Source: a virus
Strand: one strand, 5' to 3'
Virus record (IMG/VR): IMGVR_UViG_3300045282_000259
Location: 1 to 50,318 of that record
DNA: 50,318 bases
How positions within the stretch are numbered: position 1 is the stretch's first letter; every line of letters begins with the position of its first letter. The notes beneath the pieces were generated by a model. That model had not been told where the DNA came from, made no database searches, and saw only the letters and a program-made list of their open reading frames with translations. The position numbers and the translations under genes were made by a program. Below are positions 1-50,318 of this stretch, piece after piece.

Positions 1-84
1 CACAGTCACCTTGTCCTTGCGCTTAATGGCCCGACGCAACGCGGCTCGGTCATCTGCCGTCCGCTTCTTCGGCTTGGCTTTCAT
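1..84 (-). CDS. Small basic protein, 5' part only (complete at 50153-50275)
   Basis: The start codon is at 84-82, with the ribosome site GGAGGT seven bases upstream. The reading frame runs off the left edge. Because the ends overlap, this is the same gene as the complete 40-residue copy at 50153-50275, not a second gene. Confidence 0.65.
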   Translation of the reverse strand, partial: MKAKPKKRTADDRAALRRAIKRKDKVTV

Positions 85-127
85 GTGAGACCTCCGTCTC
101 CACCGTAGTCTTACGGATAACGCAGGA
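1..127. repeat. Terminal direct repeat, left copy (circular overlap)
   Basis: Bases 1-127 are identical to 50192-50318. A perfect repeat of exactly 127 bases at the two ends of a contig matches a common largest assembly k-mer and is the usual mark of a closed circular sequence. A true terminal redundancy is possible but less likely at this length. The repeat contains the 5' part of the small basic gene that is complete at 50153-50275. Confidence 0.9.
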
Positions 128-128
128 C

Positions 129-156
129 TTGCGTATACGCGGGAATGGCGTATGTT
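129..156 (+). promoter_or_regulatory. Possible promoter for the left-end rightward genes
   Basis: TTGCGT (129-134), a 16-base spacer and TATGTT (151-156) resemble a weak sigma-70 type promoter. It contains the perfect palindrome GCGTATACGC (131-140). It lies about 30 bases before the first rightward start codon at 188. This is pattern matching only. Confidence 0.3.
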
Positions 157-187
157 GTGTTCATTGAAACGGCGAGCGCATAGACCA

Positions 188-394
188 ATGACCCATGAGG
201 AAAGGATCGAAGGCGAGTTGTCCGGCATCAATCATCGGCTCGCGGGAATCGAGTCAAGGTTTGCCGGAATTGAGAGCCGCGCTGCCGAGATCGAAAATCG
301 TCTGATGCACCTGCAGACAATTGGTACATGGTTGTTCGCGGGTCTATTGGCCTCCTATGCCGCCATCCTGGCTGTTGCACTACGCGTCCACTAG
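188..394 (+). CDS. Membrane-anchored coiled-coil protein
   Basis: A 68-residue protein. The first part is a heptad-like coiled coil with a short internal repeat (GIESRFAGIESRAAEIENRL). A single hydrophobic segment follows (WLFAGLLASYAAILAVAL) at the C-terminus. Another in-frame ATG lies at 152; 188 is preferred because it starts directly with the helical part. The stop TAG overlaps the GTG of the next gene (TAGTG), so the two are probably translationally coupled. Overall shape resembles the protein at 1005-1223. The function is unknown. A C-terminally anchored coiled coil could act at the membrane, for example in exclusion or lysis, but nothing proves this. Confidence 0.6.
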   Translation: MTHEERIEGELSGINHRLAGIESRFAGIESRAAEIENRLMHLQTIGTWLFAGLLASYAAILAVALRVH

Positions 395-597
395 TGACTC
401 CCACCCAATACCGCGACGCCATCAAGGCTCTCGGCCTCAGCCAAGAGCGGGCTGGGGATTGGCTCGGTATCGGCAAACGGACATCTCAGAGTTACGCGCT
501 CGGGGAAAGCCGCATTCCCGAACCGGTAGCCAAGCTATTGCGGATCATGATCGAATTGAAACTTAACCCAGACAAAATTGAAGGAATTACCAAGTGA
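394..597 (+). CDS. Small helix-turn-helix protein (XRE/Cro-like)
   Basis: 67 residues from a GTG start that overlaps the upstream stop. The core YRDAIKALGLSQERAGDWLG followed by the recognition-helix-like KRTSQSYALGESRIPEP has the spacing of a Cro/CI helix-turn-helix. It fits small phage and prophage HTH proteins in which the proline-rich turn precedes a final helix. It is likely DNA-binding; the target is unknown. The stop TGA overlaps the GTG of the following gene. Confidence 0.65.
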   Translation: MTPTQYRDAIKALGLSQERAGDWLGIGKRTSQSYALGESRIPEPVAKLLRIMIELKLNPDKIEGITK

Positions 598-830
598 AGA
601 AATTACTAATGACGACTCTTGCTTTCACTGCGCTGTTTGGTGGCGCGGCGTGTGCTGCTGAGCGCAGTCCATATACGGTTCATGAGATCAATAAGGCTTT
701 AGAGTTTTTTGGTCGGCCCAGCCTTGGAACGTCCAAGATACTGCACAATGACCGCGACGGGATCCGCGATAAAGAAACGACCAAAACCTTTACTGAGAGC
801 ACGATAACCTATCACTCCGGCAACAAATGA
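594..830 (+). CDS. Small exported protein with signal peptide
   Basis: 78 residues from a GTG at 594, with AAGGA at 581-585 as ribosome site. The N-terminus MKKLLMTTLAFTALFGGAA has the n- and h-regions of a Sec signal peptide, with likely cleavage near ACA-AER. The cysteine is not in a canonical lipobox. The mature part of about 55 residues is polar, with no recognised domain. It is coupled to the HTH gene upstream. The role is unknown; it may be a periplasmic lysogenic-conversion factor. Confidence 0.6.
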   Translation: MKKLLMTTLAFTALFGGAACAAERSPYTVHEINKALEFFGRPSLGTSKILHNDRDGIRDKETTKTFTESTITYHSGNK

Positions 831-841
831 ACCCTACGCGG

Positions 842-943
842 TCAGCTCCATAGCGCCCATCCCAGCAGCACCAACCCCCACACGATTGCGAAATACATCA
901 GCGCACCGTGTGGGGTTCCAAGCCACTGCCGGAAGGCTTTCAC
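842..943 (-). CDS. Very small membrane protein (33 residues)
   Basis: A GTG start at 943-941 lies behind GGAAGG. The frame encodes a short basic N-terminus, a W-L-G-T-P element and one hydrophobic helix (LMYFAIVWGLVLLGWALW), ending at TGA 842-844. It runs opposite to its neighbours. Similar very small membrane proteins occur at 5691-5783, 23880-24002, 23593-23718 and 50036-50131. The function is unknown. Confidence 0.5.
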   Translation of the reverse strand: MKAFRQWLGTPHGALMYFAIVWGLVLLGWALWS

Positions 944-1004
944 ATGAAACCTTCCATTTACGGAACTGTGCTATAGTCCGAGCCCAAGGACACCGGACAC
1001 CGCC

Positions 1005-1223
1005 ATGACCGACGGTCCGAACTTCAACCAGCACGGGCTCGATATCCGCGAACAGATTGCCCGTATCGACCACCTGCTGGCCGATATCCATCGTATCGAT
1101 GCCGACCGCGACCGCAAACGGCAAGAGATCAGATATCAACCATTCCTGATGCTTGCCAGCGGCCTTACCGCTGGCGCCGCTATCTTCGCGGCCGGGGCTG
1201 CATTCATGAAGCTGTTTGGATAA
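1005..1223 (+). CDS. Coiled-coil protein with C-terminal membrane helix
   Basis: 72 residues. Roughly residues 12-45 form a charged amphipathic helix (IREQIARIDHLLADIHRID). A hydrophobic segment near the end follows (LMLASGLTAGAAIFAAGAAF). This is the same plan as the protein at 188-394. AAGGA at 986-990 is a distant ribosome site. The function is not recognised. Phage proteins of this shape include membrane-associated inhibitors and lysis helpers. Confidence 0.6.
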   Translation: MTDGPNFNQHGLDIREQIARIDHLLADIHRIDADRDRKRQEIRYQPFLMLASGLTAGAAIFAAGAAFMKLFG

Positions 1224-1255
1224 ATAGATCGCGTCGAGATCCGGCTGAGACGATA

Positions 1256-1434
1256 GACTACCACACCTCACGCGACAGGTGGTATGTCCGCTCTCGCGGT
1301 GTGGCCGGTTCACGCTTACTGCCGTATTGCTGGCACTGCCTTGAACAGGGAAACCCTGACCACGTCGGTTCCTACATCCAGGTGGAACCGAACGGGCGGC
1401 ACACTACACCCAGATCAAACGGCCATACAAGTGA
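1256..1434 (+). pseudogene. Frameshifted remnant of a small gene
   Basis: One frame from about 1256 reads as convincing protein rich in Trp, Tyr and Cys (RWYVRSRG, then LPYCWHCLEQGNPDHVGSYI, then QVEPNGR). It has no normal start codon. Near 1400-1406 the convincing reading moves to another frame (HYTQIKRPYK) that ends at TGA 1432-1434. The simplest view is a gene that lost its start and took an indel. A sequencing indel or a programmed shift cannot be excluded. Confidence 0.35.
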
Positions 1435-1435
1435 G

Positions 1436-2098
1436 TCATGCCACGGCCTCCACCATCTCAGCCGGCATGCTGTGCCGAATCATGCCGAACAGCACCTCGA
1501 TCCGGCCGTGCCTGCCAATGCGGTTAACCGTCGCCACCAGACCGGAATAGACCCCATTATCAGCGACACGGACCCAATCTCCCGCCGCAAAATTGTGGCC
1601 CCGCAAGCGAGCTCGTTCGGACGTGATGAATCCGTCGAGTTCTTCCTGTTGCTTGGCATAGACCGCCAACACAGCATCGTGCGGCAACGTCACCAGCTGA
1701 TTGCGCTCGTTGCGCAAGAAATCGCGCACACCACGAACCGCGAGAATGCTCGCCAGATTGCGGGCATCGGATTGGCGAATGAAGCCGTAGGACGGAAACA
1801 TCGGACGCGCCACCAGCCGGGTGATGGCGCGGCCATTGTGGATGCGGCCGGTTTTGATGCGCCGGCGGATCACCGGCGAAAACAATTCCAATCCGAGCAA
1901 ATGGCAGCGCCAGACGGACGGATATTCCTGCTGTGGTTCGGTCAGAACCACGTACCAGGGCGACATAACCTCATAGGGATCCTCGACCTCGACCTCGACG
2001 ATGTGGCCTGCGGAACCGCGGCTGATCTCCCTGGCGCGCCGGTCGTGGACTTGGGGGCCCTGTGAAGCAGGATCGTACGGGCTGCGGCCCTGGCTCAT
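1436..2098 (-). CDS. NusG-like transcription antitermination protein
   Basis: 220 residues from ATG 2098, which overlaps the upstream stop as ATGA. Residues about 46-145 match the NusG N-terminal (NGN) domain: SPWYVVLTEPQQE, then ARPMFPSYGFI, then the GVRDFLR stretch. Residues about 171-200 form a KOW motif (AAGDWVRVADNGVYSGLVAT). A low-complexity N-terminal extension of about 40 residues is added. NusG paralogues bind RNA polymerase beta-prime and act in pausing, termination or, like RfaH, operon-specific antitermination. It ends the leftward operon starting at 3344. It probably controls transcription of phage genes; the target site is not visible. Confidence 0.85.
   Translation of the reverse strand: MSQGRSPYDPASQGPQVHDRRAREISRGSAGHIVEVEVEDPYEVMSPWYVVLTEPQQEYPSVWRCHLLGLELFSPVIRRRIKTGRIHNGRAITRLVARPMFPSYGFIRQSDARNLASILAVRGVRDFLRNERNQLVTLPHDAVLAVYAKQQEELDGFITSERARLRGHNFAAGDWVRVADNGVYSGLVATVNRIGRHGRIEVLFGMIRHSMPAEMVEAVA
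1585..1622. repeat. Segment A of the NusG-like gene, repeated at 2624-2661
   Basis: These 38 bases, within the linker/KOW region of the NusG-like gene, recur identically at 2624-2661. The second copy lies directly next to a copy of 1939-1976. Confidence 0.9.
1939..1976. repeat. Segment B of the NusG-like gene, repeated at 2662-2699
   Basis: These 38 bases encode the region around YEVMSPWYVVLT. They recur at 2662-2699 with one mismatch. In the second copy, segments A and B touch, whereas here 316 bases separate them. So the copy arose by duplication plus internal deletion. Confidence 0.9.
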
Positions 2099-2346
2099 GT
2101 CGGATGCCCTTTTTGGATTAAAGCGATGAAGTCCTTCCATTGACTCAGCTCGGCGCCCTCAACCACCCGCATACCGTCCTTGACACAGTACCAGACATTT
2201 TCCGGCCGTTCTGTATCGTGTACCCGAAACAGAATAATCTCCGCCTCACGGTCCACCTGCACACGATCGGAACAATTGGCGTGGACACCGAAGCACAGGC
2301 TATCGAGATATCCCGGCGGGCGCCCGCAAACTTTGCAGACGATCAT
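2095..2346 (-). CDS. Hypothetical protein with Cys-rich N-terminus
   Basis: 83 residues from ATG 2346, behind AAAGGGA. The N-terminus holds CKVCGRPPGYLDSLC followed by HANC, a possible metal site. The rest (RVHDTERPENVWYCVKDGM) has no recognised fold. Its last bases overlap the start of the NusG-like gene as ATGA, so they are co-translated. The function is unknown; it may be an accessory to the antiterminator. Confidence 0.65.
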   Translation of the reverse strand: MIVCKVCGRPPGYLDSLCFGVHANCSDRVQVDREAEIILFRVHDTERPENVWYCVKDGMRVVEGAELSQWKDFIALIQKGHPT

Positions 2347-2347
2347 A

Positions 2348-2548
2348 TCAACCGTTCCCTTTCCGCCTCTGCCCGCAGCCACGCCGCAGTCGCTTCGATC
2401 CGGTTGATACGGCCCGGTCAATTAGCACTTCCTCGATCTTGATAATGCGGGCTTCCAGGAATGGTGATTTATCCAGCCTGCGGAGGGCGATCAGCATGGT
2501 TTGCAGCCGCGCGGTTGATAGCTTTTCAAGGGGCTCTGCGGTGGTCAC
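2348..2548 (-). CDS. Small helical basic protein
   Basis: 66 residues from GTG 2548. The N-terminal two thirds is a helical stretch (LSTARLQTMLIALRRLDKSP, then ARIIKIEEVL); the tail is strongly basic (KRLRRGCGQRRKG). One base separates its stop from the next start. It is inside the leftward operon. No family was recognised. Confidence 0.5.
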   Translation of the reverse strand: MTTAEPLEKLSTARLQTMLIALRRLDKSPFLEARIIKIEEVLIDRAVSTGSKRLRRGCGQRRKGNG

Positions 2549-2560
2549 AGCGTGGCTTCA

Positions 2561-2713
2561 TCAGCCATCCTCACAGGCCTGGCCGACCGCCAAACCCTCC
2601 GGCTTGTCCAGTGGAGGCGTGCCCCGCAAAATTGTGGCCCCGCAAGCGAGCTCGTTCGGACCGGTCAGGACCACGTACCAGGGCGACATAACCTCATAGA
2701 GTTTCCTAACCAT
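2561..2713 (-). pseudogene. Truncated, out-of-frame duplicate of the NusG-like gene
   Basis: A 50-residue frame starts at ATG 2713 behind a good ribosome site (GGGGGAAG). It begins with KLYEVMSPWYVVLTGPNELA. The first part matches the NGN start of the NusG-like protein. The next part comes from its linker/KOW DNA but in another frame. Segments corresponding to 1939-1976 and 1585-1622 are fused directly. So this is a deletion derivative of the neighbouring gene. It may be a dead remnant; the intact ribosome site leaves open that a short peptide is made. Confidence 0.65.
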
Positions 2714-2726
2714 CACGCTTCCCCCT

Positions 2727-3344
2727 CTAGTCGTTTCTCGCCCAGCCGAGTTCCGGCATTTCGTCATCGAGTGAAAGGTTGGAGTCCACGATAGCGTCGA
2801 GTGGGTCTTCGACCGACCGCCGGATCTGGGTGACCGTGGCGCCAGGGAACGCTTCCTTAACCTCAGTGACAGCCCGGTAGTTGGTCAGCATCCGCCCCAG
2901 CTCATCGAGGGTATAGACCACCACCTTGCGCCCATCCCTCACCACCGCCCTGGCCTCCTCCGCAGTACGGACGATCGCCACCACGGTGCCGTCCTCCAGC
3001 GCCGTCTCCCAGACCACAGTAGCCAACTCGGGCGCGTGGTTGTCTGTGGCCACCCTGTCGAGCGCCTGCCACGCCGCAATCATGCGGGAACTTTCGCGCC
3101 GCACTGCTTCAAGGTCGCCGTGCCAAATAGCTTGATTGAATAGGTAACGCTGCCTGTCGTATTTCTCCCTCAACTCCGCGGAGACCAGCAGCCGCAAACG
3201 GCCGGCGCCCCACCTTGTTTCCATCGCCATGGCCACAGCGTCTGCGCCATCGATGTGCGCCTGTCCGGCAATGTAGGTTCCAGGGGACATCGCCCATGAG
3301 CGAGTTCGTCCCCGCGGAGCGATCCCTTCTTTGACTTTACCCAT
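2727..3344 (-). CDS. Conserved phage hypothetical protein, first gene of the leftward operon
   Basis: 205 residues from ATG 3344, with GAGGA upstream. The middle (WGAGRLRLLVSAELREKYDR, then QRYLFNQAIWHGDLEAVRRE) is a well-formed helical region of a type I have seen in Rhizobiales phages. The C-terminal half includes TVVAIVRTAEEARAVVRDGR and an acidic end. No catalytic motif is visible. It follows the palindrome array at 3418-3582, which probably controls it, and leads the operon ending in the NusG-like gene. Confidence 0.7.
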   Translation of the reverse strand: MGKVKEGIAPRGRTRSWAMSPGTYIAGQAHIDGADAVAMAMETRWGAGRLRLLVSAELREKYDRQRYLFNQAIWHGDLEAVRRESSRMIAAWQALDRVATDNHAPELATVVWETALEDGTVVAIVRTAEEARAVVRDGRKVVVYTLDELGRMLTNYRAVTEVKEAFPGATVTQIRRSVEDPLDAIVDSNLSLDDEMPELGWARND

Positions 3345-3417
3345 CGAGTTCCATCCTCGCTTTTAGATTGCATACAACCAAACACTCTCACCCCCCATAC
3401 CCCCCTAGGAAGGGAAG

Positions 3418-3582
3418 CGATACGATACAACAACGGAACCAATCCCGTTGTATCGTAGATCGATACAAAATAACGAAAGCAAATCATGAGCTTATCCGAA
3501 TTTGTATCGAAAAATCGGTCTCTGTATCGGGGCCGATACAACGACAAATGGAACCGGTTTTGTATCGCGGTTTCGCGATACA
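3418..3582. promoter_or_regulatory. Array of CGATACA palindromes (operator or origin)
   Basis: About eight copies of CGATAC(A) or its complement lie within 165 bases, mostly paired as dyads. TTGTATCG-N5-CGATACAA is at 3448-3468. TGTATCGG-N2-CCGATACA is at 3523-3540. TGTATCGCG-N4-CGCGATACA is at 3561-3582. An imperfect dyad around 3423-3455 also contains CAACGG/CCGTTG arms. The block lies between the end of the primase gene and the start of the 3344 operon. It could be a cooperative operator or, next to the replication gene, an origin with initiator sites. Confidence 0.7.
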
Positions 3583-3614
3583 GATGATCCCCTTTTGTTC
3601 ACGTTGGAACTTTG

Positions 3615-5681
3615 TCATCCAAAAGCTCCTGACCCGATTTCGGTCTCACCCTTCTTGGTGAGCTTGTATTTGCCGTTGCGGTGTTTGCTGACAAAACTGA
3701 ACTCGAGCAGGCTCTTTATAATGCGCTGCACCTTTGACCGGCTTGGCCGGCCCTCATTAACGAACCCGCATCGGACGGCGATCTGCTCAAACGTGGCGTT
3801 GGGACTGGCAGCCATAATCTTGAGCACCCGGTTTTCGTCATTCTCGAGTTTGCGCCGACCTTCCTCCATGGTGAGGTCGGCAACCGGAACGGCAACCACG
3901 GACGGCATCAGCCTGCCGTCGGCGTCATGAACCCGCACGCTGTCCGCCATTCGAAGCTCGAAGGCCAGCGGCTCGAACTCTGGCCCGCGGAACTTGCCCA
4001 GCCAATGCAGGCTGACCTGCCTTTCGGCGTCAGCCCACAGCGTCAAGTTCCCATCCACCTCATTGAGGAAAGCGGACCCTCCCATAGGCAGCAAATTGTC
4101 TTGGGCGGCGTTCTTGATGGGATGGCAGTTGACCAGCACGGCGGGCTTGCCGTGCAGGAAGGTCAGCTCCCTAAGCAGGCGAGCATAGGCGCCCTGCTGG
4201 CTGTTGGAGTTGGTTTCATCGCCAGGGAAGTAAGCCGCGGCGGTGTCGACAATTACCAGCACCAGGTCGTCGATGGCGTCAGCTTCCGCCCGGATCTCGA
4301 CCATTCGGGTGGCGATATTGACCACGCCGGCGATGAACCGCATTTTGAGCTGTTCCGGCACAAAACCATAGGCCTCGCCCAGCACCAGGAACCGGGCCCG
4401 GATATCGTCTGGATTCTCGCCGGCGAGGAGCAGCACCGTGCCCTGCTTGACAGCTCGACCGTGCATGTTCTCGGCGCGCGCCACGCATTGCGCCACATAC
4501 ATGGCCACCGCGGTCTTGCCGTGCCCGGTGCGGGCCGTCAGGCTGTACAGATAGCCGCGCTGCAATATGCCGTCGATGAGATAGGCGGGCGGCGTAAAGC
4601 CATCGATGAACTGCTCGGCGTTGAGCAATAGCGGCAACGGCTGACCGGTCTTGGGATCGATCGGCGGTGGCTGTGGCGGTGGCTCATCTTTGGGCTTTGG
4701 ATTGGGCTTAGCCGCCTCCGCGACCATGCGAGGCGATCCCCAGTGGCGTAGGGTGGCGCGCCATTTTTGCCGGAACGCGGTGGGCCCTCGCCCTTCTCGC
4801 TCCAGCCCCTCGAATTTGGTGACGCCTATGATGCGACTGGTGACCCGGCGCTCGTAGATCTCGTAGGCCTTCTCGGCCGCGGGTAGCCACACCTCTATGG
4901 TGGGAGGTATTGGGCTTTGCCGGTACAGTTCCAGCACCGCGCGCCAAATCACGTTTCGCATCACCTTCTCACGGCCGTCCTGGACGTTGCCAAAGCCGTC
5001 ATAGTCACTTCCAGGCGAGGCGGTGTGTTCGTGCGGCGTACTGCCCTGGTCGCCTCCGTAGGCCCCCGCCAGCGCCTCTACAGCGTCCAGCAACCATGGC
5101 TCGGCGATGGCGATAGGGATCTCCCACGGCGCACAGCCTGGCGCCCATTGGTAATGCCGGCCGCTTTCGTGGAGACTTGCTGGCATGACGGCAAAGCCGG
5201 CCTGTCCGCGGATATCGATGCCTAGCGAGGTGCGGTTGGTGGGGACGTGATAGTTCGTCGGAGCGCGGAACAGTTTTTGCCGTCCGCCGCCACCGGTTTG
5301 CTGCTCGGCGGTTTCCGGATTTATGTTGTTGTTTTCGACGCTGATGAGGCCGCGCCACCATTGGTCGGCTTGCGGTCCTTTGTGGTCGTCGAAATCGAGC
5401 ACAAACACGTTGCCGCTGGCTTCGCCCGTGACGATGCCAAGATTGTCACGTGTGACATGCTCGCCGCCGGGGGCGTACCAGCGATCGAACGTGGTTTGCG
5501 GCGCAAGCTTGTGGTGATACTCGGTCCACTCCGACAGCTTGGGGCGTTTCCATGGCCCTGTGGTTTCGCCAGGTATCCAACTAGGAATCACCTGCAAGCC
5601 GAGGGTGCGGTACATGCAAGCCCAATCCGCCGGACTGGCGAAATCTGGATCGAAGTCCGGCGGGCAAAAGGCGTGGTGCAT
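3615..5681 (-). CDS. Primase-polymerase / RepA-like helicase, replication protein
   Basis: 688 residues. The N-terminal half fits the bifunctional primase/polymerase (prim-pol) fold: LGIVTGEASGNVFVLDFDD with metal-binding D96/D98, and GIDIRG with D156. Roughly residues 360-600 are a RecA-fold ATPase of the RepA/AAA_25 type. The Walker A is ARTGHGKTAV near residue 383 and the Walker B LVLVIVDTAAAYF near 475. A winged-helix-like end follows (FEQIAVRCGFVNEGRPSRSK). It would prime and unwind phage DNA. It is the last gene of the early leftward operon, just after a very small membrane-protein gene. Confidence 0.88.
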   Translation of the reverse strand: MHHAFCPPDFDPDFASPADWACMYRTLGLQVIPSWIPGETTGPWKRPKLSEWTEYHHKLAPQTTFDRWYAPGGEHVTRDNLGIVTGEASGNVFVLDFDDHKGPQADQWWRGLISVENNNINPETAEQQTGGGGRQKLFRAPTNYHVPTNRTSLGIDIRGQAGFAVMPASLHESGRHYQWAPGCAPWEIPIAIAEPWLLDAVEALAGAYGGDQGSTPHEHTASPGSDYDGFGNVQDGREKVMRNVIWRAVLELYRQSPIPPTIEVWLPAAEKAYEIYERRVTSRIIGVTKFEGLEREGRGPTAFRQKWRATLRHWGSPRMVAEAAKPNPKPKDEPPPQPPPIDPKTGQPLPLLLNAEQFIDGFTPPAYLIDGILQRGYLYSLTARTGHGKTAVAMYVAQCVARAENMHGRAVKQGTVLLLAGENPDDIRARFLVLGEAYGFVPEQLKMRFIAGVVNIATRMVEIRAEADAIDDLVLVIVDTAAAYFPGDETNSNSQQGAYARLLRELTFLHGKPAVLVNCHPIKNAAQDNLLPMGGSAFLNEVDGNLTLWADAERQVSLHWLGKFRGPEFEPLAFELRMADSVRVHDADGRLMPSVVAVPVADLTMEEGRRKLENDENRVLKIMAASPNATFEQIAVRCGFVNEGRPSRSKVQRIIKSLLEFSFVSKHRNGKYKLTKKGETEIGSGAFG

Positions 5682-5690
5682 GGCGGGGGT

Positions 5691-5783
5691 TCAGTCGAAT
5701 GGGAAACCTATTAGTGTGATGGCTTTCAGAAGCAGGACGCAGAACACCAGCCAGCCGAGCAGGAAGAGGAGGTCGGCGATCAT
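5691..5783 (-). CDS. Very small membrane protein (30 residues)
   Basis: ATG 5783-5781 overlaps the stop of the upstream zinc-ribbon gene as ATGA. The frame reads MIADLLFLLGWLVFCVLLL, then KAITLIGFPFD, and stops at 5691. One transmembrane helix. The stop/start overlap inside a tightly packed operon argues that it is real. The function is unknown. Confidence 0.6.
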   Translation of the reverse strand: MIADLLFLLGWLVFCVLLLKAITLIGFPFD

Positions 5784-6043
5784 TGCAGGACTAAAAACGG
5801 TTGCCTGCACTTGCCACAGATCCCTTTCGTATCAGGCTTCCCCCACATCTCTTCGCCGCACGAGCATATAAATTTTGTAGGTTCGCCATCACCATCCCAG
5901 TCGGGAAACTCGGCTTGAATCTCTTCTTTTGAACGAACTAGCCGAGTGCTGTTTGGAGCAGGTGAGTTGTGTTCGATCGGCATGCTGTCGATGTGAGAGC
6001 CGTGTTGCTGAAACCAGGGCGGTTTGTCTTTATCTCGGGTCAT
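5780..6043 (-). CDS. Small protein with C-terminal zinc ribbon
   Basis: 87 residues. The C-terminal third has CSCGEEMWGKPDTKGICGKC, a CxC...CxxC zinc ribbon. The N-terminal part is polar and probably flexible. It overlaps both neighbours as ATGA. Zinc ribbons in replication operons often bind DNA or other proteins; no precise role can be given. Confidence 0.7.
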   Translation of the reverse strand: MTRDKDKPPWFQQHGSHIDSMPIEHNSPAPNSTRLVRSKEEIQAEFPDWDGDGEPTKFICSCGEEMWGKPDTKGICGKCRQPFLVLQ

Positions 6044-6624
6044 GGGGGTGTCTCCAGTATATCGCGGAGTTGCTCGCGTTCGTGTTGGGTTAGCTTGGGT
6101 AGCTGCTTGAGAATGATTTCGAGTGGTGTTGGCTGTTTACGAAAGCCAGCGTCGATCGCAGCAGCGTGAGCTGAGAGTTCGCCACGCACCACCTTCTCGG
6201 CGAGATCGGGGCGGTCGCGCTTTAAGCGTTTGAGCGTGTAGGTAGGGTCTGTCCCCCGAAAGCCAGTAATATTATCACTGGCTTTATTCCCTCTACCGCC
6301 TTTTGCTCCAGCCTCACTGTAATCAACAAGTGGTGCCGGATCGACTGCTTCATCAATTAGCCGTCGCACATCATCATGCTTGATGCAGAACGCTTTCAAT
6401 TCGTTAACAGTAGAGTTCAGCCCGAACCAAAAAGGCGCAGCCGCAAAAGCTTCAAACGACTTGAACGGCTGACCATTTTTGTCGTGACATTCCTTCCACA
6501 CCTTGTGCTCGATTAAGGTCTTCAAACTCATGGGCACCAGCTCAAAGGCGCGCTCGCCTCCATGCATGATGCTGCGTTGAAGATTGCGCAAGGTATTGAT
6601 CGGCTGTCGCGCTTCACTAAACAT
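6040..6624 (-). CDS. Conserved phage protein of the replication operon
   Basis: 194 residues. The order of blocks is distinctive: ELVPMSLKTLIEHKVWKE, then FKSFEAFAAAPFWFGLN, a glycine-rich AGAKGGRGNK, then GTDPTYTLKRLKRDRPDLAE and GELSAHAAAIDAGFRKQPTP. I recognise this as a recurrent phage/prophage family, without known activity. The C-terminal part looks like a small DNA-binding helical domain. It overlaps the helicase gene by 8 bases (ATGTTTAG), so it is coupled to it. Confidence 0.75.
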   Translation of the reverse strand: MFSEARQPINTLRNLQRSIMHGGERAFELVPMSLKTLIEHKVWKECHDKNGQPFKSFEAFAAAPFWFGLNSTVNELKAFCIKHDDVRRLIDEAVDPAPLVDYSEAGAKGGRGNKASDNITGFRGTDPTYTLKRLKRDRPDLAEKVVRGELSAHAAAIDAGFRKQPTPLEIILKQLPKLTQHEREQLRDILETPP

Positions 6625-8500
6625 TTTCGCTGCTCCCTACCCAGGATTTGAGCAGCTCTTCAACCTGCTTCATTACCTCGATGCCGCGGTTATCCATGAG
6701 GTCATTGAGATCACGAACACCGGTCAACTTATAGATATCGGTCCACACTTTTCCAAAATCCGGCTCACTGGAATTGCGCCGAATAGCAAGTCGCCTAGCA
6801 AGTTTATTGATGTCGCGGCGTAAAGCTTTCTTTTGAACTTGTAATGGTTTTGCCGGTGCTTCAGTCGGATCGATTGTCACACCAGCTTTGCGCATCACAC
6901 ACGCAATTGCGGATGCAGCAACACCAAACAATTGCGGCGCCTCTTCCTTGAGTTTTTCAGCAGCATTGATTTCTGCTGCTGAATAGGCGTCACCAAAATA
7001 GATTGCACCACCGTCTTGATGGGTTGACCCCAAAGCAATAAATGGTTTTGGCTCCCCACCTTCACCACCCTTTCTTTTTTTGCGCTCCTTCAAACCGGCA
7101 TCCGCTTCCTCTTGAATACGTTCTGCCCACTCGACGAGTTGCGGAAATTTTGGAATGAAGATCACCGCGTGCTCTTCGGCATCTTCTTTTATAACACTCA
7201 TGACCCGGCCACAGAGCTGCCGAAATAAAAGCTCTGTGGTAGGGCGCGTTGCCATAATCAGTACCATGAGGCGCTTGATATGAACGCCTTCACTGACTTT
7301 GCGGACGGCACACAGAAATTTTTCAGCGCTTTTACGGAAGTTTTCGATTATTGCTGCTCCGTCTGTATCGTCATGACTCACAACAACCGGTTCGTTACCG
7401 GTTACTCTGTGCGTCAGTTTGCCGATCTGACGAAGATGTCGCGTATCATCTTCATCAATGCCAGGACGACAAACAACCAAGCAACCGGCATTGGTGTACT
7501 GAATCCGAAATTCATCCAGCTTGGCCTCACCCCTGGCAATAAAGGTTTCTAGCCATGTTGAATCACCGCGCATAATCGTAGCGCTTGCGCCACGAACGTC
7601 ATCTTCCATTTCGGCTTCAGATAGTTTGACCTTTACAGCGCGTCGCTGGCTCTCTATTTCCTCATCCTGCTGTCTGACAAACTCTGCAATGCCATCGTCA
7701 GTGACGAACTCAACAGCGCGGCAAACTCCGTCAGCCACAGCTTCCTGATAGCTGTAAGTGTAGTGAGCGACCGCTTTTCCTGCATCGTATTTGATGAAGG
7801 AAATGCGCTGGCCATCGCCGCGAAACACAGTGCCGCTAATTGCCAATACTTGAACCGCACAGTCCTTCAATTGTTCACCAGCTTGGCCCCAGACATTCAA
7901 TTCGGTCAGATGGTGAACCTCATCAAAGATCACGAAAAGGCGAACACCATTTCGCTTCCATGTCTGAAAGGTACTGATCAAGTTTGGCAGTTGCGAATAT
8001 GTGATGACGGCACCGCGAAATTCAGTCGGGCACGCCCGACTTTCATGAAGGACCGTCGTAATCTCAATACCGACCTTGTGGTAATCGCCAAGAAAACCGG
8101 AATCTTCATCACCTTTGATGCTTGTGAGTGGAGCAACGGCAACGACAAAGTCGGCTTGATTTGATTCAAGCAGCGACTTGAAGCAGAACGCGGAAAATAT
8201 CGTCTTTCCGCACGCCATAGTGGCGTTAAGCAAAAAGGCGCGGTCAGTACAATTTTCGAATTTTTCGAGCGCTTCTGCTTGCCATTCTCTGAGAACAATC
8301 ATGCTACTTCTCCTATGTGTTAAACGGTGACAGCGCCTGCACAGCGCCATTCCGTTGGTGATTTCGGTAACACCGCCATCGGCGTACCGAATCTTGTGAT
8401 GACCATCCCAATCCCTGAGAAGCTCACCACATTGTTCACACCTGCCATCCGCACGGATGAACAAATGTCGTCTTTGAGAGCGATTGAATGATCGCAACAC
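6617..8500 (-). CDS. HNH domain fused to SF2 (DEAD/DEAH-type) helicase
   Basis: 627 residues from TTG 8500; a GTG one codon upstream is equally possible. Residues 21-62 form an HNH/treble-clef unit (C21, C24, HH34-35, N49, C54, C57, H58). Residues 67-627 form an SF2 helicase: Walker A ATMACGKT (93-100), DEVH (193-196), SGT (222-224), then ACRPGID-like and QLCGRVM blocks (motifs IV-VI). A strong ribosome site AGGAG lies just before in-frame ATG 8302 (residue 67). The helicase may therefore also be made alone (561 residues). It probably unwinds DNA in replication or recombination. The HNH part could nick DNA. Confidence 0.85.
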   Translation of the reverse strand: MLRSFNRSQRRHLFIRADGRCEQCGELLRDWDGHHKIRYADGGVTEITNGMALCRRCHRLTHRRSSMIVLREWQAEALEKFENCTDRAFLLNATMACGKTIFSAFCFKSLLESNQADFVVAVAPLTSIKGDEDSGFLGDYHKVGIEITTVLHESRACPTEFRGAVITYSQLPNLISTFQTWKRNGVRLFVIFDEVHHLTELNVWGQAGEQLKDCAVQVLAISGTVFRGDGQRISFIKYDAGKAVAHYTYSYQEAVADGVCRAVEFVTDDGIAEFVRQQDEEIESQRRAVKVKLSEAEMEDDVRGASATIMRGDSTWLETFIARGEAKLDEFRIQYTNAGCLVVCRPGIDEDDTRHLRQIGKLTHRVTGNEPVVVSHDDTDGAAIIENFRKSAEKFLCAVRKVSEGVHIKRLMVLIMATRPTTELLFRQLCGRVMSVIKEDAEEHAVIFIPKFPQLVEWAERIQEEADAGLKERKKRKGGEGGEPKPFIALGSTHQDGGAIYFGDAYSAAEINAAEKLKEEAPQLFGVAASAIACVMRKAGVTIDPTEAPAKPLQVQKKALRRDINKLARRLAIRRNSSEPDFGKVWTDIYKLTGVRDLNDLMDNRGIEVMKQVEELLKSWVGSSENV

Positions 8501-8507
8501 CTCTCAC

Positions 8508-9215
8508 CTACCCAAAATCATCGTCCGCCATCTCGTTCGACGGCACTATTGTAACGTGAGGCTTAGGCGGCTCGGCCCGCGTAGATCCAGTTGCAGGCGC
8601 AGTTCGCGTGTCTGTAGCGTCAGAATGCCCCGAGGGTACGTTCCCGCTTTTGGGCACAAACACTAGATCCCCTCGTGGCGACCAGCCTGAGATCTTGAAA
8701 GTCGGATGATAGTTGGTCGACTTCTGCGCGCCTGTTCCGGTCGTTACAGGCGTGATTTTCTCCACCACCAGCACAGGAAGTTTCCCCGGATACTTGCCGT
8801 GCTCGGCGAGATACTGCTCATAGACAACCTCGACGCCGGACAGAAACGCCTTGCTGGTGCCGGCGATTTCGCGAAGGGGTTTGTCACCGCCGCAGTCTTT
8901 CGACAGCTTCACCATGAACCTGATGCCATTCTTGTGGTTGGGGCTTGGCCGATCCGGCAATTGCGTGCCCATGGGCACTAATCTGAAATCTGGCGCCGTG
9001 CTTGGCGTGAACAATATCCAGCCGGTTTCGAGATTGTCGAAGTCGGCAATGAATTTCACGATCGGCGTAATATCCACCGGCTCATTTTCGAAGACGCCGT
9101 TATTATCGACGCGCTCCATGCGGAAGAACCGTCCTGCGCGGGCGTCGTATTTTAGGACTGGTGTGAAGTCGCCGCCACCTGTAGGCTCAGTAGAAAATCC
9201 AAACACGTTGCTCAT
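8508..9215 (-). CDS. Probable phage single-stranded DNA-binding protein
   Basis: 235 residues from ATG 9215, behind AGGAG. The body is beta-rich (WILFTPSTAPDFRLVPMG, LPVLVVEKITPVTTGTGAQK). It ends in a disordered stretch and an acidic tip (EMADDDFG) like the partner-binding tails of SSB proteins. It lies between a helicase and a RecB-like nuclease, where SSB genes commonly occur. No direct sequence proof of an OB fold is possible here, so the call rests on tail, size and context. Confidence 0.6.
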   Translation of the reverse strand: MSNVFGFSTEPTGGGDFTPVLKYDARAGRFFRMERVDNNGVFENEPVDITPIVKFIADFDNLETGWILFTPSTAPDFRLVPMGTQLPDRPSPNHKNGIRFMVKLSKDCGGDKPLREIAGTSKAFLSGVEVVYEQYLAEHGKYPGKLPVLVVEKITPVTTGTGAQKSTNYHPTFKISGWSPRGDLVFVPKSGNVPSGHSDATDTRTAPATGSTRAEPPKPHVTIVPSNEMADDDFG

Positions 9216-9257
9216 TTTGACATCTCCTAAAAGCTGCGATGGGCTCGCAGCGCGCCG

Positions 9258-9992
9258 TTAGATTCGCCAGTGTTCATAAGCGAGTTGTCGCGCAGCCGGC
9301 GCCGTCCAGTAGAATGAATCGAGATCCGGTACGGTGATATCGACGTAGAATTGCGGATCGTCCGACAACGACAAGAATTTCTCGACACGCAGCGCCACCT
9401 GATAGAGCGCCGCCCGGTGCGCATCGATGTTCTCGACTGCGTAGGTCTGGCATTTCTTAGGGGTGCAGTAGGTTATGCGAGCGTCGGCGTTGTTACTGGT
9501 GACATACAGCGAAACCTGCTTGGCGTGATTGACCTTCACCTCGGACGGCATACGCTCGGAGGTCTTTAGATCCGTGGTGATGTTGTGATCACTCCAATGG
9601 AAATCGAAATAGCCGATGATCGGCAGTGTCAGGCCCTCCGGCTTCCATTCCACCAGACCCTGGGTATGCGAGGGCACGCCATAGGGGCGCAGTTCGATCA
9701 GCGCCTGCTTGATCATGTCGGGAATGTTAGCGCGGTATTTCTCGCGACGCTCGTCCGTAGACATCGCGGTAATGGTGTCATAGCGCGTGTAGGCAACGTC
9801 GACGCACGCTTCCAGTAGGGCATCCGGTTTCAATAAGCCAAGCGTCACGCCATCCTCGACAGCTGCGCCCCGATGCGCGGGAACGCCAACCGGCTGCTTA
9901 AGGCCAAGGATCTTTTCCAGCACCCACATGGCGGGCGCAGCAGCAAACAGGTTCAGCGACGATGGCGAATGATGTTTGTAAATTTCAATCAT
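9258..9992 (-). CDS. RecB/Cas4-like PD-(D/E)XK nuclease
   Basis: 244 residues. Motifs in order: HRGAAVEDG (H40), IIGYFDFHWSD (D130), TTDLKT (D141-x-K143) and HAKQVSLY (Q159). This is the D-(D/E)xK-Q pattern of the RecB/Cas4 exonuclease group. Lambda-Exo/RecB-like nucleases in phages resect double-strand ends for recombination with an SSB or annealase partner. The start overlaps the upstream stop as ATGA. No cysteine cluster typical of Cas4 iron-sulphur enzymes is seen. Confidence 0.8.
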   Translation of the reverse strand: MIEIYKHHSPSSLNLFAAAPAMWVLEKILGLKQPVGVPAHRGAAVEDGVTLGLLKPDALLEACVDVAYTRYDTITAMSTDERREKYRANIPDMIKQALIELRPYGVPSHTQGLVEWKPEGLTLPIIGYFDFHWSDHNITTDLKTSERMPSEVKVNHAKQVSLYVTSNNADARITYCTPKKCQTYAVENIDAHRAALYQVALRVEKFLSLSDDPQFYVDITVPDLDSFYWTAPAARQLAYEHWRI

Positions 9993-10153
9993 TCCTGCAT
10001 CTCTTTCTGCTTGCGCTGAAAATATTCCTCGCGGATTTCAGGCATTACCGCTCCGCAAGTGCATTCCCACCAGTACTGATCGGTGTGCCAGTCGCAGTCT
10101 GGTTTGTGATTGAGCGTAAAGATGCTTTCGTAGAATTCCTTGTCTGACATCAT
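9989..10153 (-). CDS. Small acidic protein with Cys/His cluster
   Basis: 54 residues. ATG 10153 overlaps the resolvase stop as ATGA, which fixes the start. The core HKPDCDWHTDQYWWECTCG has Cys and His residues that could bind zinc; the tail is a charged helix. Both ends overlap neighbours, so it is certainly inside the early operon. The function is unknown. Confidence 0.65.
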   Translation of the reverse strand: MMSDKEFYESIFTLNHKPDCDWHTDQYWWECTCGAVMPEIREEYFQRKQKEMQE

Positions 10154-10626
10154 GCCGCTTCCTTCCGCGCAAACTGTGCGGCGTAAAGCGCGAGTAGTGC
10201 AGCCTCCGCTCGTCCTTGATCCTTCTTCCGCGCAAACGATGCCGCGCATGCCGGGAACGACTGAAGCGCCAAGGCCCGGCATTGCTCCTTGCCTTCGGGA
10301 CCGCCTCCAACCTTCATGGTCTTTTTCCACGCGCCAGGCGTGACCAGCGTGGTTGGAATATTGAGCAGGCTCACCACCACCCGGGCGGACGTGTAGGCCG
10401 AGCCAAACCGCCATGCCTGCTTGACGCCATCGCGCGGCATCGGACCGACACGTTCGATGTAGGCGATGTCGGGACCGAACGAGCGGATCATGTGGCTGAG
10501 TTGGTGGTGGTTGATTTCACCGTCCACCACCGGCATGTCGTAAACCGCAACACGATCCGGAATGCCGGTCATCAGCACAGCGAGCGCGCCGCCAAGTCCG
10601 GGATCGATAGCAAGGATACAGGTCAT
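10150..10626 (-). CDS. RuvC-like Holliday-junction resolvase
   Basis: 158 residues with the RNase H-like fold of RuvC. ILAIDPGLGGALAVL gives D8, AYIERVG gives E58, and the C-terminal RKKDQGRAEAALLALY gives D136 and E141. The conserved TPGAWKKTM precedes it. RuvC-type enzymes cut four-way junctions during recombination or before packaging. It overlaps the genes on both sides by 4 bases. Confidence 0.88.
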   Translation of the reverse strand: MTCILAIDPGLGGALAVLMTGIPDRVAVYDMPVVDGEINHHQLSHMIRSFGPDIAYIERVGPMPRDGVKQAWRFGSAYTSARVVVSLLNIPTTLVTPGAWKKTMKVGGGPEGKEQCRALALQSFPACAASFARKKDQGRAEAALLALYAAQFARKEAA

Positions 10627-10919
10627 GTTGGCACCCGTTCGATCCGGTAGTGTCCACGCCGGTCGGGCCCGTCACCGCTGATGCGGATACGCACGTTGCT
10701 CTCCATCAGCATGCAGTTGATCTGGCAGACGTTGACGCGAACCGCGTTGGCGGTGGCGTTGCCCTGATAGCATTTGGCAATGATGCCCAGCGTGGTGATG
10801 CCTGGATTGCGGTCGATGGCGTCGAAGATCTGAGCTTTTCTTGGTGGCAGATAAACGCCACCGCGCTTCTGCGAAGGCATCGGTTGCTGGCAGCACGGAC
10901 AAAGCGGGTATCTGCTCAC
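10623..10919 (-). CDS. Zinc-knuckle winged-helix protein
   Basis: 98 residues from GTG 10919. It starts with CPCCQQPMP, a CxCC metal site. A helix-turn-helix-like domain follows (IFDAIDRNPGITTLGIIAKC, NAVRVNVCQIN) with a wing (RRGHYRIERV). It is probably a DNA-binding protein. The start lacks a clear ribosome site, so it could be slightly different. The stop overlaps the resolvase start. Confidence 0.65.
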   Translation of the reverse strand: MSRYPLCPCCQQPMPSQKRGGVYLPPRKAQIFDAIDRNPGITTLGIIAKCYQGNATANAVRVNVCQINCMLMESNVRIRISGDGPDRRGHYRIERVPT

Positions 10920-11036
10920 GGATCGTTGTGTTTCCCTTGTTTCTCTTGTTGGTCAGGTCGGCCACCGGGGCGAAAGGGACGCCATCACCCCGGTGACTTC
11001 ATCCGCGCGTGATGGTGGGACCGCTGCGCGCGGAAT

Positions 11037-11585
11037 TCACTTATCCCACATCTTCCGAACATCATCCTCGCTCAGAACGTCACGAACAATCTCAGTCGGT
11101 TTTACCCGCGCGACGATCTTCGCTATCCAAGGCGTCACCTTTCGGCCAAACTGGCGAACCTCGTTACCGGTACAATCACCTATGGCCTTGCCATTCGGCA
11201 TGATCCAATCGAGCAATATCAACTCCGCCTGCTCCTTGATTTTCTCCCGCACCGCCTCGCGGATCGTTTCCTGCTTTGCAGCACGAACCTTTTTCGCCTC
11301 GCTTTGGCGCTTTTCGTCGCCCGGTCGCGGATAGAGTGCACACAGATAGTTGTGGTTGTTGGTGAACCAGTATTCGATGATGTTGACGAGACGGCGCTCT
11401 TCAGCCTCGCTTTCGAATGCCTCACGCACGGCAGCCGGCAATATTAGAGGTAGAAAATCCTTGAACAGCGCCTTGCCTTCGTGCGGGTCTTTAGCCTCGT
11501 CCATGAGTGACTTGAGCAGTTCGCGCGGCCCATGGCGCCAGCTTTGCTTCGATGCTCCGGTGCGTCCGACTTCCAATAAGGTCAT
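11037..11585 (-). CDS. Conserved phage hypothetical protein, helical
   Basis: 182 residues, ATG 11585. A mostly helical charged protein (AKKVRAAKQETIREAVREKI) ending in ILLDWIMPNGKAIGDCTGNE and a helical tail. No enzymatic motif. It sits in the early operon between zinc-finger genes. I believe it belongs to a family of Rhizobiales phage proteins of unknown role. Confidence 0.65.
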   Translation of the reverse strand: MTLLEVGRTGASKQSWRHGPRELLKSLMDEAKDPHEGKALFKDFLPLILPAAVREAFESEAEERRLVNIIEYWFTNNHNYLCALYPRPGDEKRQSEAKKVRAAKQETIREAVREKIKEQAELILLDWIMPNGKAIGDCTGNEVRQFGRKVTPWIAKIVARVKPTEIVRDVLSEDDVRKMWDK

Positions 11586-11596
11586 GGCGAGTCTCC

Positions 11597-12298
11597 TTAT
11601 ATGTTGAGGTTTGGTAGTTCTGCTTTTAACGCCAGATAAACGATCCTTCGGTCGCGTCTCGAAACTGAAAATCCCATCTCGCGATATACTTTCAGTGCCG
11701 CCAGTTCTCTTTGGCGTCGTATCCTGTCACTCTTCCGGCGCTGCTCTCTTTGTCGTTCGTTCATCTGCTCGCGAGTGAACTTGCGCGGTTGCCATTTCCT
11801 GTAGAGGCCGACGCCGTATAGATGCCAGTTTAGCGCTTCCATCTGGCGCGCTGCCTCCAAAATAAAAATATCAGTGCGTTTCGGAGCCAGTTGGTAACGA
11901 CTGCTCTTCCCAGCGTTTATTCGTCCTAATTTGCTGAAGCAATTCTTGCCGCAAGTCTGGCTCGACCAGCGAGTAATAAAAGCGCTTCCACAGATCACAC
12001 AGGTTTTGGTCCGTGACGGACGAAAATACTTACCGCTGTCTTTCCTCCGCTGGCGTATCCGTTCACGATTCAATTGGCCATACTTGCGATCCCTGGCGCG
12101 TATCTCTTCGAAATTCCGCTCTCGATAGCGACGACATCTATCTCTTTCATGCTCCTGAAGGCATAGCTTCGAACAATATAGAAACCGGCCTTGTCCTCGG
12201 TCAGGAAAGGCAATTCCGCAAGTGGCGCAATTCAGAATCCTACGCCTGAGCAGTTCACGCAAATAGCTGCACTCCTCTTCCGTCAGCTTCGGCAACAT
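11597..12298 (-). CDS. Protein with two zinc-finger modules
   Basis: 233 residues from ATG 12298. An earlier in-frame start at 12385 would overlap the upstream gene by 43 bases. Two treble-clef-like clusters are visible: CATCGIAFPDRG...YCSKLC and CVICGSAF...TCGKNC. A very basic region (ERDRCRRYRERN and QREQRRKSDRIRRQRE) follows each. This looks like a nucleic-acid-binding protein. It may be related to HNH-type proteins that lack the catalytic His. Confidence 0.65.
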   Translation of the reverse strand: MLPKLTEEECSYLRELLRRRILNCATCGIAFPDRGQGRFLYCSKLCLQEHERDRCRRYRERNFEEIRARDRKYGQLNRERIRQRRKDSGKYFRPSRTKTCVICGSAFITRWSSQTCGKNCFSKLGRINAGKSSRYQLAPKRTDIFILEAARQMEALNWHLYGVGLYRKWQPRKFTREQMNERQREQRRKSDRIRRQRELAALKVYREMGFSVSRRDRRIVYLALKAELPNLNI

Positions 12299-12342
12299 AT
12301 CCGCGCGTCGGATAGTGGGGATTAGTGGGCGCGCGGAATTTC

Positions 12343-12576
12343 TTAAGCTGCGCGTTTGCGCTTCTCGTAACCGCGCATCCGCCACAGATGCGGCGGTGCG
12401 GTGTAGTCGAGCGCCGTCAGCGCATCGGTCATGATTTTGTAGGTATTGGAAGGAAACGACTCGAAGACGTAGAGCCAGTTTAAAGTCGCTGACTTGGTGG
12501 CGCGCGTTAGCGCGGCGACCTTCTTGATTCCGCCCAAGGCTTCGACAATTTCCGCTGCGCTGGTGAGGTTCTTCAT
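12343..12576 (-). CDS. Cro-like helix-turn-helix regulator, first early gene
   Basis: 77 residues from ATG 12576. AEIVEALGGIKKVAALTRAT, then KSATLNWLYVFESFPSNTY, resembles the YdaS/Cro type: helix, turn, recognition helix, short domain. It is the first gene of the leftward operon, transcribed from a promoter overlapped by operator O1 and divergent from the repressor. That is the classic place of Cro. No clear ribosome site precedes it. Confidence 0.65.
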   Translation of the reverse strand: MKNLTSAAEIVEALGGIKKVAALTRATKSATLNWLYVFESFPSNTYKIMTDALTALDYTAPPHLWRMRGYEKRKRAA

Positions 12577-12617
12577 GGGAAGGAAGGCCACCCCGAATGG
12601 ACGAGACGGGAGCCAGC

Positions 12618-12644
12618 CTATTACCAAGCCGTTTGGTAAGTCAA
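12618..12644 (-). promoter_or_regulatory. Early leftward promoter with operator O1 in the spacer
   Basis: On the minus strand, TTGACT (12644-12639) is followed 15 bases later by TAATAG (12623-12618). The spacer is almost entirely the dyad TTACCAA-N5-TTGGTAA (12621-12639). A bound repressor would cover both boxes. The same arrangement recurs at 13538-13564. Confidence 0.6.
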
Positions 12645-12702
12645 TTAACCTTTACAAAATTTCTTGTTAGTTTGCCCAAAGTCCTAATTGAAAAGTGTTC
12701 CA

Positions 12703-12739
12703 ACCAAATATATTGGTAACTGGTGCCAAATCATTTGGC
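12703..12739. promoter_or_regulatory. Operators O2 and O3 before the repressor gene
   Basis: ACCAA-ATATA-TTGGT (12703-12717) and GCCAAAT-C-ATTTGGC (12725-12739) are dyads with the same half-site as O1. They lie 42 to 20 bases before the repressor start at 12759. Autoregulation and a divergent switch are the natural reading. Confidence 0.6.
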
Positions 12740-12758
12740 GTCAGCGCAGAAGGACAGT

Positions 12759-13007
12759 ATGAAATCGGCGAAGACTAGGAACGACAGGAGCGAAGCGATC
12801 CGGCGGCGATTGATGACGGTCCGCACCAAGGAGACCGGCGACAATCGATCCGCGTTCGCGCGCAAGCTAGGCCTATCGGTCAACCGCTGGAACAATTACG
12901 AGCACGGCTACCCTGTTCCCTTGAGCGTGATTATCGACATCATCAATCTCCCCACCGGATACACGGCTGGCTATCTCATTGATGGCGATATGGGAAGTTT
13001 TGATTAA
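12759..13007 (+). CDS. XRE-family repressor (CI-like, DNA-binding domain only)
   Basis: 82 residues from ATG 12759, behind AAGGA. Residues about 25-60 hold a helix-turn-helix: NRSAFARKLGLSVNRWNNYE, then HGYPVPLSVIIDI. There is no S24-type protease domain, so induction by RecA-stimulated self-cleavage is unlikely. It stands divergent from the Cro-like gene across dyads O1-O3. It is therefore the best candidate for the lysogeny repressor. Its stop overlaps the opposing gene's stop by 4 bases. Confidence 0.7.
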   Translation: MKSAKTRNDRSEAIRRRLMTVRTKETGDNRSAFARKLGLSVNRWNNYEHGYPVPLSVIIDIINLPTGYTAGYLIDGDMGSFD

Positions 13008-13192
13008 GAGACTGGCGGATGAGTTGGATGGGCTAGAAGCTCAATTGTTCGCACCCAAAGGGAAACGCTCTTCGTAACCTTCGAAATGTGCTGGCAGTAC
13101 ATTTTTGCGGTTTTTGAAGCGAGTTCCGGATTAGCTGGCGTTGCTCTCATCAGTTGATCCATCGCCAGTTCTACCTCTTCTTTTTCTGTCAT
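13004..13192 (-). CDS. Small hypothetical protein opposite the repressor
   Basis: 62 residues from ATG 13192, with a strong ribosome site (GGAGGGA). It starts MTEKEEVELAMDQLMRATPA and is mostly helical; no domain was recognised. It converges on the repressor gene. Longer starts are possible, but the ribosome site supports this one. Confidence 0.5.
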   Translation of the reverse strand: MTEKEEVELAMDQLMRATPANPELASKTAKMYCQHISKVTKSVSLWVRTIELLAHPTHPPVS

Positions 13193-13597
13193 GTGCAAAA
13201 TCCCTCCCACGTCCGGGGGAGCCCAGAACTGATACAACAATGCTTTCCGCCTGATTGTTTTTGATGAGCGTTCAACCTTACGCTTTTTTAATTTTCCGTG
13301 AAGGTGAAATGTCAGGCCGGTGACAAATTTTTTCCAACTGCGACTCTCTTGACTTAGATCAAGCGCGAACGCAGCGAACCGAGTCGCCCTCTTCAAACAA
13401 GGTCAGCGCTGCTACCTTTTGACATCGTATAATTACAGACCTGGCTTAGAGATTCGTGCAGCCCGTCACGCGAAAGCACGCCATCTGCACATCATTCTGT
13501 TCATGTGTAAAAATTTTTTCCAAAGGAAATTTGGAGCTAGACCTACCAAGTCATTTGGTATTAGGCTCCGACGCTGTTCATCGAGTGGAGGGGGGTA
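13193..13597. other. Non-coding stretch before the excisionase operon
   Basis: About 400 bases with no convincing gene. It holds the promoter/operator at 13538-13564 and, just before the next gene, a strong ribosome site (GGAGGGG). The remainder is AT-richer than the coding parts. Nothing else was recognised. Confidence 0.5.
13538..13564 (+). promoter_or_regulatory. Promoter with operator O4 for the excisionase genes
   Basis: TAGACC (13538-13543), a 15-base spacer and TATTAG (13559-13564) repeat the layout of the early leftward promoter. The dyad TACCAA-N5-TTGGTA (13544-13560) fills the spacer. The same repressor would hold both operons off. Confidence 0.55.
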
Positions 13598-13888
13598 ATG
13601 AGCTATATGACCCGCTTGCCAGGCATCCCCGACACCGACGAAATTAAGCCAGGGATGGCCTTCTTTGTCGGCACCGGGCCATTAGGAAAAACCTGCGGCG
13701 ACTGTGCGCACCGCGGCTATTGGCGGCCGGCCAAGGACAAGTTTAATCCACGCATACAGCTGCTCGAAGAGAAGCATTACAGAACCCAGGCGTGCCGAAA
13801 ATATTTCGAACTCAGCATGAGGCACGGGCTGCCGGTCAAGGCCGACTGGGCGGCGTGTAAGTATTGGGAGGGGAGGCCAGAGAAGTGA
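13598..13888 (+). CDS. Small Cys-rich phage protein
   Basis: 96 residues with an excellent ribosome site. It contains CGDCAHRGYWRP and two later cysteines (QACRKYFEL and WAACKYWEG), which suggests a zinc fold. The C-x2-C-x-HRG motif also occurs in the protein at 47744-48550. It is coupled to the excisionase gene by a GTGA overlap. The function is unknown. Confidence 0.7.
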   Translation: MSYMTRLPGIPDTDEIKPGMAFFVGTGPLGKTCGDCAHRGYWRPAKDKFNPRIQLLEEKHYRTQACRKYFELSMRHGLPVKADWAACKYWEGRPEK

Positions 13889-14133
13889 CAACATCCATAG
13901 AGTACGCCGTACCGCGCCGCATGCTTACCATTGCCCAGGTGCTTGAAATCGTCCCAGTGGGGCGCACAACGCTTTTCAAGATGGAACGTGAAGGCACCTT
14001 CCCGGCCAGCCACTACGTCAGCGCCAACCGCCGGTTCTGGTACGCCGACGAGGTCGCCGAGTGGCAGGCCGCCCTGCCACTTAACCGCCGTATCCGCCGC
14101 AAGCCCGTTCAAGTCCGTTCAGTGAACGGATAA
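13885..14133 (+). CDS. AlpA/MerR-type excisionase-like DNA-binding protein
   Basis: 82 residues from GTG 13885, overlapping the upstream stop. The core MLTIAQVLEIVPVGRTTLFK, then MEREGTFPASHYVSANRRFW, is the AlpA winged-helix signature. It is followed by YADEVAEWQAAL. AlpA/Xis proteins direct excision by bending DNA at attachment sites. It lies directly upstream of the integrase with operator O4 in front, as expected for an excisionase repressed in the lysogen. Confidence 0.8.
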   Translation: MTTSIEYAVPRRMLTIAQVLEIVPVGRTTLFKMEREGTFPASHYVSANRRFWYADEVAEWQAALPLNRRIRRKPVQVRSVNG

Positions 14134-14161
14134 GGACTATTCTAGTGCTGGAGTAGTGCTA

Positions 14162-14182
14162 GGGGCCTTTTGGCCCCTTTTT
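14162..14182 (+). terminator. Rho-independent terminator after the excisionase gene
   Basis: GGGGCC-TTTT-GGCCCC followed by TTTTT. It would separate excisionase transcription from the integrase promoter downstream. Confidence 0.85.
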
Positions 14183-14245
14183 CTTTGTCGTCAAAAATCC
14201 AAGAAACCCCCATCGTTATTGACTTTCTTGCATTTCCGAAAAAGC

Positions 14246-14274
14246 TTGACCGCATCACATAGTGCCGCTATAAG
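14246..14274 (+). promoter_or_regulatory. Integrase promoter
   Basis: TTGACC (14246-14251), exactly 17 bases, then TATAAG (14269-14274). This is the best sigma-70-like match in the switch region. It gives a leader of about 190 bases before the integrase start. Confidence 0.65.
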
Positions 14275-14473
14275 TTGTAAAGTTGAACCGGGGTGAACAG
14301 ACAAAACTCTATAAAACTAGACACCACTTGATAGGCTCGTTCAAGCCCGTTCGACGACGTTTCCGCCACCTTAGTGCAATTCGCACTAAAAACCATCGCA
14401 AAAACCATCGTCGCATCGGCGAACGTGATGCGACCTAGAGCCGCTAGCACTACTAGCACTAACCGGAGCCAAC

Positions 14474-15796
14474 ATGCCCCAGCTTACCGTCAAACTCTGT
14501 GCCCAGCCGGTCGCCAAGCAGACCAAATACTTCGATGAAAAATGCCCCGGCCTCTATGCTGGTGTCGGCCCCAAGGGGAGGGTGACCTTCTTCTACAAGT
14601 TCTGGAACAAGCAAATCGGCAAGCAAGAAACGGTTGAGATCGGCCGCTGCGAGCAGGACCAGTTGACCGCCGAGGTCATCAATCTTGTTCGTGCCGATGC
14701 GCAGGATAGAAGTTCCAGGATCAAGCGAGGCCTGGTCAGTCAAGTCAAGGTGCGACACGTTCAACAGAGGACCGAGATCGGCGGGGCTAGCGTCGATCGC
14801 GTAATCGATGACTTCGTTGCCTACATCAGCAAGCCGGTCAAACAGCCGGACGGCGAGATGCGCCCGCGGCTGGCAAGCTGGAAAAATATCGAAGGCTTTC
14901 TGGAACGCGAAGTGCGGCCCGACATCGGCAAGTATATTGCCGCCGAGGTTACCAACAGCGACATTGCCCGCATTCAGAAACGGATCGCTATTCGCTCGAC
15001 CAGCGGCGCGCGACAAGTTCGCAGCGTCATGATTCGTCTGTTCAAGTTCGGTGCCGAGGCAGACAACCCTTATGGTCTGAAGATCAGTCCGTGCCACAAC
15101 CTGCCCAAGGTTGACAAGGAGCACCCATGTACGCGTGTTCTCAATGTCGAGGAGATCCGGACGCTATGGTGGGGCCTCGACGATCCTAGCCTGCCGTGCA
15201 TCCGGTCAGTGGCGCTCGCCATTAAGTTCGAACTGGTTTCGATGCTGCGGACTGCCGAGTTCCGCCAAGCTCGACGCAGCCAGATCGATGGCTTTGGAAC
15301 CTCGACGCCGGTCCTTCGTGTTCCAATGAAGCTTGTGAAGAAGCGCCGCGCGATCCATCAGCCGCTCAACAGTCTCGCGGTCGAGATCGTCAACGAGGCG
15401 CTCTCGTTACACAATAACGACGTGATCTTCTCGCCTCGCATGCTCGACCCGGAGGCCGTGCTGAACCGCAGCGCGCTCAACCATGCCCTCGCCGGCAAGG
15501 AGGGCCGTCCTGGAATCATCCAGCTTCTCGGCATGAAACGGTTTACCCCGCACGATCTGCGCCGCACCGCGGCGACACTAGCGAGCGATATCGGTTGCAC
15601 CGATGCCGAAATCGCCAAGTGTCTTGATCATGCCAAAGGAGCGGGCGAGAACGTCGCGGAGGTTCCGTCCGTAACCGGGCGCGTCTATATCCAGTCGGAG
15701 CACCTCGACAGAAAGCGCAAGGTTCTCAGCGCCATCGACGCTGCGTTGCGAGAGATTATTGGCCCGCGTCCAAGGAAGCTCAAAATGGTTGCTTAA
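14474..15796 (+). CDS. int: Tyrosine integrase (P4-like)
   Basis: 440 residues, ATG 14474 behind GGAG. The N-terminus (residues 1-90: YFDEKCPGLYAGVGPKGRVT) fits the DUF4102 arm-binding domain. A SAM-like core-binding domain follows (about 105-205). The catalytic domain shows R259 (SMLRTAEFRQ), a lysine-rich beta turn near 287-291, H360-x-x-R363 (PHDLRRTAATLA), H386 (CLDHAKG) and Y405 (GRVYIQSEHLDRKR). It would integrate and, with the AlpA-like protein, excise the phage. Confidence 0.93.
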   Translation: MPQLTVKLCAQPVAKQTKYFDEKCPGLYAGVGPKGRVTFFYKFWNKQIGKQETVEIGRCEQDQLTAEVINLVRADAQDRSSRIKRGLVSQVKVRHVQQRTEIGGASVDRVIDDFVAYISKPVKQPDGEMRPRLASWKNIEGFLEREVRPDIGKYIAAEVTNSDIARIQKRIAIRSTSGARQVRSVMIRLFKFGAEADNPYGLKISPCHNLPKVDKEHPCTRVLNVEEIRTLWWGLDDPSLPCIRSVALAIKFELVSMLRTAEFRQARRSQIDGFGTSTPVLRVPMKLVKKRRAIHQPLNSLAVEIVNEALSLHNNDVIFSPRMLDPEAVLNRSALNHALAGKEGRPGIIQLLGMKRFTPHDLRRTAATLASDIGCTDAEIAKCLDHAKGAGENVAEVPSVTGRVYIQSEHLDRKRKVLSAIDAALREIIGPRPRKLKMVA

Positions 15797-15812
15797 AGGG
15801 GCGGTGCCAAAA

Positions 15813-16103
15813 CTAGCGGCCCTTCTTTGGCGGCGTCGGCTTGATGTCGATGCCAGTCGTGCCCAGAAACCGCACCCCGGCAGTTTCCAGCGCACCCCGC
15901 ATCGCCGTCAAGTTATTAGGATGCGGTTCCCGCCGCCCGGCCTCAAAGTCGAGGATCGTGTTTACAGACACTTTTGCTTTGGCCGCGAGTTCAGCTTGGG
16001 TCCAACGTAGCAACGCGCGAGCTGCCATACATTGTTCTGGCGACATCACCGAATTGTAGTAACTCTTTGAAATTTCGTCAAAATTCGTTATTTTTTCCAA
16101 CAT
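15813..16103 (-). CDS. XRE-family transcription regulator
   Basis: 96 residues from ATG 16103; an internal ATG at 16046 would give a shorter 77-residue form. The HTH is MAARALLRWTQAELAAKAKV, then SVNTILDFEAGRREP. It is convergent with the integrase gene. A TATAAT box five bases before the ATG suggests a leaderless transcript, or use of the internal start. It may be a second lysogeny or host-gene regulator. Confidence 0.8.
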   Translation of the reverse strand: MLEKITNFDEISKSYYNSVMSPEQCMAARALLRWTQAELAAKAKVSVNTILDFEAGRREPHPNNLTAMRGALETAGVRFLGTTGIDIKPTPPKKGR

Positions 16104-16107
16104 GCGA

Positions 16108-16146
16108 CATTATACCACAGATTGAAATTTAATCGCATAATGCCAC
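16108..16146 (-). promoter_or_regulatory. Extended -10 promoter and direct repeats before the XRE gene
   Basis: On the minus strand TGGTATAAT ends at 16109, an extended -10 box with consensus hexamer and no good -35. Two copies of CAT(T/A)AT(A/G)CCACA lie at 16108 and 16135 on the plus strand, a possible autoregulatory site. Confidence 0.5.
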
Positions 16147-16181
16147 AAAATTTGCAATGTTCTTTATTTTATTTAGAGAGG

Positions 16182-16273
16182 CCTCGCGCCCGCCGCGCGA
16201 GGATGCCTCGTCGCACTTCCACGCGACCCAACAACGAGGCCAACTGGGAGCCGTGCGTGCGGCTCCCATTTTT
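16182..16273 (+). ncRNA. Two-hairpin transcript end: possible small RNA or leader with terminator
   Basis: CCTCGCGC-N5-GCGCGAGG (16182-16202) is a perfect 8-bp stem. At 16246-16267 GGGAGCCG and CGGCTCCC form a second stem followed by ATTTTTT, a rho-independent terminator pointing rightward. No gene lies between. Either a short RNA is made, or rightward transcription is attenuated before the 16355 operon. Confidence 0.45.
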
Positions 16274-16354
16274 TCGTTAAAAACAGAATTGACGCATTTC
16301 GCATGGAAGATCGCCCGCGTAGCCTATGCGCGCAAGCCAGGGAGGGGCGGCGGT

Positions 16355-16609
16355 ATGACCTACGATGAACATTGCAAGCTGCTCGACGTACTGGCCGAAC
16401 AGGGTTTAGCCGCGCTCGATCACGCCGACGAGGATGCCGCGCTGCTCTATGTCACCGCGCTCATCGATCTTGTGATCAGGCACGGCGATGAATTGCGTCG
16501 CGACGCGCCGCCAGTCGACCAGATAAGATTGCAGGAAATGAAGCGGCTGTTCCGGCCGATCCTGCAGGCGATCGAAGAGCGGCTGGGACCGCGCAAGTCA
16601 TGGCAGTGA
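16355..16609 (+). CDS. Small helical protein
   Basis: 84 residues from ATG 16355, behind GGGAGGGG. It starts MTYDEHCKLLDVLAEQGLAA and continues as an acidic helical protein with DQIRLQEMKRLFRPILQAIE. No motif. It is first of the rightward accessory chain and overlaps the next gene by 10 bases. Confidence 0.65.
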   Translation: MTYDEHCKLLDVLAEQGLAALDHADEDAALLYVTALIDLVIRHGDELRRDAPPVDQIRLQEMKRLFRPILQAIEERLGPRKSWQ

Positions 16610-17067
16610 TCGGCGATGATGGCGGCAAACCGAAAATGGACGAGGTCACCGAGGCGCGCCTCGAGGCGGCGATCGTGGTGGTCGCGCGCGCGATCGACAA
16701 GACCGGGGAAACAACCTGGGTGCCGCTGCTGGAAAAGCTCGAGGCTGAACTGAAGAAAATGAAAGGCGCGCGCGACGGTGTTGCGCGCGCGCGCCAGATC
16801 ACGGAAGCCTACAACGCAAAGGGGCTTGACGATGATCAGACGCGAGCAGTGCGGCTGGTGCAAATGATCCGGCCGCTGCTCGCCGGTAACCAGCCTGAAG
16901 CGGTCGGCGCCGCGCTTGGCGAACTGGTCGCGATCTTCCTCGCCGGCCATCATCCATCGACGCGCGCTGAGGCCAGGCAGACGCTGCTCGAACTGATCGA
17001 CGAACTGGTGCCGGTCTCGATCGAGGAAATGATCGAGCAAGGCCGAGTGCCCATGGAGTGGCAATGA
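16600..17067 (+). CDS. Helical hypothetical protein
   Basis: 155 residues. An alanine-rich helical protein (EARLEAAIVVVARAIDKTGE, then WVPLLEKLEAELKKMKGARD). No catalytic residues stand out. It is co-transcribed with the previous gene (10-base overlap) and coupled to the next (ATGA at 17064). Confidence 0.65.
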   Translation: MAVIGDDGGKPKMDEVTEARLEAAIVVVARAIDKTGETTWVPLLEKLEAELKKMKGARDGVARARQITEAYNAKGLDDDQTRAVRLVQMIRPLLAGNQPEAVGAALGELVAIFLAGHHPSTRAEARQTLLELIDELVPVSIEEMIEQGRVPMEWQ

Positions 17068-17324
17068 GCAACATCAAGGTTAGTTTTGTCAGCCACCAGC
17101 GCAAAGCCAAGGTTGCGCCAAATCCGCAATATCCGGATGGGATCGACATCGATTTGAGGAACGGCGCCAAACAGGGTTGTGAAACGCCGTTGCCTTATCC
17201 GGCCCAATGCTGCGGCATCCTGCTGGTTCGCTGCTCGACATGCGGCGCCAGCGCAGCAATCACGACAGCCGGTCGCGCCGACGATCCGCGCAGCGTCAAA
17301 CTGGCTTGCAAGACATGGCAATAA
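17064..17324 (+). CDS. Small protein with Cys cluster
   Basis: 86 residues. The second half carries PAQCCGILLVRCSTCGASAA and a last cysteine, a likely zinc site. The start is fixed by the ATGA overlap. The family looks like small phage proteins of unknown role. Confidence 0.65.
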   Translation: MSNIKVSFVSHQRKAKVAPNPQYPDGIDIDLRNGAKQGCETPLPYPAQCCGILLVRCSTCGASAAITTAGRADDPRSVKLACKTWQ

Positions 17325-17737
17325 ACCCGCCCAGAGCCATAGTACCTGCCGCCGTGCTGGTATGGTCCGGCCTTGCGGTGGCGGCGCTGTCGGCTCGTCA
17401 AAGCGAGCCGGTGGCGGCGCTGGCCGAGGCCGAGCCAGCTCACCCCTTTCAAGCGCGCTGGGACGACGCGACCCTGGCCGATCAGCCGTTGCTGAAGAAG
17501 CAAGATCGTCTGCCGCTGGCGACGGTGGCAGATGTCGTAGTTACTGAGCGCATCAAGCCGCCAGCCCCGGATGCGCCGGTGAGCGTGCCGCCTGTGATCC
17601 TGGTGCAGGACGACGATGACAAGTCGCCGCCTGCATCGCGACACAGGCGGCAGCACGCGGAAGTTAATACCTGCACCAAGCATCACATGAGGAAGGTCGT
17701 AGTGCGAGGCGGGAAATCATGGCGATGCAGGAAATGA
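17315..17737 (+). CDS. Exported or membrane-anchored protein with Cys/His tail
   Basis: 140 residues from ATG 17315. A hydrophobic N-terminal segment (AIVPAAVLVWSGLAVAALSA) is a signal anchor. A Pro/Ala-rich linker follows. The end is basic and Cys/His-rich: NTCTKHHMRKVVVRGGKSWR, then CRK. I have seen this type of tail in short rhizobial proteins. The stop overlaps the start of the first joint-element gene. The function is unknown. Confidence 0.6.
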   Translation: MAINPPRAIVPAAVLVWSGLAVAALSARQSEPVAALAEAEPAHPFQARWDDATLADQPLLKKQDRLPLATVADVVVTERIKPPAPDAPVSVPPVILVQDDDDKSPPASRHRRQHAEVNTCTKHHMRKVVVRGGKSWRCRK

Positions 17738-18009
17738 GTGATCTTGTAAAGCGGCTTCGCAATTTTGAAGGAATGCCTGAGGCGCAGGGATGGAATATGA
17801 TTGAAGCTGCCGACCGCATCGAGGCGCTGGAAGCGGCGCTGCGGGAGCCAACCATCGTCACCGACGAGATGGTGATGGCTGGTGCAAAAGCCATGGTCAG
17901 ACTTGGTCATGACCATCGGACAAGGGGCGAGCCGATGCCGACCCGGCTTCAAGAAGCCCGCGCCTGCCTGATCGCTCACGCCGCGCTCGATAAGGACACA
18001 GGGCAATGA
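17734..18009 (+). CDS. Joint-array gene 1: coiled-coil protein with ALDKDTGQ tail
   Basis: 91 residues, ATGA overlap at 17734. It has the helical module EAADRIEALEAALREP (residues about 25-40) and ends HAALDKDTGQ. The last 27 bases carry AAGGA and the ATGA overlap with the next gene. It belongs to the loose group of short phage accessory proteins with a coiled coil and an ARAAL end (Ea22-like in style). The function is unknown. Confidence 0.7.
   Translation: MSDLVKRLRNFEGMPEAQGWNMIEAADRIEALEAALREPTIVTDEMVMAGAKAMVRLGHDHRTRGEPMPTRLQEARACLIAHAALDKDTGQ
17981..18008 (+). repeat. Joint element, copy 1 (family 17981-22905)
   Basis: Type copy of the recurring element GCGCTCGATAAGGACACAGG plus (G)(C/A)AATGA. 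It encodes ALDKDTG(Q/K), supplies AAGGA about 9 bases before the next start and ends in the overlapping stop/start. Other copies: 18231-18265, 18483-18510, 18793-18832, 19341-19374, 20489-20520 (diverged), 20784-20822, 20993-21022, 21195-21228, 22011-22042, 22632-22666, 22870-22905, and a degenerate one at 22304-22328. Confidence 0.85.
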
Positions 18010-18278
18010 GCTTGCTGACAGAACTTCTCAAGGGCTACGCCGACCCCACGTACAAGACAGAGCTACTCGGCAAGGGAAGCCTCGATAATACAATCTCCGA
18101 TCTCTTGGAGGATGCAGTGGAGGCTGGCCATCGCATCGAAGCGCTGGAAGCCGCGCTGCGGGAGATAGCAACCACTGTCTCAACGTCGCGGGAGCCGTTT
18201 CTTATAAAGCTGGCTGTCATAGGCAATGTAGCCCGCGCCGCGCTCGATAAGGACACGGGGCAATGCCGGGAACCGTAG
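18006..18278 (+). CDS. Joint-array gene 2: coiled-coil protein with LTELLKGYADPTYK head
   Basis: 90 residues. It starts MSLLTELLKGYADPTYK; 43 bases of this head (18015-18057) recur identically at 19378-19420 in an otherwise unrelated gene. The middle has AGHRIEALEAALREI; the end is VARAALDKDTGQCREP, running past the joint by four residues. The next gene starts inside it at 18263. Confidence 0.7.
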   Translation: MSLLTELLKGYADPTYKTELLGKGSLDNTISDLLEDAVEAGHRIEALEAALREIATTVSTSREPFLIKLAVIGNVARAALDKDTGQCREP

Positions 18279-18511
18279 ACATGAGGTGGCGCAGCCCGGT
18301 TTGCGACGCGTGTCGGCGCGAAGTCGATTATGTCCGCGGCTCGGTCTGGCACGGCGACAGCCGGATTTGCACGGAATGCTTCATGCAGTGGTACGACCCC
18401 GATAACAGCACGTTCGATAATTGCGATCCGGTTGAACTCGGCAACTACATTCGCAGCAAGCACGGCTTGCCACCATTACCAGCCGCGCTCGATAAGGACA
18501 CAGGGAAATGA
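18263..18511 (+). CDS. Joint-array gene 3: zinc-ribbon protein with ALDKDTGK tail
   Basis: 82 residues. SPVCDACRREVDYVRGS, then RICTECFMQW, forms a CxxC...CxxC zinc site. It ends LPAALDKDTGK from the joint element, although its body is unrelated to the coiled-coil members. It starts in the joint with ATG 18263. The function is unknown. Confidence 0.7.
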   Translation: MPGTVDMRWRSPVCDACRREVDYVRGSVWHGDSRICTECFMQWYDPDNSTFDNCDPVELGNYIRSKHGLPPLPAALDKDTGK

Positions 18512-18792
18512 GCAACAAACATCAATTAGGTGATGCACCAATCCAGCCCGAATTTTACGTGAAGATGAATGACCTCGCCAAGGTACTCGATAAATTTTTA
18601 AATGGCGAAGCAAAGGGCAAGGACCGCAAGAACGGTTTTGTGCTGATGGTGTACGCATTTGGCAATCTAGCTAGCGGCGATGCGCGCTGCAATTACATCT
18701 CAAATGGTGCAGATCGCAGGGATGTAGTCACCTTGATGAAGGAAATGATTGCCCGTTTTGAAAGCCAGCCAAAACAATCCGGTAAGGCATGA
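18508..18792 (+). CDS. Joint-array gene 4: hypothetical protein lacking the tail
   Basis: 94 residues, ATGA start. It reads MSNKHQLGDAPIQPEFYVKM, then GFVLMVYAFGNLASGDARCN, then MKEMIARFESQ. It stops before the joint element, which follows as a separate mini reading frame (18789-18833). It is the only member with that arrangement. The function is unknown. Confidence 0.65.
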   Translation: MSNKHQLGDAPIQPEFYVKMNDLAKVLDKFLNGEAKGKDRKNGFVLMVYAFGNLASGDARCNYISNGADRRDVVTLMKEMIARFESQPKQSGKA

Positions 18793-18833
18793 TCGCCCGC
18801 GCCGCGCTCGATAAGGACGCAAGACTTTTATGA
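18789..18833 (+). CDS. Mini reading frame made only of the joint peptide (14 residues)
   Basis: ATG 18789 overlaps the upstream stop (ATGA) and the frame reads MIARAALDKDARLL. Its stop TGA overlaps the ATG of the methyltransferase gene. So even where the upstream protein ended early, the joint element keeps its own frame and the stop/start chain is unbroken. It may be translated only to pass ribosomes on. Confidence 0.5.
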   Translation: MIARAALDKDARLL

Positions 18834-19375
18834 CAATCCAGTTCAGCCGATGCTTCGCAATGCCGAACGCTGAAACATTCAGCGTTAAGCCCATTGGCGA
18901 GTTCGTGAAGCGATACCTGGCCATGACGAAGGTTAGCGTTGATCCATTCGCTTGTAACCGGGATTGGGCAACCTACACGAACGACATTAATTGCAACACG
19001 TTAGCGCAAACACACATGGATGCCGAAGAATTTCTGTTTCACTTGGCTCATCGTGGCGTGATTGCTGATTTAGTGCTGTTCGATCCACCTTATAGTCCCA
19101 GGCAGGTTTCCGAGCACTACAAAGCCGCTGGCCGCAAAGTCATTGCGGAAGATACACAGAACGGCAGACTTTATCGCCGAGTTCGTGATGCCATTGGTTG
19201 CATCGTCCGCCCTGGCGGGGTCGTGCTTTCGTTTGGCTGGCAATCGGTCGGCATGGGCATTGGTCGCGGTTATGAGCTAATTGAAACGATGCTCGTTGTT
19301 CACGGCGGTGGCCACAACGACACGATCTGTATTGCCGAAATCGCCCGCGCCGCGCTCGATAAGGAAAAAAAATGA
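18830..19375 (+). CDS. Joint-array gene 5: putative DNA adenine methyltransferase
   Basis: 181 residues. ADLVLFDPPYSPRQVSEHY contains DPPY (85-88), the amino-methyltransferase motif IV. KVSVDPFACNRDW and TNDINCNTL precede it; GGVVLSFGWQSVG follows. This fits small phage N6-adenine methyltransferase-like proteins. The C-terminus IARAALDKEKK comes from the joint element. Likely target: phage DNA, perhaps against host restriction; activity is not proven. Confidence 0.75.
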   Translation: MTIQFSRCFAMPNAETFSVKPIGEFVKRYLAMTKVSVDPFACNRDWATYTNDINCNTLAQTHMDAEEFLFHLAHRGVIADLVLFDPPYSPRQVSEHYKAAGRKVIAEDTQNGRLYRRVRDAIGCIVRPGGVVLSFGWQSVGMGIGRGYELIETMLVVHGGGHNDTICIAEIARAALDKEKK

Positions 19376-19647
19376 GACTGACAGAACTTCTCAAGGGCTA
19401 CGCCGACCCCACGTACAAGAAAGAGATCATGGGCTACGTCTTTGCTACCTCGTCATGTATCGGCTGCGGCCGACTGTTCTCGTACAACCCGCACCGCGTT
19501 CCGTCATGCAGCGCGGTGACCGGCAAGCGCGAGCCGATCTGCCTGGATTGCGTCGAGCGGGTAAACCCGGAAAGGGTGAAGAAGGGTCTCGATCCGATTG
19601 TGATCCAGCCCGACGCCTACGAGCCATTGCCGGAGGACGAGCTGTGA
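19372..19647 (+). CDS. Joint-array gene 6: zinc-binding protein with grafted LTELLKGYADPTYK head
   Basis: 91 residues. Residues 3-17 repeat the head of gene 2 with identical DNA (19378-19420). From ATG 19429 (MGYVFATSSCIGCGRLFSYN, then ICLDCVERVNPERV) the body is a known kind of phage CxxC...CxxC protein that normally starts at this Met. So the head looks grafted in frame onto a complete gene. The function of the body is unknown. Confidence 0.7.
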   Translation: MRLTELLKGYADPTYKKEIMGYVFATSSCIGCGRLFSYNPHRVPSCSAVTGKREPICLDCVERVNPERVKKGLDPIVIQPDAYEPLPEDEL

Positions 19648-20018
19648 GCGAGTGGCCGAGAAGCGAGTGGCCGAGATACTACATCCTCGTTGATCGTCTG
19701 CCGGTCGCGGTTGACTTCATGACGTGGGCACCCTGGTTCGGGAACATCGACGCCCGGCGTGTCGCGCGAACCGTTATCGACGCACACTGCTCGGTCTCAA
19801 CCGTGTTCTGCGGCTTCGACCACAATTTTGGCGGCGGCGAGCCGCTCCTGTTCGAAACTCTGATCTTCGGCGGCCCGCTCGCTCACGAGATGTGGCGCTA
19901 CTCAACCTATGCCGAGGCCGAAGGCGGGCACGCCGAAGCCGTGACGCAAGCCAAGATCGCAGCGGCCAAGATCAAATCGATTGCAGACAATGCCGGAGCG
20001 AAAAATCAGAAGCCATGA
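19644..20018 (+). CDS. Conserved phage hypothetical protein
   Basis: 124 residues from GTG 19644, overlapping the stop of the gene before. Characteristic blocks: YYILVDRLPVAVDFMTWAPW, then VSTVFCGFDHNFGGGEPLLF, then GGPLAHEMWRYSTYAEAEGG. I recognise this as a widespread phage family without known function. It has no joint tail. Confidence 0.75.
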   Translation: MSEWPRSEWPRYYILVDRLPVAVDFMTWAPWFGNIDARRVARTVIDAHCSVSTVFCGFDHNFGGGEPLLFETLIFGGPLAHEMWRYSTYAEAEGGHAEAVTQAKIAAAKIKSIADNAGAKNQKP

Positions 20019-20521
20019 GACTGTACGACCTTAAATCGCTTATCGAGTTCGCATCCGTGCAGGCGGAAAAATTCTTCCGCAGGAACGGCGTTCTATACCT
20101 GATGTATCACTGCATCAAGGCCGATGGCGAGACCGCGATCCTTACCCCGCCGCCAGACTGCGACAAGGACACGTCCGTCGCTCTGATGAAGGCGTGGTTC
20201 GCGATCGAGAACGTCGACCGCTACGTCTTCATGGACGAGGCGTGGATCGTTGATGATAGGCGCGGCCAGATCGGACTGGATATTGCGAAGGTCAAGCGCG
20301 AAGGCGTGCGCAACCATCCAGAGCGCCGCGAGATAGTGCTGTTCTCGGCTGAGAACATCCGTGGCGAGCAACTGATGGCGACACGCTTCATCTTGCGCCC
20401 GGAGGTCGGCAAGCCGAAGCTCTCGCCGCTCAAGATCGATGAGCCGTTCGACCACAGCGAGGGCCGCATGGTCGGAATGCTCAACTGGAGCGCCGTGCTC
20501 AATAAGGACGCCAGCGAATGA
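20015..20521 (+). CDS. Hypothetical protein with diverged joint tail
   Basis: 168 residues, ATGA overlap at 20015. Blocks include GVLYLMYHCIKADGETAILT, then NVDRYVFMDEAWIVDDRRGQ, then RREIVLFSAENIRGEQLMAT. It ends SAVLNKDASE, a drifted form of ALDKDxGK. No recognised domain. Confidence 0.65.
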   Translation: MRLYDLKSLIEFASVQAEKFFRRNGVLYLMYHCIKADGETAILTPPPDCDKDTSVALMKAWFAIENVDRYVFMDEAWIVDDRRGQIGLDIAKVKREGVRNHPERREIVLFSAENIRGEQLMATRFILRPEVGKPKLSPLKIDEPFDHSEGRMVGMLNWSAVLNKDASE

Positions 20522-20823
20522 GTGAACTTGTAAGACGTTTACGTAAACAGGCTTCTGACGCCATCGATTGGGATGGCGAAACGTTAAAGAGGTGGGATGA
20601 AATCCGGGGCATGATTGAAACGCGTAAGGGCAGCGACCTTCCACGGCTGATGTTCGAAGGCCTGATTGAGAATTTAACCGAACTCATAATCGAAGCCGCC
20701 GCCCGTATCGAGGCGCTGGAGACGGCGCTGCGGGAGATCGAAGATTGTCTCGACTATGTCAAAGACAAAGGCGTTGTATGGAAGATCGCCCGCGCCGCGC
20801 TCGATAAGGACAATGAGAAATGA
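20518..20823 (+). CDS. Joint-array coiled-coil protein
   Basis: 101 residues. An N-terminal helical region (MSELVRRLRKQASDAIDWDG) is followed by EAAARIEALETALREI and the tail IARAALDKDNEK. It has both shared modules of the array: the helical one and the joint. The start overlaps the upstream stop. Confidence 0.7.
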   Translation: MSELVRRLRKQASDAIDWDGETLKRWDEIRGMIETRKGSDLPRLMFEGLIENLTELIIEAAARIEALETALREIEDCLDYVKDKGVVWKIARAALDKDNEK

Positions 20824-21023
20824 ATGATGAGCATAACATCATTCAAACCGAGAATTGGCGACGGTATGCGGCTTGGGATCTGGTGCGCCAAGCCGTCATT
20901 GATTTACGCCGGGGCGGCGACATTACTGGCGTGACGACCGAGAAGATGAAGCGATTGTTTCCCGAGATTCAGACTGGGTATGAAACGCTTCGCGCCGCGC
21001 TCGATAAGGACGCGGGGAAATGA
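20820..21023 (+). CDS. Joint-array small protein
   Basis: 67 residues. It reads MNDEHNIIQTENWRRYAAWD, then LVRQAVIDLRRGGDITGVTT, and ends LRAALDKDAGK. No helical IEALEAAL module. The function is unknown. Confidence 0.65.
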   Translation: MNDEHNIIQTENWRRYAAWDLVRQAVIDLRRGGDITGVTTEKMKRLFPEIQTGYETLRAALDKDAGK

Positions 21024-21229
21024 ACGATACTCTTGTCGACCGTTTGCGTTTTCACAGCGCGACATTGGATCGATCGCTGTGCATGGAAGCCGCATCCCGC
21101 ATCGAGGCGCTGGAGGCGGCGCTGCAAAGGATTGTCGGGATAAGCGAACATTACGTCGTTATGCCGTCAGTCTTGTGTGAAGCGATACAGGGCGCCCGCG
21201 CGGCGCTCGATAAGGACGCAGGACAATGA
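21020..21229 (+). CDS. Joint-array coiled-coil protein
   Basis: 69 residues. MNDTLVDRLRFHSATLDRSL is followed by MEAASRIEALEAALQRI and the tail ARAALDKDAGQ. Both shared modules are present. ATGA overlaps at both ends. Confidence 0.7.
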   Translation: MNDTLVDRLRFHSATLDRSLCMEAASRIEALEAALQRIVGISEHYVVMPSVLCEAIQGARAALDKDAGQ

Positions 21230-21822
21230 TTGCGCTGCTCGACACCAGCCACGACCTTGACGACTGTGCCGCCGAGCTTGACTGCGCAGTAGGACAATTG
21301 CTGACGCCGCTGACCCGTTTCCGGTTACGCGATCCTGTGAGACCATGGGCGATCGACAACGGAGCCTTTGCCGGGTTCGATGTCGACGCATTCATGGCGT
21401 TGCTGGCGCGCGAGTTCGTACACCGGCAACACTGCCTGTTTGTTACCGTGCCCGACGTGGTCGGCTCGGCACGGCGAACGCTGGAAGTATTCGAACACTG
21501 GCGGGCACGACTTGGCGGCTGGCGGCTGGCACTGGCATGTCAGGACGGTCAGGAAGATCTGCCGGTGCCGTGGGGCCGGATCGATGCGGTATTCATCGGC
21601 GGCTCAACCAACTGGAAAGGCTCGCTTGCTGCGGTGCAGATCATCCGGGCGGCGCAATTGCTCGGCAAGCACGTCCACGTCGGCCGCGTCAATGACGGCG
21701 TGCGTTGGAAGCATTTCGAGCAACTCGGCGTCGATACCATCGACGGCACCGGCATTTCCCGCTACTCGAATATGCGTGAGGCGGTCGCCGACCGGCACCG
21801 GCAACTGGAATTTCAGACATGA
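21226..21822 (+). CDS. TIM-barrel-like protein, possibly tRNA-guanine-transglycosylase/DpdA-related
   Basis: 198 residues. Blocks: VRPWAIDNGAFAGFD, CLFVTVPDVVGSARRTLEVF, then LACQDGQEDLPVPWGRIDAV, FIGGSTNWKGSLAA, GKHVHVGRVND and DTIDGTGISRYS. The FIGGST-WK and HVGRVN pattern recalls the transglycosylase-like family of deazaguanine DNA modification (DpdA). I am not certain. No preQ0 synthesis gene is seen in the window. No joint tail. Confidence 0.5.
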   Translation: MIALLDTSHDLDDCAAELDCAVGQLLTPLTRFRLRDPVRPWAIDNGAFAGFDVDAFMALLAREFVHRQHCLFVTVPDVVGSARRTLEVFEHWRARLGGWRLALACQDGQEDLPVPWGRIDAVFIGGSTNWKGSLAAVQIIRAAQLLGKHVHVGRVNDGVRWKHFEQLGVDTIDGTGISRYSNMREAVADRHRQLEFQT

Positions 21823-22043
21823 ACAAGCATCCAGATTATCGCGGTGTTTACGTTCGCACCTCACCGCGACCGTCACCCTATTTCGCTCGTCTCAGCCGCA
21901 AAGGCCAATGGATATTTTCGGCATACTTCAAGCAGCCAGAAGATGCGGCAAAAGCCTATGACCAAATCGCAGGTTCGATATGGGGCAAGCATGCAACTCT
22001 GAACTTTCCACGCGCCACGCTCGATAAGGACACGGGGAAATGA
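21819..22043 (+). CDS. AP2-like DNA-binding protein with joint tail
   Basis: 74 residues. Residues about 7-64 follow the AP2/ERF domain plan: YRGVYVRTSPRPSPYFARLS, then KGQWIFSAYFKQPEDAAKAY, then IWGKHATLNFP. Phage AP2 domains are usually DNA-binding parts of homing endonucleases or stand alone. The end RATLDKDTGK is the joint element. Confidence 0.75.
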   Translation: MNKHPDYRGVYVRTSPRPSPYFARLSRKGQWIFSAYFKQPEDAAKAYDQIAGSIWGKHATLNFPRATLDKDTGK

Positions 22044-22312
22044 AGTTTTTCATCGATACAATAACTCCATGTCCAAGTGAAGTGCGTGTCGGCAATGTAT
22101 ATCACGTCAAAGGCGGTTACGGCACAAAGGCCGGGCACATGATGGTCTTGATGGCTATTACGGAAGGCGAGACTTGCCTTCTTATGGTCGTAGATAAACA
22201 TGGCAATCCCGTTGGGATCACCAATTACGGAATGCACTCTCTCGATGAACGCATGCCGATAGCTTTTTGTGAAGGTCTGGACGCTTTGGAGTTTCGTATC
22301 AGGAGCTTGTAA
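22040..22312 (+). CDS. Conserved phage small protein
   Basis: 90 residues: VGNVYHVKGGYGTKAGHMMV, then LMAITEGETCLLMVVDKHGN, PVGITNYGMHSLDERMPIAF. A beta-rich small domain I recognise from other phages, without known role. Its stop falls inside a degenerate joint element (22304-22328) read in another frame. Confidence 0.7.
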   Translation: MKFFIDTITPCPSEVRVGNVYHVKGGYGTKAGHMMVLMAITEGETCLLMVVDKHGNPVGITNYGMHSLDERMPIAFCEGLDALEFRIRSL

Positions 22313-22325
22313 GGACGTAAGAGAG

Positions 22326-22667
22326 ATGAGCGACCGCAAAAGCGCCGAACGCGCTATCGAGGCTTTGAGAAACCCCGACCCATCGTTGGCGCATGTCGTA
22401 AACACTGTCAGGCAATCACTCGCTGAAGTAGTTGAAGACCAACAAAACCGCATCGAGGAGCTGGAGGCGGCGCTGCAACGCATCGTACAATGGAGCGAGG
22501 CTTATCCGCTTGACATCTTCCCAGAGCCTGACTGGAAGAAAGCGCGGTCGCTGCTTGAAGCTGGCGGCATTACCCTTGATGCGGTCTCCGCGCATTGCAT
22601 GCGGCACGTCATCGAAGGCGTCGGCAAGATTGCCGGAGCCGCGCTCGATAAGGACGCAGGGAAATGA
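22326..22667 (+). CDS. Joint-array coiled-coil protein
   Basis: 113 residues from ATG 22326. Helical start MSDRKSAERAIEALRNPDPS, module QQNRIEELEAALQRI, tail KIAGAALDKDAGK. Both shared modules are present. AAGGA within the degenerate joint serves as ribosome site. Confidence 0.7.
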   Translation: MSDRKSAERAIEALRNPDPSLAHVVNTVRQSLAEVVEDQQNRIEELEAALQRIVQWSEAYPLDIFPEPDWKKARSLLEAGGITLDAVSAHCMRHVIEGVGKIAGAALDKDAGK

Positions 22668-22906
22668 GCGAACCGGTAGAGATCAGGCGCAATCCGGATC
22701 AGTCGATTGACGAAATCTGTATTGATGGCGGTAACGTTCACATCGAGCAGATGGACGGTAACAGTTGGTTCATGGGCGTCGAGGCGAAAGACGGTTCATA
22801 TTGGCAATTCTGGTTCGGTGCTAAGAACCGCAAATCTCTTGTGGAATTCAGACATGCCGAAATGACGCCAGCCCGCGCCGCGCGCGATAAGGACGCAGGG
22901 AAATGA
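22664..22906 (+). CDS. Joint-array beta-rich small protein
   Basis: 80 residues. EICIDGGNVHIEQMDGNSWF, then MGVEAKDGSYWQFWFGAKN, looks like a small beta sheet domain. It ends PARAARDKDAGK, a joint with one L-to-R change. ATGA overlaps at both ends. Confidence 0.7.
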   Translation: MSEPVEIRRNPDQSIDEICIDGGNVHIEQMDGNSWFMGVEAKDGSYWQFWFGAKNRKSLVEFRHAEMTPARAARDKDAGK

Positions 22907-23049
22907 GCGAACATCATCAGCACCCACGGCAAATATCGGGCGGTCGTGGTGGCACCGGCGGCAGGTCTTCAACCCTGCTTCGGCATCGCTCAGCATCCCT
23001 GACTGACCGGCCGATGGGAGCACAGTTCGGATTATCTATATGGGATTGA
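22903..23049 (+). pseudogene. Probable decayed last gene of the joint array
   Basis: The last joint element offers ATG 22903 and a 48-residue frame (MSEHHQHPRQISGGRGG...). It has unusual composition and ends inside the region opposite a convincing leftward gene (22917-23150). It is likely a remnant or a fortuitous frame. Confidence 0.3.
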
Positions 23050-23150
23050 TCGGCAGGCATGGTCGGAGATTCCAGCACGCCAGCGAGCCACAACACCACT
23101 ACAACGAGGAGTAATAATCCGACGACCACGCCCCATTTCATTACGCTCAT
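22917..23150 (-). CDS. Membrane-anchored proline/cysteine-containing protein
   Basis: 77 residues. KWGVVVGLLLLVVVVLWLAG is a transmembrane helix. It is followed by an exported segment with cysteines and a proline-rich end (LPPVPPRPPD). ATG overlaps the upstream stop. Last gene of the long leftward late/lysis unit; a spanin-like or superinfection role is possible but not shown. Confidence 0.55.
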   Translation of the reverse strand: MSVMKWGVVVGLLLLVVVVLWLAGVLESPTMPADQSHIDNPNCAPIGRSVRDAERCRSRVEDLPPVPPRPPDICRGC

Positions 23151-23317
23151 CTATGCAACGGTGGCCCGAACACCTGCCATCCCAAGATCAGGAACAACAC
23201 GAACAGCAACAGCGTGCCTCCGATAACGCCGTACCCTCCAGCCATACCAAAATGCACGAGCAATCCGAACACGAACCAAATCAACATCAGAATCCAGTAA
23301 GCTAATCCAAGGGTCAT
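23147..23317 (-). CDS. Small two-helix membrane protein, holin-like
   Basis: 56 residues from ATG 23317, behind AGGAGG. Two hydrophobic helices: LAYWILMLIWFVFGLLVHFG and VIGGTLLLFVLFLILGW, separated by a short Gly turn. It is coupled to the following gene by ATGA. The size and topology suit a small holin or antiholin. Confidence 0.6.
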   Translation of the reverse strand: MTLGLAYWILMLIWFVFGLLVHFGMAGGYGVIGGTLLLFVLFLILGWQVFGPPLHR

Positions 23318-23392
23318 GTTGGGTCCTCCTTTTCAATCAACACATGCGGCTCATAGCCAAGCGATTTCCTCCTACCGCCAGGGAAGTGCGAA

Positions 23393-23596
23393 ATGGGAAT
23401 GGTAATGTGGGTGATCCAGCAATGGCCGGACCTGTATGTTGCGCGCAAGGTTCTCGGCGACGCACGCCGTCCAGAACGCGAGATCTGCCACCGGGATCTC
23501 GACCGCTTGCGCGAGCTGTTTATTCAGGCCGGCTACAACCCGGAGCCGCGCCATGACGACGACGCCGACTACGTGGTCGAGTGGTGGACATCATGA
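23393..23596 (+). CDS. Small hypothetical protein
   Basis: 67 residues: MWVIQQWPDLYVARKVLGDA, then RDLDRLRELFIQAGYNPEP, acidic tail with WWTS. GGGAAG upstream. It is rightward between leftward genes and coupled to 23593. No family was recognised. Confidence 0.6.
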   Translation: MGMVMWVIQQWPDLYVARKVLGDARRPEREICHRDLDRLRELFIQAGYNPEPRHDDDADYVVEWWTS

Positions 23597-23880
23597 CCTG
23601 GTGGCTTTGGTTCATAGCCGGCATGTGGTTTGGCGGCACGATCGGCGCCGTGGTGGTCGCGTTCTTCTGCGGCGCCCGCGATCTTAACCAGCCATCGCAA
23701 CGGGATCGGATCGAGTGAGCGGCGGCCATCCCAAAGCACAAAAGCGCCGTGTCTGCTGATGCGCCCGATCACGCCGCACCGCCCGCGCCAGTCGATGCGC
23801 CCCGGGTGCATGTTGTTGTTGAGCGAGACGGCGGCGCGTTTGTTCAAGGTGACACGGTCACCGGGCTGGAAGCGGGCCAT
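23569..23880 (-). CDS. Small SH3/KOW-like protein
   Basis: 103 residues from ATG 23880. FQPGDRVTLNKRAAVSLNNN, then RIDWRGRCGVIGRISRHGAF, then VLWDGRRSLDPIPLRWLVKI, is the beta-barrel pattern of small phage SH3-like proteins. The last third lies opposite the membrane gene at 23593-23718 and looks less natural. The family usually ends near LRWLV, so the tail may be an extension. Confidence 0.6.
   Translation of the reverse strand: MARFQPGDRVTLNKRAAVSLNNNMHPGRIDWRGRCGVIGRISRHGAFVLWDGRRSLDPIPLRWLVKIAGAAEERDHHGADRAAKPHAGYEPKPPGHDVHHSTT
23593..23718 (+). CDS. Very small membrane protein (41 residues)
   Basis: ATG 23593 overlaps the previous stop as ATGA. MTWWLWFIAGMWFGGTIGAV is followed by a second hydrophobic stretch VVAFFCG and a polar tail. 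It is opposite the 3' part of the leftward gene 23569-23880. Confidence 0.55.
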   Translation: MTWWLWFIAGMWFGGTIGAVVVAFFCGARDLNQPSQRDRIE

Positions 23881-24002
23881 CAGAACGCCCATAGCAGAAG
23901 GAAAACAATCGCCGCCATCAGCGCGACATAAGCCACAAAGATCAGGATGAGCCGCCAGAACGGGCCGCGCCACCAGGGCTCACGCGAGGGGATCTGGTTC
24001 AT
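23880..24002 (-). CDS. Very small membrane protein (40 residues)
   Basis: MNQIPSREPWWRGPFWRLIL, then IFVAYVALMAAIVFLLLWAF. One long transmembrane helix after a Trp/Arg-rich start. Its stop TGA overlaps the next start (TGATG). It overlaps the upstream gene by 23 bases. Confidence 0.6.
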   Translation of the reverse strand: MNQIPSREPWWRGPFWRLILIFVAYVALMAAIVFLLLWAF

Positions 24003-24177
24003 CGCCAACGTTGTCTGCGGCACTTCTCAGCATCTCGATCAGGCCGACGATGGCCGCCAGCGCGGCATGCTGCGCGTCAGCATCGCCGTCCTCGATCGCA
24101 TTGTGCAGCCGCGTGGTGACATCTTCCATGCGCTCGATGAACTGGCTGACGGCTTCCTTCAATACGGCATCGGCCAT
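23980..24177 (-). CDS. Small acidic helical protein
   Basis: 65 residues: MADAVLKEAVSQFIERMEDV, then TTRLHNAIEDGDADAQHAAL, then a helix with AAIVGLIEMLRSAADNV. It follows the endolysin gene closely in the lysis region. The function is unknown. Confidence 0.6.
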   Translation of the reverse strand: MADAVLKEAVSQFIERMEDVTTRLHNAIEDGDADAQHAALAAIVGLIEMLRSAADNVGDEPDPLA

Positions 24178-24180
24178 GGT

Positions 24181-25152
24181 TTAAAGTTCCTCGCGATAAG
24201 GGTAGGTCACGGTTACTTCGTCGTCCGTGGCGATCTCAAGCGCATCCATCAGGCAAGGCGAGAGGTCCGCCGCTCTTCCGGTTTTTTGCTCATGCGGGCC
24301 CCAGTCAGCCGGAAAAGCCTTGGCACTCAACCCTGTCTTTGTCGCGCGCACCAGCGCAACATTGTCCGATGACGCGAGCATTTCCTTCGAGGTAATCGAA
24401 TAATCCCAGCGGCAAGCGACATAATTAACTGCCACAGAATTAAGCCTTCTGGCCAACCCTGTCGTTCCGTCTGGCTGATAGGGGAGGAAGAGATGTGGTG
24501 CATCCATGACATCGTAGATAAAAGCCAGCCCCTCGTCCGGCGCCACACCGGTATCATCCGGCCCTCCAAAATGCGAGCACTTGCCGGTGACGTGCAGCCC
24601 CTGATCCGGTGGCGGCAGGGGGATGACGTTCTCCTCACCAGCCAGCAGCGCCGCGATGTTCTCGCAGATCAGATCAAAATGGGTCTTGTAGATCTCGGCG
24701 TCCGCCTCGCTATCGACAAATGCCACCTCAATTAAAATCGCCGGCATCGCGGTGTTGTTAAGGAAGAACAGATCGGTGCGCTTTTTCGGTCCCCGGTCGA
24801 TGAAGCCACAATCGGCAATCGCGGATGACATCTGCTTGGCGAGCGAAGACTGCGTGACATATAGGCACTCGGTCCCCATCGGCTTCGCCGTTTCGGTGTA
24901 GGCGTTGAAATGGACCGACACATCGAGCTGCCGGGTCTGCGCATTATGATAGTTCACGATGCGGTTCAGGTTCTCGTTCTGCGTCGTGGAAACGGTATCG
25001 TGAAACGCCTTGACATCAATGCCCCGATCCTTCAATTCCTTGGCGACCCGATCGACTACGCGCGTCGCCTCGGCCACTTCGTTGAGGATACCGCTGGCAC
25101 CCTGGCATTTGGTCGAGTGGCCCGACGAGATTACTATGCTTGAATAAGTCAT
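24181..25152 (-). CDS. Endolysin: N-acetylmuramoyl-L-alanine amidase plus barrel domain
   Basis: 323 residues from ATG 25152, set by the ATGA overlap. Residues 5-175 are an Amidase_3 domain: VISSGHSTKCQGASG (H12), LNEVAEATRVVD (E25), LDVSVHFNAY (second His) and MPAILIEVAFVDS (Glu). Such zinc amidases cut the bond between MurNAc and the peptide. Residues about 195-320 look like a double-psi barrel (CSHFGGPDDTGVAPDEGLAF, then RAADLSPCLMDALEIATDDE), perhaps wall-binding. No signal peptide, so export needs the holin. Confidence 0.88.
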   Translation of the reverse strand: MTYSSIVISSGHSTKCQGASGILNEVAEATRVVDRVAKELKDRGIDVKAFHDTVSTTQNENLNRIVNYHNAQTRQLDVSVHFNAYTETAKPMGTECLYVTQSSLAKQMSSAIADCGFIDRGPKKRTDLFFLNNTAMPAILIEVAFVDSEADAEIYKTHFDLICENIAALLAGEENVIPLPPPDQGLHVTGKCSHFGGPDDTGVAPDEGLAFIYDVMDAPHLFLPYQPDGTTGLARRLNSVAVNYVACRWDYSITSKEMLASSDNVALVRATKTGLSAKAFPADWGPHEQKTGRAADLSPCLMDALEIATDDEVTVTYPYREEL

Positions 25153-25382
25153 GGCCTGTCCTCCTTCGGCAGCGCCGCCATGCAACGCTGCATCATTTCA
25201 TCGACCATTTTGTCTTTGCGCAATGACGCGCTTTCCAGCCGCGTAAAGAAATCTCTACTGACCCATATTCCCGCCGCCAGGAACATCAGGTTGATTACGA
25301 TCAAAGCCAATGCCAGCGGCTGGTTTTTCAGCGCATCAGTCACGCCGCTGACGACCTTGCCGGCCTGCTCTGGCATGCTCAT
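25149..25382 (-). CDS. Holin-like membrane protein
   Basis: 77 residues. QPLALALIVINLMFLAAGIW is one transmembrane helix; a charged cytoplasmic helix follows. It overlaps the endolysin gene by ATGA. Place and form fit the holin of many alphaproteobacterial phages. Confidence 0.7.
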   Translation of the reverse strand: MSMPEQAGKVVSGVTDALKNQPLALALIVINLMFLAAGIWVSRDFFTRLESASLRKDKMVDEMMQRCMAALPKEDRP

Positions 25383-25651
25383 GGGTTGATTTTCAGCGTG
25401 CGGGTCATCACATCCTTGATGCGCTCAATGCTTTCCTTATTGCTGTCAGTCTTGCTTTCCAGCACCGTCAGCCGGTTGTCGATCACGTTGAGATGCGGCG
25501 AGCCGCGGGTCTCCAGCGTGTCGACCCTGGTTTCCAGCTTTACCATGTAGGCAGTCATGCTGAGCACCGCAGCGCCGATTGCGATCGTCTGCGCGATAAG
25601 GAAATAGACCAGCGTCGCGTTCTCGCGGACCCAGACCTTGAGCTCGGTCAT
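25379..25651 (-). CDS. Membrane protein with coiled-coil, lysis region
   Basis: 90 residues. An N-terminal transmembrane helix (LVYFLIAQTIAIGAAVLSMT) is followed by a coiled coil (VKLETRVDTLETRG, then IDNRLTVLESKTDSNKESIE). The shape recalls an i-spanin or holin partner. ATGA overlaps on both sides. Confidence 0.65.
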   Translation of the reverse strand: MTELKVWVRENATLVYFLIAQTIAIGAAVLSMTAYMVKLETRVDTLETRGSPHLNVIDNRLTVLESKTDSNKESIERIKDVMTRTLKINP

Positions 25652-26976
25652 GTCAGCGTCACCAGCGGATCAATGTAAAACGTACTGCTCGCTTTGCCGA
25701 CCTTGACTCTACAATACACCCACCCCTTTTGCTGCGGCGTGAACGACACGTTGAGCTTGAACTTGGTAGTCGAACCGCCCCATGTCGCTGAGCTCGATGT
25801 CTGGCCGGCCGCAGTTGCCAGTAGATCGGCCTTGCCGTCGTTGACGAATGAGGCTTGCGGCGACGACGAACTGCCGAGATATTGGACATCAAGCCAGACA
25901 TCGTCGTCATTCGGCACCGCGCCGCCGCCCCAGATGCCTTCCACCGTCGCCGTGACGCTCGATCCGATGGTATCATTCCAGATCGCGATCGGCGGGCACT
26001 CGAAAGGTATCGAGTAGTAGCAATTGGCGGTGGTGACGATCTTCCAGGAAATCGGCGTCGTGCCATCGGAGGCGCCGCCACTGCGGACAATAGTCGTGTC
26101 GTGGTCGAGCGTACCGGAGATGCGATGCCGAAAGGTACTGTAATTGATGCCGCTCGCGCCGCAGCGAATAAAATCGATCTCGCTAGAGCCGTGGGACAGC
26201 GGCACCGCCGACTTAGTCACGGCGGCGTCGAGCTTGCAATCTATGAACCTAAACCTATTAGCGGTAACTGGGGCGGACGAACCAGCAATGGTCTTGCCGG
26301 ATGTAGCGGCCGAGAAATCGACGCCAATGCATTCGACATCGGCACCGCGCGTCGCCAAACCACTTGGAACGAGCAGGGTGGTCGGAATTGTGCCGAGCAG
26401 CGCCGATGCCGTATTGCGCCATTTCATCTCGGCGGTAAGATCAAAAGCCTGGTTAATGTTACCAAACGATGCCGTCGTATTGTTCAATTCGACATAGGAA
26501 CCGCCGGTACCGCCCAAATTGCCGAAAGAGATTCTGCTGGTCGTGGATGTCGTGTTCAATCGCAACGAGCAATTATCGAAACGCAGCGACGCGGGGGCTG
26601 AGCCTGGAATTATGATGTGCGCCACATTAGCCGCATTGCCAGCAACAAAAAGAATGCCATCATAGTGCGTATAGCCGTTGAACGTAATGCTGGAGGCGCC
26701 GGTGGTGGCCACCTGCGCCGTCGCCAACCGATCGGCGCTGACCGGCGGCACGGAGCCTGCGCGGTTGACGCAGATAACCTTGGTCGGATTGGATACCGTT
26801 CCGCTGGATGTCAGCGTGATCGCCGCCGCCGTCGACTCCGCATGATCGTGCGCAACATAAAGCGTGTCACCCGCCGCCTCGGTCGCAAACGCGGTCGTCA
26901 GCGTCGTGAAGGCGTTCGCCCAGCTCGACCCGTTGTTGGAACCGCCGGCGCCCGAGTAGACGTAATAGACAGCCAT
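25648..26976 (-). CDS. Tail fibre/spike protein with beta-helix-like repeats
   Basis: 442 residues, rich in Thr, Ser, Asn and Gly. The start MAVYYVYSGAGGSNNGSSWA and the run of short beta strands (FNGYTHYDGILFVAGNAANV, RFRFIDCKLDAAVTKSAVPL) are typical of right-handed beta-helix (pectate-lyase-like) phage proteins. It is the last structural gene before lysis and probably binds or degrades a surface polysaccharide. Confidence 0.75.
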   Translation of the reverse strand: MAVYYVYSGAGGSNNGSSWANAFTTLTTAFATEAAGDTLYVAHDHAESTAAAITLTSSGTVSNPTKVICVNRAGSVPPVSADRLATAQVATTGASSITFNGYTHYDGILFVAGNAANVAHIIIPGSAPASLRFDNCSLRLNTTSTTSRISFGNLGGTGGSYVELNNTTASFGNINQAFDLTAEMKWRNTASALLGTIPTTLLVPSGLATRGADVECIGVDFSAATSGKTIAGSSAPVTANRFRFIDCKLDAAVTKSAVPLSHGSSEIDFIRCGASGINYSTFRHRISGTLDHDTTIVRSGGASDGTTPISWKIVTTANCYYSIPFECPPIAIWNDTIGSSVTATVEGIWGGGAVPNDDDVWLDVQYLGSSSSPQASFVNDGKADLLATAAGQTSSSATWGGSTTKFKLNVSFTPQQKGWVYCRVKVGKASSTFYIDPLVTLT

Positions 26977-26980
26977 GCGA

Positions 26981-27436
26981 TCACCTGGAGTTAATCATGA
27001 CGCCGTCAACGTTGGCATCGCGCGGCGTGGTCGAGGTATTGACGGCCACGGCCTCAAGCCCCATCAGGGCAGCACTTCGCGCCGTAGCGGGTGCACTGGT
27101 AATCGGCCCCATGCCGAGCGATGTGGCGCTGGCGTTGCCCGCCACGTTGGTGGCCGTCACCGTTACCGTAATTGTCGTGGTGAGGTCGGCAATGACCAGC
27201 AGATAGTTGTTCGATGTGGCACCGCCTATGCTCGTGCCATTGCGCTTCCACTGATAGGTGTAGGTGATCGGCAACGTGCCGGTCCAGGTTCCATCGGTCG
27301 TAGTCAGCGTCGACGTGACCGCCGTCGCGCCGCTGATGACAGGCAGCACGGTATTGACTGGCGCTACCGGCGCAGCAACGCCGCCAGCGATCGCACCGCG
27401 GCCGGCGATGAATCCATACTGCGCCTGCCAGAACAT
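26981..27436 (-). CDS. Ig-like tail/fibre protein
   Basis: 151 residues. After MFWQAQYGFIAGRG an Ig-like beta sandwich follows: VLPVISGATAVTSTLTTTDG, then ITYTYQWKRNGTSIGGATSN, then TVTVTATNVAGNASA. Such domains decorate phage tails and bind surfaces. It lies between fibre genes in the tail-tip block. Confidence 0.75.
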   Translation of the reverse strand: MFWQAQYGFIAGRGAIAGGVAAPVAPVNTVLPVISGATAVTSTLTTTDGTWTGTLPITYTYQWKRNGTSIGGATSNNYLLVIADLTTTITVTVTATNVAGNASATSLGMGPITSAPATARSAALMGLEAVAVNTSTTPRDANVDGVMINSR

Positions 27437-27892
27437 TTATGTAAAGTTTCCGATCCCGATGCAGGACACATTAGCGCCGGTGGTGATTTTCCAGGCACCA
27501 TTCACCGAGATCATGCCGAGCGGAATAAAGAACGGCACAAGATTAGTGACGCTGCTGGCGCCGCCGGTAAACACCGTGATCGAGGTCGCGCCGTCGAGCA
27601 GCGCGATCGTCCCCGGCGAAGTTGATGCGGGAACGGCCAGGATGCCGGAAATGTAATCGCCGGCTGCACCTAGCGGCCCCAGCGTCTGCGCGGTCTGCGA
27701 GGCCGCCACCGTCTCATATTCGCCGGCGCCCATGTTCGCCAGCGCGATGTCGCCGCTGCCGCCGCTGGTATCGAGCAGCGTATGGACAAACGACCACGGC
27801 CCCACACCCGTGCCGCTTTCGTCCCAGACCCGCATCGGGCGACTTGTGCCGAGCGCGTCCTTGACGCTGAGTGTCGCCATTACTCCGGCCAT
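27437..27892 (-). CDS. Small tail-fibre-associated protein
   Basis: 151 residues from ATG 27892, with GGGAG upstream. Beta-rich with KDALGTSRPMRVWDESGTGV, SFVHTLLDTSGGSGDIALAN and repeated hydrophobic strands (ITVFTGGASSVTNLVPFFIP). Virion protein by context; no precise family. Confidence 0.6.
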   Translation of the reverse strand: MAGVMATLSVKDALGTSRPMRVWDESGTGVGPWSFVHTLLDTSGGSGDIALANMGAGEYETVAASQTAQTLGPLGAAGDYISGILAVPASTSPGTIALLDGATSITVFTGGASSVTNLVPFFIPLGMISVNGAWKITTGANVSCIGIGNFT

Positions 27893-28081
27893 CTATAGCG
27901 CTCCCAGGTAAGCGGAATCATAAAACCGCGAGAAAACCAAGCTCCATTCGACATCGTCGATCGGATAGTCCTCCGGCGTGTAGATCGTCCCTGGACGGAT
28001 CGTAGTCGGCGTTTCGCCAAACGACGCCCCGATATTGCCCGGCTCGAACAGCGCCGTAATGCAGTGGTCAAGCAGCGGCAT
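27893..28081 (-). CDS. Small protein of the tail-tip block
   Basis: 62 residues, coupled to the hub gene by a TAATG overlap. MPLLDHCITALFEPGNIGAS, then IYTPEDYPIDDVEWSLVFSR. No known domain. Likely a fibre attachment or chaperone protein by position. Confidence 0.6.
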   Translation of the reverse strand: MPLLDHCITALFEPGNIGASFGETPTTIRPGTIYTPEDYPIDDVEWSLVFSRFYDSAYLGAL

Positions 28082-30159
28082 TATGCTGACCCTTCGCGCG
28101 GAAATGCGTGCGTCGGCGGTGTGAAGCCCGCATCGGTCTTGTAGCGCGCGACACCTTTGCTGATGCGCACCTCATCGATCCATCCTGCTAGCGGATTGCC
28201 GCCGAACCCCGTACCGGCGCCGATTACCACGATATTGCCGGTGTTATGATTAATGATGCTGTTGGCTGGCGTGGCGCTGCCGACGACCGCACCATTGACA
28301 TAAAGCCGTATCTTGCCGGTGGGATCCTTGTCGACCGCGAGGTGGTACCATACGTCAGTAACGAGAAGAGTAGTGCTGGCAGACCGCACGTCGACATTGA
28401 TCACGCCTTCGACCGACGCCGACTGGAACATCAAGCCACCAGTAGTGCCGCTTGGACAAAACGCCGCGAGTTGCCAATCGACATCTGACAGCGCCTTGGC
28501 GACCAGTGAGTTGAAACTTGGCAGCAATCTGAACGAACTAAAACGCGCCCAGCATTCGATCGTGAACTGATCCGAATTGGAGTCCGACAGAAAGAAATCG
28601 CTGTTGCCGGGAAACGGCACCTGCGGAAGCGAGCCGGATATTAGTGCTGACGAACTGCCGAACTTGAATTGCGCAGTGTCGATCTGTGGCCCGCCGGCAA
28701 CCCCAGCCGTACCCTGATGCCGCGAGCTTTGATCAGTGAAGCCAGGCGCTCCAGTCGAGCCATCGACCCCCTCAAACCCCAGCAGCAGCACGACCGCGGC
28801 GAAATCCGGATCGACGCTGTCATCCGGCACCATCGAGCAGCGCAGGATCGATTCCAGCATCAGTTCCACCGCATAGTTGACGCCGTGCGTGGTCTCGATA
28901 ACCTTGAATACCTCATCAACGAAATCATCACCGAGGTCGAGCAGCGCCACCATGTCGCCGGGCTCGATCTCGAGCCCGTACAGCATTGCAGTCGCCGCCA
29001 CGCGCTTGCGGGACACCTCCTGCTGGTACAGCGCGTAGGTTACCAGCGACTGCCGGGTATGCGCATCCAGGATCGTCGGCAAGAACACCGACTCGCTTGC
29101 CACCGAGCTCGACACCGCCACCGGCACGCGCGGAAACACAGCTTTCGATGGCACGATGGTGTAGTCGGCGTCAGGATCGATGGTAGTTAGCTCCAGTTCG
29201 CGAGGCACACTGTCCCGCGCCGCCCGCGACAGCGTCACCTGCCCGCTCATTCGCGAACGATTCAGATTGATGTCCGCAGTGACCTGTGCGCCGCGATCAA
29301 CAATGCGCAACTTGTCGGTCTGCAGGATATCCCAATTGAGATAGAACCGGCCGAATTGCTGAATGGTTGCCAAGAATTCCGCATCCGCCGCGAAGATCAT
29401 TCCGCCGCTGGCGTCGGTGATGCCGACCGTCTCAAACTGCGCCGAGGTATAACCAACCCATGGCGACACCGCTAGGCGAGTGAACCCTTCTCCCATGTTG
29501 ATCATGTCGCCGACAGAATCAGAAATCAAAGCCGCAACGTAAGGGATCTTCTTGAACTTGGTAGCCTGTAACGGCAGATCCTGAAACCAGATCAGCATCT
29601 GTGGCCGATAGGCAATGGCATCGGCACCATAGTGCGCGATCTCGATCGGGTCGGCGGCCTGCGTCAATGTCCCCGAATACCATCGGTAGGTAAATCCCTC
29701 GGTCGAAAATCCATCCGCTGCAGTCCACACCACCTCCGAATCGAATGCGATCTCCCGCAGAGTTCGTGTGCCAGCAGGATCGGCCGGCACGCCGAACGAA
29801 ATGCAGAATGTGGCATTGCCGTTCTCAAGCCAGGGTCCAGAAATTATCTCCCCACCTATACGTGCTAGTCCGAGCACCGAGAGCGGAATTGGATGGCCAT
29901 ATAGACTGTACGATGTCTCAGTCGGATTAACGCCGGTCGAGGTCGAAACGACCGGACTGCTCGCAGGCGGAACGGCCTGACTAGCAACCGGGTACCACGC
30001 CATATTATTCGGATCAGCCCGTCCGGCGAGAATATCGGCAGGGTCCGCCTGTCGATAGATGTATGAACCCGGCGCGAACTTGCCGCCGGCACCCCACTCG
30101 GCAAGAATATTGCCACCGCCGAGTGGCGTATATTTTACCGGATCATCTTGCCACGCCAT
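28081..30159 (-). CDS. Tail-tip hub protein (GTA-like) with C-terminal LamG/ConA domain
   Basis: 692 residues. The first 440 are beta-rich and resemble the phage/GTA tail hub: SLYGHPIPLSVLGLARIGGE, PQMLIWFQDLPLQATKFKKI, RLAVSPWVGYTSAQFETVGI, EIEPGDMVALLDLG. Residues about 460-690 form a concanavalin-like lectin domain: DQFTIECWARFSSFRLLPSF, WYHLAVDKDPTGKIRLYVNG, GWIDEVRISKGVARYKTDAG. The fusion would place a carbohydrate-binding module at the tail tip. It follows DUF2460 and DUF2163 genes, as in GTA-like tails. No NlpC/P60 peptidase gene is present here. Confidence 0.8.
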   Translation of the reverse strand: MAWQDDPVKYTPLGGGNILAEWGAGGKFAPGSYIYRQADPADILAGRADPNNMAWYPVASQAVPPASSPVVSTSTGVNPTETSYSLYGHPIPLSVLGLARIGGEIISGPWLENGNATFCISFGVPADPAGTRTLREIAFDSEVVWTAADGFSTEGFTYRWYSGTLTQAADPIEIAHYGADAIAYRPQMLIWFQDLPLQATKFKKIPYVAALISDSVGDMINMGEGFTRLAVSPWVGYTSAQFETVGITDASGGMIFAADAEFLATIQQFGRFYLNWDILQTDKLRIVDRGAQVTADINLNRSRMSGQVTLSRAARDSVPRELELTTIDPDADYTIVPSKAVFPRVPVAVSSSVASESVFLPTILDAHTRQSLVTYALYQQEVSRKRVAATAMLYGLEIEPGDMVALLDLGDDFVDEVFKVIETTHGVNYAVELMLESILRCSMVPDDSVDPDFAAVVLLLGFEGVDGSTGAPGFTDQSSRHQGTAGVAGGPQIDTAQFKFGSSSALISGSLPQVPFPGNSDFFLSDSNSDQFTIECWARFSSFRLLPSFNSLVAKALSDVDWQLAAFCPSGTTGGLMFQSASVEGVINVDVRSASTTLLVTDVWYHLAVDKDPTGKIRLYVNGAVVGSATPANSIINHNTGNIVVIGAGTGFGGNPLAGWIDEVRISKGVARYKTDAGFTPPTHAFPREGSA

Positions 30160-30993
30160 CTAGCTGACCTGCTGGGCTGCAGCCGCGGTCCCAGTGAAGT
30201 GTGGCTCTCCCTGGAAATTAATAGCATTCGAAAATTTCTGGCATCCAGTTGCCGTCATCATCGTCTTATCGCAGCCGGGATACATCGTTAGTGCGCCGCC
30301 CACCGTCAGCAATCGAAAGCTCGGCAAGTACGTCGTCACCGTCTGGCTTGACTGCACCCAGTTGGCGACCTGCAGCGCGGTGCCGCTGTCCAGCACAAAG
30401 ACGCCCTGGTTGAACCAGCCATCCGGCTGCGACACGCCCGTCACCGTGAAATTGAACTGATCGACGATCGCGGTAATCGTAGTGTGCACCGCATAGCTGG
30501 CCGGATTAACGCCGCACAGCACCGAGAACAGATCGGTGCGGCACATTGGCGACCGCTTCTGCGTCATCAGAATTTTCGCGAACGCCACCGGTCCCTTGAC
30601 CTCGAGCGAAACCTGATTTTCGATCGAATAGGAGATGTCGCCGATCGCGCCCGTGAACAGCAATTTCGGCGTCGTCAGATTCATCCGGTCGACGATGTAG
30701 ATCTGCACCGCCGCCGAATCGAACAGCCCGATGTCGATATCGTTGGAGTCCAGCACGGTACCGCGATTGTGCACCGCCACGATCTGACAGCTCGGCATCT
30801 CGCCGTTCGAGGTATGCTTGACCGCACTGATCATGATGCCCGGCACCACCTGCCAGGTTTGCCCGCCGATCGTAATCGGCACGTCGGATTCGGCGATCCG
30901 GTAAACCTGCCCGTCCCGTCGCGTAATGGTGCACAGCCGCGCCGGGAAGCCGACCGCAGCGGCGGTGAAGTTGAGCGGAGAGAAGTCTTTCAC
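30160..30993 (-). CDS. DUF2163 / BR0599-family tail protein
   Basis: 277 residues from GTG 30993, behind GGGGAGAG. The N-terminal beta domain (LCTITRRDGQVYRIAESDVP) and the C-terminal CDKTMMTATGCQKFSNAINF, then QGEPHFTGT, mark the DUF2163/BR0599 family. It corresponds to the hub-proximal protein of gene transfer agents and related siphophages. Confidence 0.82.
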   Translation of the reverse strand: MKDFSPLNFTAAAVGFPARLCTITRRDGQVYRIAESDVPITIGGQTWQVVPGIMISAVKHTSNGEMPSCQIVAVHNRGTVLDSNDIDIGLFDSAAVQIYIVDRMNLTTPKLLFTGAIGDISYSIENQVSLEVKGPVAFAKILMTQKRSPMCRTDLFSVLCGVNPASYAVHTTITAIVDQFNFTVTGVSQPDGWFNQGVFVLDSGTALQVANWVQSSQTVTTYLPSFRLLTVGGALTMYPGCDKTMMTATGCQKFSNAINFQGEPHFTGTAAAAQQVS

Positions 30994-30994
30994 T

Positions 30995-31627
30995 TCAACT
31001 CTCCCCGATCACTTCCTTGATCGGAATGTTCTGCAGCGAAGTCAGATCGGCTTCATTCATGACGACCGGGAGAGTATCCGTATCGAAGCGGCACGGAACG
31101 TCGAATTCTCCGGACCAAGTCAACTGCTGGCCGGCCGCCGGCGCGGTCGTGAATGTCACCAGTCCGGAACTAGAGATCGTGTAGGCGGTCGTGATGACGT
31201 TATTAATCTTGATGACCGGCGTCGAAGCCAATAGCGTGATGCTGCGAACGTAGAAGAACGAGCCCTGCGTGCCGAGCAGGATCAACTGCGGATCATAGGT
31301 CATCGTCAGTTGGAAGGCGGCCTTCGTTCCGTCGCCAGTACCAAAAACCTCGTTCGTGGCGACATAGTCACTCCAATCACGAAACCGAAAAGGATAGACC
31401 GAGCCGAAGTGCGCGCGGAACAGCGAAAGGATGGCACGGAAGTCTCCGAGCTTGTCAGTTGAGTCTTGCAATCCATACCCAAAATTGCCGACGCCGCGGC
31501 ACTTGGTCCATTGCGCAAATCGCTGTTCGTTGCCGCTGACCGCCTCGTGAATCACATTGCGATAAGCCGGGCCGAATTGCGCGCCACGCTCAATGTGTTC
31601 AGGCAACCGGTAGGCTGGAATGGTCAT
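30995..31627 (-). CDS. DUF2460 distal tail protein
   Basis: 210 residues. PEHIERGAQFGPAYRNVIHE, GNEQRFAQWTKCRGVGNFGY and HFGSVYPFRFRDWSDYVATN are clear DUF2460 blocks. The family forms the distal tail ring in GTA-like tails. The start overlaps the tape measure stop as ATGA. Confidence 0.87.
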   Translation of the reverse strand: MTIPAYRLPEHIERGAQFGPAYRNVIHEAVSGNEQRFAQWTKCRGVGNFGYGLQDSTDKLGDFRAILSLFRAHFGSVYPFRFRDWSDYVATNEVFGTGDGTKAAFQLTMTYDPQLILLGTQGSFFYVRSITLLASTPVIKINNVITTAYTISSSGLVTFTTAPAAGQQLTWSGEFDVPCRFDTDTLPVVMNEADLTSLQNIPIKEVIGES

Positions 31628-34600
31628 CGTGCCGTCGCCGCGCCGATTTGCTTGGCGAGCCCCTGATTGCTCTGGAACAGGGTCCGCCCTAACTGATCCC
31701 TATCGGCATTACCCTGGATCAGGATCGGCTGAGAAATGTTGATGGTGGTGTGACCCGGGCCGGTTGCAGTGCGCCTCGCTCCCATCGGGTCGACAAAGAT
31801 GCGCTCGCCGCTCGCCACTGGGATCGTCGCGATCATGTTGTCGTTCGCGCTATAGCCGCCCGGCACATCGACCCAGCCGCCAGTCGCCATGCCCTGGCTG
31901 CGGAAACCGATATGCGAGGTTCGCGGGTCCTGGGTGTAATACGGCGACAGCAATTCCTGATTAGTGGCGTTGAGCTGATCGGTCGATTTAGTGAGACCTT
32001 GGATCGATTGCTGTAACTGCGCAATCGCCTGCTGCTGCGCAATGCTGGTGGGGCGGCTCTGCAGCCATTGCATTTCGGCCTGCATGTTAGCCGCCTGCGC
32101 CGCCGGATTCTGCTGATTCAGGGTCTGGTACAACGAGGTGACCTGGCTGATGATGTCCTGCTCCGTTACCGCCTGTTGCGTGGTATAAAACTGCCCCGTC
32201 GGGATGCCCTGACCACCAGGGGCCACGCCGGCTGCCTGTTGCTGAAACGCGCCATGCGCCTGCGCCCCCATGGCGAACGCTAGCCCCGCCTGAATGCTTC
32301 CCATCGAAGCAACCTGATCGCTAAAGCTCTTGGCATTTGCCGCCTGCTGCGCCAGCGACTCCGCCGCCGCGCGCGGCCATAGGCTGGTCTCCACGCTACC
32401 GCCGCCGCTACCGCTTCCCACGAAGCTGCCGGGTTCCCCTGCGGCGCGGGACTGGAAACTCGTGGCTACGTAGGTCTGGTCTGGCGTCCAGCCTCGTCCG
32501 GCCGCGCCCATCATTGCCTGAGTTGCCGCCTGCATATTACTGGCATAACTACCGGCGCTCGCTGCCGCCTTCGCCATCTGGTTCGACAGCATCGCCGAGC
32601 TGAGCGCCGCAGCCTCGGTGGCGTTAGCGCCGGACTTGATCGCGTTGTCATAGGCAATCGCCCGCTCTTCCGATTCACCCATGCCGCGCGCCTGCGCCTT
32701 GATCAGTCGAGTGGAATCCTCCAGCGACTGAATCTGCTTTTCAACGGCGGCATTCGCTTGCGCATGCGCATTCGCCAATTGCTTGGCGGCCACCTGTTGC
32801 GCTATCAACCAATCGACACCGTCGTGCACCAATTGATTATAGGTCGCCGCAGCCTGCGCCTTCATCTGCTCGGCCCCAGTGACAGCCGCTGCTGCCGCGG
32901 CCTGGTTCTGCAGATTGAACAGCGTTTCCTTGGCTTGCGCGTTGACCTGGGCCTGCGCAATCGCTTGTCTCTCCGTAGCCACCGCGACTGCTACAGCCGC
33001 ATTCTTGGCTTGATCGAGCACGGTCGCATAATCCAGCGCGTATTGCGCGCTCCTTCTTTGCGCGCCGCCGACCGCGTTGGCCACGCCCAATTGTTCTTGC
33101 ATATTTTTAGTGGCCTGCGCGATCGCCTGCGCGGTAACCTTGGCTTGCTCGGCTATCGCATTGGCCGGAGCGTTCGCCATTTCCTCTTTCAGTTGCGCGA
33201 CTTTCTGCCGTGCTTTATCAAGTTCCGAAGTGTCCATCTGAGGCCCGCTGAAAAACATATTCTTGGATTGCTCTTCCAATGCCTCTAATTCCTTTTCCGC
33301 CTCCTTCAATTTCTCGGTAATGCCGACCGGTCTCGTCACCGGTGTCGCCAACAGATTGACGAAGTCACGCCACCCTTTCGTCCAGAATCCAGCGGTATCA
33401 GCCGCCTTCTGCAATTCCGGCGTCAACGAATTGACGATGATCTGCATCGCCCTTGTCTTGTCGCCTGCCGCCTGTGTGGCCAGCGCTGCATTGCGCGTTC
33501 TCTGATCGAATTCACCGAAGGTCTTGGCAAGTTCGTCCATCGCCTTTACTGGGTCGGAGCCGAACTTGACCCATGCATCGCTGGCTTCAGCAACGCTAAC
33601 TTTGGTTTTTTCGGCAAACCCCATTACGGCAACATTCATGCCGCTGACATTCTTGACGACGATATCACCGGCTGCGGTAAACGCTTCGCCGAGCGCCCGC
33701 ACCTCCTTTTCCGACATCCCGCCAGAAGGACGCTCGGCTGCGGTTCGCGCAGCGAATTGATTGATGTCCGCGGCCGTCGAGCCGGTTCGCCTGCCGGCGC
33801 CAATCATGGAGAGATCCATGGCCTTCTGTGCCGCGCCAGCTTGCGAAGCCGCATAGGCGAGAGCCGCGCCGACCGCCAGAACGCCAGTTACAACGCCAGG
33901 CAACGACGTTATGAACGATGCCATACCCGACGCGATTCCCTTGAAGATGTCTCCGGCCTTTCGGCCCGAGGAAGCAAATACGTCCCAGATCTGAGAGCCC
34001 TGCTGAATCGCCACCATCAGAATATTTTGGCCGCCGGCCAACGAAACAAAGACATCCTGCGCCTGACGACCCAAATTGATCATCTCATAGCGCGCCATCT
34101 TGGTGGAATTACCCATGGCATCGGTTACTTGCTGATGCCTCCGAAGCGCCGCCCCCGCTTGTTCCTGCGCAGCGGCATATTCGGTCTGAGAGATCTTGCC
34201 GTCCTTAAGCGCCGTCCGGTAGATCGCCATCTGCGTACCGATCTTACCCTGCTCAACCTCCAATGGATTCATCGCAGCGCGCAGCCGATTGATAGATGCA
34301 ACCTGTTCGTCCTGGGCTTTCGCTGCCGCCTCGAACTGCGCCGCGTAAGCGTCCATGCCGCCAGCGCGTTGAGCAGTTATGCCGGGACCAGCCGCCGTCG
34401 TAGCCTGCGCGCGGCGCACATTCTCGTTCGCCACCGCAAGCTCTTCGAGCTTCCTGGTTTGCTCCGCTATTTTGTTGTTGGTGACTTCGTAATAGGCCGC
34501 TAATTGTTGTTGCGTGCCAAGGCCGGCCTGCGTGCCAAGGCCGGTCTCGGCGTAGCGCTCATAGCTTTCCGCGGCCTTGCGGATATTCTCCATGATCCTG

Positions 34601-34779
34601 ACGGTTTGATCGCCACGGGCAATCTGGTCTTGCAGGCCTTGTGAGAACTTCCGGGTCGATGATGTTGCTTTTTCCTCGGCTATCGCCAACCCGTCGATAT
34701 GCGATGTCAACTCCCTGATCTGCGCCATGCCTTCGACTTGGAGACGATAAATCGCAGTCTCGACGGTGTCCTGGGCCAT
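31624..34779 (-). CDS. Tail tape measure protein
   Basis: 1051 residues, alanine/glutamine-rich, long helical with an internal hydrophobic part (SMASFITSLPGVVTGVLAVG, then LAYAASQAG). Blocks such as ARYEMINLGRQAQDVFVSLA, GGQNILMVAIQQGSQIWDVF are typical of lambda H-like tape measures. At about 0.15 nm per residue the tail would be near 155-160 nm. A short duplication (GLGTQAGLGTQ) lies near residues 80-92. Confidence 0.92.
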   Translation of the reverse strand: MAQDTVETAIYRLQVEGMAQIRELTSHIDGLAIAEEKATSSTRKFSQGLQDQIARGDQTVRIMENIRKAAESYERYAETGLGTQAGLGTQQQLAAYYEVTNNKIAEQTRKLEELAVANENVRRAQATTAAGPGITAQRAGGMDAYAAQFEAAAKAQDEQVASINRLRAAMNPLEVEQGKIGTQMAIYRTALKDGKISQTEYAAAQEQAGAALRRHQQVTDAMGNSTKMARYEMINLGRQAQDVFVSLAGGQNILMVAIQQGSQIWDVFASSGRKAGDIFKGIASGMASFITSLPGVVTGVLAVGAALAYAASQAGAAQKAMDLSMIGAGRRTGSTAADINQFAARTAAERPSGGMSEKEVRALGEAFTAAGDIVVKNVSGMNVAVMGFAEKTKVSVAEASDAWVKFGSDPVKAMDELAKTFGEFDQRTRNAALATQAAGDKTRAMQIIVNSLTPELQKAADTAGFWTKGWRDFVNLLATPVTRPVGITEKLKEAEKELEALEEQSKNMFFSGPQMDTSELDKARQKVAQLKEEMANAPANAIAEQAKVTAQAIAQATKNMQEQLGVANAVGGAQRRSAQYALDYATVLDQAKNAAVAVAVATERQAIAQAQVNAQAKETLFNLQNQAAAAAAVTGAEQMKAQAAATYNQLVHDGVDWLIAQQVAAKQLANAHAQANAAVEKQIQSLEDSTRLIKAQARGMGESEERAIAYDNAIKSGANATEAAALSSAMLSNQMAKAAASAGSYASNMQAATQAMMGAAGRGWTPDQTYVATSFQSRAAGEPGSFVGSGSGGGSVETSLWPRAAAESLAQQAANAKSFSDQVASMGSIQAGLAFAMGAQAHGAFQQQAAGVAPGGQGIPTGQFYTTQQAVTEQDIISQVTSLYQTLNQQNPAAQAANMQAEMQWLQSRPTSIAQQQAIAQLQQSIQGLTKSTDQLNATNQELLSPYYTQDPRTSHIGFRSQGMATGGWVDVPGGYSANDNMIATIPVASGERIFVDPMGARRTATGPGHTTINISQPILIQGNADRDQLGRTLFQSNQGLAKQIGAATAR

Positions 34780-35472
34780 TTAGATCGGCGCCTCAAAGAA
34801 GATTGCGGGCGAGGTAACGACTGCGCCCTCTAACCGATCGGGACGCTGTCGCTTGCTATAAGCATAACCGCGCGTAGTTTTAATCAGCGATCGTTGGTTC
34901 TTAGTCAGTGTCCAGGCACCGAGATCGACATATCCCATCCTGATCTTTGCTCTGCCCTTGCCTTCCGCCTTGGTCATTTCGGTTACCCGTTCATAAATCC
35001 GATTAGGCTTTGAAACCAAAAATGCCCGCGCCCCACCTTTGGTTCGTCCAACTTCCAGTCTGCGCGCATACGGCACCGGGTTGGCAATATAGATTCGATC
35101 GCCGGCCTTGATCGAATTCGGAATGGTATCCCCGACCGGCTGATCATTGACGTACACAGTATGGCTGCGCTTGTAGTTGCCGCTGTCGGTCGGCGACTGC
35201 CGCCGCAATTCCGTCAGCGCGAACAGGATCAGGTCGACGAGATACCGGTAATTGTAGACAATCGGCCCCGGCAGCCGCACCGTTTCCAGATTGGAATTGC
35301 CGGGCGTGTTGGCATACGCCTCCCAGCTTGGCTGCAGCCCCTTCGACGCCGCATCCGCCATGATCTGCTGATGACCATTGCGTGCAGTTGAGATCAACAG
35401 CGCCTTGCCATCGGTCTCGACCTGCTTCGGCCAATCGACCGTGACAATCCGGCGGATGAGTTGGGTGCTCAC
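34780..35472 (-). CDS. Minor tail protein
   Basis: 230 residues from GTG 35472 (GTGA overlap). YRYLVDLILFALTELRRQSP, then SGNYKRSHTVYVNDQPVG, then NPVPYARRLEVGRTKGGARA. The Tyr/Arg-rich NPVPYAR block occurs in phage head-tail/tail assembly proteins. It lies between the chaperones and the tape measure. Confidence 0.65.
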   Translation of the reverse strand: MSTQLIRRIVTVDWPKQVETDGKALLISTARNGHQQIMADAASKGLQPSWEAYANTPGNSNLETVRLPGPIVYNYRYLVDLILFALTELRRQSPTDSGNYKRSHTVYVNDQPVGDTIPNSIKAGDRIYIANPVPYARRLEVGRTKGGARAFLVSKPNRIYERVTEMTKAEGKGRAKIRMGYVDLGAWTLTKNQRSLIKTTRGYAYSKRQRPDRLEGAVVTSPAIFFEAPI

Positions 35473-35804
35473 TTCTTCTGTTTCCGCTCTGCTTCCATTT
35501 TCTCAACGTGGACGTTGGCGCGGATGCAACTCAACTGCATCATCAAGTCGACTTCCCACGGCTCGAGCTCGATTTGCAGCAACTGCGACCACGCCCACAA
35601 GCCTTCCCAGGTGATCACCGGATAGGACATCCCGGTTGCCGCCAGCCCCATCGAATGCTGCGAGAACCAGAGCCAGAGATAACCCAGCACCTCCGGAAAT
35701 GGCGGTCCTTCGGAATCGATCAGCGCGGCAATCTTCTTCTTACCGAGCAGCGTCAATTGCCGCGCTGCGGATTCGAACAGATCGCCCTCGAGATCGCCGC
35801 TCAC
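35469..35804 (-). CDS. Tail assembly chaperone, second frame (-1 frameshift extension)
   Basis: 111 residues if started at GTG 35804: VLGYLWLWFSQHSMGLAATG, WEGLWAWSQLLQIELEPWEV. The frame continues upstream (LQGLIDDLIEWATVEFRRSR) into the preceding gene without a stop. A slippery AAATTTC (minus strand, 35876-35870) lies in the right phase. So it is probably made mainly as a fusion with the 35846-36268 product (35469-36268), like lambda G-GT. It acts with the tape measure in tail assembly. Confidence 0.75.
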   Translation of the reverse strand: MSGDLEGDLFESAARQLTLLGKKKIAALIDSEGPPFPEVLGYLWLWFSQHSMGLAATGMSYPVITWEGLWAWSQLLQIELEPWEVDLMMQLSCIRANVHVEKMEAERKQKK

Positions 35805-35845
35805 CGTCTTGCGGCTGCGCCTAAACTCGACCGTGGCCCACTCGA

Positions 35846-36268
35846 TCAGGTCGTCGATGAGCCCTTGGAGAAATTTGCCCGGTCGGCCGCGCTTTCGTCG
35901 ATCTGCTCGCGCAGCCAGCCGACCGCAGAGTTGCCGTACAGCTCGCGCGCGTTCTCCTGGGTGAATGGCAAGTCGATCGGGTTGCCCTTGAGATCAACTA
36001 GGTACCAACCCGCGGTCAGCGCCGCCAGCACCTCGGTGGCTTCGGCCTCGAGCTCTTCCGGCGTGATCTTGAGCCGGCCGCGCATTGCCAGCCTTCGCCG
36101 CTGCACCGCGCGCTGATGCTTTCGTGCGATCTCGGAATCGGCGGAATAGTGATCGATATAAGCTTCCTTGCCCTCGGTATCACGTAATGGCTGTCGGGTC
36201 ACGGGATGTAATAGCGTCAGACGAAACGGTGCTTCAACTTCGAGTTCGAGTCCGGAGAATTTTGACAT
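35846..36268 (-). CDS. Tail assembly chaperone, first frame
   Basis: 140 residues: MSKFSGLELEVEAPFRLTLL, HPVTRQPLRDTEGKEAYIDH, then YLVDLKGNPIDLPFTQENAR. It ends shortly after a slippery site in SAADRANFSKGSSTT. It is the analogue of lambda gpG between the tail tube and tape measure genes. Confidence 0.75.
   Translation of the reverse strand: MSKFSGLELEVEAPFRLTLLHPVTRQPLRDTEGKEAYIDHYSADSEIARKHQRAVQRRRLAMRGRLKITPEELEAEATEVLAALTAGWYLVDLKGNPIDLPFTQENARELYGNSAVGWLREQIDESAADRANFSKGSSTT
35870..35876 (-). promoter_or_regulatory. Programmed -1 frameshift site
   Basis: On the minus strand A-AAT-TTC fits X-XXY-YYZ in the zero frame of the first chaperone. A -1 slip joins it to the open frame of the second chaperone. 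Confidence 0.7.
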
Positions 36269-36382
36269 GGTTCACCTTTGGCGGAAGGGTGAACCGGGCG
36301 ACCCGCCAGCCGCCCGGTTCGATTGCAGGGAGGTTCTTCTTGCAATCACCCGGCGGATGCCAGGCAGGATTCCCCGCAGCTA
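36269..36382 (-). promoter_or_regulatory. Cluster of hairpins between tail tube and chaperone genes
   Basis: GGTTCACC (36269-36276) pairs with GGTGAACC (36288-36295). GAACCGGGCG (36291-36300) pairs perfectly with CGCCCGGTTC (36311-36320); it shares GAACC with the first stem, so only one can form. GATTGCA/TGCAATC (36321-36347) and a GC-rich CCCCGC/GCGGGG hairpin (36362-36382) follow. They may tune termination or translation between the abundant tube and scarce chaperones. Confidence 0.6.
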
Positions 36383-36390
36383 GCGGGGAT

Positions 36391-37716
36391 TCAGGCGGCG
36401 CGCTCCTCACGGTGCTCCTCACGGGGCTCTTCACCCTCCGCAAGATTCGGTATCGTCGTCGCCGCGACTTCGGAGTCCCAGATCTGGATGGTGGTGTTGT
36501 CGATGCCGCTGGTGGCGAGCGGCGTTGTTTCATATTTTAGCGCCTGAAATGGGATGGTGATCATCTGCCCGCCCTCCCCAGTGGTGGCAAGGTCCGCGCC
36601 TCCCAATTTCACGCGCGGCAGGAAGAAGCTCATCGCCGGCGAATTCGGCGCCGAGCTCGTGGTGAGATAGGCCATGATCTGGATTTCGGACTCGTTCTTG
36701 AAATCATTGATCAACGTCGGATCGTTGAAGAATGCTGTCATCTGGCCAGTAACATTTGAGCGCCCAGAGAAAATCTCTGGCACTAAATTACTTCCGACTA
36801 CTGGGTCTGCAGTCTGCTGCAGCGTATGGGTGATATCCAACGAAGTGATGACGGCGATATTCGTACCATCGACCCGCAGCAAGCCATTGACCGCTGCCAG
36901 CAGGCCGGTAGTGGCTGCAGGCGCGGGTGCGGTGAAGAACGGTGCGGCCGCTCCAGTATAGAGCTCCATATCGCGTCCAGTTGCGGAAAACTCAATGGTT
37001 GCCATACCCGTGGCCGGGAGCTTCGCTGCAAAGCCCCCCACCCTGCATTCCGTGAAGACTCTGGCGATGTCCACATCGTCATTATAAATTTCAAATGCGA
37101 CCTTGCGCCGGACATGACCCGTTGATGGAATCGATACCGTCGAGCCGACCGAGGTCACCGTGAACGTACTTTCGGAAGCGGCCGTTGTCGGCGGCGGATA
37201 GACCGACACGGTGCGGTTGCTGGTGCCACCGAAACCGGTGATGACGAAATTGGTACCATTGTTGGCCGTTGCCGTCAGTCCGGAAAACCGGAGGCCCATG
37301 CCCGAACGCATGCCAGCCGCCACCGGATCGCCGCCGCCAAAGGTCAGTGTGCTGGTGGTCCCGTTGGCCGTCATCGAGGTCAGCACGGTATTGCTCGAAC
37401 TCACCGCGGGCACCCAGGTGCCACGCAGCGAGGCCTCGAACAGGCTTTGATAGGAATGTGGTGACAGCTCGCCGGAGACATTGCCCGCGACCCTTCTGAC
37501 GCCGTGCCGAAAATCAGCGATCTGCCGATCGCTCCTGATTTCGTTCGACTGGTAGGTGTCCTTGGTAAACGCCAGCGTTGAGGCAACGCGCCGCAGGATC
37601 TGGCCGCCGCTCGGCCCCGGATCGGTCGCCGAAACCGCGGGCGTGCCCGGCACGATGTCGGGGCTCGTATAGAACTTGTAGGCGATCCTTGCACTTACGC
37701 CTTCTGCGAGGGGCAT
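36391..37716 (-). CDS. Major tail tube protein
   Basis: 441 residues. MPLAEGVSARIAYKFYTSPD, RRVASTLAFTKDTYQSNEIR, SDRQIADFRHGVRRVAGNVS, GELSPHSYQSLFEASLRG form the start of the siphophage tail tube family. A longer central beta part (TSMTANGTTSTLTFGGGDPV) and an acidic end follow. It is large for a tube protein, so an extra surface domain is likely. Confidence 0.83.
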   Translation of the reverse strand: MPLAEGVSARIAYKFYTSPDIVPGTPAVSATDPGPSGGQILRRVASTLAFTKDTYQSNEIRSDRQIADFRHGVRRVAGNVSGELSPHSYQSLFEASLRGTWVPAVSSSNTVLTSMTANGTTSTLTFGGGDPVAAGMRSGMGLRFSGLTATANNGTNFVITGFGGTSNRTVSVYPPPTTAASESTFTVTSVGSTVSIPSTGHVRRKVAFEIYNDDVDIARVFTECRVGGFAAKLPATGMATIEFSATGRDMELYTGAAAPFFTAPAPAATTGLLAAVNGLLRVDGTNIAVITSLDITHTLQQTADPVVGSNLVPEIFSGRSNVTGQMTAFFNDPTLINDFKNESEIQIMAYLTTSSAPNSPAMSFFLPRVKLGGADLATTGEGGQMITIPFQALKYETTPLATSGIDNTTIQIWDSEVAATTIPNLAEGEEPREEHREERAA

Positions 37717-37747
37717 GGTGATAAACTCCGATTAAGAGGAACGACGA

Positions 37748-38197
37748 TTAACCAACCAGGTCGAAGACCACAACGGCTTCGGCCACAGCGCACTGGTAGT
37801 TGGAAATGTCCGACGACAAACCCGGCACCGAAAGCGTGGATCCGGAGCCGACCGGGAACACGCCCGCGCCGAAACACGAGATCACATCGTCCCGATACGA
37901 GCGCAACTGAGCGGCCACAGGTTCGGCATATGCGGCCACGGTTTCGGCGCCGTATCCCATCGGCGAGAATACGAAAGCCTCGACCCGCATCCGGTTGCGA
38001 TAGACATTGTTGCCACGCCCGCCGCCGAAGCTAACCGCGATCTCGCCCTCGTTGTTAAACGCTACGAACGCAAACGGGCTCGGGGTGTCAGGCAACAGCG
38101 CTGCGTCGTCACCTTCGAAGTAGAGGGGAAATCCATAACTGCCCGCGTTGAGCCGCTCGCGAACCCGCGCGATGGCTTCCGAGGTGGTGACGGCCAT
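37748..38197 (-). CDS. Tail terminator-like protein
   Basis: 149 residues from ATG 38197, four bases past the upstream stop. MAVTTSEAIARVRERLNAGS, PLYFEGDDAALLPDTPSPFA, then NRMRVEAFVFSPMGYGAET. Position just upstream of the tube gene and the size fit the tail terminator (gpU-like). Confidence 0.65.
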   Translation of the reverse strand: MAVTTSEAIARVRERLNAGSYGFPLYFEGDDAALLPDTPSPFAFVAFNNEGEIAVSFGGGRGNNVYRNRMRVEAFVFSPMGYGAETVAAYAEPVAAQLRSYRDDVISCFGAGVFPVGSGSTLSVPGLSSDISNYQCAVAEAVVVFDLVG

Positions 38198-38198
38198 G

Positions 38199-38603
38199 TC
38201 AGCCCACCGCAACCATCTTCAGCGCGATCAGCGTCCCGCCGGGCATGATCTCCATCACGCTTTTGATCGCCATCTCTTTACCACTAGAGACGTGACCATC
38301 AGTCAAGGGCGGCGTCGCGTTCGAATCATCGCAACCGAAAAACCGGGTTACCAGACGATCGTTGGTGTTGACCGGCGGCACCATCGCGGCAAAGCTATCG
38401 ACCAGCGCCAAAACCAGCAGATTGCCCTGCACCACGCCGCCAACCAGCGCGCTATCAGGCGCATAGACCACATAGGCCCGTGCCAATGTGTCGGTGGATG
38501 TTCGCGCCGGCCCAGTGCCGATGTATCTGCGAACGCCGATCCACTGCCCAACCTTGGCGATCTTGGTCTTGTATTGCGCGAGCAGTTCGCTGGCACGGCT
38601 CAA
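38199..38603 (-). CDS. Head-closure / stopper-like protein
   Basis: 134 residues from TTG 38603 (TTGA overlap). GQWIGVRRYIGTGPARTSTD, then RAYVVYAPDSALVGGVVQGN, then MIPG-like end IMPGGTLIALKMVAVG. It has the length and place of head-closure proteins. A beta-barrel is likely. Confidence 0.6.
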   Translation of the reverse strand: MSRASELLAQYKTKIAKVGQWIGVRRYIGTGPARTSTDTLARAYVVYAPDSALVGGVVQGNLLVLALVDSFAAMVPPVNTNDRLVTRFFGCDDSNATPPLTDGHVSSGKEMAIKSVMEIMPGGTLIALKMVAVG

Positions 38604-38956
38604 GGCGCGGCGCTCTCGACGATGATGCCGAACTCGCGCGGCACGCCCTGCGGTATCGGCGGCTTATCATGACTGCCCGAACGCAACCGGATGGCCATGC
38701 AGCACCGCAGCCGGTTCGGATTGATCGCAACCATCGTGCCGGGGCCGACATTGAATCTCAAGTCGGTTGCAGCCATGCCATCATAGATCGGATAAAAATC
38801 CGTACCATTCGCCGAGCCCTCTATGGTGACGATGGCCGGGGTCCAGTCTGTCGGCATGATGATGCCGACAACATTCGCTACCGTAGAAATATCGAGCGCG
38901 TTGGAGATTCCGGTTTGACCGCCAAACCACAAGGGAAGCACAGTTGGCTTAGGCAT
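38600..38956 (-). CDS. Structural protein of the head-tail region
   Basis: 118 residues: LPLWFGGQTGISNALDISTV, IIMPTDWTPAIVTIEGSANG, VAINPNRLRCCMAIRLRSGS. A beta-rich protein recurrent in siphophage neck blocks. Exact role unknown; possible head decoration or neck component. Confidence 0.6.
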   Translation of the reverse strand: MPKPTVLPLWFGGQTGISNALDISTVANVVGIIMPTDWTPAIVTIEGSANGTDFYPIYDGMAATDLRFNVGPGTMVAINPNRLRCCMAIRLRSGSHDKPPIPQGVPREFGIIVESAAP

Positions 38957-38972
38957 GGTTGTTTTCCTTGTC

Positions 38973-39617
38973 CTAGACCCAGATCACGCGATAGGTCGAC
39001 AACAAACTCTGCACGGTGTCGTCGATCACCTTGAACACCTCGGCGGTGACGCCGTAGCGGGTCTGGCCGATGCCTTCTTCGGCCTCCATCGTGACCGCTG
39101 GGTTTCGCGACGCTATGTGATGGATATGGCCAACCGCCAGCGCGATCGCGGTCCTGATCGGCTCCGGGACATCTGAACCGGCATCGCCATAGCCGGCGAT
39201 GAATTCGATTGTGATGGCGTCGGCCTGAGTTCCGCCCGCAGGCCAGGATGATCCGGTCGGCACGATGAACGGTCGCGGTCCCATCACCAACTGGTAGTCG
39301 CCGCTCGCCACCGCAATCGGCAGGCCGTTGGAGTCCAGATAACTTACCGAGCTGATCGACTGCAACGGCGGCAATGGGATATAGATTCGGCCGCCGTCGA
39401 CATTGGTCACCGGAAATTCATCCAGCTTGCCCTGCCAGGTTTGGGTGTTGATGGCGCGGCCGAGCCAACCATCGGCGCCGTCGATACGCTGACGGGAAGC
39501 GGTAATGTAGGCTTGCATGACCTCGTCGGAGACTTCACTACCGATATTCAATCGGGCTTTGGCCTCGGCCGCCGTCAGCGGCTCGACATCCGGGCCGGTA
39601 ACAAGGGTCAGACGCAT
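38973..39617 (-). CDS. Head-tail connector protein (gp6/gp15-like adaptor)
   Basis: 214 residues. VEPLTAAEAKARLNIGSEVS, DEVMQAYITASRQRIDGADG, WLGRAINTQTWQGKLDEFP, then PLPPLQSISSVSYLDSNG and the helix PEPIRTAIALAVGHIHHIAS. This is the HK97 gp6-type connector signature. It forms a ring below the portal. Confidence 0.87.
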   Translation of the reverse strand: MRLTLVTGPDVEPLTAAEAKARLNIGSEVSDEVMQAYITASRQRIDGADGWLGRAINTQTWQGKLDEFPVTNVDGGRIYIPLPPLQSISSVSYLDSNGLPIAVASGDYQLVMGPRPFIVPTGSSWPAGGTQADAITIEFIAGYGDAGSDVPEPIRTAIALAVGHIHHIASRNPAVTMEAEEGIGQTRYGVTAEVFKVIDDTVQSLLSTYRVIWV

Positions 39618-39618
39618 C

Positions 39619-40518
39619 TCAGCGCCTCAACTTCGTTAGTACCGGGTAGAGATCGCAAGTGACTACCAGCCCGTCGCTGTTGATCAGCGTCACCAGTCCT
39701 TCGCCGTCTATGCTCATGCCGACCACCGACGGACCCGGCGGCCCGCGCTCGCCTCGCTGCCCCGGCAAGCCTCGCTCGCCCGGCTTGCCCTGTTTGCCCT
39801 GGCTCGCCATCAACTGCCAGCCATCGCCTGGACATGGGCCAGGATCATCCCGCTTCGCCACGAACGACCCGCCATTCAGGATGACGACATCGAGCGCCTT
39901 GTATTGCTTGTCAGCACTCCAGGTGCCGCAGATCTTGAACGAGACACCGTCCATGCCGTCGTGCCCCGAGCGAGCAAGGCAGGCCCAGTCCTCATGGGGA
40001 GGGGCTCGTCCAGTGTCACACTGGGCCTGCCAGGTCGCACCGTCCTGCGTCACGACGGAGCCCTCGTAATGAACCTGGTCTGTCCATGCCTTGACGATCG
40101 GCAGCTTGCCGGGAGAACCAGGTTCGCCGCGATCCCCGGGGAGGCCAGTAAGACCGTCCAGACCCCGCTCGCCCGGCTCGCCCGGCTCGCCGCGCGTGCC
40201 TTGTTCGCCCGGCAGTCCATCCATGCCCCTCTCGCCGCGCTCCCCAGCAAGCCCCGGAGGGCCTTCCGGACCCGCTTCGCCGGGAGAACCTGGCGCGCCG
40301 TCCATGCCCCTCTCGCCGCGCTCCCCAGCAAGCCCCGGAGGGCCTTCCGGACCCGCTTCGCCGGGAGAACCTGGCGCGCCGTCCATGCCTTTCTCGCCCG
40401 GCGGTCCTGGCGTTCGCACCAGCTCGGCCAGCTTGGCCTCCAGTGCGATCCGCTGCGCCCGCTCCTCGGCGAGCTGTTCGCCGACCGCGGCAATGATCGA
40501 CCTGGCATCAAGCTGCAT
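39619..40518 (-). CDS. Collagen-like protein with carbohydrate-binding-like modules
   Basis: 299 residues. A short helical start is followed by Gly-X-Y repeats (residues about 35-138). Two beta modules follow (VHYEGSVVTQDGATWQAQCD, then WSADKQYKALDVVILNGGSF), each with the W/Y pattern of small chitin/CBM5-12-like domains. A second collagen stretch (GKPGERGLPGQRGERGPPG) and a beta end complete it. Overlaps the portal gene by 11 bases. Probably a virion fibre or head-surface protein; the Gly-X-Y part would trimerise. Confidence 0.78.
   Translation of the reverse strand: MQLDARSIIAAVGEQLAEERAQRIALEAKLAELVRTPGPPGEKGMDGAPGSPGEAGPEGPPGLAGERGERGMDGAPGSPGEAGPEGPPGLAGERGERGMDGLPGEQGTRGEPGEPGERGLDGLTGLPGDRGEPGSPGKLPIVKAWTDQVHYEGSVVTQDGATWQAQCDTGRAPPHEDWACLARSGHDGMDGVSFKICGTWSADKQYKALDVVILNGGSFVAKRDDPGPCPGDGWQLMASQGKQGKPGERGLPGQRGERGPPGPSVVGMSIDGEGLVTLINSDGLVVTCDLYPVLTKLRR
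40220..40381. repeat. Perfect 81-bp tandem duplication in the collagen-like gene
   Basis: 40220-40300 and 40301-40381 are identical. 81 bases are 27 codons, exactly nine Gly-X-Y units, so the duplication keeps frame and register. Confidence 0.85.
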
Positions 40519-41920
40519 GATAACGATCCATGTCCTGCCTCAGCAGAAACCGGGCAAAGTTCTTCTGCTCGTCCTGCTGCTGCTGATCCCCCGAACTGTC
40601 ATTAGCTGTCGGCTTGACCTCGGCCGGCGGCGCTTTGCCGGCGTTGGGATCGGGCGGTTGCATCGCGGCGCCATAACTCAATGGCACGACCTGCTGTTGA
40701 ACCCTGGGCTGTTCGCCATAACCGCCAGGTGTCTTTGCCAGATCGAAATCCGCCCGCGCCTCGTCGGAGGAGAAGATACCGCCCAACACGCCGGCGGCCA
40801 TACCCTCGACCCGCTCCTTGAAGGCCGAGCGCAACAGTGCCCTGGCGTCGAACTCGGTGTACTCGTCGGGCACGCCGCGCAGCCTGAACATCAGGTCGAA
40901 CGCCTGCTCGATGTGATTGAGGCAGAAGCCAAGCCCCTGCGAAATCCACGACTGCATAAGCGCTTCGGTCGACGCGAATGGCGTGCCGCCGATGCCGAGC
41001 ACCTGCAGCGGCATCCGGAAAGCCAGTGCAATCGCCTGGTCGGTCATCTTCAGCATGTCGGCGAGCTGGCCATCGCGCGCGCTTGCCACCACCGGATTAG
41101 CTTTCAACCCATCGGTCAGGATAACCGAACCGCCGGCATTGAGCCCTTGCGTCTGGTCATTCCAGCGCTTGCGCAGTTCCTTGATCTGATCTTCATTGAA
41201 TTTATTAGGGCTTTCCAGCATGAACGACGGCCTGGCTTCGTTCATGTAAAAGGCAACCTGCTGGTTCAGTACCGCGCCCGACATGGCGCGCGCCAGTTCC
41301 GTCGCCAGAATTGGACTGACGCCTTTCAACGGATGATACGGTGTATGCAGCTTGACGTGCAGCACATCGCGCGCCGGGATCGGGTACGACAGATCGTAAC
41401 GTTGCTGGACGATCTGGTTGCCCTGCAGGCTGTAGAACACCGAACCGTCCCATGCAACATTGGCCACGCCATGCTGCATCAAATGCAGTTCGGATACCTC
41501 ACCGCGATTATTGCGGATGGCGACGGCAAATGCCTCGCCATACAGATACAGCCGCCGCGTCAGGTTCAGCAGCACATCGGAGATCGACTGATAGTCGTTG
41601 GGCTGGCGCAGGATGCGACTGAGGTCGGAATTGGTAACGCGGGTACGGCCGCCGTCGTCGTCGGAAAGCCAATGATTGCCCGGACACATCGCCACCGTCT
41701 GCGCGTATGCCGATACGCATGCTTCCACCATGGCCGACGTATCGGAAGACCTGATCCGCGTGCCGCTCTGCCACCAGTTCCACGGCGAGCCAGCCGGCAG
41801 CCAACCGCCGGTCACCGGCAGATAATACGGCCCAGGACGAATCTCGCCCTCCCCTCTAACGAGAGGAGGGCTGAGCGACCGCAACAGCGGCGCCGAGATC
41901 CGCGACAGCAGATTGGCCAT
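40508..41920 (-). CDS. Portal protein (HK97 family)
   Basis: 470 residues. SAMVEACVSAYAQTVAMCPG, LYGEAFAVAIRNNRGEVSEL, LHVKLHTPYHPLKGVSPILA, then FRMPLQVLGIGGTPFASTEA and QSWISQGLGFCLNHIEQAFD are portal landmarks. The C-terminus is Gln-rich and flexible. Near residue 18-24 a palindromic DNA segment encodes SPPLVRGEGE, looking like an inserted element. Confidence 0.92.
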   Translation of the reverse strand: MANLLSRISAPLLRSLSPPLVRGEGEIRPGPYYLPVTGGWLPAGSPWNWWQSGTRIRSSDTSAMVEACVSAYAQTVAMCPGNHWLSDDDGGRTRVTNSDLSRILRQPNDYQSISDVLLNLTRRLYLYGEAFAVAIRNNRGEVSELHLMQHGVANVAWDGSVFYSLQGNQIVQQRYDLSYPIPARDVLHVKLHTPYHPLKGVSPILATELARAMSGAVLNQQVAFYMNEARPSFMLESPNKFNEDQIKELRKRWNDQTQGLNAGGSVILTDGLKANPVVASARDGQLADMLKMTDQAIALAFRMPLQVLGIGGTPFASTEALMQSWISQGLGFCLNHIEQAFDLMFRLRGVPDEYTEFDARALLRSAFKERVEGMAAGVLGGIFSSDEARADFDLAKTPGGYGEQPRVQQQVVPLSYGAAMQPPDPNAGKAPPAEVKPTANDSSGDQQQQDEQKNFARFLLRQDMDRYHAA

Positions 41921-42229
41921 CTAGCTCTTCGACCGCGCCGGAGCCGGGTGTTGAGCCGGGTGTTCGGCCTCTGTGCTACGGGTGGTATAGCCACCCGCAG
42001 GTTTTGCCGGCTCGGATTGCCTGGTGATCGTTACACGAACTTCCGGCGACGGGCCGGAGCCGTCGTCCTCGTGTGGATCGACCACGACGCCGAGCGCGGC
42101 GAGATCGTTTTCCTCTTGTGTCGGCGTCGGCTTGCCCTGGTGGGCATAGGCCTCCTCGACACTCTTGGCCTTGGCCTCGGCGGCCTTTTTCTGCTGCTCT
42201 TTGGCGTGTGCTGTTACATCATCTGCCAT
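41921..42229 (-). CDS. Disordered head-region protein
   Basis: 102 residues: EQQKKAAEAKAKSVEEAYAH (helical), then NDLAALGVVVDPHEDDG and a Pro/Ser-rich tail. It lies between the portal and the capsid gene. A low-complexity head protein; role unknown. Confidence 0.6.
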   Translation of the reverse strand: MADDVTAHAKEQQKKAAEAKAKSVEEAYAHQGKPTPTQEENDLAALGVVVDPHEDDGSGPSPEVRVTITRQSEPAKPAGGYTTRSTEAEHPAQHPAPARSKS

Positions 42230-42258
42230 TTGCCGTTCCTTTCAGATTTGAGTTGCTG

Positions 42259-44241
42259 CTATGGCGACCAGGTGACCGCTGCCATCCAGGCAAGAGTGCC
42301 GGTTCGCGACAACGTCCAGTTCATCGGCAGGATCATCCGCAAGGCCATGCTGTCGGTCTGGAACATGCTTTGCGCCGGTGCGGCGACGACGGCGGGCGTG
42401 CCGACCGTGCCGATTTGCACCGGATTGGTATCTTCCATGTGCAGCGTGGCTTGGTCGCTAACCTCGAACCGCGGATTGTCGCCTTCGACGGAGACATAAT
42501 CCGCCGCATCGAGCGCGATGATCGTGCCGGCTGGCACCGTACCCGACTGAATCACCTGATAACCGATCAGGCGATTGTTGGCGATCTCCTCCCGGAACGG
42601 CAACAGACCAACTGTGCCGCTGGGCTGGATCAGGGAAATCGCCAGACCTTCCTTCGGGTTCATCAGGAACACCAGATTCCTGACATTGCCGTTGGTCGCC
42701 GTGACGATCGCCCCGACCAGCTTGCCGAGATCGCCGACCAGGGCGTTGAAGCCGCCGCCCGCTGTTGGCGTCAAACCAGAAACGCCGTTGCGCAAGCCTG
42801 CGGGCCGGATCGCCGTCGCCGCATTGGTGTCGAGCAGGACGGAATCAATCGAGATCGACGTATCGATGCCGATCTTTCGCTCGATCAGCGGCTGGATGGC
42901 GGGAGTCGAGTGCTCGTCCATCTCGCGCGACCAAACGGAGATCACGGCCATCTTCTTCGGGACCAGCGAAACCGAGCTGAAATGCCCCTGGCGAACCGGG
43001 ATCGGCGCGCCTTCGCCGACGAACGAGCCCGCGATCGTCGGCGTCGCATCCATGGTCGGAATGCTGATCGAACCGTTGCGGCCGAACGCCAGCCGCAGGC
43101 CGATCGAGGACAGCGGATTATAGACCGAGGCAGGCGCCAATTGCGTAATCAGCGGCGCGATCAGACGGCTGGCCGCCAATTCCGCCGCCCATCCGGTCGC
43201 GGTGGTCAGCGCCGGCGCGGAAGCCGCCTTGCAGTAGATGTTGCAGGCGGCGCGGGTGAGGTCGTGGTCATAGACGCCGCCCGCCCGCTGGCAGGCCGCT
43301 TCGATCGGAATGCGCTGGGCATGCGCCAGCAATGCCATCGCTGCCGCCCGCGACATCAATTCGTTGCGGCTGACCTCCTTGTCGCCGAGCGGTTGGCGAA
43401 TAATGGCCGGGGCTGACGGCACGAAGGGGGTGGCGTTCCTGACCGGCGCGACATATTCCGCCACCACCGTGCCGGTAATGGTCGCTGCGCCGTTGCGGGC
43501 TTCCGCGTCCTTCAGGACCGAGAGATCGCGGGTGTGCTGATCGATCTGGCCGTTCAATTCGGCGAGCGCGTCGATCGACAACTCGGGGCCGCCTTCGGCA
43601 AGGCGGTCGCGCAACTCATTGAGTTTGGTTTGCGTATGCTCGATACGCTGCGAGAGGGTCGTCATGACCTTGGGTCTTTCGATTGGAGTCGTGACGGCGT
43701 GCTTGCCGATGGCAGTCGTCTTCCATGGCCTCGCTTCGGCATGCTCGCCAAAGGCCAGAGAAAGAATATCGCTGGAAAGGTTGAGAGAGCGCGCAATTGC
43801 TACCGCGTTCGGGTTAGCCGGCACCGATACAATTGAGCATTCCAGCAGCGCCTGCTTGATAAATCGCTGCCCCGCATAAGGCTTGTCCTTGTCGAGCGGC
43901 TCGCTCTCGATCGGCTCAAAACCGACAGATGTCGCGCGCAGGATGTCCTGGTCGATCAGCTTGCGAACGCTGTCGGCGAGCTCGCTAGTGCCAGGCTCGG
44001 CCGGCACGAACTTGCCGACCAGCTTACCGTCGCTAACCTTCACATTCGCCCACGAACCGACCACCTGGTCGGCCTTGTGGTTGAACAGCGCGATCGGATT
44101 GAACTTGCCGCCGGGCTTGAAACTCGACAGATCCCAGCCATCCGGCTCGATCATATCGCCCATGCGGTCGATCGAACCATCAGACAGCACGAATTCTCGC
44201 CGGTCGCCACCGGGAGGCGGCGCCGATTTGACCTTGCGCAT
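42259..44241 (-). CDS. HK97-type prohead protease fused to major capsid protein
   Basis: 660 residues. Residues 1-160 form the S78/HK97 protease: REFVLSDGSIDRMGDMIEPD, LFNHKADQVVGSW (H55) and LLECSIVSVPANPNA (S136). A helical delta-like region (MTTLSQRIEHTQTKLNELRD, about 192-250) leads into the HK97 major capsid fold (WAAELAASRLIAPLITQLAP, IPTMDATPTIAGSFVGEG, GLLPFREEIANNRLIGYQVI). The protease would cut itself and the delta region away. The fusion makes protease and shell 1:1 at synthesis. Confidence 0.92.
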   Translation of the reverse strand: MRKVKSAPPPGGDRREFVLSDGSIDRMGDMIEPDGWDLSSFKPGGKFNPIALFNHKADQVVGSWANVKVSDGKLVGKFVPAEPGTSELADSVRKLIDQDILRATSVGFEPIESEPLDKDKPYAGQRFIKQALLECSIVSVPANPNAVAIARSLNLSSDILSLAFGEHAEARPWKTTAIGKHAVTTPIERPKVMTTLSQRIEHTQTKLNELRDRLAEGGPELSIDALAELNGQIDQHTRDLSVLKDAEARNGAATITGTVVAEYVAPVRNATPFVPSAPAIIRQPLGDKEVSRNELMSRAAAMALLAHAQRIPIEAACQRAGGVYDHDLTRAACNIYCKAASAPALTTATGWAAELAASRLIAPLITQLAPASVYNPLSSIGLRLAFGRNGSISIPTMDATPTIAGSFVGEGAPIPVRQGHFSSVSLVPKKMAVISVWSREMDEHSTPAIQPLIERKIGIDTSISIDSVLLDTNAATAIRPAGLRNGVSGLTPTAGGGFNALVGDLGKLVGAIVTATNGNVRNLVFLMNPKEGLAISLIQPSGTVGLLPFREEIANNRLIGYQVIQSGTVPAGTIIALDAADYVSVEGDNPRFEVSDQATLHMEDTNPVQIGTVGTPAVVAAPAQSMFQTDSMALRMILPMNWTLSRTGTLAWMAAVTWSP

Positions 44242-44252
44242 GATTGGATTTC

Positions 44253-44534
44253 CTAAACTGCGATCGTTTCACCACTCTCTGTTTTCACTTCAAGAGAGAT
44301 AGGAGGGGTGACGATCATGATCTTGACCCCCTCAGGAACAAGGCATTCGACGGCTTTCCTGATTTCTTTTACCTGATCCGGAACAAGTCGATGCTCGCTC
44401 TTGACGACAAGCGTATCACCCGATTTCAAATTCAGTTTGGCAACTTGAATCCTGTTGATTTTGAACAGAGACCCTGCCTTGCGCAACCGCTCGCGCAGAT
44501 ACTCAATTTCCGAAGTTTTGGTTTTGAACAACAT
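44253..44534 (-). CDS. Small hypothetical protein between capsid and terminase
   Basis: 93 residues. EIEYLRERLRKAGSLFKINR, then LKSGDTLVVKSEHRLVPDQV, then VEGVKIMIVTPP-like strand. It has more Lys and Ile than its neighbours, perhaps a later gain. No family was recognised. Confidence 0.55.
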   Translation of the reverse strand: MLFKTKTSEIEYLRERLRKAGSLFKINRIQVAKLNLKSGDTLVVKSEHRLVPDQVKEIRKAVECLVPEGVKIMIVTPPISLEVKTESGETIAV

Positions 44535-44537
44535 CTA

Positions 44538-46226
44538 TCACCCAATCATTCCAGCGATATCGACCACGGTCTTCCGATCGCGGCTCTTCAGCCCGCACAG
44601 CATCGCCAACGCCACCGCGCCGTCGATCCTGAATCGCGCCTTGTCTTTATCCAGTTTCCTGTTGCCAGCAGGGTCAGTTCTGACAACGGCGTTTGCAATA
44701 TTCCAGTTCAATGCCGGATTGTTGGGATGCTCCAGCGTGCGCTCTACAACCTCACGTTCCAGCGCAGAGATGGCAGGCCCCATCGAGACATAGCCCTGTC
44801 CCCAAGGCACGATCCGCAAGCCGGAGCCGGTTCTGCTGTCGCTGCTGCCCTTGTCTTCCCAGGTGGGGAAATTGAGCTCGTCGAAAACCCGAAGCAGGTC
44901 CCGAATGGCGTATCGATCGTATGCCAGCCCCAGCACGTTATAAGTCTGGGTCAGCTCGATGATCTGGTTTGCCACCACCGTCATCGAGATCGACGGTCCC
45001 GGCGACGCCAATAAATGTCCCTCCCGAACCCACTGCGTATAGCGGTCGCTCGCCGAGCCGAAATCCCTGTTGCCGTGTTCGCGCAACCGGTCCTCCGGCT
45101 TCCACAGAAACGCCTTCACCCGCGTCCGCTCGCCCGCCGAGCCCATCACCAGCGCCGTCAAGTCCACCACGTTCGAAAGATCCAGCGCAAGATAAACGTC
45201 TTCGCCAGGCTGGAATGCCGCGTCGCCAGTGCATGCCATCCATTCCTTGCGCGAGATCATCGAACTAACGGGAGCAACACGCTGGTTGCAGTACAGGTTG
45301 CGAAATCGTGGCTCTTCAGCCGGGAGGCGCTCTGCCTTGTCGGCAATAGCGCGGAAGTCAGACAGAGAACGAAAATCTCCCAGCGCCGGATTGGCCAACT
45401 TCCAGACGCGAGGATCAAACACATCCTTGTCTTCCGGCACCTCATACAGATGACAAACAATTCTCGGATCGTTGGCGTGTAAACCGTCGTCTATCAGTTT
45501 GCTGAGAATATGCTCAGCGTCGTTCGACTGCGTACTGATCACGACAAACAACGGATCAGCACGGGCACCGAATGACGTATCGAGCGCATCATACAAGTCG
45601 CGAGATCGAGCCATACTCAGCTCGTCATACACAACGAACGTCGGGTTGAGCCCCATTTTGGTGCCGCTCTCCGACGACACCGCGCGATAGAACGAACCTG
45701 TTGTTGGACACGAAATAGTCTTGGTCGAATCGATACACTTTAACAGCGCACTCAATTCCGTATTGGCTCGCACAATCTGTGCAGCGACCTTGTATATAAT
45801 TCCAGCTTGATCACGATCGTTGGCGGCGCTGTAGATCTCGCCGTTCTGGATTGCTTCGGGGCCAATCAAGTGTACCAAGGCGAGGGCAGCAATCAGCGCA
45901 CTCTTACCATTCTTCCTCGCCACACTCAGGATGGCGCGGCGAACGATCCTCCGCCTGGTCTCAGGATCACAAGGTTCGTAGACATCGCGCAGAAAGCGCT
46001 TCTGCCACTCACGCAGATGAAACTTCTCGCCCTGGCCTATTCCAGAAGGGACGGTGAGTTTCTCGATGAACTCAATAACGCGGTCTGCCCGAGCAGCCCA
46101 GCGAACTGACTTTTCTGTTGTCTTGCGCCGGGCAGTTTGAGCGCGGCTCGACTTGCCGGATCGAGGCCCAACCGATCGCCCAGACTCGCCATGATCAACG
46201 CCTGTTTGCTTAGAACCGTCACCCAT
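44538..46226 (-). CDS. terL: Terminase large subunit (HK97/Terminase_1 type)
   Basis: 562 residues. ATPase: HLREWQKRFLRDVYEP, ILSVARKNGKSALIAALALV (Walker A near 102-109), FVVYDELSMAR (Walker B, D201-E202), VVISTQSNDAEH coupling. Nuclease: YLALDLSNVVDLTALVMGSA, then YDRYAIRDLLRVF and RIDGAVALAMLCG with acidic residues. It packages DNA. The listed start overlaps the small subunit gene by about 190 bases; typical homology starts near residue 45, so the true start is uncertain. Confidence 0.92.
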   Translation of the reverse strand: MGDGSKQTGVDHGESGRSVGPRSGKSSRAQTARRKTTEKSVRWAARADRVIEFIEKLTVPSGIGQGEKFHLREWQKRFLRDVYEPCDPETRRRIVRRAILSVARKNGKSALIAALALVHLIGPEAIQNGEIYSAANDRDQAGIIYKVAAQIVRANTELSALLKCIDSTKTISCPTTGSFYRAVSSESGTKMGLNPTFVVYDELSMARSRDLYDALDTSFGARADPLFVVISTQSNDAEHILSKLIDDGLHANDPRIVCHLYEVPEDKDVFDPRVWKLANPALGDFRSLSDFRAIADKAERLPAEEPRFRNLYCNQRVAPVSSMISRKEWMACTGDAAFQPGEDVYLALDLSNVVDLTALVMGSAGERTRVKAFLWKPEDRLREHGNRDFGSASDRYTQWVREGHLLASPGPSISMTVVANQIIELTQTYNVLGLAYDRYAIRDLLRVFDELNFPTWEDKGSSDSRTGSGLRIVPWGQGYVSMGPAISALEREVVERTLEHPNNPALNWNIANAVVRTDPAGNRKLDKDKARFRIDGAVALAMLCGLKSRDRKTVVDIAGMIG

Positions 46227-46546
46227 GCGCTCTGTGCCACTGCTCGTCCGCCAACTTCATGGCAAACCTTAAAACTGGGACTATTGACCTTGTGCGCCGC
46301 CATTTTGTGCAGCGCCCAGGCCGTTCCGAACGCCGCCAACAGATAACTATCCAACGCTGAATAGACCTTGTCCGGCATCGACCGCATGATCATCTCGATG
46401 CACCCACGGGCGTCGTCAGATAAATGCTCCGGAATGAAAGGCTCGCCTTGAGCCTCGATTCCAACATCTCGAACGGCCTCTTTGCACGGGAATCCCTCAA
46501 GAGCTTCCAAATACACCGATTTCTTCCGTGGACCTCGTTTTCCCAT
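46037..46546 (-). CDS. terS: Terminase small subunit
   Basis: 169 residues from ATG 46546, with GAAGG upstream. MGKRGPRKKSVYLEALEGFP, SDDARGCIEMIMRSMPDKVY, then RLGLDPASRAALKLPGARQQ. The P27-like end LGLDPASRAALKLP is diagnostic. It recognises packaging sites. Overlaps the large subunit gene in another frame. Confidence 0.85.
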   Translation of the reverse strand: MGKRGPRKKSVYLEALEGFPCKEAVRDVGIEAQGEPFIPEHLSDDARGCIEMIMRSMPDKVYSALDSYLLAAFGTAWALHKMAAHKVNSPSFKVCHEVGGRAVAQSAWVTVLSKQALIMASLGDRLGLDPASRAALKLPGARQQKSQFAGLLGQTALLSSSRNSPSLLE

Positions 46547-46570
46547 ATGGAACAACCTTCTATTCACCAA

Positions 46571-46762
46571 AACCCGTAACCTCCGGCCGCTAAAATGGCT
46601 GCCCCCATGCGGTCTGGGACCTCCAAGCCCGGATTTTAGCGATCCCCCCCCCGGTCAATCGATCGAGAGACGCGCCCCGCATCACTTTGATTTTGCTAAC
46701 GATCTTGCGTTATAGCCGCGCAGAGATAGCGGCGCTGCGATCGAGCGCCGATCCTACTCGCA
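46571..46762. other. Intergenic region between HNH and small terminase; candidate cos region
   Basis: About 190 bases without a gene. It holds a GC-rich tract with eight C in a row (46645 region), the palindrome-rich CGATCGAG/TCGATCGA surroundings and some short dyads. In HK97-like phages with an HNH protein the cos site lies in or near this gap. No cleavage site can be defined from sequence alone. Confidence 0.35.
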
Positions 46763-47086
46763 TCAATCTACATTCGAAGGCCAACCATCGAGGCCGACCC
46801 TACCCCTCCCCCGTCCCCCGCCTTCGATGCGTTGCTGATCTGAGTCATGACACTGCTTACACAATGATGATAGTGCACCATGCCAGAAGAGATCGGCATC
46901 ACCACGATGAGGCACGATGTGGTTGGCAACAGTAGCTGGCATGTCTATGCCTCTGCTCTTGCACATGCAGCACATAGGCTCACGCCTTAGCTGTGCTGCC
47001 CGTACGTTCTGCCAGCGTTGCGTCTTGTACCAACGTCGCCAGGGTTGCTCATCACGCTTTGCATCATAGGCTTTGCGTGCATCCAT
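46763..47086 (-). CDS. HNH endonuclease, terminase-associated
   Basis: 107 residues. RRWYKTQRWQNVRAAQLRRE, MCCMCKSRGIDMPATVANHI, VPHRGDADLFWHGALSSLCK, QCHDSDQQRIE: C-x2-C, NH and C-x2-CH of an HNH nuclease. HNH proteins next to HK97-type terminases are needed for cos cleavage. First gene of the late leftward operon. Confidence 0.88.
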   Translation of the reverse strand: MDARKAYDAKRDEQPWRRWYKTQRWQNVRAAQLRREPMCCMCKSRGIDMPATVANHIVPHRGDADLFWHGALSSLCKQCHDSDQQRIEGGGRGRGRVGLDGWPSNVD

Positions 47087-47128
47087 TGTTTTATTCGCAG
47101 AATGTTTGAAGATAATTCTACTTTCCGG

Positions 47129-47157
47129 TTGACAAGTAGGAAAGGCCGCACTAGATT
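47129..47157 (+). promoter_or_regulatory. Strong rightward promoter of the right-end small-gene cluster
   Basis: TTGACA (47129-47134), 17 bases, TAGATT (47152-47157). A near-consensus sigma-70 promoter. The reverse strand has TTGTCA over the same bases, so a divergent late promoter may share the -35 region. Confidence 0.75.
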
Positions 47158-47199
47158 GCTGACATCGAAACGCAGAACGCCGTTCGGCCTAATTCTCTC

Positions 47200-47230
47200 C
47201 GAGTGTTGAAGCACTCGCAAACCAAAGGAT
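47200..47230 (+). promoter_or_regulatory. Structured leader 1: hairpin plus ribosome site
   Basis: CGAGTG-TTGAAG-CACTCG (47200-47217) followed by CAAACCAAAGGA. The same design occurs at 47341-47367 (GCGTG-TTAAAG-CACGC), 47705-47737 (CGAGTG-TTGAAG-CACTCG) and in the apical part of 49399-49430. The stem bases change in pairs while the loop stays UURAAG, which implies an RNA structure. Confidence 0.7.
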
Positions 47231-47234
47231 CGAA

Positions 47235-47333
47235 ATGACAATCAATCGCGCTGTGTTTATCTTTCGAGCTGTGCTTACCGCGCAGGCCTTAAGCTTGTTC
47301 GCGTATGCCTCTTACGTGACGGCGGTTAACTAA
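47235..47333 (+). CDS. Very small hydrophobic protein (32 residues)
   Basis: MTINRAVFIFRAVLTAQALS, then LFAYASYVTAVN. ATG 47235 follows AAAGGA in leader 1. One hydrophobic helix. It may be a leader peptide or small membrane protein. Confidence 0.5.
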   Translation: MTINRAVFIFRAVLTAQALSLFAYASYVTAVN

Positions 47334-47378
47334 ATCCCTCGCGTGTTAAAGCACGCTCAAACCAAAGGACTAAACGCA

Positions 47379-47630
47379 ATGTTTGTTGTGATCTATGAAC
47401 CTTCCACCAATGTTACTCTGTACTCTCGCCGTATGGGCCCAAACGAAACAATGGATACTCGCAAGTTCGCAGACATGATTGCCGCTGAGTATGACCGCGA
47501 GATTGCCGAAGCAAACGGACATATCCCGAATTGTTGCGGAGATATCCGAGTCGAATTCCGCCCGCGCAAAAACGTGGCTTGGCACATCTGGAGCGGCGAA
47601 AGTTTCTACTTCAAACGCGACGACGACTAA
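47379..47630 (+). CDS. Small hypothetical protein
   Basis: 83 residues from ATG 47379 after leader 2. MFVVIYEPSTNVTLYSRRMG, then IRVEFRPRKNVAWHIWSGES. An alpha/beta small domain; no family was recognised. Confidence 0.65.
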   Translation: MFVVIYEPSTNVTLYSRRMGPNETMDTRKFADMIAAEYDREIAEANGHIPNCCGDIRVEFRPRKNVAWHIWSGESFYFKRDDD

Positions 47631-47653
47631 ACCTAAACCAACATCGTTCCTAT

Positions 47654-47688
47654 GCCCCGCAGCGAAAGCTTACGGGGCTTAGGGCATT
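47654..47688 (+). ncRNA. GNRA hairpin element, copy 1
   Basis: GCCCCG-C-AGC-GAAA-GCT-TA-CGGGGC followed by TTAGGGCATT. The inner stem is capped by a GAAA tetraloop. A second copy with other stem bases and a GTAA tetraloop, followed by the same ten bases, lies at 49129-49165. The first copy could also pair ATGCCC with GGGCAT as an alternative fold. It acts as leader or terminator between small genes. Confidence 0.6.
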
Positions 47689-47704
47689 AGGAACATCCGT
47701 TCCG

Positions 47705-47737
47705 CGAGTGTTGAAGCACTCGTCAAAACCAAAGGAC
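47705..47737 (+). promoter_or_regulatory. Structured leader 3: hairpin plus ribosome site
   Basis: CGAGTG-TTGAAG-CACTCG (47705-47722), then AAAACCAAAGGA. It precedes the start at 47744. A small hairpin GGAAC-ATCC-GTTCC (47690-47703) stands just before it. Confidence 0.65.
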
Positions 47738-47743
47738 CAAACA

Positions 47744-48550
47744 ATGCGCAACGCGCAAACGGCAACCTATGACTCCAAATCTCCGAACGGTTTTATCTTC
47801 TATCGTGGTCCGTCAATGCTAGACGGATCTCCCATTGTCGCCATTGCTACGCGCGTTACCAGCGCGTCAAAGAATTCAAAGACGGGTGCATTAGTCGCAA
47901 CCTATATCCTGCGCGATGACATCAACCCCGTTGATGCCGTTCGCCAAGGCTTGGACAAATCGGTGTGTGGCTCATGCGTTCATCGTGGCTGGTACGACGC
48001 AACCACGAATAGCTGGAAAGATCGTTCCTGCTACGTTGTGATCGGACAAGGACCGCTCGGCGTTTTCAATGGTTTCGAGCGTGACATCTATCCGCAGGTA
48101 TCTCCCGAACAGGCATGCGAGTGGTTAGCTGACCATGCCGTGAGGCTTGGTACCTATGGCGATCCCGCCGCCGTCCCTGCCGATGTTTGGCACGTCATGT
48201 TGCGCAAGGTGAAGGCGAAAGCAGGATACACGCACCAATGGCGCACGTTTCCCGAATTCAAACGCCATTGCATGGCATCATGCGACACGGCGGAGGAACA
48301 ACAAGCCGCAACAGCGTTAGGCTGGCGCACGTTCCGGACGCGGTTGCCGTTTGAGAACAAGCAATCAAACGAAATTGCCTGCCCGGCATCGATGGAAAAG
48401 GGCTATGCGACGACTTGTGCGCTCTGCAAAGCTTGCGGCGGCCGATCGGCAAAAGCAAAAACATCCATCACAATCATAGCTCACGGAGGAACCGGACAAA
48501 TTCGCGCCTATAACCGCACGCGCGCGCGACTAGATGCGGCTGCAGCTTAA
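47744..48550 (+). CDS. Conserved plasmid/phage protein of unknown function (DUF7227-like)
   Basis: 268 residues. SPNGFIFYRGPSMLDGSPIV, CGSCVHRGWYDATTNSWKDR, SCYVVIGQGPLGVFNGFERD, VRLGTYGDPAAVPADVWHVM, GYTHQWRTFPEFKRHCMASC, then CPASMEKGYATTCALCKACG. Ten or more cysteines suggest metal binding. I recognise the family from phages and plasmids; the function is not known to me. The AYGDPAAVP block recalls radical-SAM-like or nicking proteins but no proof exists. Confidence 0.75.
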   Translation: MRNAQTATYDSKSPNGFIFYRGPSMLDGSPIVAIATRVTSASKNSKTGALVATYILRDDINPVDAVRQGLDKSVCGSCVHRGWYDATTNSWKDRSCYVVIGQGPLGVFNGFERDIYPQVSPEQACEWLADHAVRLGTYGDPAAVPADVWHVMLRKVKAKAGYTHQWRTFPEFKRHCMASCDTAEEQQAATALGWRTFRTRLPFENKQSNEIACPASMEKGYATTCALCKACGGRSAKAKTSITIIAHGGTGQIRAYNRTRARLDAAAA

Positions 48551-48584
48551 AATCTCAACTCTCAAACCAAAGGACCAAAACCAA

Positions 48585-48697
48585 ATGGCAAAGACACAAA
48601 CCACGATTCGATTCTCGGTTACGCAATGCAGTACGACACTCTGCTGACCTGGGCCTGCGACCATGGCAACGGCGGCGCCGAATGCGGGGAGGACTAA
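48585..48697 (+). pseudogene. Split or overlapping very small frames
   Basis: ATG 48585 follows CAAACCAAAGGACC and gives 20 residues (MAKTQTTIRFSVTQCSTTLC), ending at 48647. An overlapping frame from ATG 48626 gives MQYDTLLTWACDHGNGGAEC, then GED, ending at 48697. Together they look like one gene broken by an indel, or two coupled mini genes. Low confidence. Confidence 0.35.
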
Positions 48698-48844
48698 ATG
48701 AAAAAACACGATGCCCTCTATAGCGTCGAATTGACGATTGACGAACTGAATCGATTGTATGCCGCAATACTCTATCGCGAAAACGATTCTGCGCTTGCGA
48801 GAAAACTCGAAAAAGCAATGATTGATGCAGGGAGGACTAAATGA
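48698..48844 (+). CDS. Small helical protein (48 residues)
   Basis: MKKHDALYSVELTIDELNRL, then YAAILYRENDSALARKLEKA. ATG 48698 is preceded by GGGGAGGACTAA; the next gene start has nearly the same GGGAGGACTAAATGAAA. ATGA overlap with 48841. Confidence 0.6.
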   Translation: MKKHDALYSVELTIDELNRLYAAILYRENDSALARKLEKAMIDAGRTK

Positions 48845-49107
48845 AATATACCGATAAAAACGGCAAGCGCCGCGCCCATTATTGGGGTTTAGCTCGCCGT
48901 TGGTTACCGATATCAATCGACGCTGCGGAGCTCGAGCTAGCAACTGGCAAAGCATTGCCGGCCGAAACGGCAACTCCCGGTCAATCGGCCTATGAAGCGG
49001 ATTGCCTAAAAGAGCCGACATACAAAGACGGTTCACAGCGCAAACCATGGTCGGCATTGCCAGAGCACGCGCGCTATTCATGGGAACGGAATCCAACCCC
49101 GCGCTAA
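48841..49107 (+). CDS. Small hypothetical protein
   Basis: 88 residues: MKYTDKNGKRRAHYWGLARR, WLPISIDAAELELATGKALP. Tail with Trp/Pro. Coupled to the previous gene. No family. Confidence 0.6.
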   Translation: MKYTDKNGKRRAHYWGLARRWLPISIDAAELELATGKALPAETATPGQSAYEADCLKEPTYKDGSQRKPWSALPEHARYSWERNPTPR

Positions 49108-49128
49108 CCCGTTCCACCATAGCTTTAC

Positions 49129-49165
49129 GCCGCGCGCTGGTAACAGCTGCGCGGCTTAGGGCATT
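49129..49165 (+). ncRNA. GNRA hairpin element, copy 2
   Basis: GCCGCGC-GCTG-GTAA-CAGC-T-GCGCGGC then TTAGGGCATT. The stem differs from copy 1 (47654-47688) but pairing, tetraloop type and trailing TTAGGGCATT are kept. Confidence 0.6.
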
Positions 49166-49197
49166 GCAAGAGATCACAAACCAAAGGACCTAACCAA

Positions 49198-49371
49198 ATG
49201 TATTGTGTCAATATTTATGATCCAAACGGCGTTTTGCGCTTTTGGGTCGGAGGTAAAACAAAAGGCGAAGCAATCGAACAAGCACGATGCAAGGTGGCGG
49301 AACATTGTCTCGCAAATCCAGATGAACCGCCCGCAGACAAATGGCACCTAGGCAATGTCATGCGGCAATAA
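49198..49371 (+). CDS. Small hypothetical protein (57 residues)
   Basis: MYCVNIYDPNGVLRFWVGGK, then TKGEAIEQARCKVAEHCLAN. ATG 49198 follows AACCAAAGGACC. An alpha/beta mini domain. Unknown. Confidence 0.6.
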   Translation: MYCVNIYDPNGVLRFWVGGKTKGEAIEQARCKVAEHCLANPDEPPADKWHLGNVMRQ

Positions 49372-49398
49372 CGGCACCGCACCATGCCTGAAATCATC

Positions 49399-49430
49399 GG
49401 CCCCGCTAGTGTTGAAGCACAAGCGGGGCC
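49399..49430 (+). promoter_or_regulatory. Structured leader 4: extended hairpin
   Basis: GGCCCCGCT-A-GTG-TTGAAG-CAC-A-AGCGGGGCC: a perfect 9-bp outer stem around the conserved GTG-TTGAAG-CAC tip. It precedes 49483 by about 50 bases; ACCAAAGGACCAAAGGACCA with doubled ribosome site lies between. Confidence 0.65.
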
Positions 49431-49482
49431 TAACGCTATTCCGCAACACATGAGACCAAAGGACCAAAGGACCAAAACTCAC

Positions 49483-49695
49483 ATGTCACGAAAAGCGCTG
49501 TCCAACCATGACGCGACCAAAGCGGCCGCGCAATCCCTGTTGCGCCAAGGCCTGGCGACCTATGCGGAGATCGCCGCACTATCGGGCTATTCCCGCCAGA
49601 CGATCCGCTTCTTTGCGGGCGAACTAGGCGCGGAAAACGCACGCGAGGAACATCTAGCCAAGCTTTGGGACCGCGCGTTGCGGCGCAACGAATAG
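49483..49695 (+). CDS. Helix-turn-helix protein
   Basis: 70 residues. QGLATYAEIAALSGYSRQTI, then RFFAGELGAEN, is a resolvase-like HTH. Last gene of the right cluster, before the repeat region. Could bind the iterons or leaders; speculative. Confidence 0.65.
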   Translation: MSRKALSNHDATKAAAQSLLRQGLATYAEIAALSGYSRQTIRFFAGELGAENAREEHLAKLWDRALRRNE

Positions 49696-49853
49696 GACGG
49701 CCCATGGCGCGCTTTATCCGCTTAGCGCTACTGGAATAGCCCGACTCTGGATAGCCCTTCACGGGGCTTCCCAGAGCGTTCTGCTATGGTGTGGCGAAAA
49801 GCTAAGTCTTTTCAACGGCTTGCCTATGCACGCAAACGTGTACTTCCGCACTG
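49696..49853. other. Non-coding stretch before the repeat region
   Basis: About 160 bases without a clear gene. CTCTGG/CCAGAG flank AGCCC-N4-GGGGC-type pairing (about 49744-49778), a likely hairpin or terminator after the right-end cluster. Confidence 0.45.
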
Positions 49854-49890
49854 CACAATCGGTCCGTTTCGGCCGGATCGGACCATTGTG
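49854..49890. repeat. Long inverted repeat next to iterons
   Basis: CACAATCGGTCCG (49854-49866) and CGGACCATTGTG (49879-49890) are complementary with one bulged base and a 12-base GC-rich centre. Confidence 0.75.
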
Positions 49891-49904
49891 GGCCGCCCCC
49901 CCCG

Positions 49905-50021
49905 TCCGCGTTTATGAGCCCCATCCGCGTTTATGAGCCCCAAATGGGGTATCCGCGTTTATGAGCCCGCTACCCCCGTCCGCGTTTATGAGCTGCGATC
50001 CACCCCGTCCGCGTTTATGAA
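49905..50021. repeat. Five iteron-like direct repeats
   Basis: TCCGCGTTTATGAG begins at 49905, 49924, 49952, 49979 and 50008 (last copy ends in GAA). Start-to-start spacing is 19, 28, 27 and 29 bases. A run of such repeats in the only sizeable non-coding region, beside an inverted repeat, fits a replication origin or partition/regulatory site. Confidence 0.75.
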
Positions 50022-50035
50022 TTTCGATTTTCGTC

Positions 50036-50131
50036 TCAGCCCAGTACGATCGCCCAGAACGCCAGCATTATCGCCAGTACGACAGCTGCGTAGACCACCA
50101 TCGCCCATGGGCTGTTGAGATAGTCCCACAA
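50036..50131 (-). CDS. Very small membrane protein (31 residues)
   Basis: From TTG 50131: LWDYLNSPWAMVVYAAVVLA, then IMLAFWAIVLG. One transmembrane helix. It follows the 50153-50275 gene in the same direction with GAAGGA upstream. The layout resembles the very small protein at 842-943. Confidence 0.4.
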   Translation of the reverse strand: MWDYLNSPWAMVVYAAVVLAIMLAFWAIVLG

Positions 50132-50152
50132 TTCGGTAACCCGTCCTTCAGC

Positions 50153-50275
50153 TCAGCGCCCGCGCTTGGTCGGCCTGCTCAACGTGCGAACCACAGTCAC
50201 CTTGTCCTTGCGCTTAATGGCCCGACGCAACGCGGCTCGGTCATCTGCCGTCCGCTTCTTCGGCTTGGCTTTCAT
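50153..50275 (-). CDS. Small basic protein (40 residues)
   Basis: MKAKPKKRTADDRAALRRAI, then KRKDKVTVVRTLSRPTKRGR. Strong ribosome site GGAGGT. Lys/Arg-rich, probably nucleic-acid-binding. The start region is repeated at 1-84 because the ends overlap. Confidence 0.65.
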   Translation of the reverse strand: MKAKPKKRTADDRAALRRAIKRKDKVTVVRTLSRPTKRGR

Positions 50276-50318
50276 GTGAGACCTCCGTCTCCACCGTAGT
50301 CTTACGGATAACGCAGGA
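50192..50318. repeat. Terminal direct repeat, right copy
   Basis: Identical to 1-127. See the left copy; marks circular closure of the sequence. Confidence 0.9.

Follow-up and report, generated by a model that had tools for sequence, protein, structure and literature searches.

The right end of a soil phage raises the question of whether the hairpins that recur before its small genes are functional RNA structures and, if so, what they do there. The DNA analysed (hereafter the window) comprises 50,318 bases and is a single IMG/VR virus record; on its - strand, up to 47086, are the genes for the large and small terminase subunits and an HNH gene, followed by a short + strand operon of small genes (47235–49695). 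The promoter-like sequence ahead of this operon is only suggestive, with three such sequences found in the region and 2.3 expected. The ribosome-site motif ACCAAAGGA stands in seven copies at six gene starts, one of which has two. A separate junction cassette, with 11 repeats at 17986–22896, occurs in the same phage. A first-pass annotation had proposed that four hairpins of the operon, at 47200, 47341, 47705 and 49399, share a tip (GUG-UURAAG-CAC), change their stems in pairs and form a functional RNA family. All four are present at these places (family 1, Table 1); as described, copies 1 to 3 directly adjoin AACCAAAGGA, the repeated ribosome site, and copy 4, said to lie about 50 bases from its gene, starts 27 nt past a stop codon and ends 52 nt before the ATG of an HTH gene (49483–49695).

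Table 1. Sequence features at the right end of the window, with positions counted from its first base.
Feature	Position	Strand	Details
Promoter-like TTGACA-17-TAGATT of the right-end operon, upstream of family 1 copy 1	47129..47157	+	10/12 consensus matches
Family 1 copy 1, CGAGTG-TTGAAG-CACTCG	47200..47217	+	6 bp; 5′ leader of 32-aa ORF 47235-47333
Repeated ribosome-site motif ACCAAAGGA	47221, 47361, 47728, 48566, 49180, 49455, 49463 (span 47220..49471)	+	
Family 1 copy 2, GCGTG-TTAAAG-CACGC	47341..47356	+	5 bp; before 83-aa gene 47379-47630
Family 2 H1 copy a	47645..47693	+	Outer stem, C / UA loop, AGC-GAAA-GCU tip, tail GCAUUAGG; R2 65.7 bits, E 1.3e-14
H2, second hairpin after H1 copy a, GGAAC-AUCC-GUUCC	47690..47703	+	
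Family 1 copy 3, GCGAGTG-TTGAAG-CACTCGT	47704..47723	+	6 bp + one G.U; directly 5′ of the phrog_2554 ribosome site
phrog_2554 gene	47744..48550	+	268-aa protein of unknown function; in 148 named phage records
Family 2 H1 copy b	49120..49170	+	GCUG-GUAA-CAGC tip, C / UG loop; R2 31.2 bits, E 6.8e-06
Family 1 copy 4, GGCCCCGCT-A-GTG-TTGAAG-CAC-A-AGCGGGGCC	49399..49430	+	3 bp, A.A mismatch, 9 bp

Across the 50,318 bp, the 12-mer GTGTTRAAGCAC is matched exactly at four sites, always on the + strand and in the operon, within a span of 2.2 kb, against an expectation of about 0.01 as computed from base counts alone; over the same length there was no match on the - strand and none with a reversed-pattern control. 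Additionally, among the 42 TTRAAG sites on both strands, at least five continuous closing pairs were found only in copies 1 to 3. When folded with their flanks, copies 1 and 2 are ordinary (z of -1.0 and -1.5), and copies 3 and 4 fold better (-2.4 and -3.6). The paired change reported in the stem, GAGTG/CACTC versus GCGTG/CACGC, is correct, yet it amounts to a single pair in copy 2 (A-U to C-G), and copy 4 likewise has a single one (G-C to U-A). One pair further out, copy 2 is mismatched (C.U), and a position that is paired in copies 1 to 3 is A.A in copy 4; the 9 bp by which the last stem was said to be extended do exist, separated by this mismatch from the 3-bp stem of the tip. Among the four sequences there are three pairs with double changes; as only two sequences pair in the outer stem, where one of the three lies, two pairs are relevant, and the pair count was equalled by 17 of 500 shuffles.

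The annotation had also suggested a covariance search from the four copies, with a search that finds no further copies speaking against the family, and this is largely what was obtained: model R3, built from the four, was run on 266 Bradyrhizobium genomes and 74 related phage and prophage loci and yielded no convincing relative. R3 scored the four copies at 33–37 bits and the next match in the window at 14 bits; in the 74 loci its best matches were sequences that the same motif had been used to retrieve, along with chance matches, and in the Bradyrhizobium genomes the best E value was 0.002 per genome and the context of the motif was absent. The Bradyrhizobium matches (E of 0.002–0.007, in six of the 266 genomes) were discarded, most of them being coding sequence or simple GC hairpins. 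Pattern scans of IMG/VR yielded no match for the tip followed by ACCAAAGGA, 42 for the tip followed by AAAGGA (about the number due to chance, nearly all in coding sequence or with 3-bp stems), and 19 for GAGTGTTRAAGCACTC, again about chance. Candidates among these 19 were rejected: the four actinophage-like hairpins of L113, L116, L121 and L122 are antisense to their own gene, those of L118, L124 and L126 are leader-like and unrelated to the window, and that of L120 is paralogous with a different loop. The family 1 hairpin was absent from 13 other phage contigs with relatives of the gene behind copy 2 (nine) or copy 3 (four), the hairpins upstream of the phrog_2554 gene were not conserved along with it, and no relatives were found of the HTH gene behind copy 4. 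Family 1 is, as far as these comparisons reach, known from this phage only and without independent comparative support, and the case for its four copies as a functional RNA is thin, with two pairs and n=4.

These data also bear on a substantial, if minority, possibility, namely that family 1, rather than being a functional RNA in itself, consists of copies of one leader or junction cassette spread by recombination, hairpin and ribosome site being duplicated together. Over a stretch of 30 nt that takes in the ribosome site, copies 1 and 2 share 87% identity (their four differences comprise two that together form a compensated pair, a loop change and a change that disrupts a pair), only two pairs covary, no relatives were found, and the same phage has the other junction cassette mentioned above; plain duplication would not explain, however, why only the 12-nt tip is retained in copy 4, set in a new 9-bp stem, nor does it sit easily with the survival of the copy 2 stem through a double change.

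The same interval contains two other conserved hairpins, missed by the first-pass annotation, and one of them, which we designate family 2 (47645–47693 and 49120–49170), passes the same tests strongly, so that the general idea of structured leaders with paired changes was right for a different hairpin. Upstream of a relative of the copy 2 gene (61% identity, contig L053) stands GGCGGG-CAGCGAAAGCTTA-CCCGCC, whose counterpart in the window is GCCCCG-CAGCGAAAGCTTA-CGGGGC at 47653. A scan of viral sequences for GCAGCGAAAGCTTAC identified 48 stretches, about a dozen of them with at least six outer pairs and located 5′ of start codons, and an alignment of 11 sequences (A1) had double changes in 8 of 14 pairs. 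Model R1 recovered copies outside its build set with altered inner stems (ACC/GGU, UCC/GGA, UGCG/CGCA); six R1 matches in other genomes were plain palindromes without internal loop and were discarded. In a pattern scan free of the inner stem, with only CCGGC...GAAA...UACCGG fixed, 40 of 72 places had a complementary inner stem, compared with about four expected, and nearly all of these 40 were before a start codon. A model from 42 sequences (R2) gave 63 matches in 42 loci. About 60 copies of family 2 were found in about 40 phage contigs, and further copies in Bradyrhizobium genomes.

The family 2 hairpin (H1) consists of a stem of 10–11 bp, an asymmetric C / UA internal loop, an inner stem of 3–4 bp, a tetraloop and a GCNNUAG tail. 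The unpaired C and the closing G-C are present in 59 of 59 sequences and the opposite UA in 52, and the tetraloop is one of several stable types (GAAA, GCAA, GUAA, UACG). In the window, the stem of copy a starts 18 nt past the stop of the 83-aa gene, and copy b is 16 nt past the stop of ORF 48841–49107 and before ORF 49198–49371; both fit the definition of the family, copy b with UG instead of UA, and only copy a (47645) was in the build set of R2. Without filters, R2 found these two sites only, the next match elsewhere having an E of 2.6, and it did not match the family 1 hairpins even at E<=10. The elements from 47645 to 47740 are ordered as H1, H2, family 1 hairpin, ribosome site and ATG. 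Many copies have H2 ahead of the ribosome site, its loop frequently being AUCCC or AUUCC, and it is often missing; such loops were closed by at least four pairs at 12 of 18 sites, against 0.09 expected, and H1 and H2 together make up two stem-loops of about 80 nt. Since the starts at 48585, which has neither hairpin family, and 49198, which has no family 1 hairpin, carry the same ACCAAAGGA, the hairpins are not obligatory.

Across 59 distinct family 2 sequences, 93.5% of cells were paired and 13 of 14 pairs had double changes, counts biased towards structure, since only sequences with a paired inner stem were kept in alignment A3 and the model guided alignment A4; neither the lower stem nor the later copies underwent this inner-stem selection. 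There were 127 double-change cells versus 42 after shuffling, none of 500 shuffles reached any of the measures, and the pairing register scored best against every slid control. The 46 G.U versus 6 A.C combinations in this alignment indicate that the sense strand is the folded one. About 20 copies from the same records were outside model building, and 24 distinct Bradyrhizobium copies, also outside it except for one prophage copy and L165, contained 40 double-change cells versus 12 after shuffling (0 of 500). These alignments show the predicted family 2 hairpin to be a conserved RNA structure of the sense strand in intercistronic gaps. In 50 of 55 cases the stem begins 13–19 nt past the upstream stop codon, the median being 16 nt; the next gene starts a median of 27 nt after the end of the model. 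All 36 carrier records had matches, up to six per record. Within a genome, family 2 is repeated several times, with the same orientation throughout and ahead of genes that are not related to one another.

These same features allow an assessment of whether the hairpins could be DNA-level inverted repeats (operators) rather than RNA. This is highly improbable: the hairpins are palindromic, and operator-like repeats, unrelated to those of the window, precede the phrog_2554 gene in L005, but the excess of G.U over A.C on one strand, the fixed orientation and the stop-codon spacing argue against it for family 2, as do the asymmetric loop and the fixed orientation of all four copies for family 1.

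Comparisons with databases revealed no known counterpart. In agreement with the first reading, which recognised no riboswitch or thermometer, Rfam 15 gave no match in the window at the gathering threshold, only SECIS_4 (located elsewhere) at E<=5 for its right end, and only sub-threshold chance matches on carriers L098, L084, L053, L073, L113 and L121, as well as on L118, L130, L222, L225, L253 and L261. An intrinsic terminator was also rejected, as the family 2 element is followed by the GCNNUAG tail and no T-run, and a terminator scan listed none of the hairpins of the window (family 1, family 2 or H2). No copy of family 2 was found in named phages; the look-alikes seen between convergent genes in Pakpunavirus PaP1 and, with a T-run following, in Marinobacter phage AS1 are terminator-like and have no C / UA core or context. 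As neither text nor sequence searches of the open-licence literature found a description, family 2 is apparently an undescribed RNA family.

At E<=1e-5, R2 matched 13 of 266 genomes from the genus of B. elkanii WSM2783, often several times close together, whereas in wider draws from the order (397) and the class (385) only B. elkanii WSM2783 itself matched. The genes beside the Bradyrhizobium copies include anti-restriction-like and other phage families, and the carriers are phages and prophages of Bradyrhizobium and presumably of near relatives. From this distribution, the host of the window phage is probably Bradyrhizobium or a near relative.

On balance, we lean slightly towards the right end being an operon of small genes whose gaps hold cis-acting mRNA hairpins that insulate and standardise gene starts. 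The family 2 element would act in the mRNA, folding just beyond the terminating ribosome, the 13–19 nt gap from stop to stem placing it just outside the expected footprint of that ribosome. It would keep cistrons separate and give each gene its own standard start, for which it might shield the ribosome site, protect or process the upstream 3′ end, or block readthrough by ribosomes or Rho. One common factor would probably bind through the C / UA internal loop and the GCNNUAG tail. Family 1 would occupy the same kind of slot, with a copied AACCAAAGGA, most likely as a leader that multiplied recently within this phage and insulates in a similar way. Family 1 copy 2, only 7 nt past the stop of the 32-aa ORF, runs against the stop-to-stem spacing rule.

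The RNase III processing sites of T7 are irregular intercistronic hairpins repeated along the phage transcript, as are those of family 2. By analogy, the family 2 hairpins could be processing sites (e.g., for RNase III) at which the early transcript is cut into single-gene mRNAs with protected ends, and their intercistronic, repeated occurrence agrees with this, as does the length of the irregular stem and its asymmetric internal loop towards the top. We consider it somewhat unlikely, however, because the paired stretch, at about 14–17 bp, is shorter than in classical RNase III sites, and the near-invariant C / UA and GCNNUAG core, which the T7 sites do not share, suggests specific recognition beyond a double helix.

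Family 2 also resembles the put sites of HK022 and the nut sites of lambda in being a structured sense-strand RNA in phage early transcripts, and with H2 it matches the HK022 putRNA in having two stem-loops and a similar total size (about 80 nt versus about 70 nt; PMC9378689). An antitermination RNA of the nut or put type, keeping RNA polymerase going through untranslated gaps, would fit these likenesses and the boxA-like CGCUCUUA on the 5′ arm of a few copies, yet it is distinctly unlikely, as these letters sit inside a covarying stem, H2 is often absent, and up to 5–6 intercistronic copies stand within a few kb before individual genes, whereas put and nut sites are near early promoters, with two put sites per genome.

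Returning to hairpins that insulate and standardise gene starts, a broader proposal, to which we give a little less than even weight, is that of a new phage regulatory RNA, a C / UA hairpin with an optional second hairpin, through which one phage or host factor would act on sets of small early genes of Bradyrhizobium phages, and to whose slots phages would add hairpins of their own, such as GUG-UURAAG-CAC. Family 2 adds an RNA family absent from annotation pipelines, in the agriculturally important Bradyrhizobium, and provides a defined RNA for probing, for mutation and as bait for a binding factor.

Repeated start-site sequences in phages have been known without explanation since the cluster K mycobacteriophages, and family 2 brings to them strong covariation, a fixed stop-codon distance and a single sequence core. 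The SAS and ESAS of cluster K are the nearest known arrangement: the SAS is a short repeat confined to one region of the genome, where it stands at the ribosome sites of non-structural genes, with 11–19 copies per genome, about half of them with an inverted repeat just upstream (ESAS), and its function is unknown (PMC3203893). The likeness to the window, where family 1 copies 1 to 3 adjoin AACCAAAGGA, is one of layout only, an inverted repeat just 5′ of a repeated ribosome site, the cluster K repeat being the 13-bp GGGATAGGAGCCC at start codons and the ribosome sites of the window being AACCAAAGGA. For the ESAS, the authors found little support for hairpins in mRNA, as departures from the repeat fail to preserve pairing (PMC3203893); family 2, in contrast, which also differs in sequence and hosts, keeps its pairing strongly and at a fixed distance from the stop codon.

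The intercistronic hairpin with a C / UA internal loop (family 2) is followed, in two unrelated contigs among the phage and prophage loci compared with the window (L097 and L228), by the same longer conserved stretch, which reads GAGAGMRCCRTAGA...CTCGGTGCCCYTAGGGGATGAGGA...GGTAGTGTRATCTCAG. Perhaps the element and this stretch together form a larger structured RNA. A further hairpin, GGCCCC..CGAGTG-UUGAAG-CACUCG..GGGGCC, is conserved in four contigs (L113, L116, L121 and L122), apparently from actinobacterial phages; the gene that it precedes, at a distance of ca. 46 nt, is on the opposite strand, and in that gene's sense the loop is CUUCAA. Locus L120 carries a duplicated basic ORF of 36 aa with a leader hairpin on each copy, GCGGAGTG/CACTCCGC in one and ACGGAGTG/CACTCCGT in the other, the stem changes being compensated and the loops differing.

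The phrog_2554 gene codes for a protein of 268 aa with cysteine pairs of the CxxC type. Its relatives, none of them annotated with a function, are spread over 148 records of named phages, which range from mycobacteriophages to phages of Klebsiella and Roseobacter. In L005, from a relative of the window phage, three palindromic repeats (GAGCAATWTCTGCTC), likely repressor operators, overlap the promoter before this gene.

Features of the window and of the compared loci
Feature	Locus	Coordinates	Strand
GCCGCGCTCGATAAGGACRCAGGGAAATGA cassettes	window	17986-22896	+
Variant cassette	window	22885	+
81-bp tandem repeat	window	40220-40398	
phrog_2554 gene	window	47744-48550	+
TCCGCGTTTATGARC repeats	window	49904-50022	
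GAGCAATWTCTGCTC palindromes	L005	2640-2800	
Family 2 and conserved stretch	L097	895-1010	
Family 2 and conserved stretch	L228	4207 onwards	-
Conserved hairpin	L113	2060-2160	
Duplicated ORF	L120	12700-13250	

Close to its right end the record has five iteron-like repeats, TCCGCGTTTATGARC, possibly a replication or repressor site. In the structural gene region, 2.2 copies of an 81-bp unit (97% match) stand in tandem; read on the - strand, they seem to code for collagen-like Gly-X-Y repeats.

The second junction cassette of the window, GCCGCGCTCGATAAGGACRCAGGGAAATGA, is present in 11 copies at gene junctions, with an exact core in all but one. At most copies the upstream ORF has ARAALDKDxG(K/Q) as its C-terminus, and the upstream stop overlaps the next ATG (ATGA). 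The idea is like that of the start-associated sequences, repeated at ribosome sites in cluster K mycobacteriophages (PMC3203893), although the starts at the cassette are coupled, not insulated.
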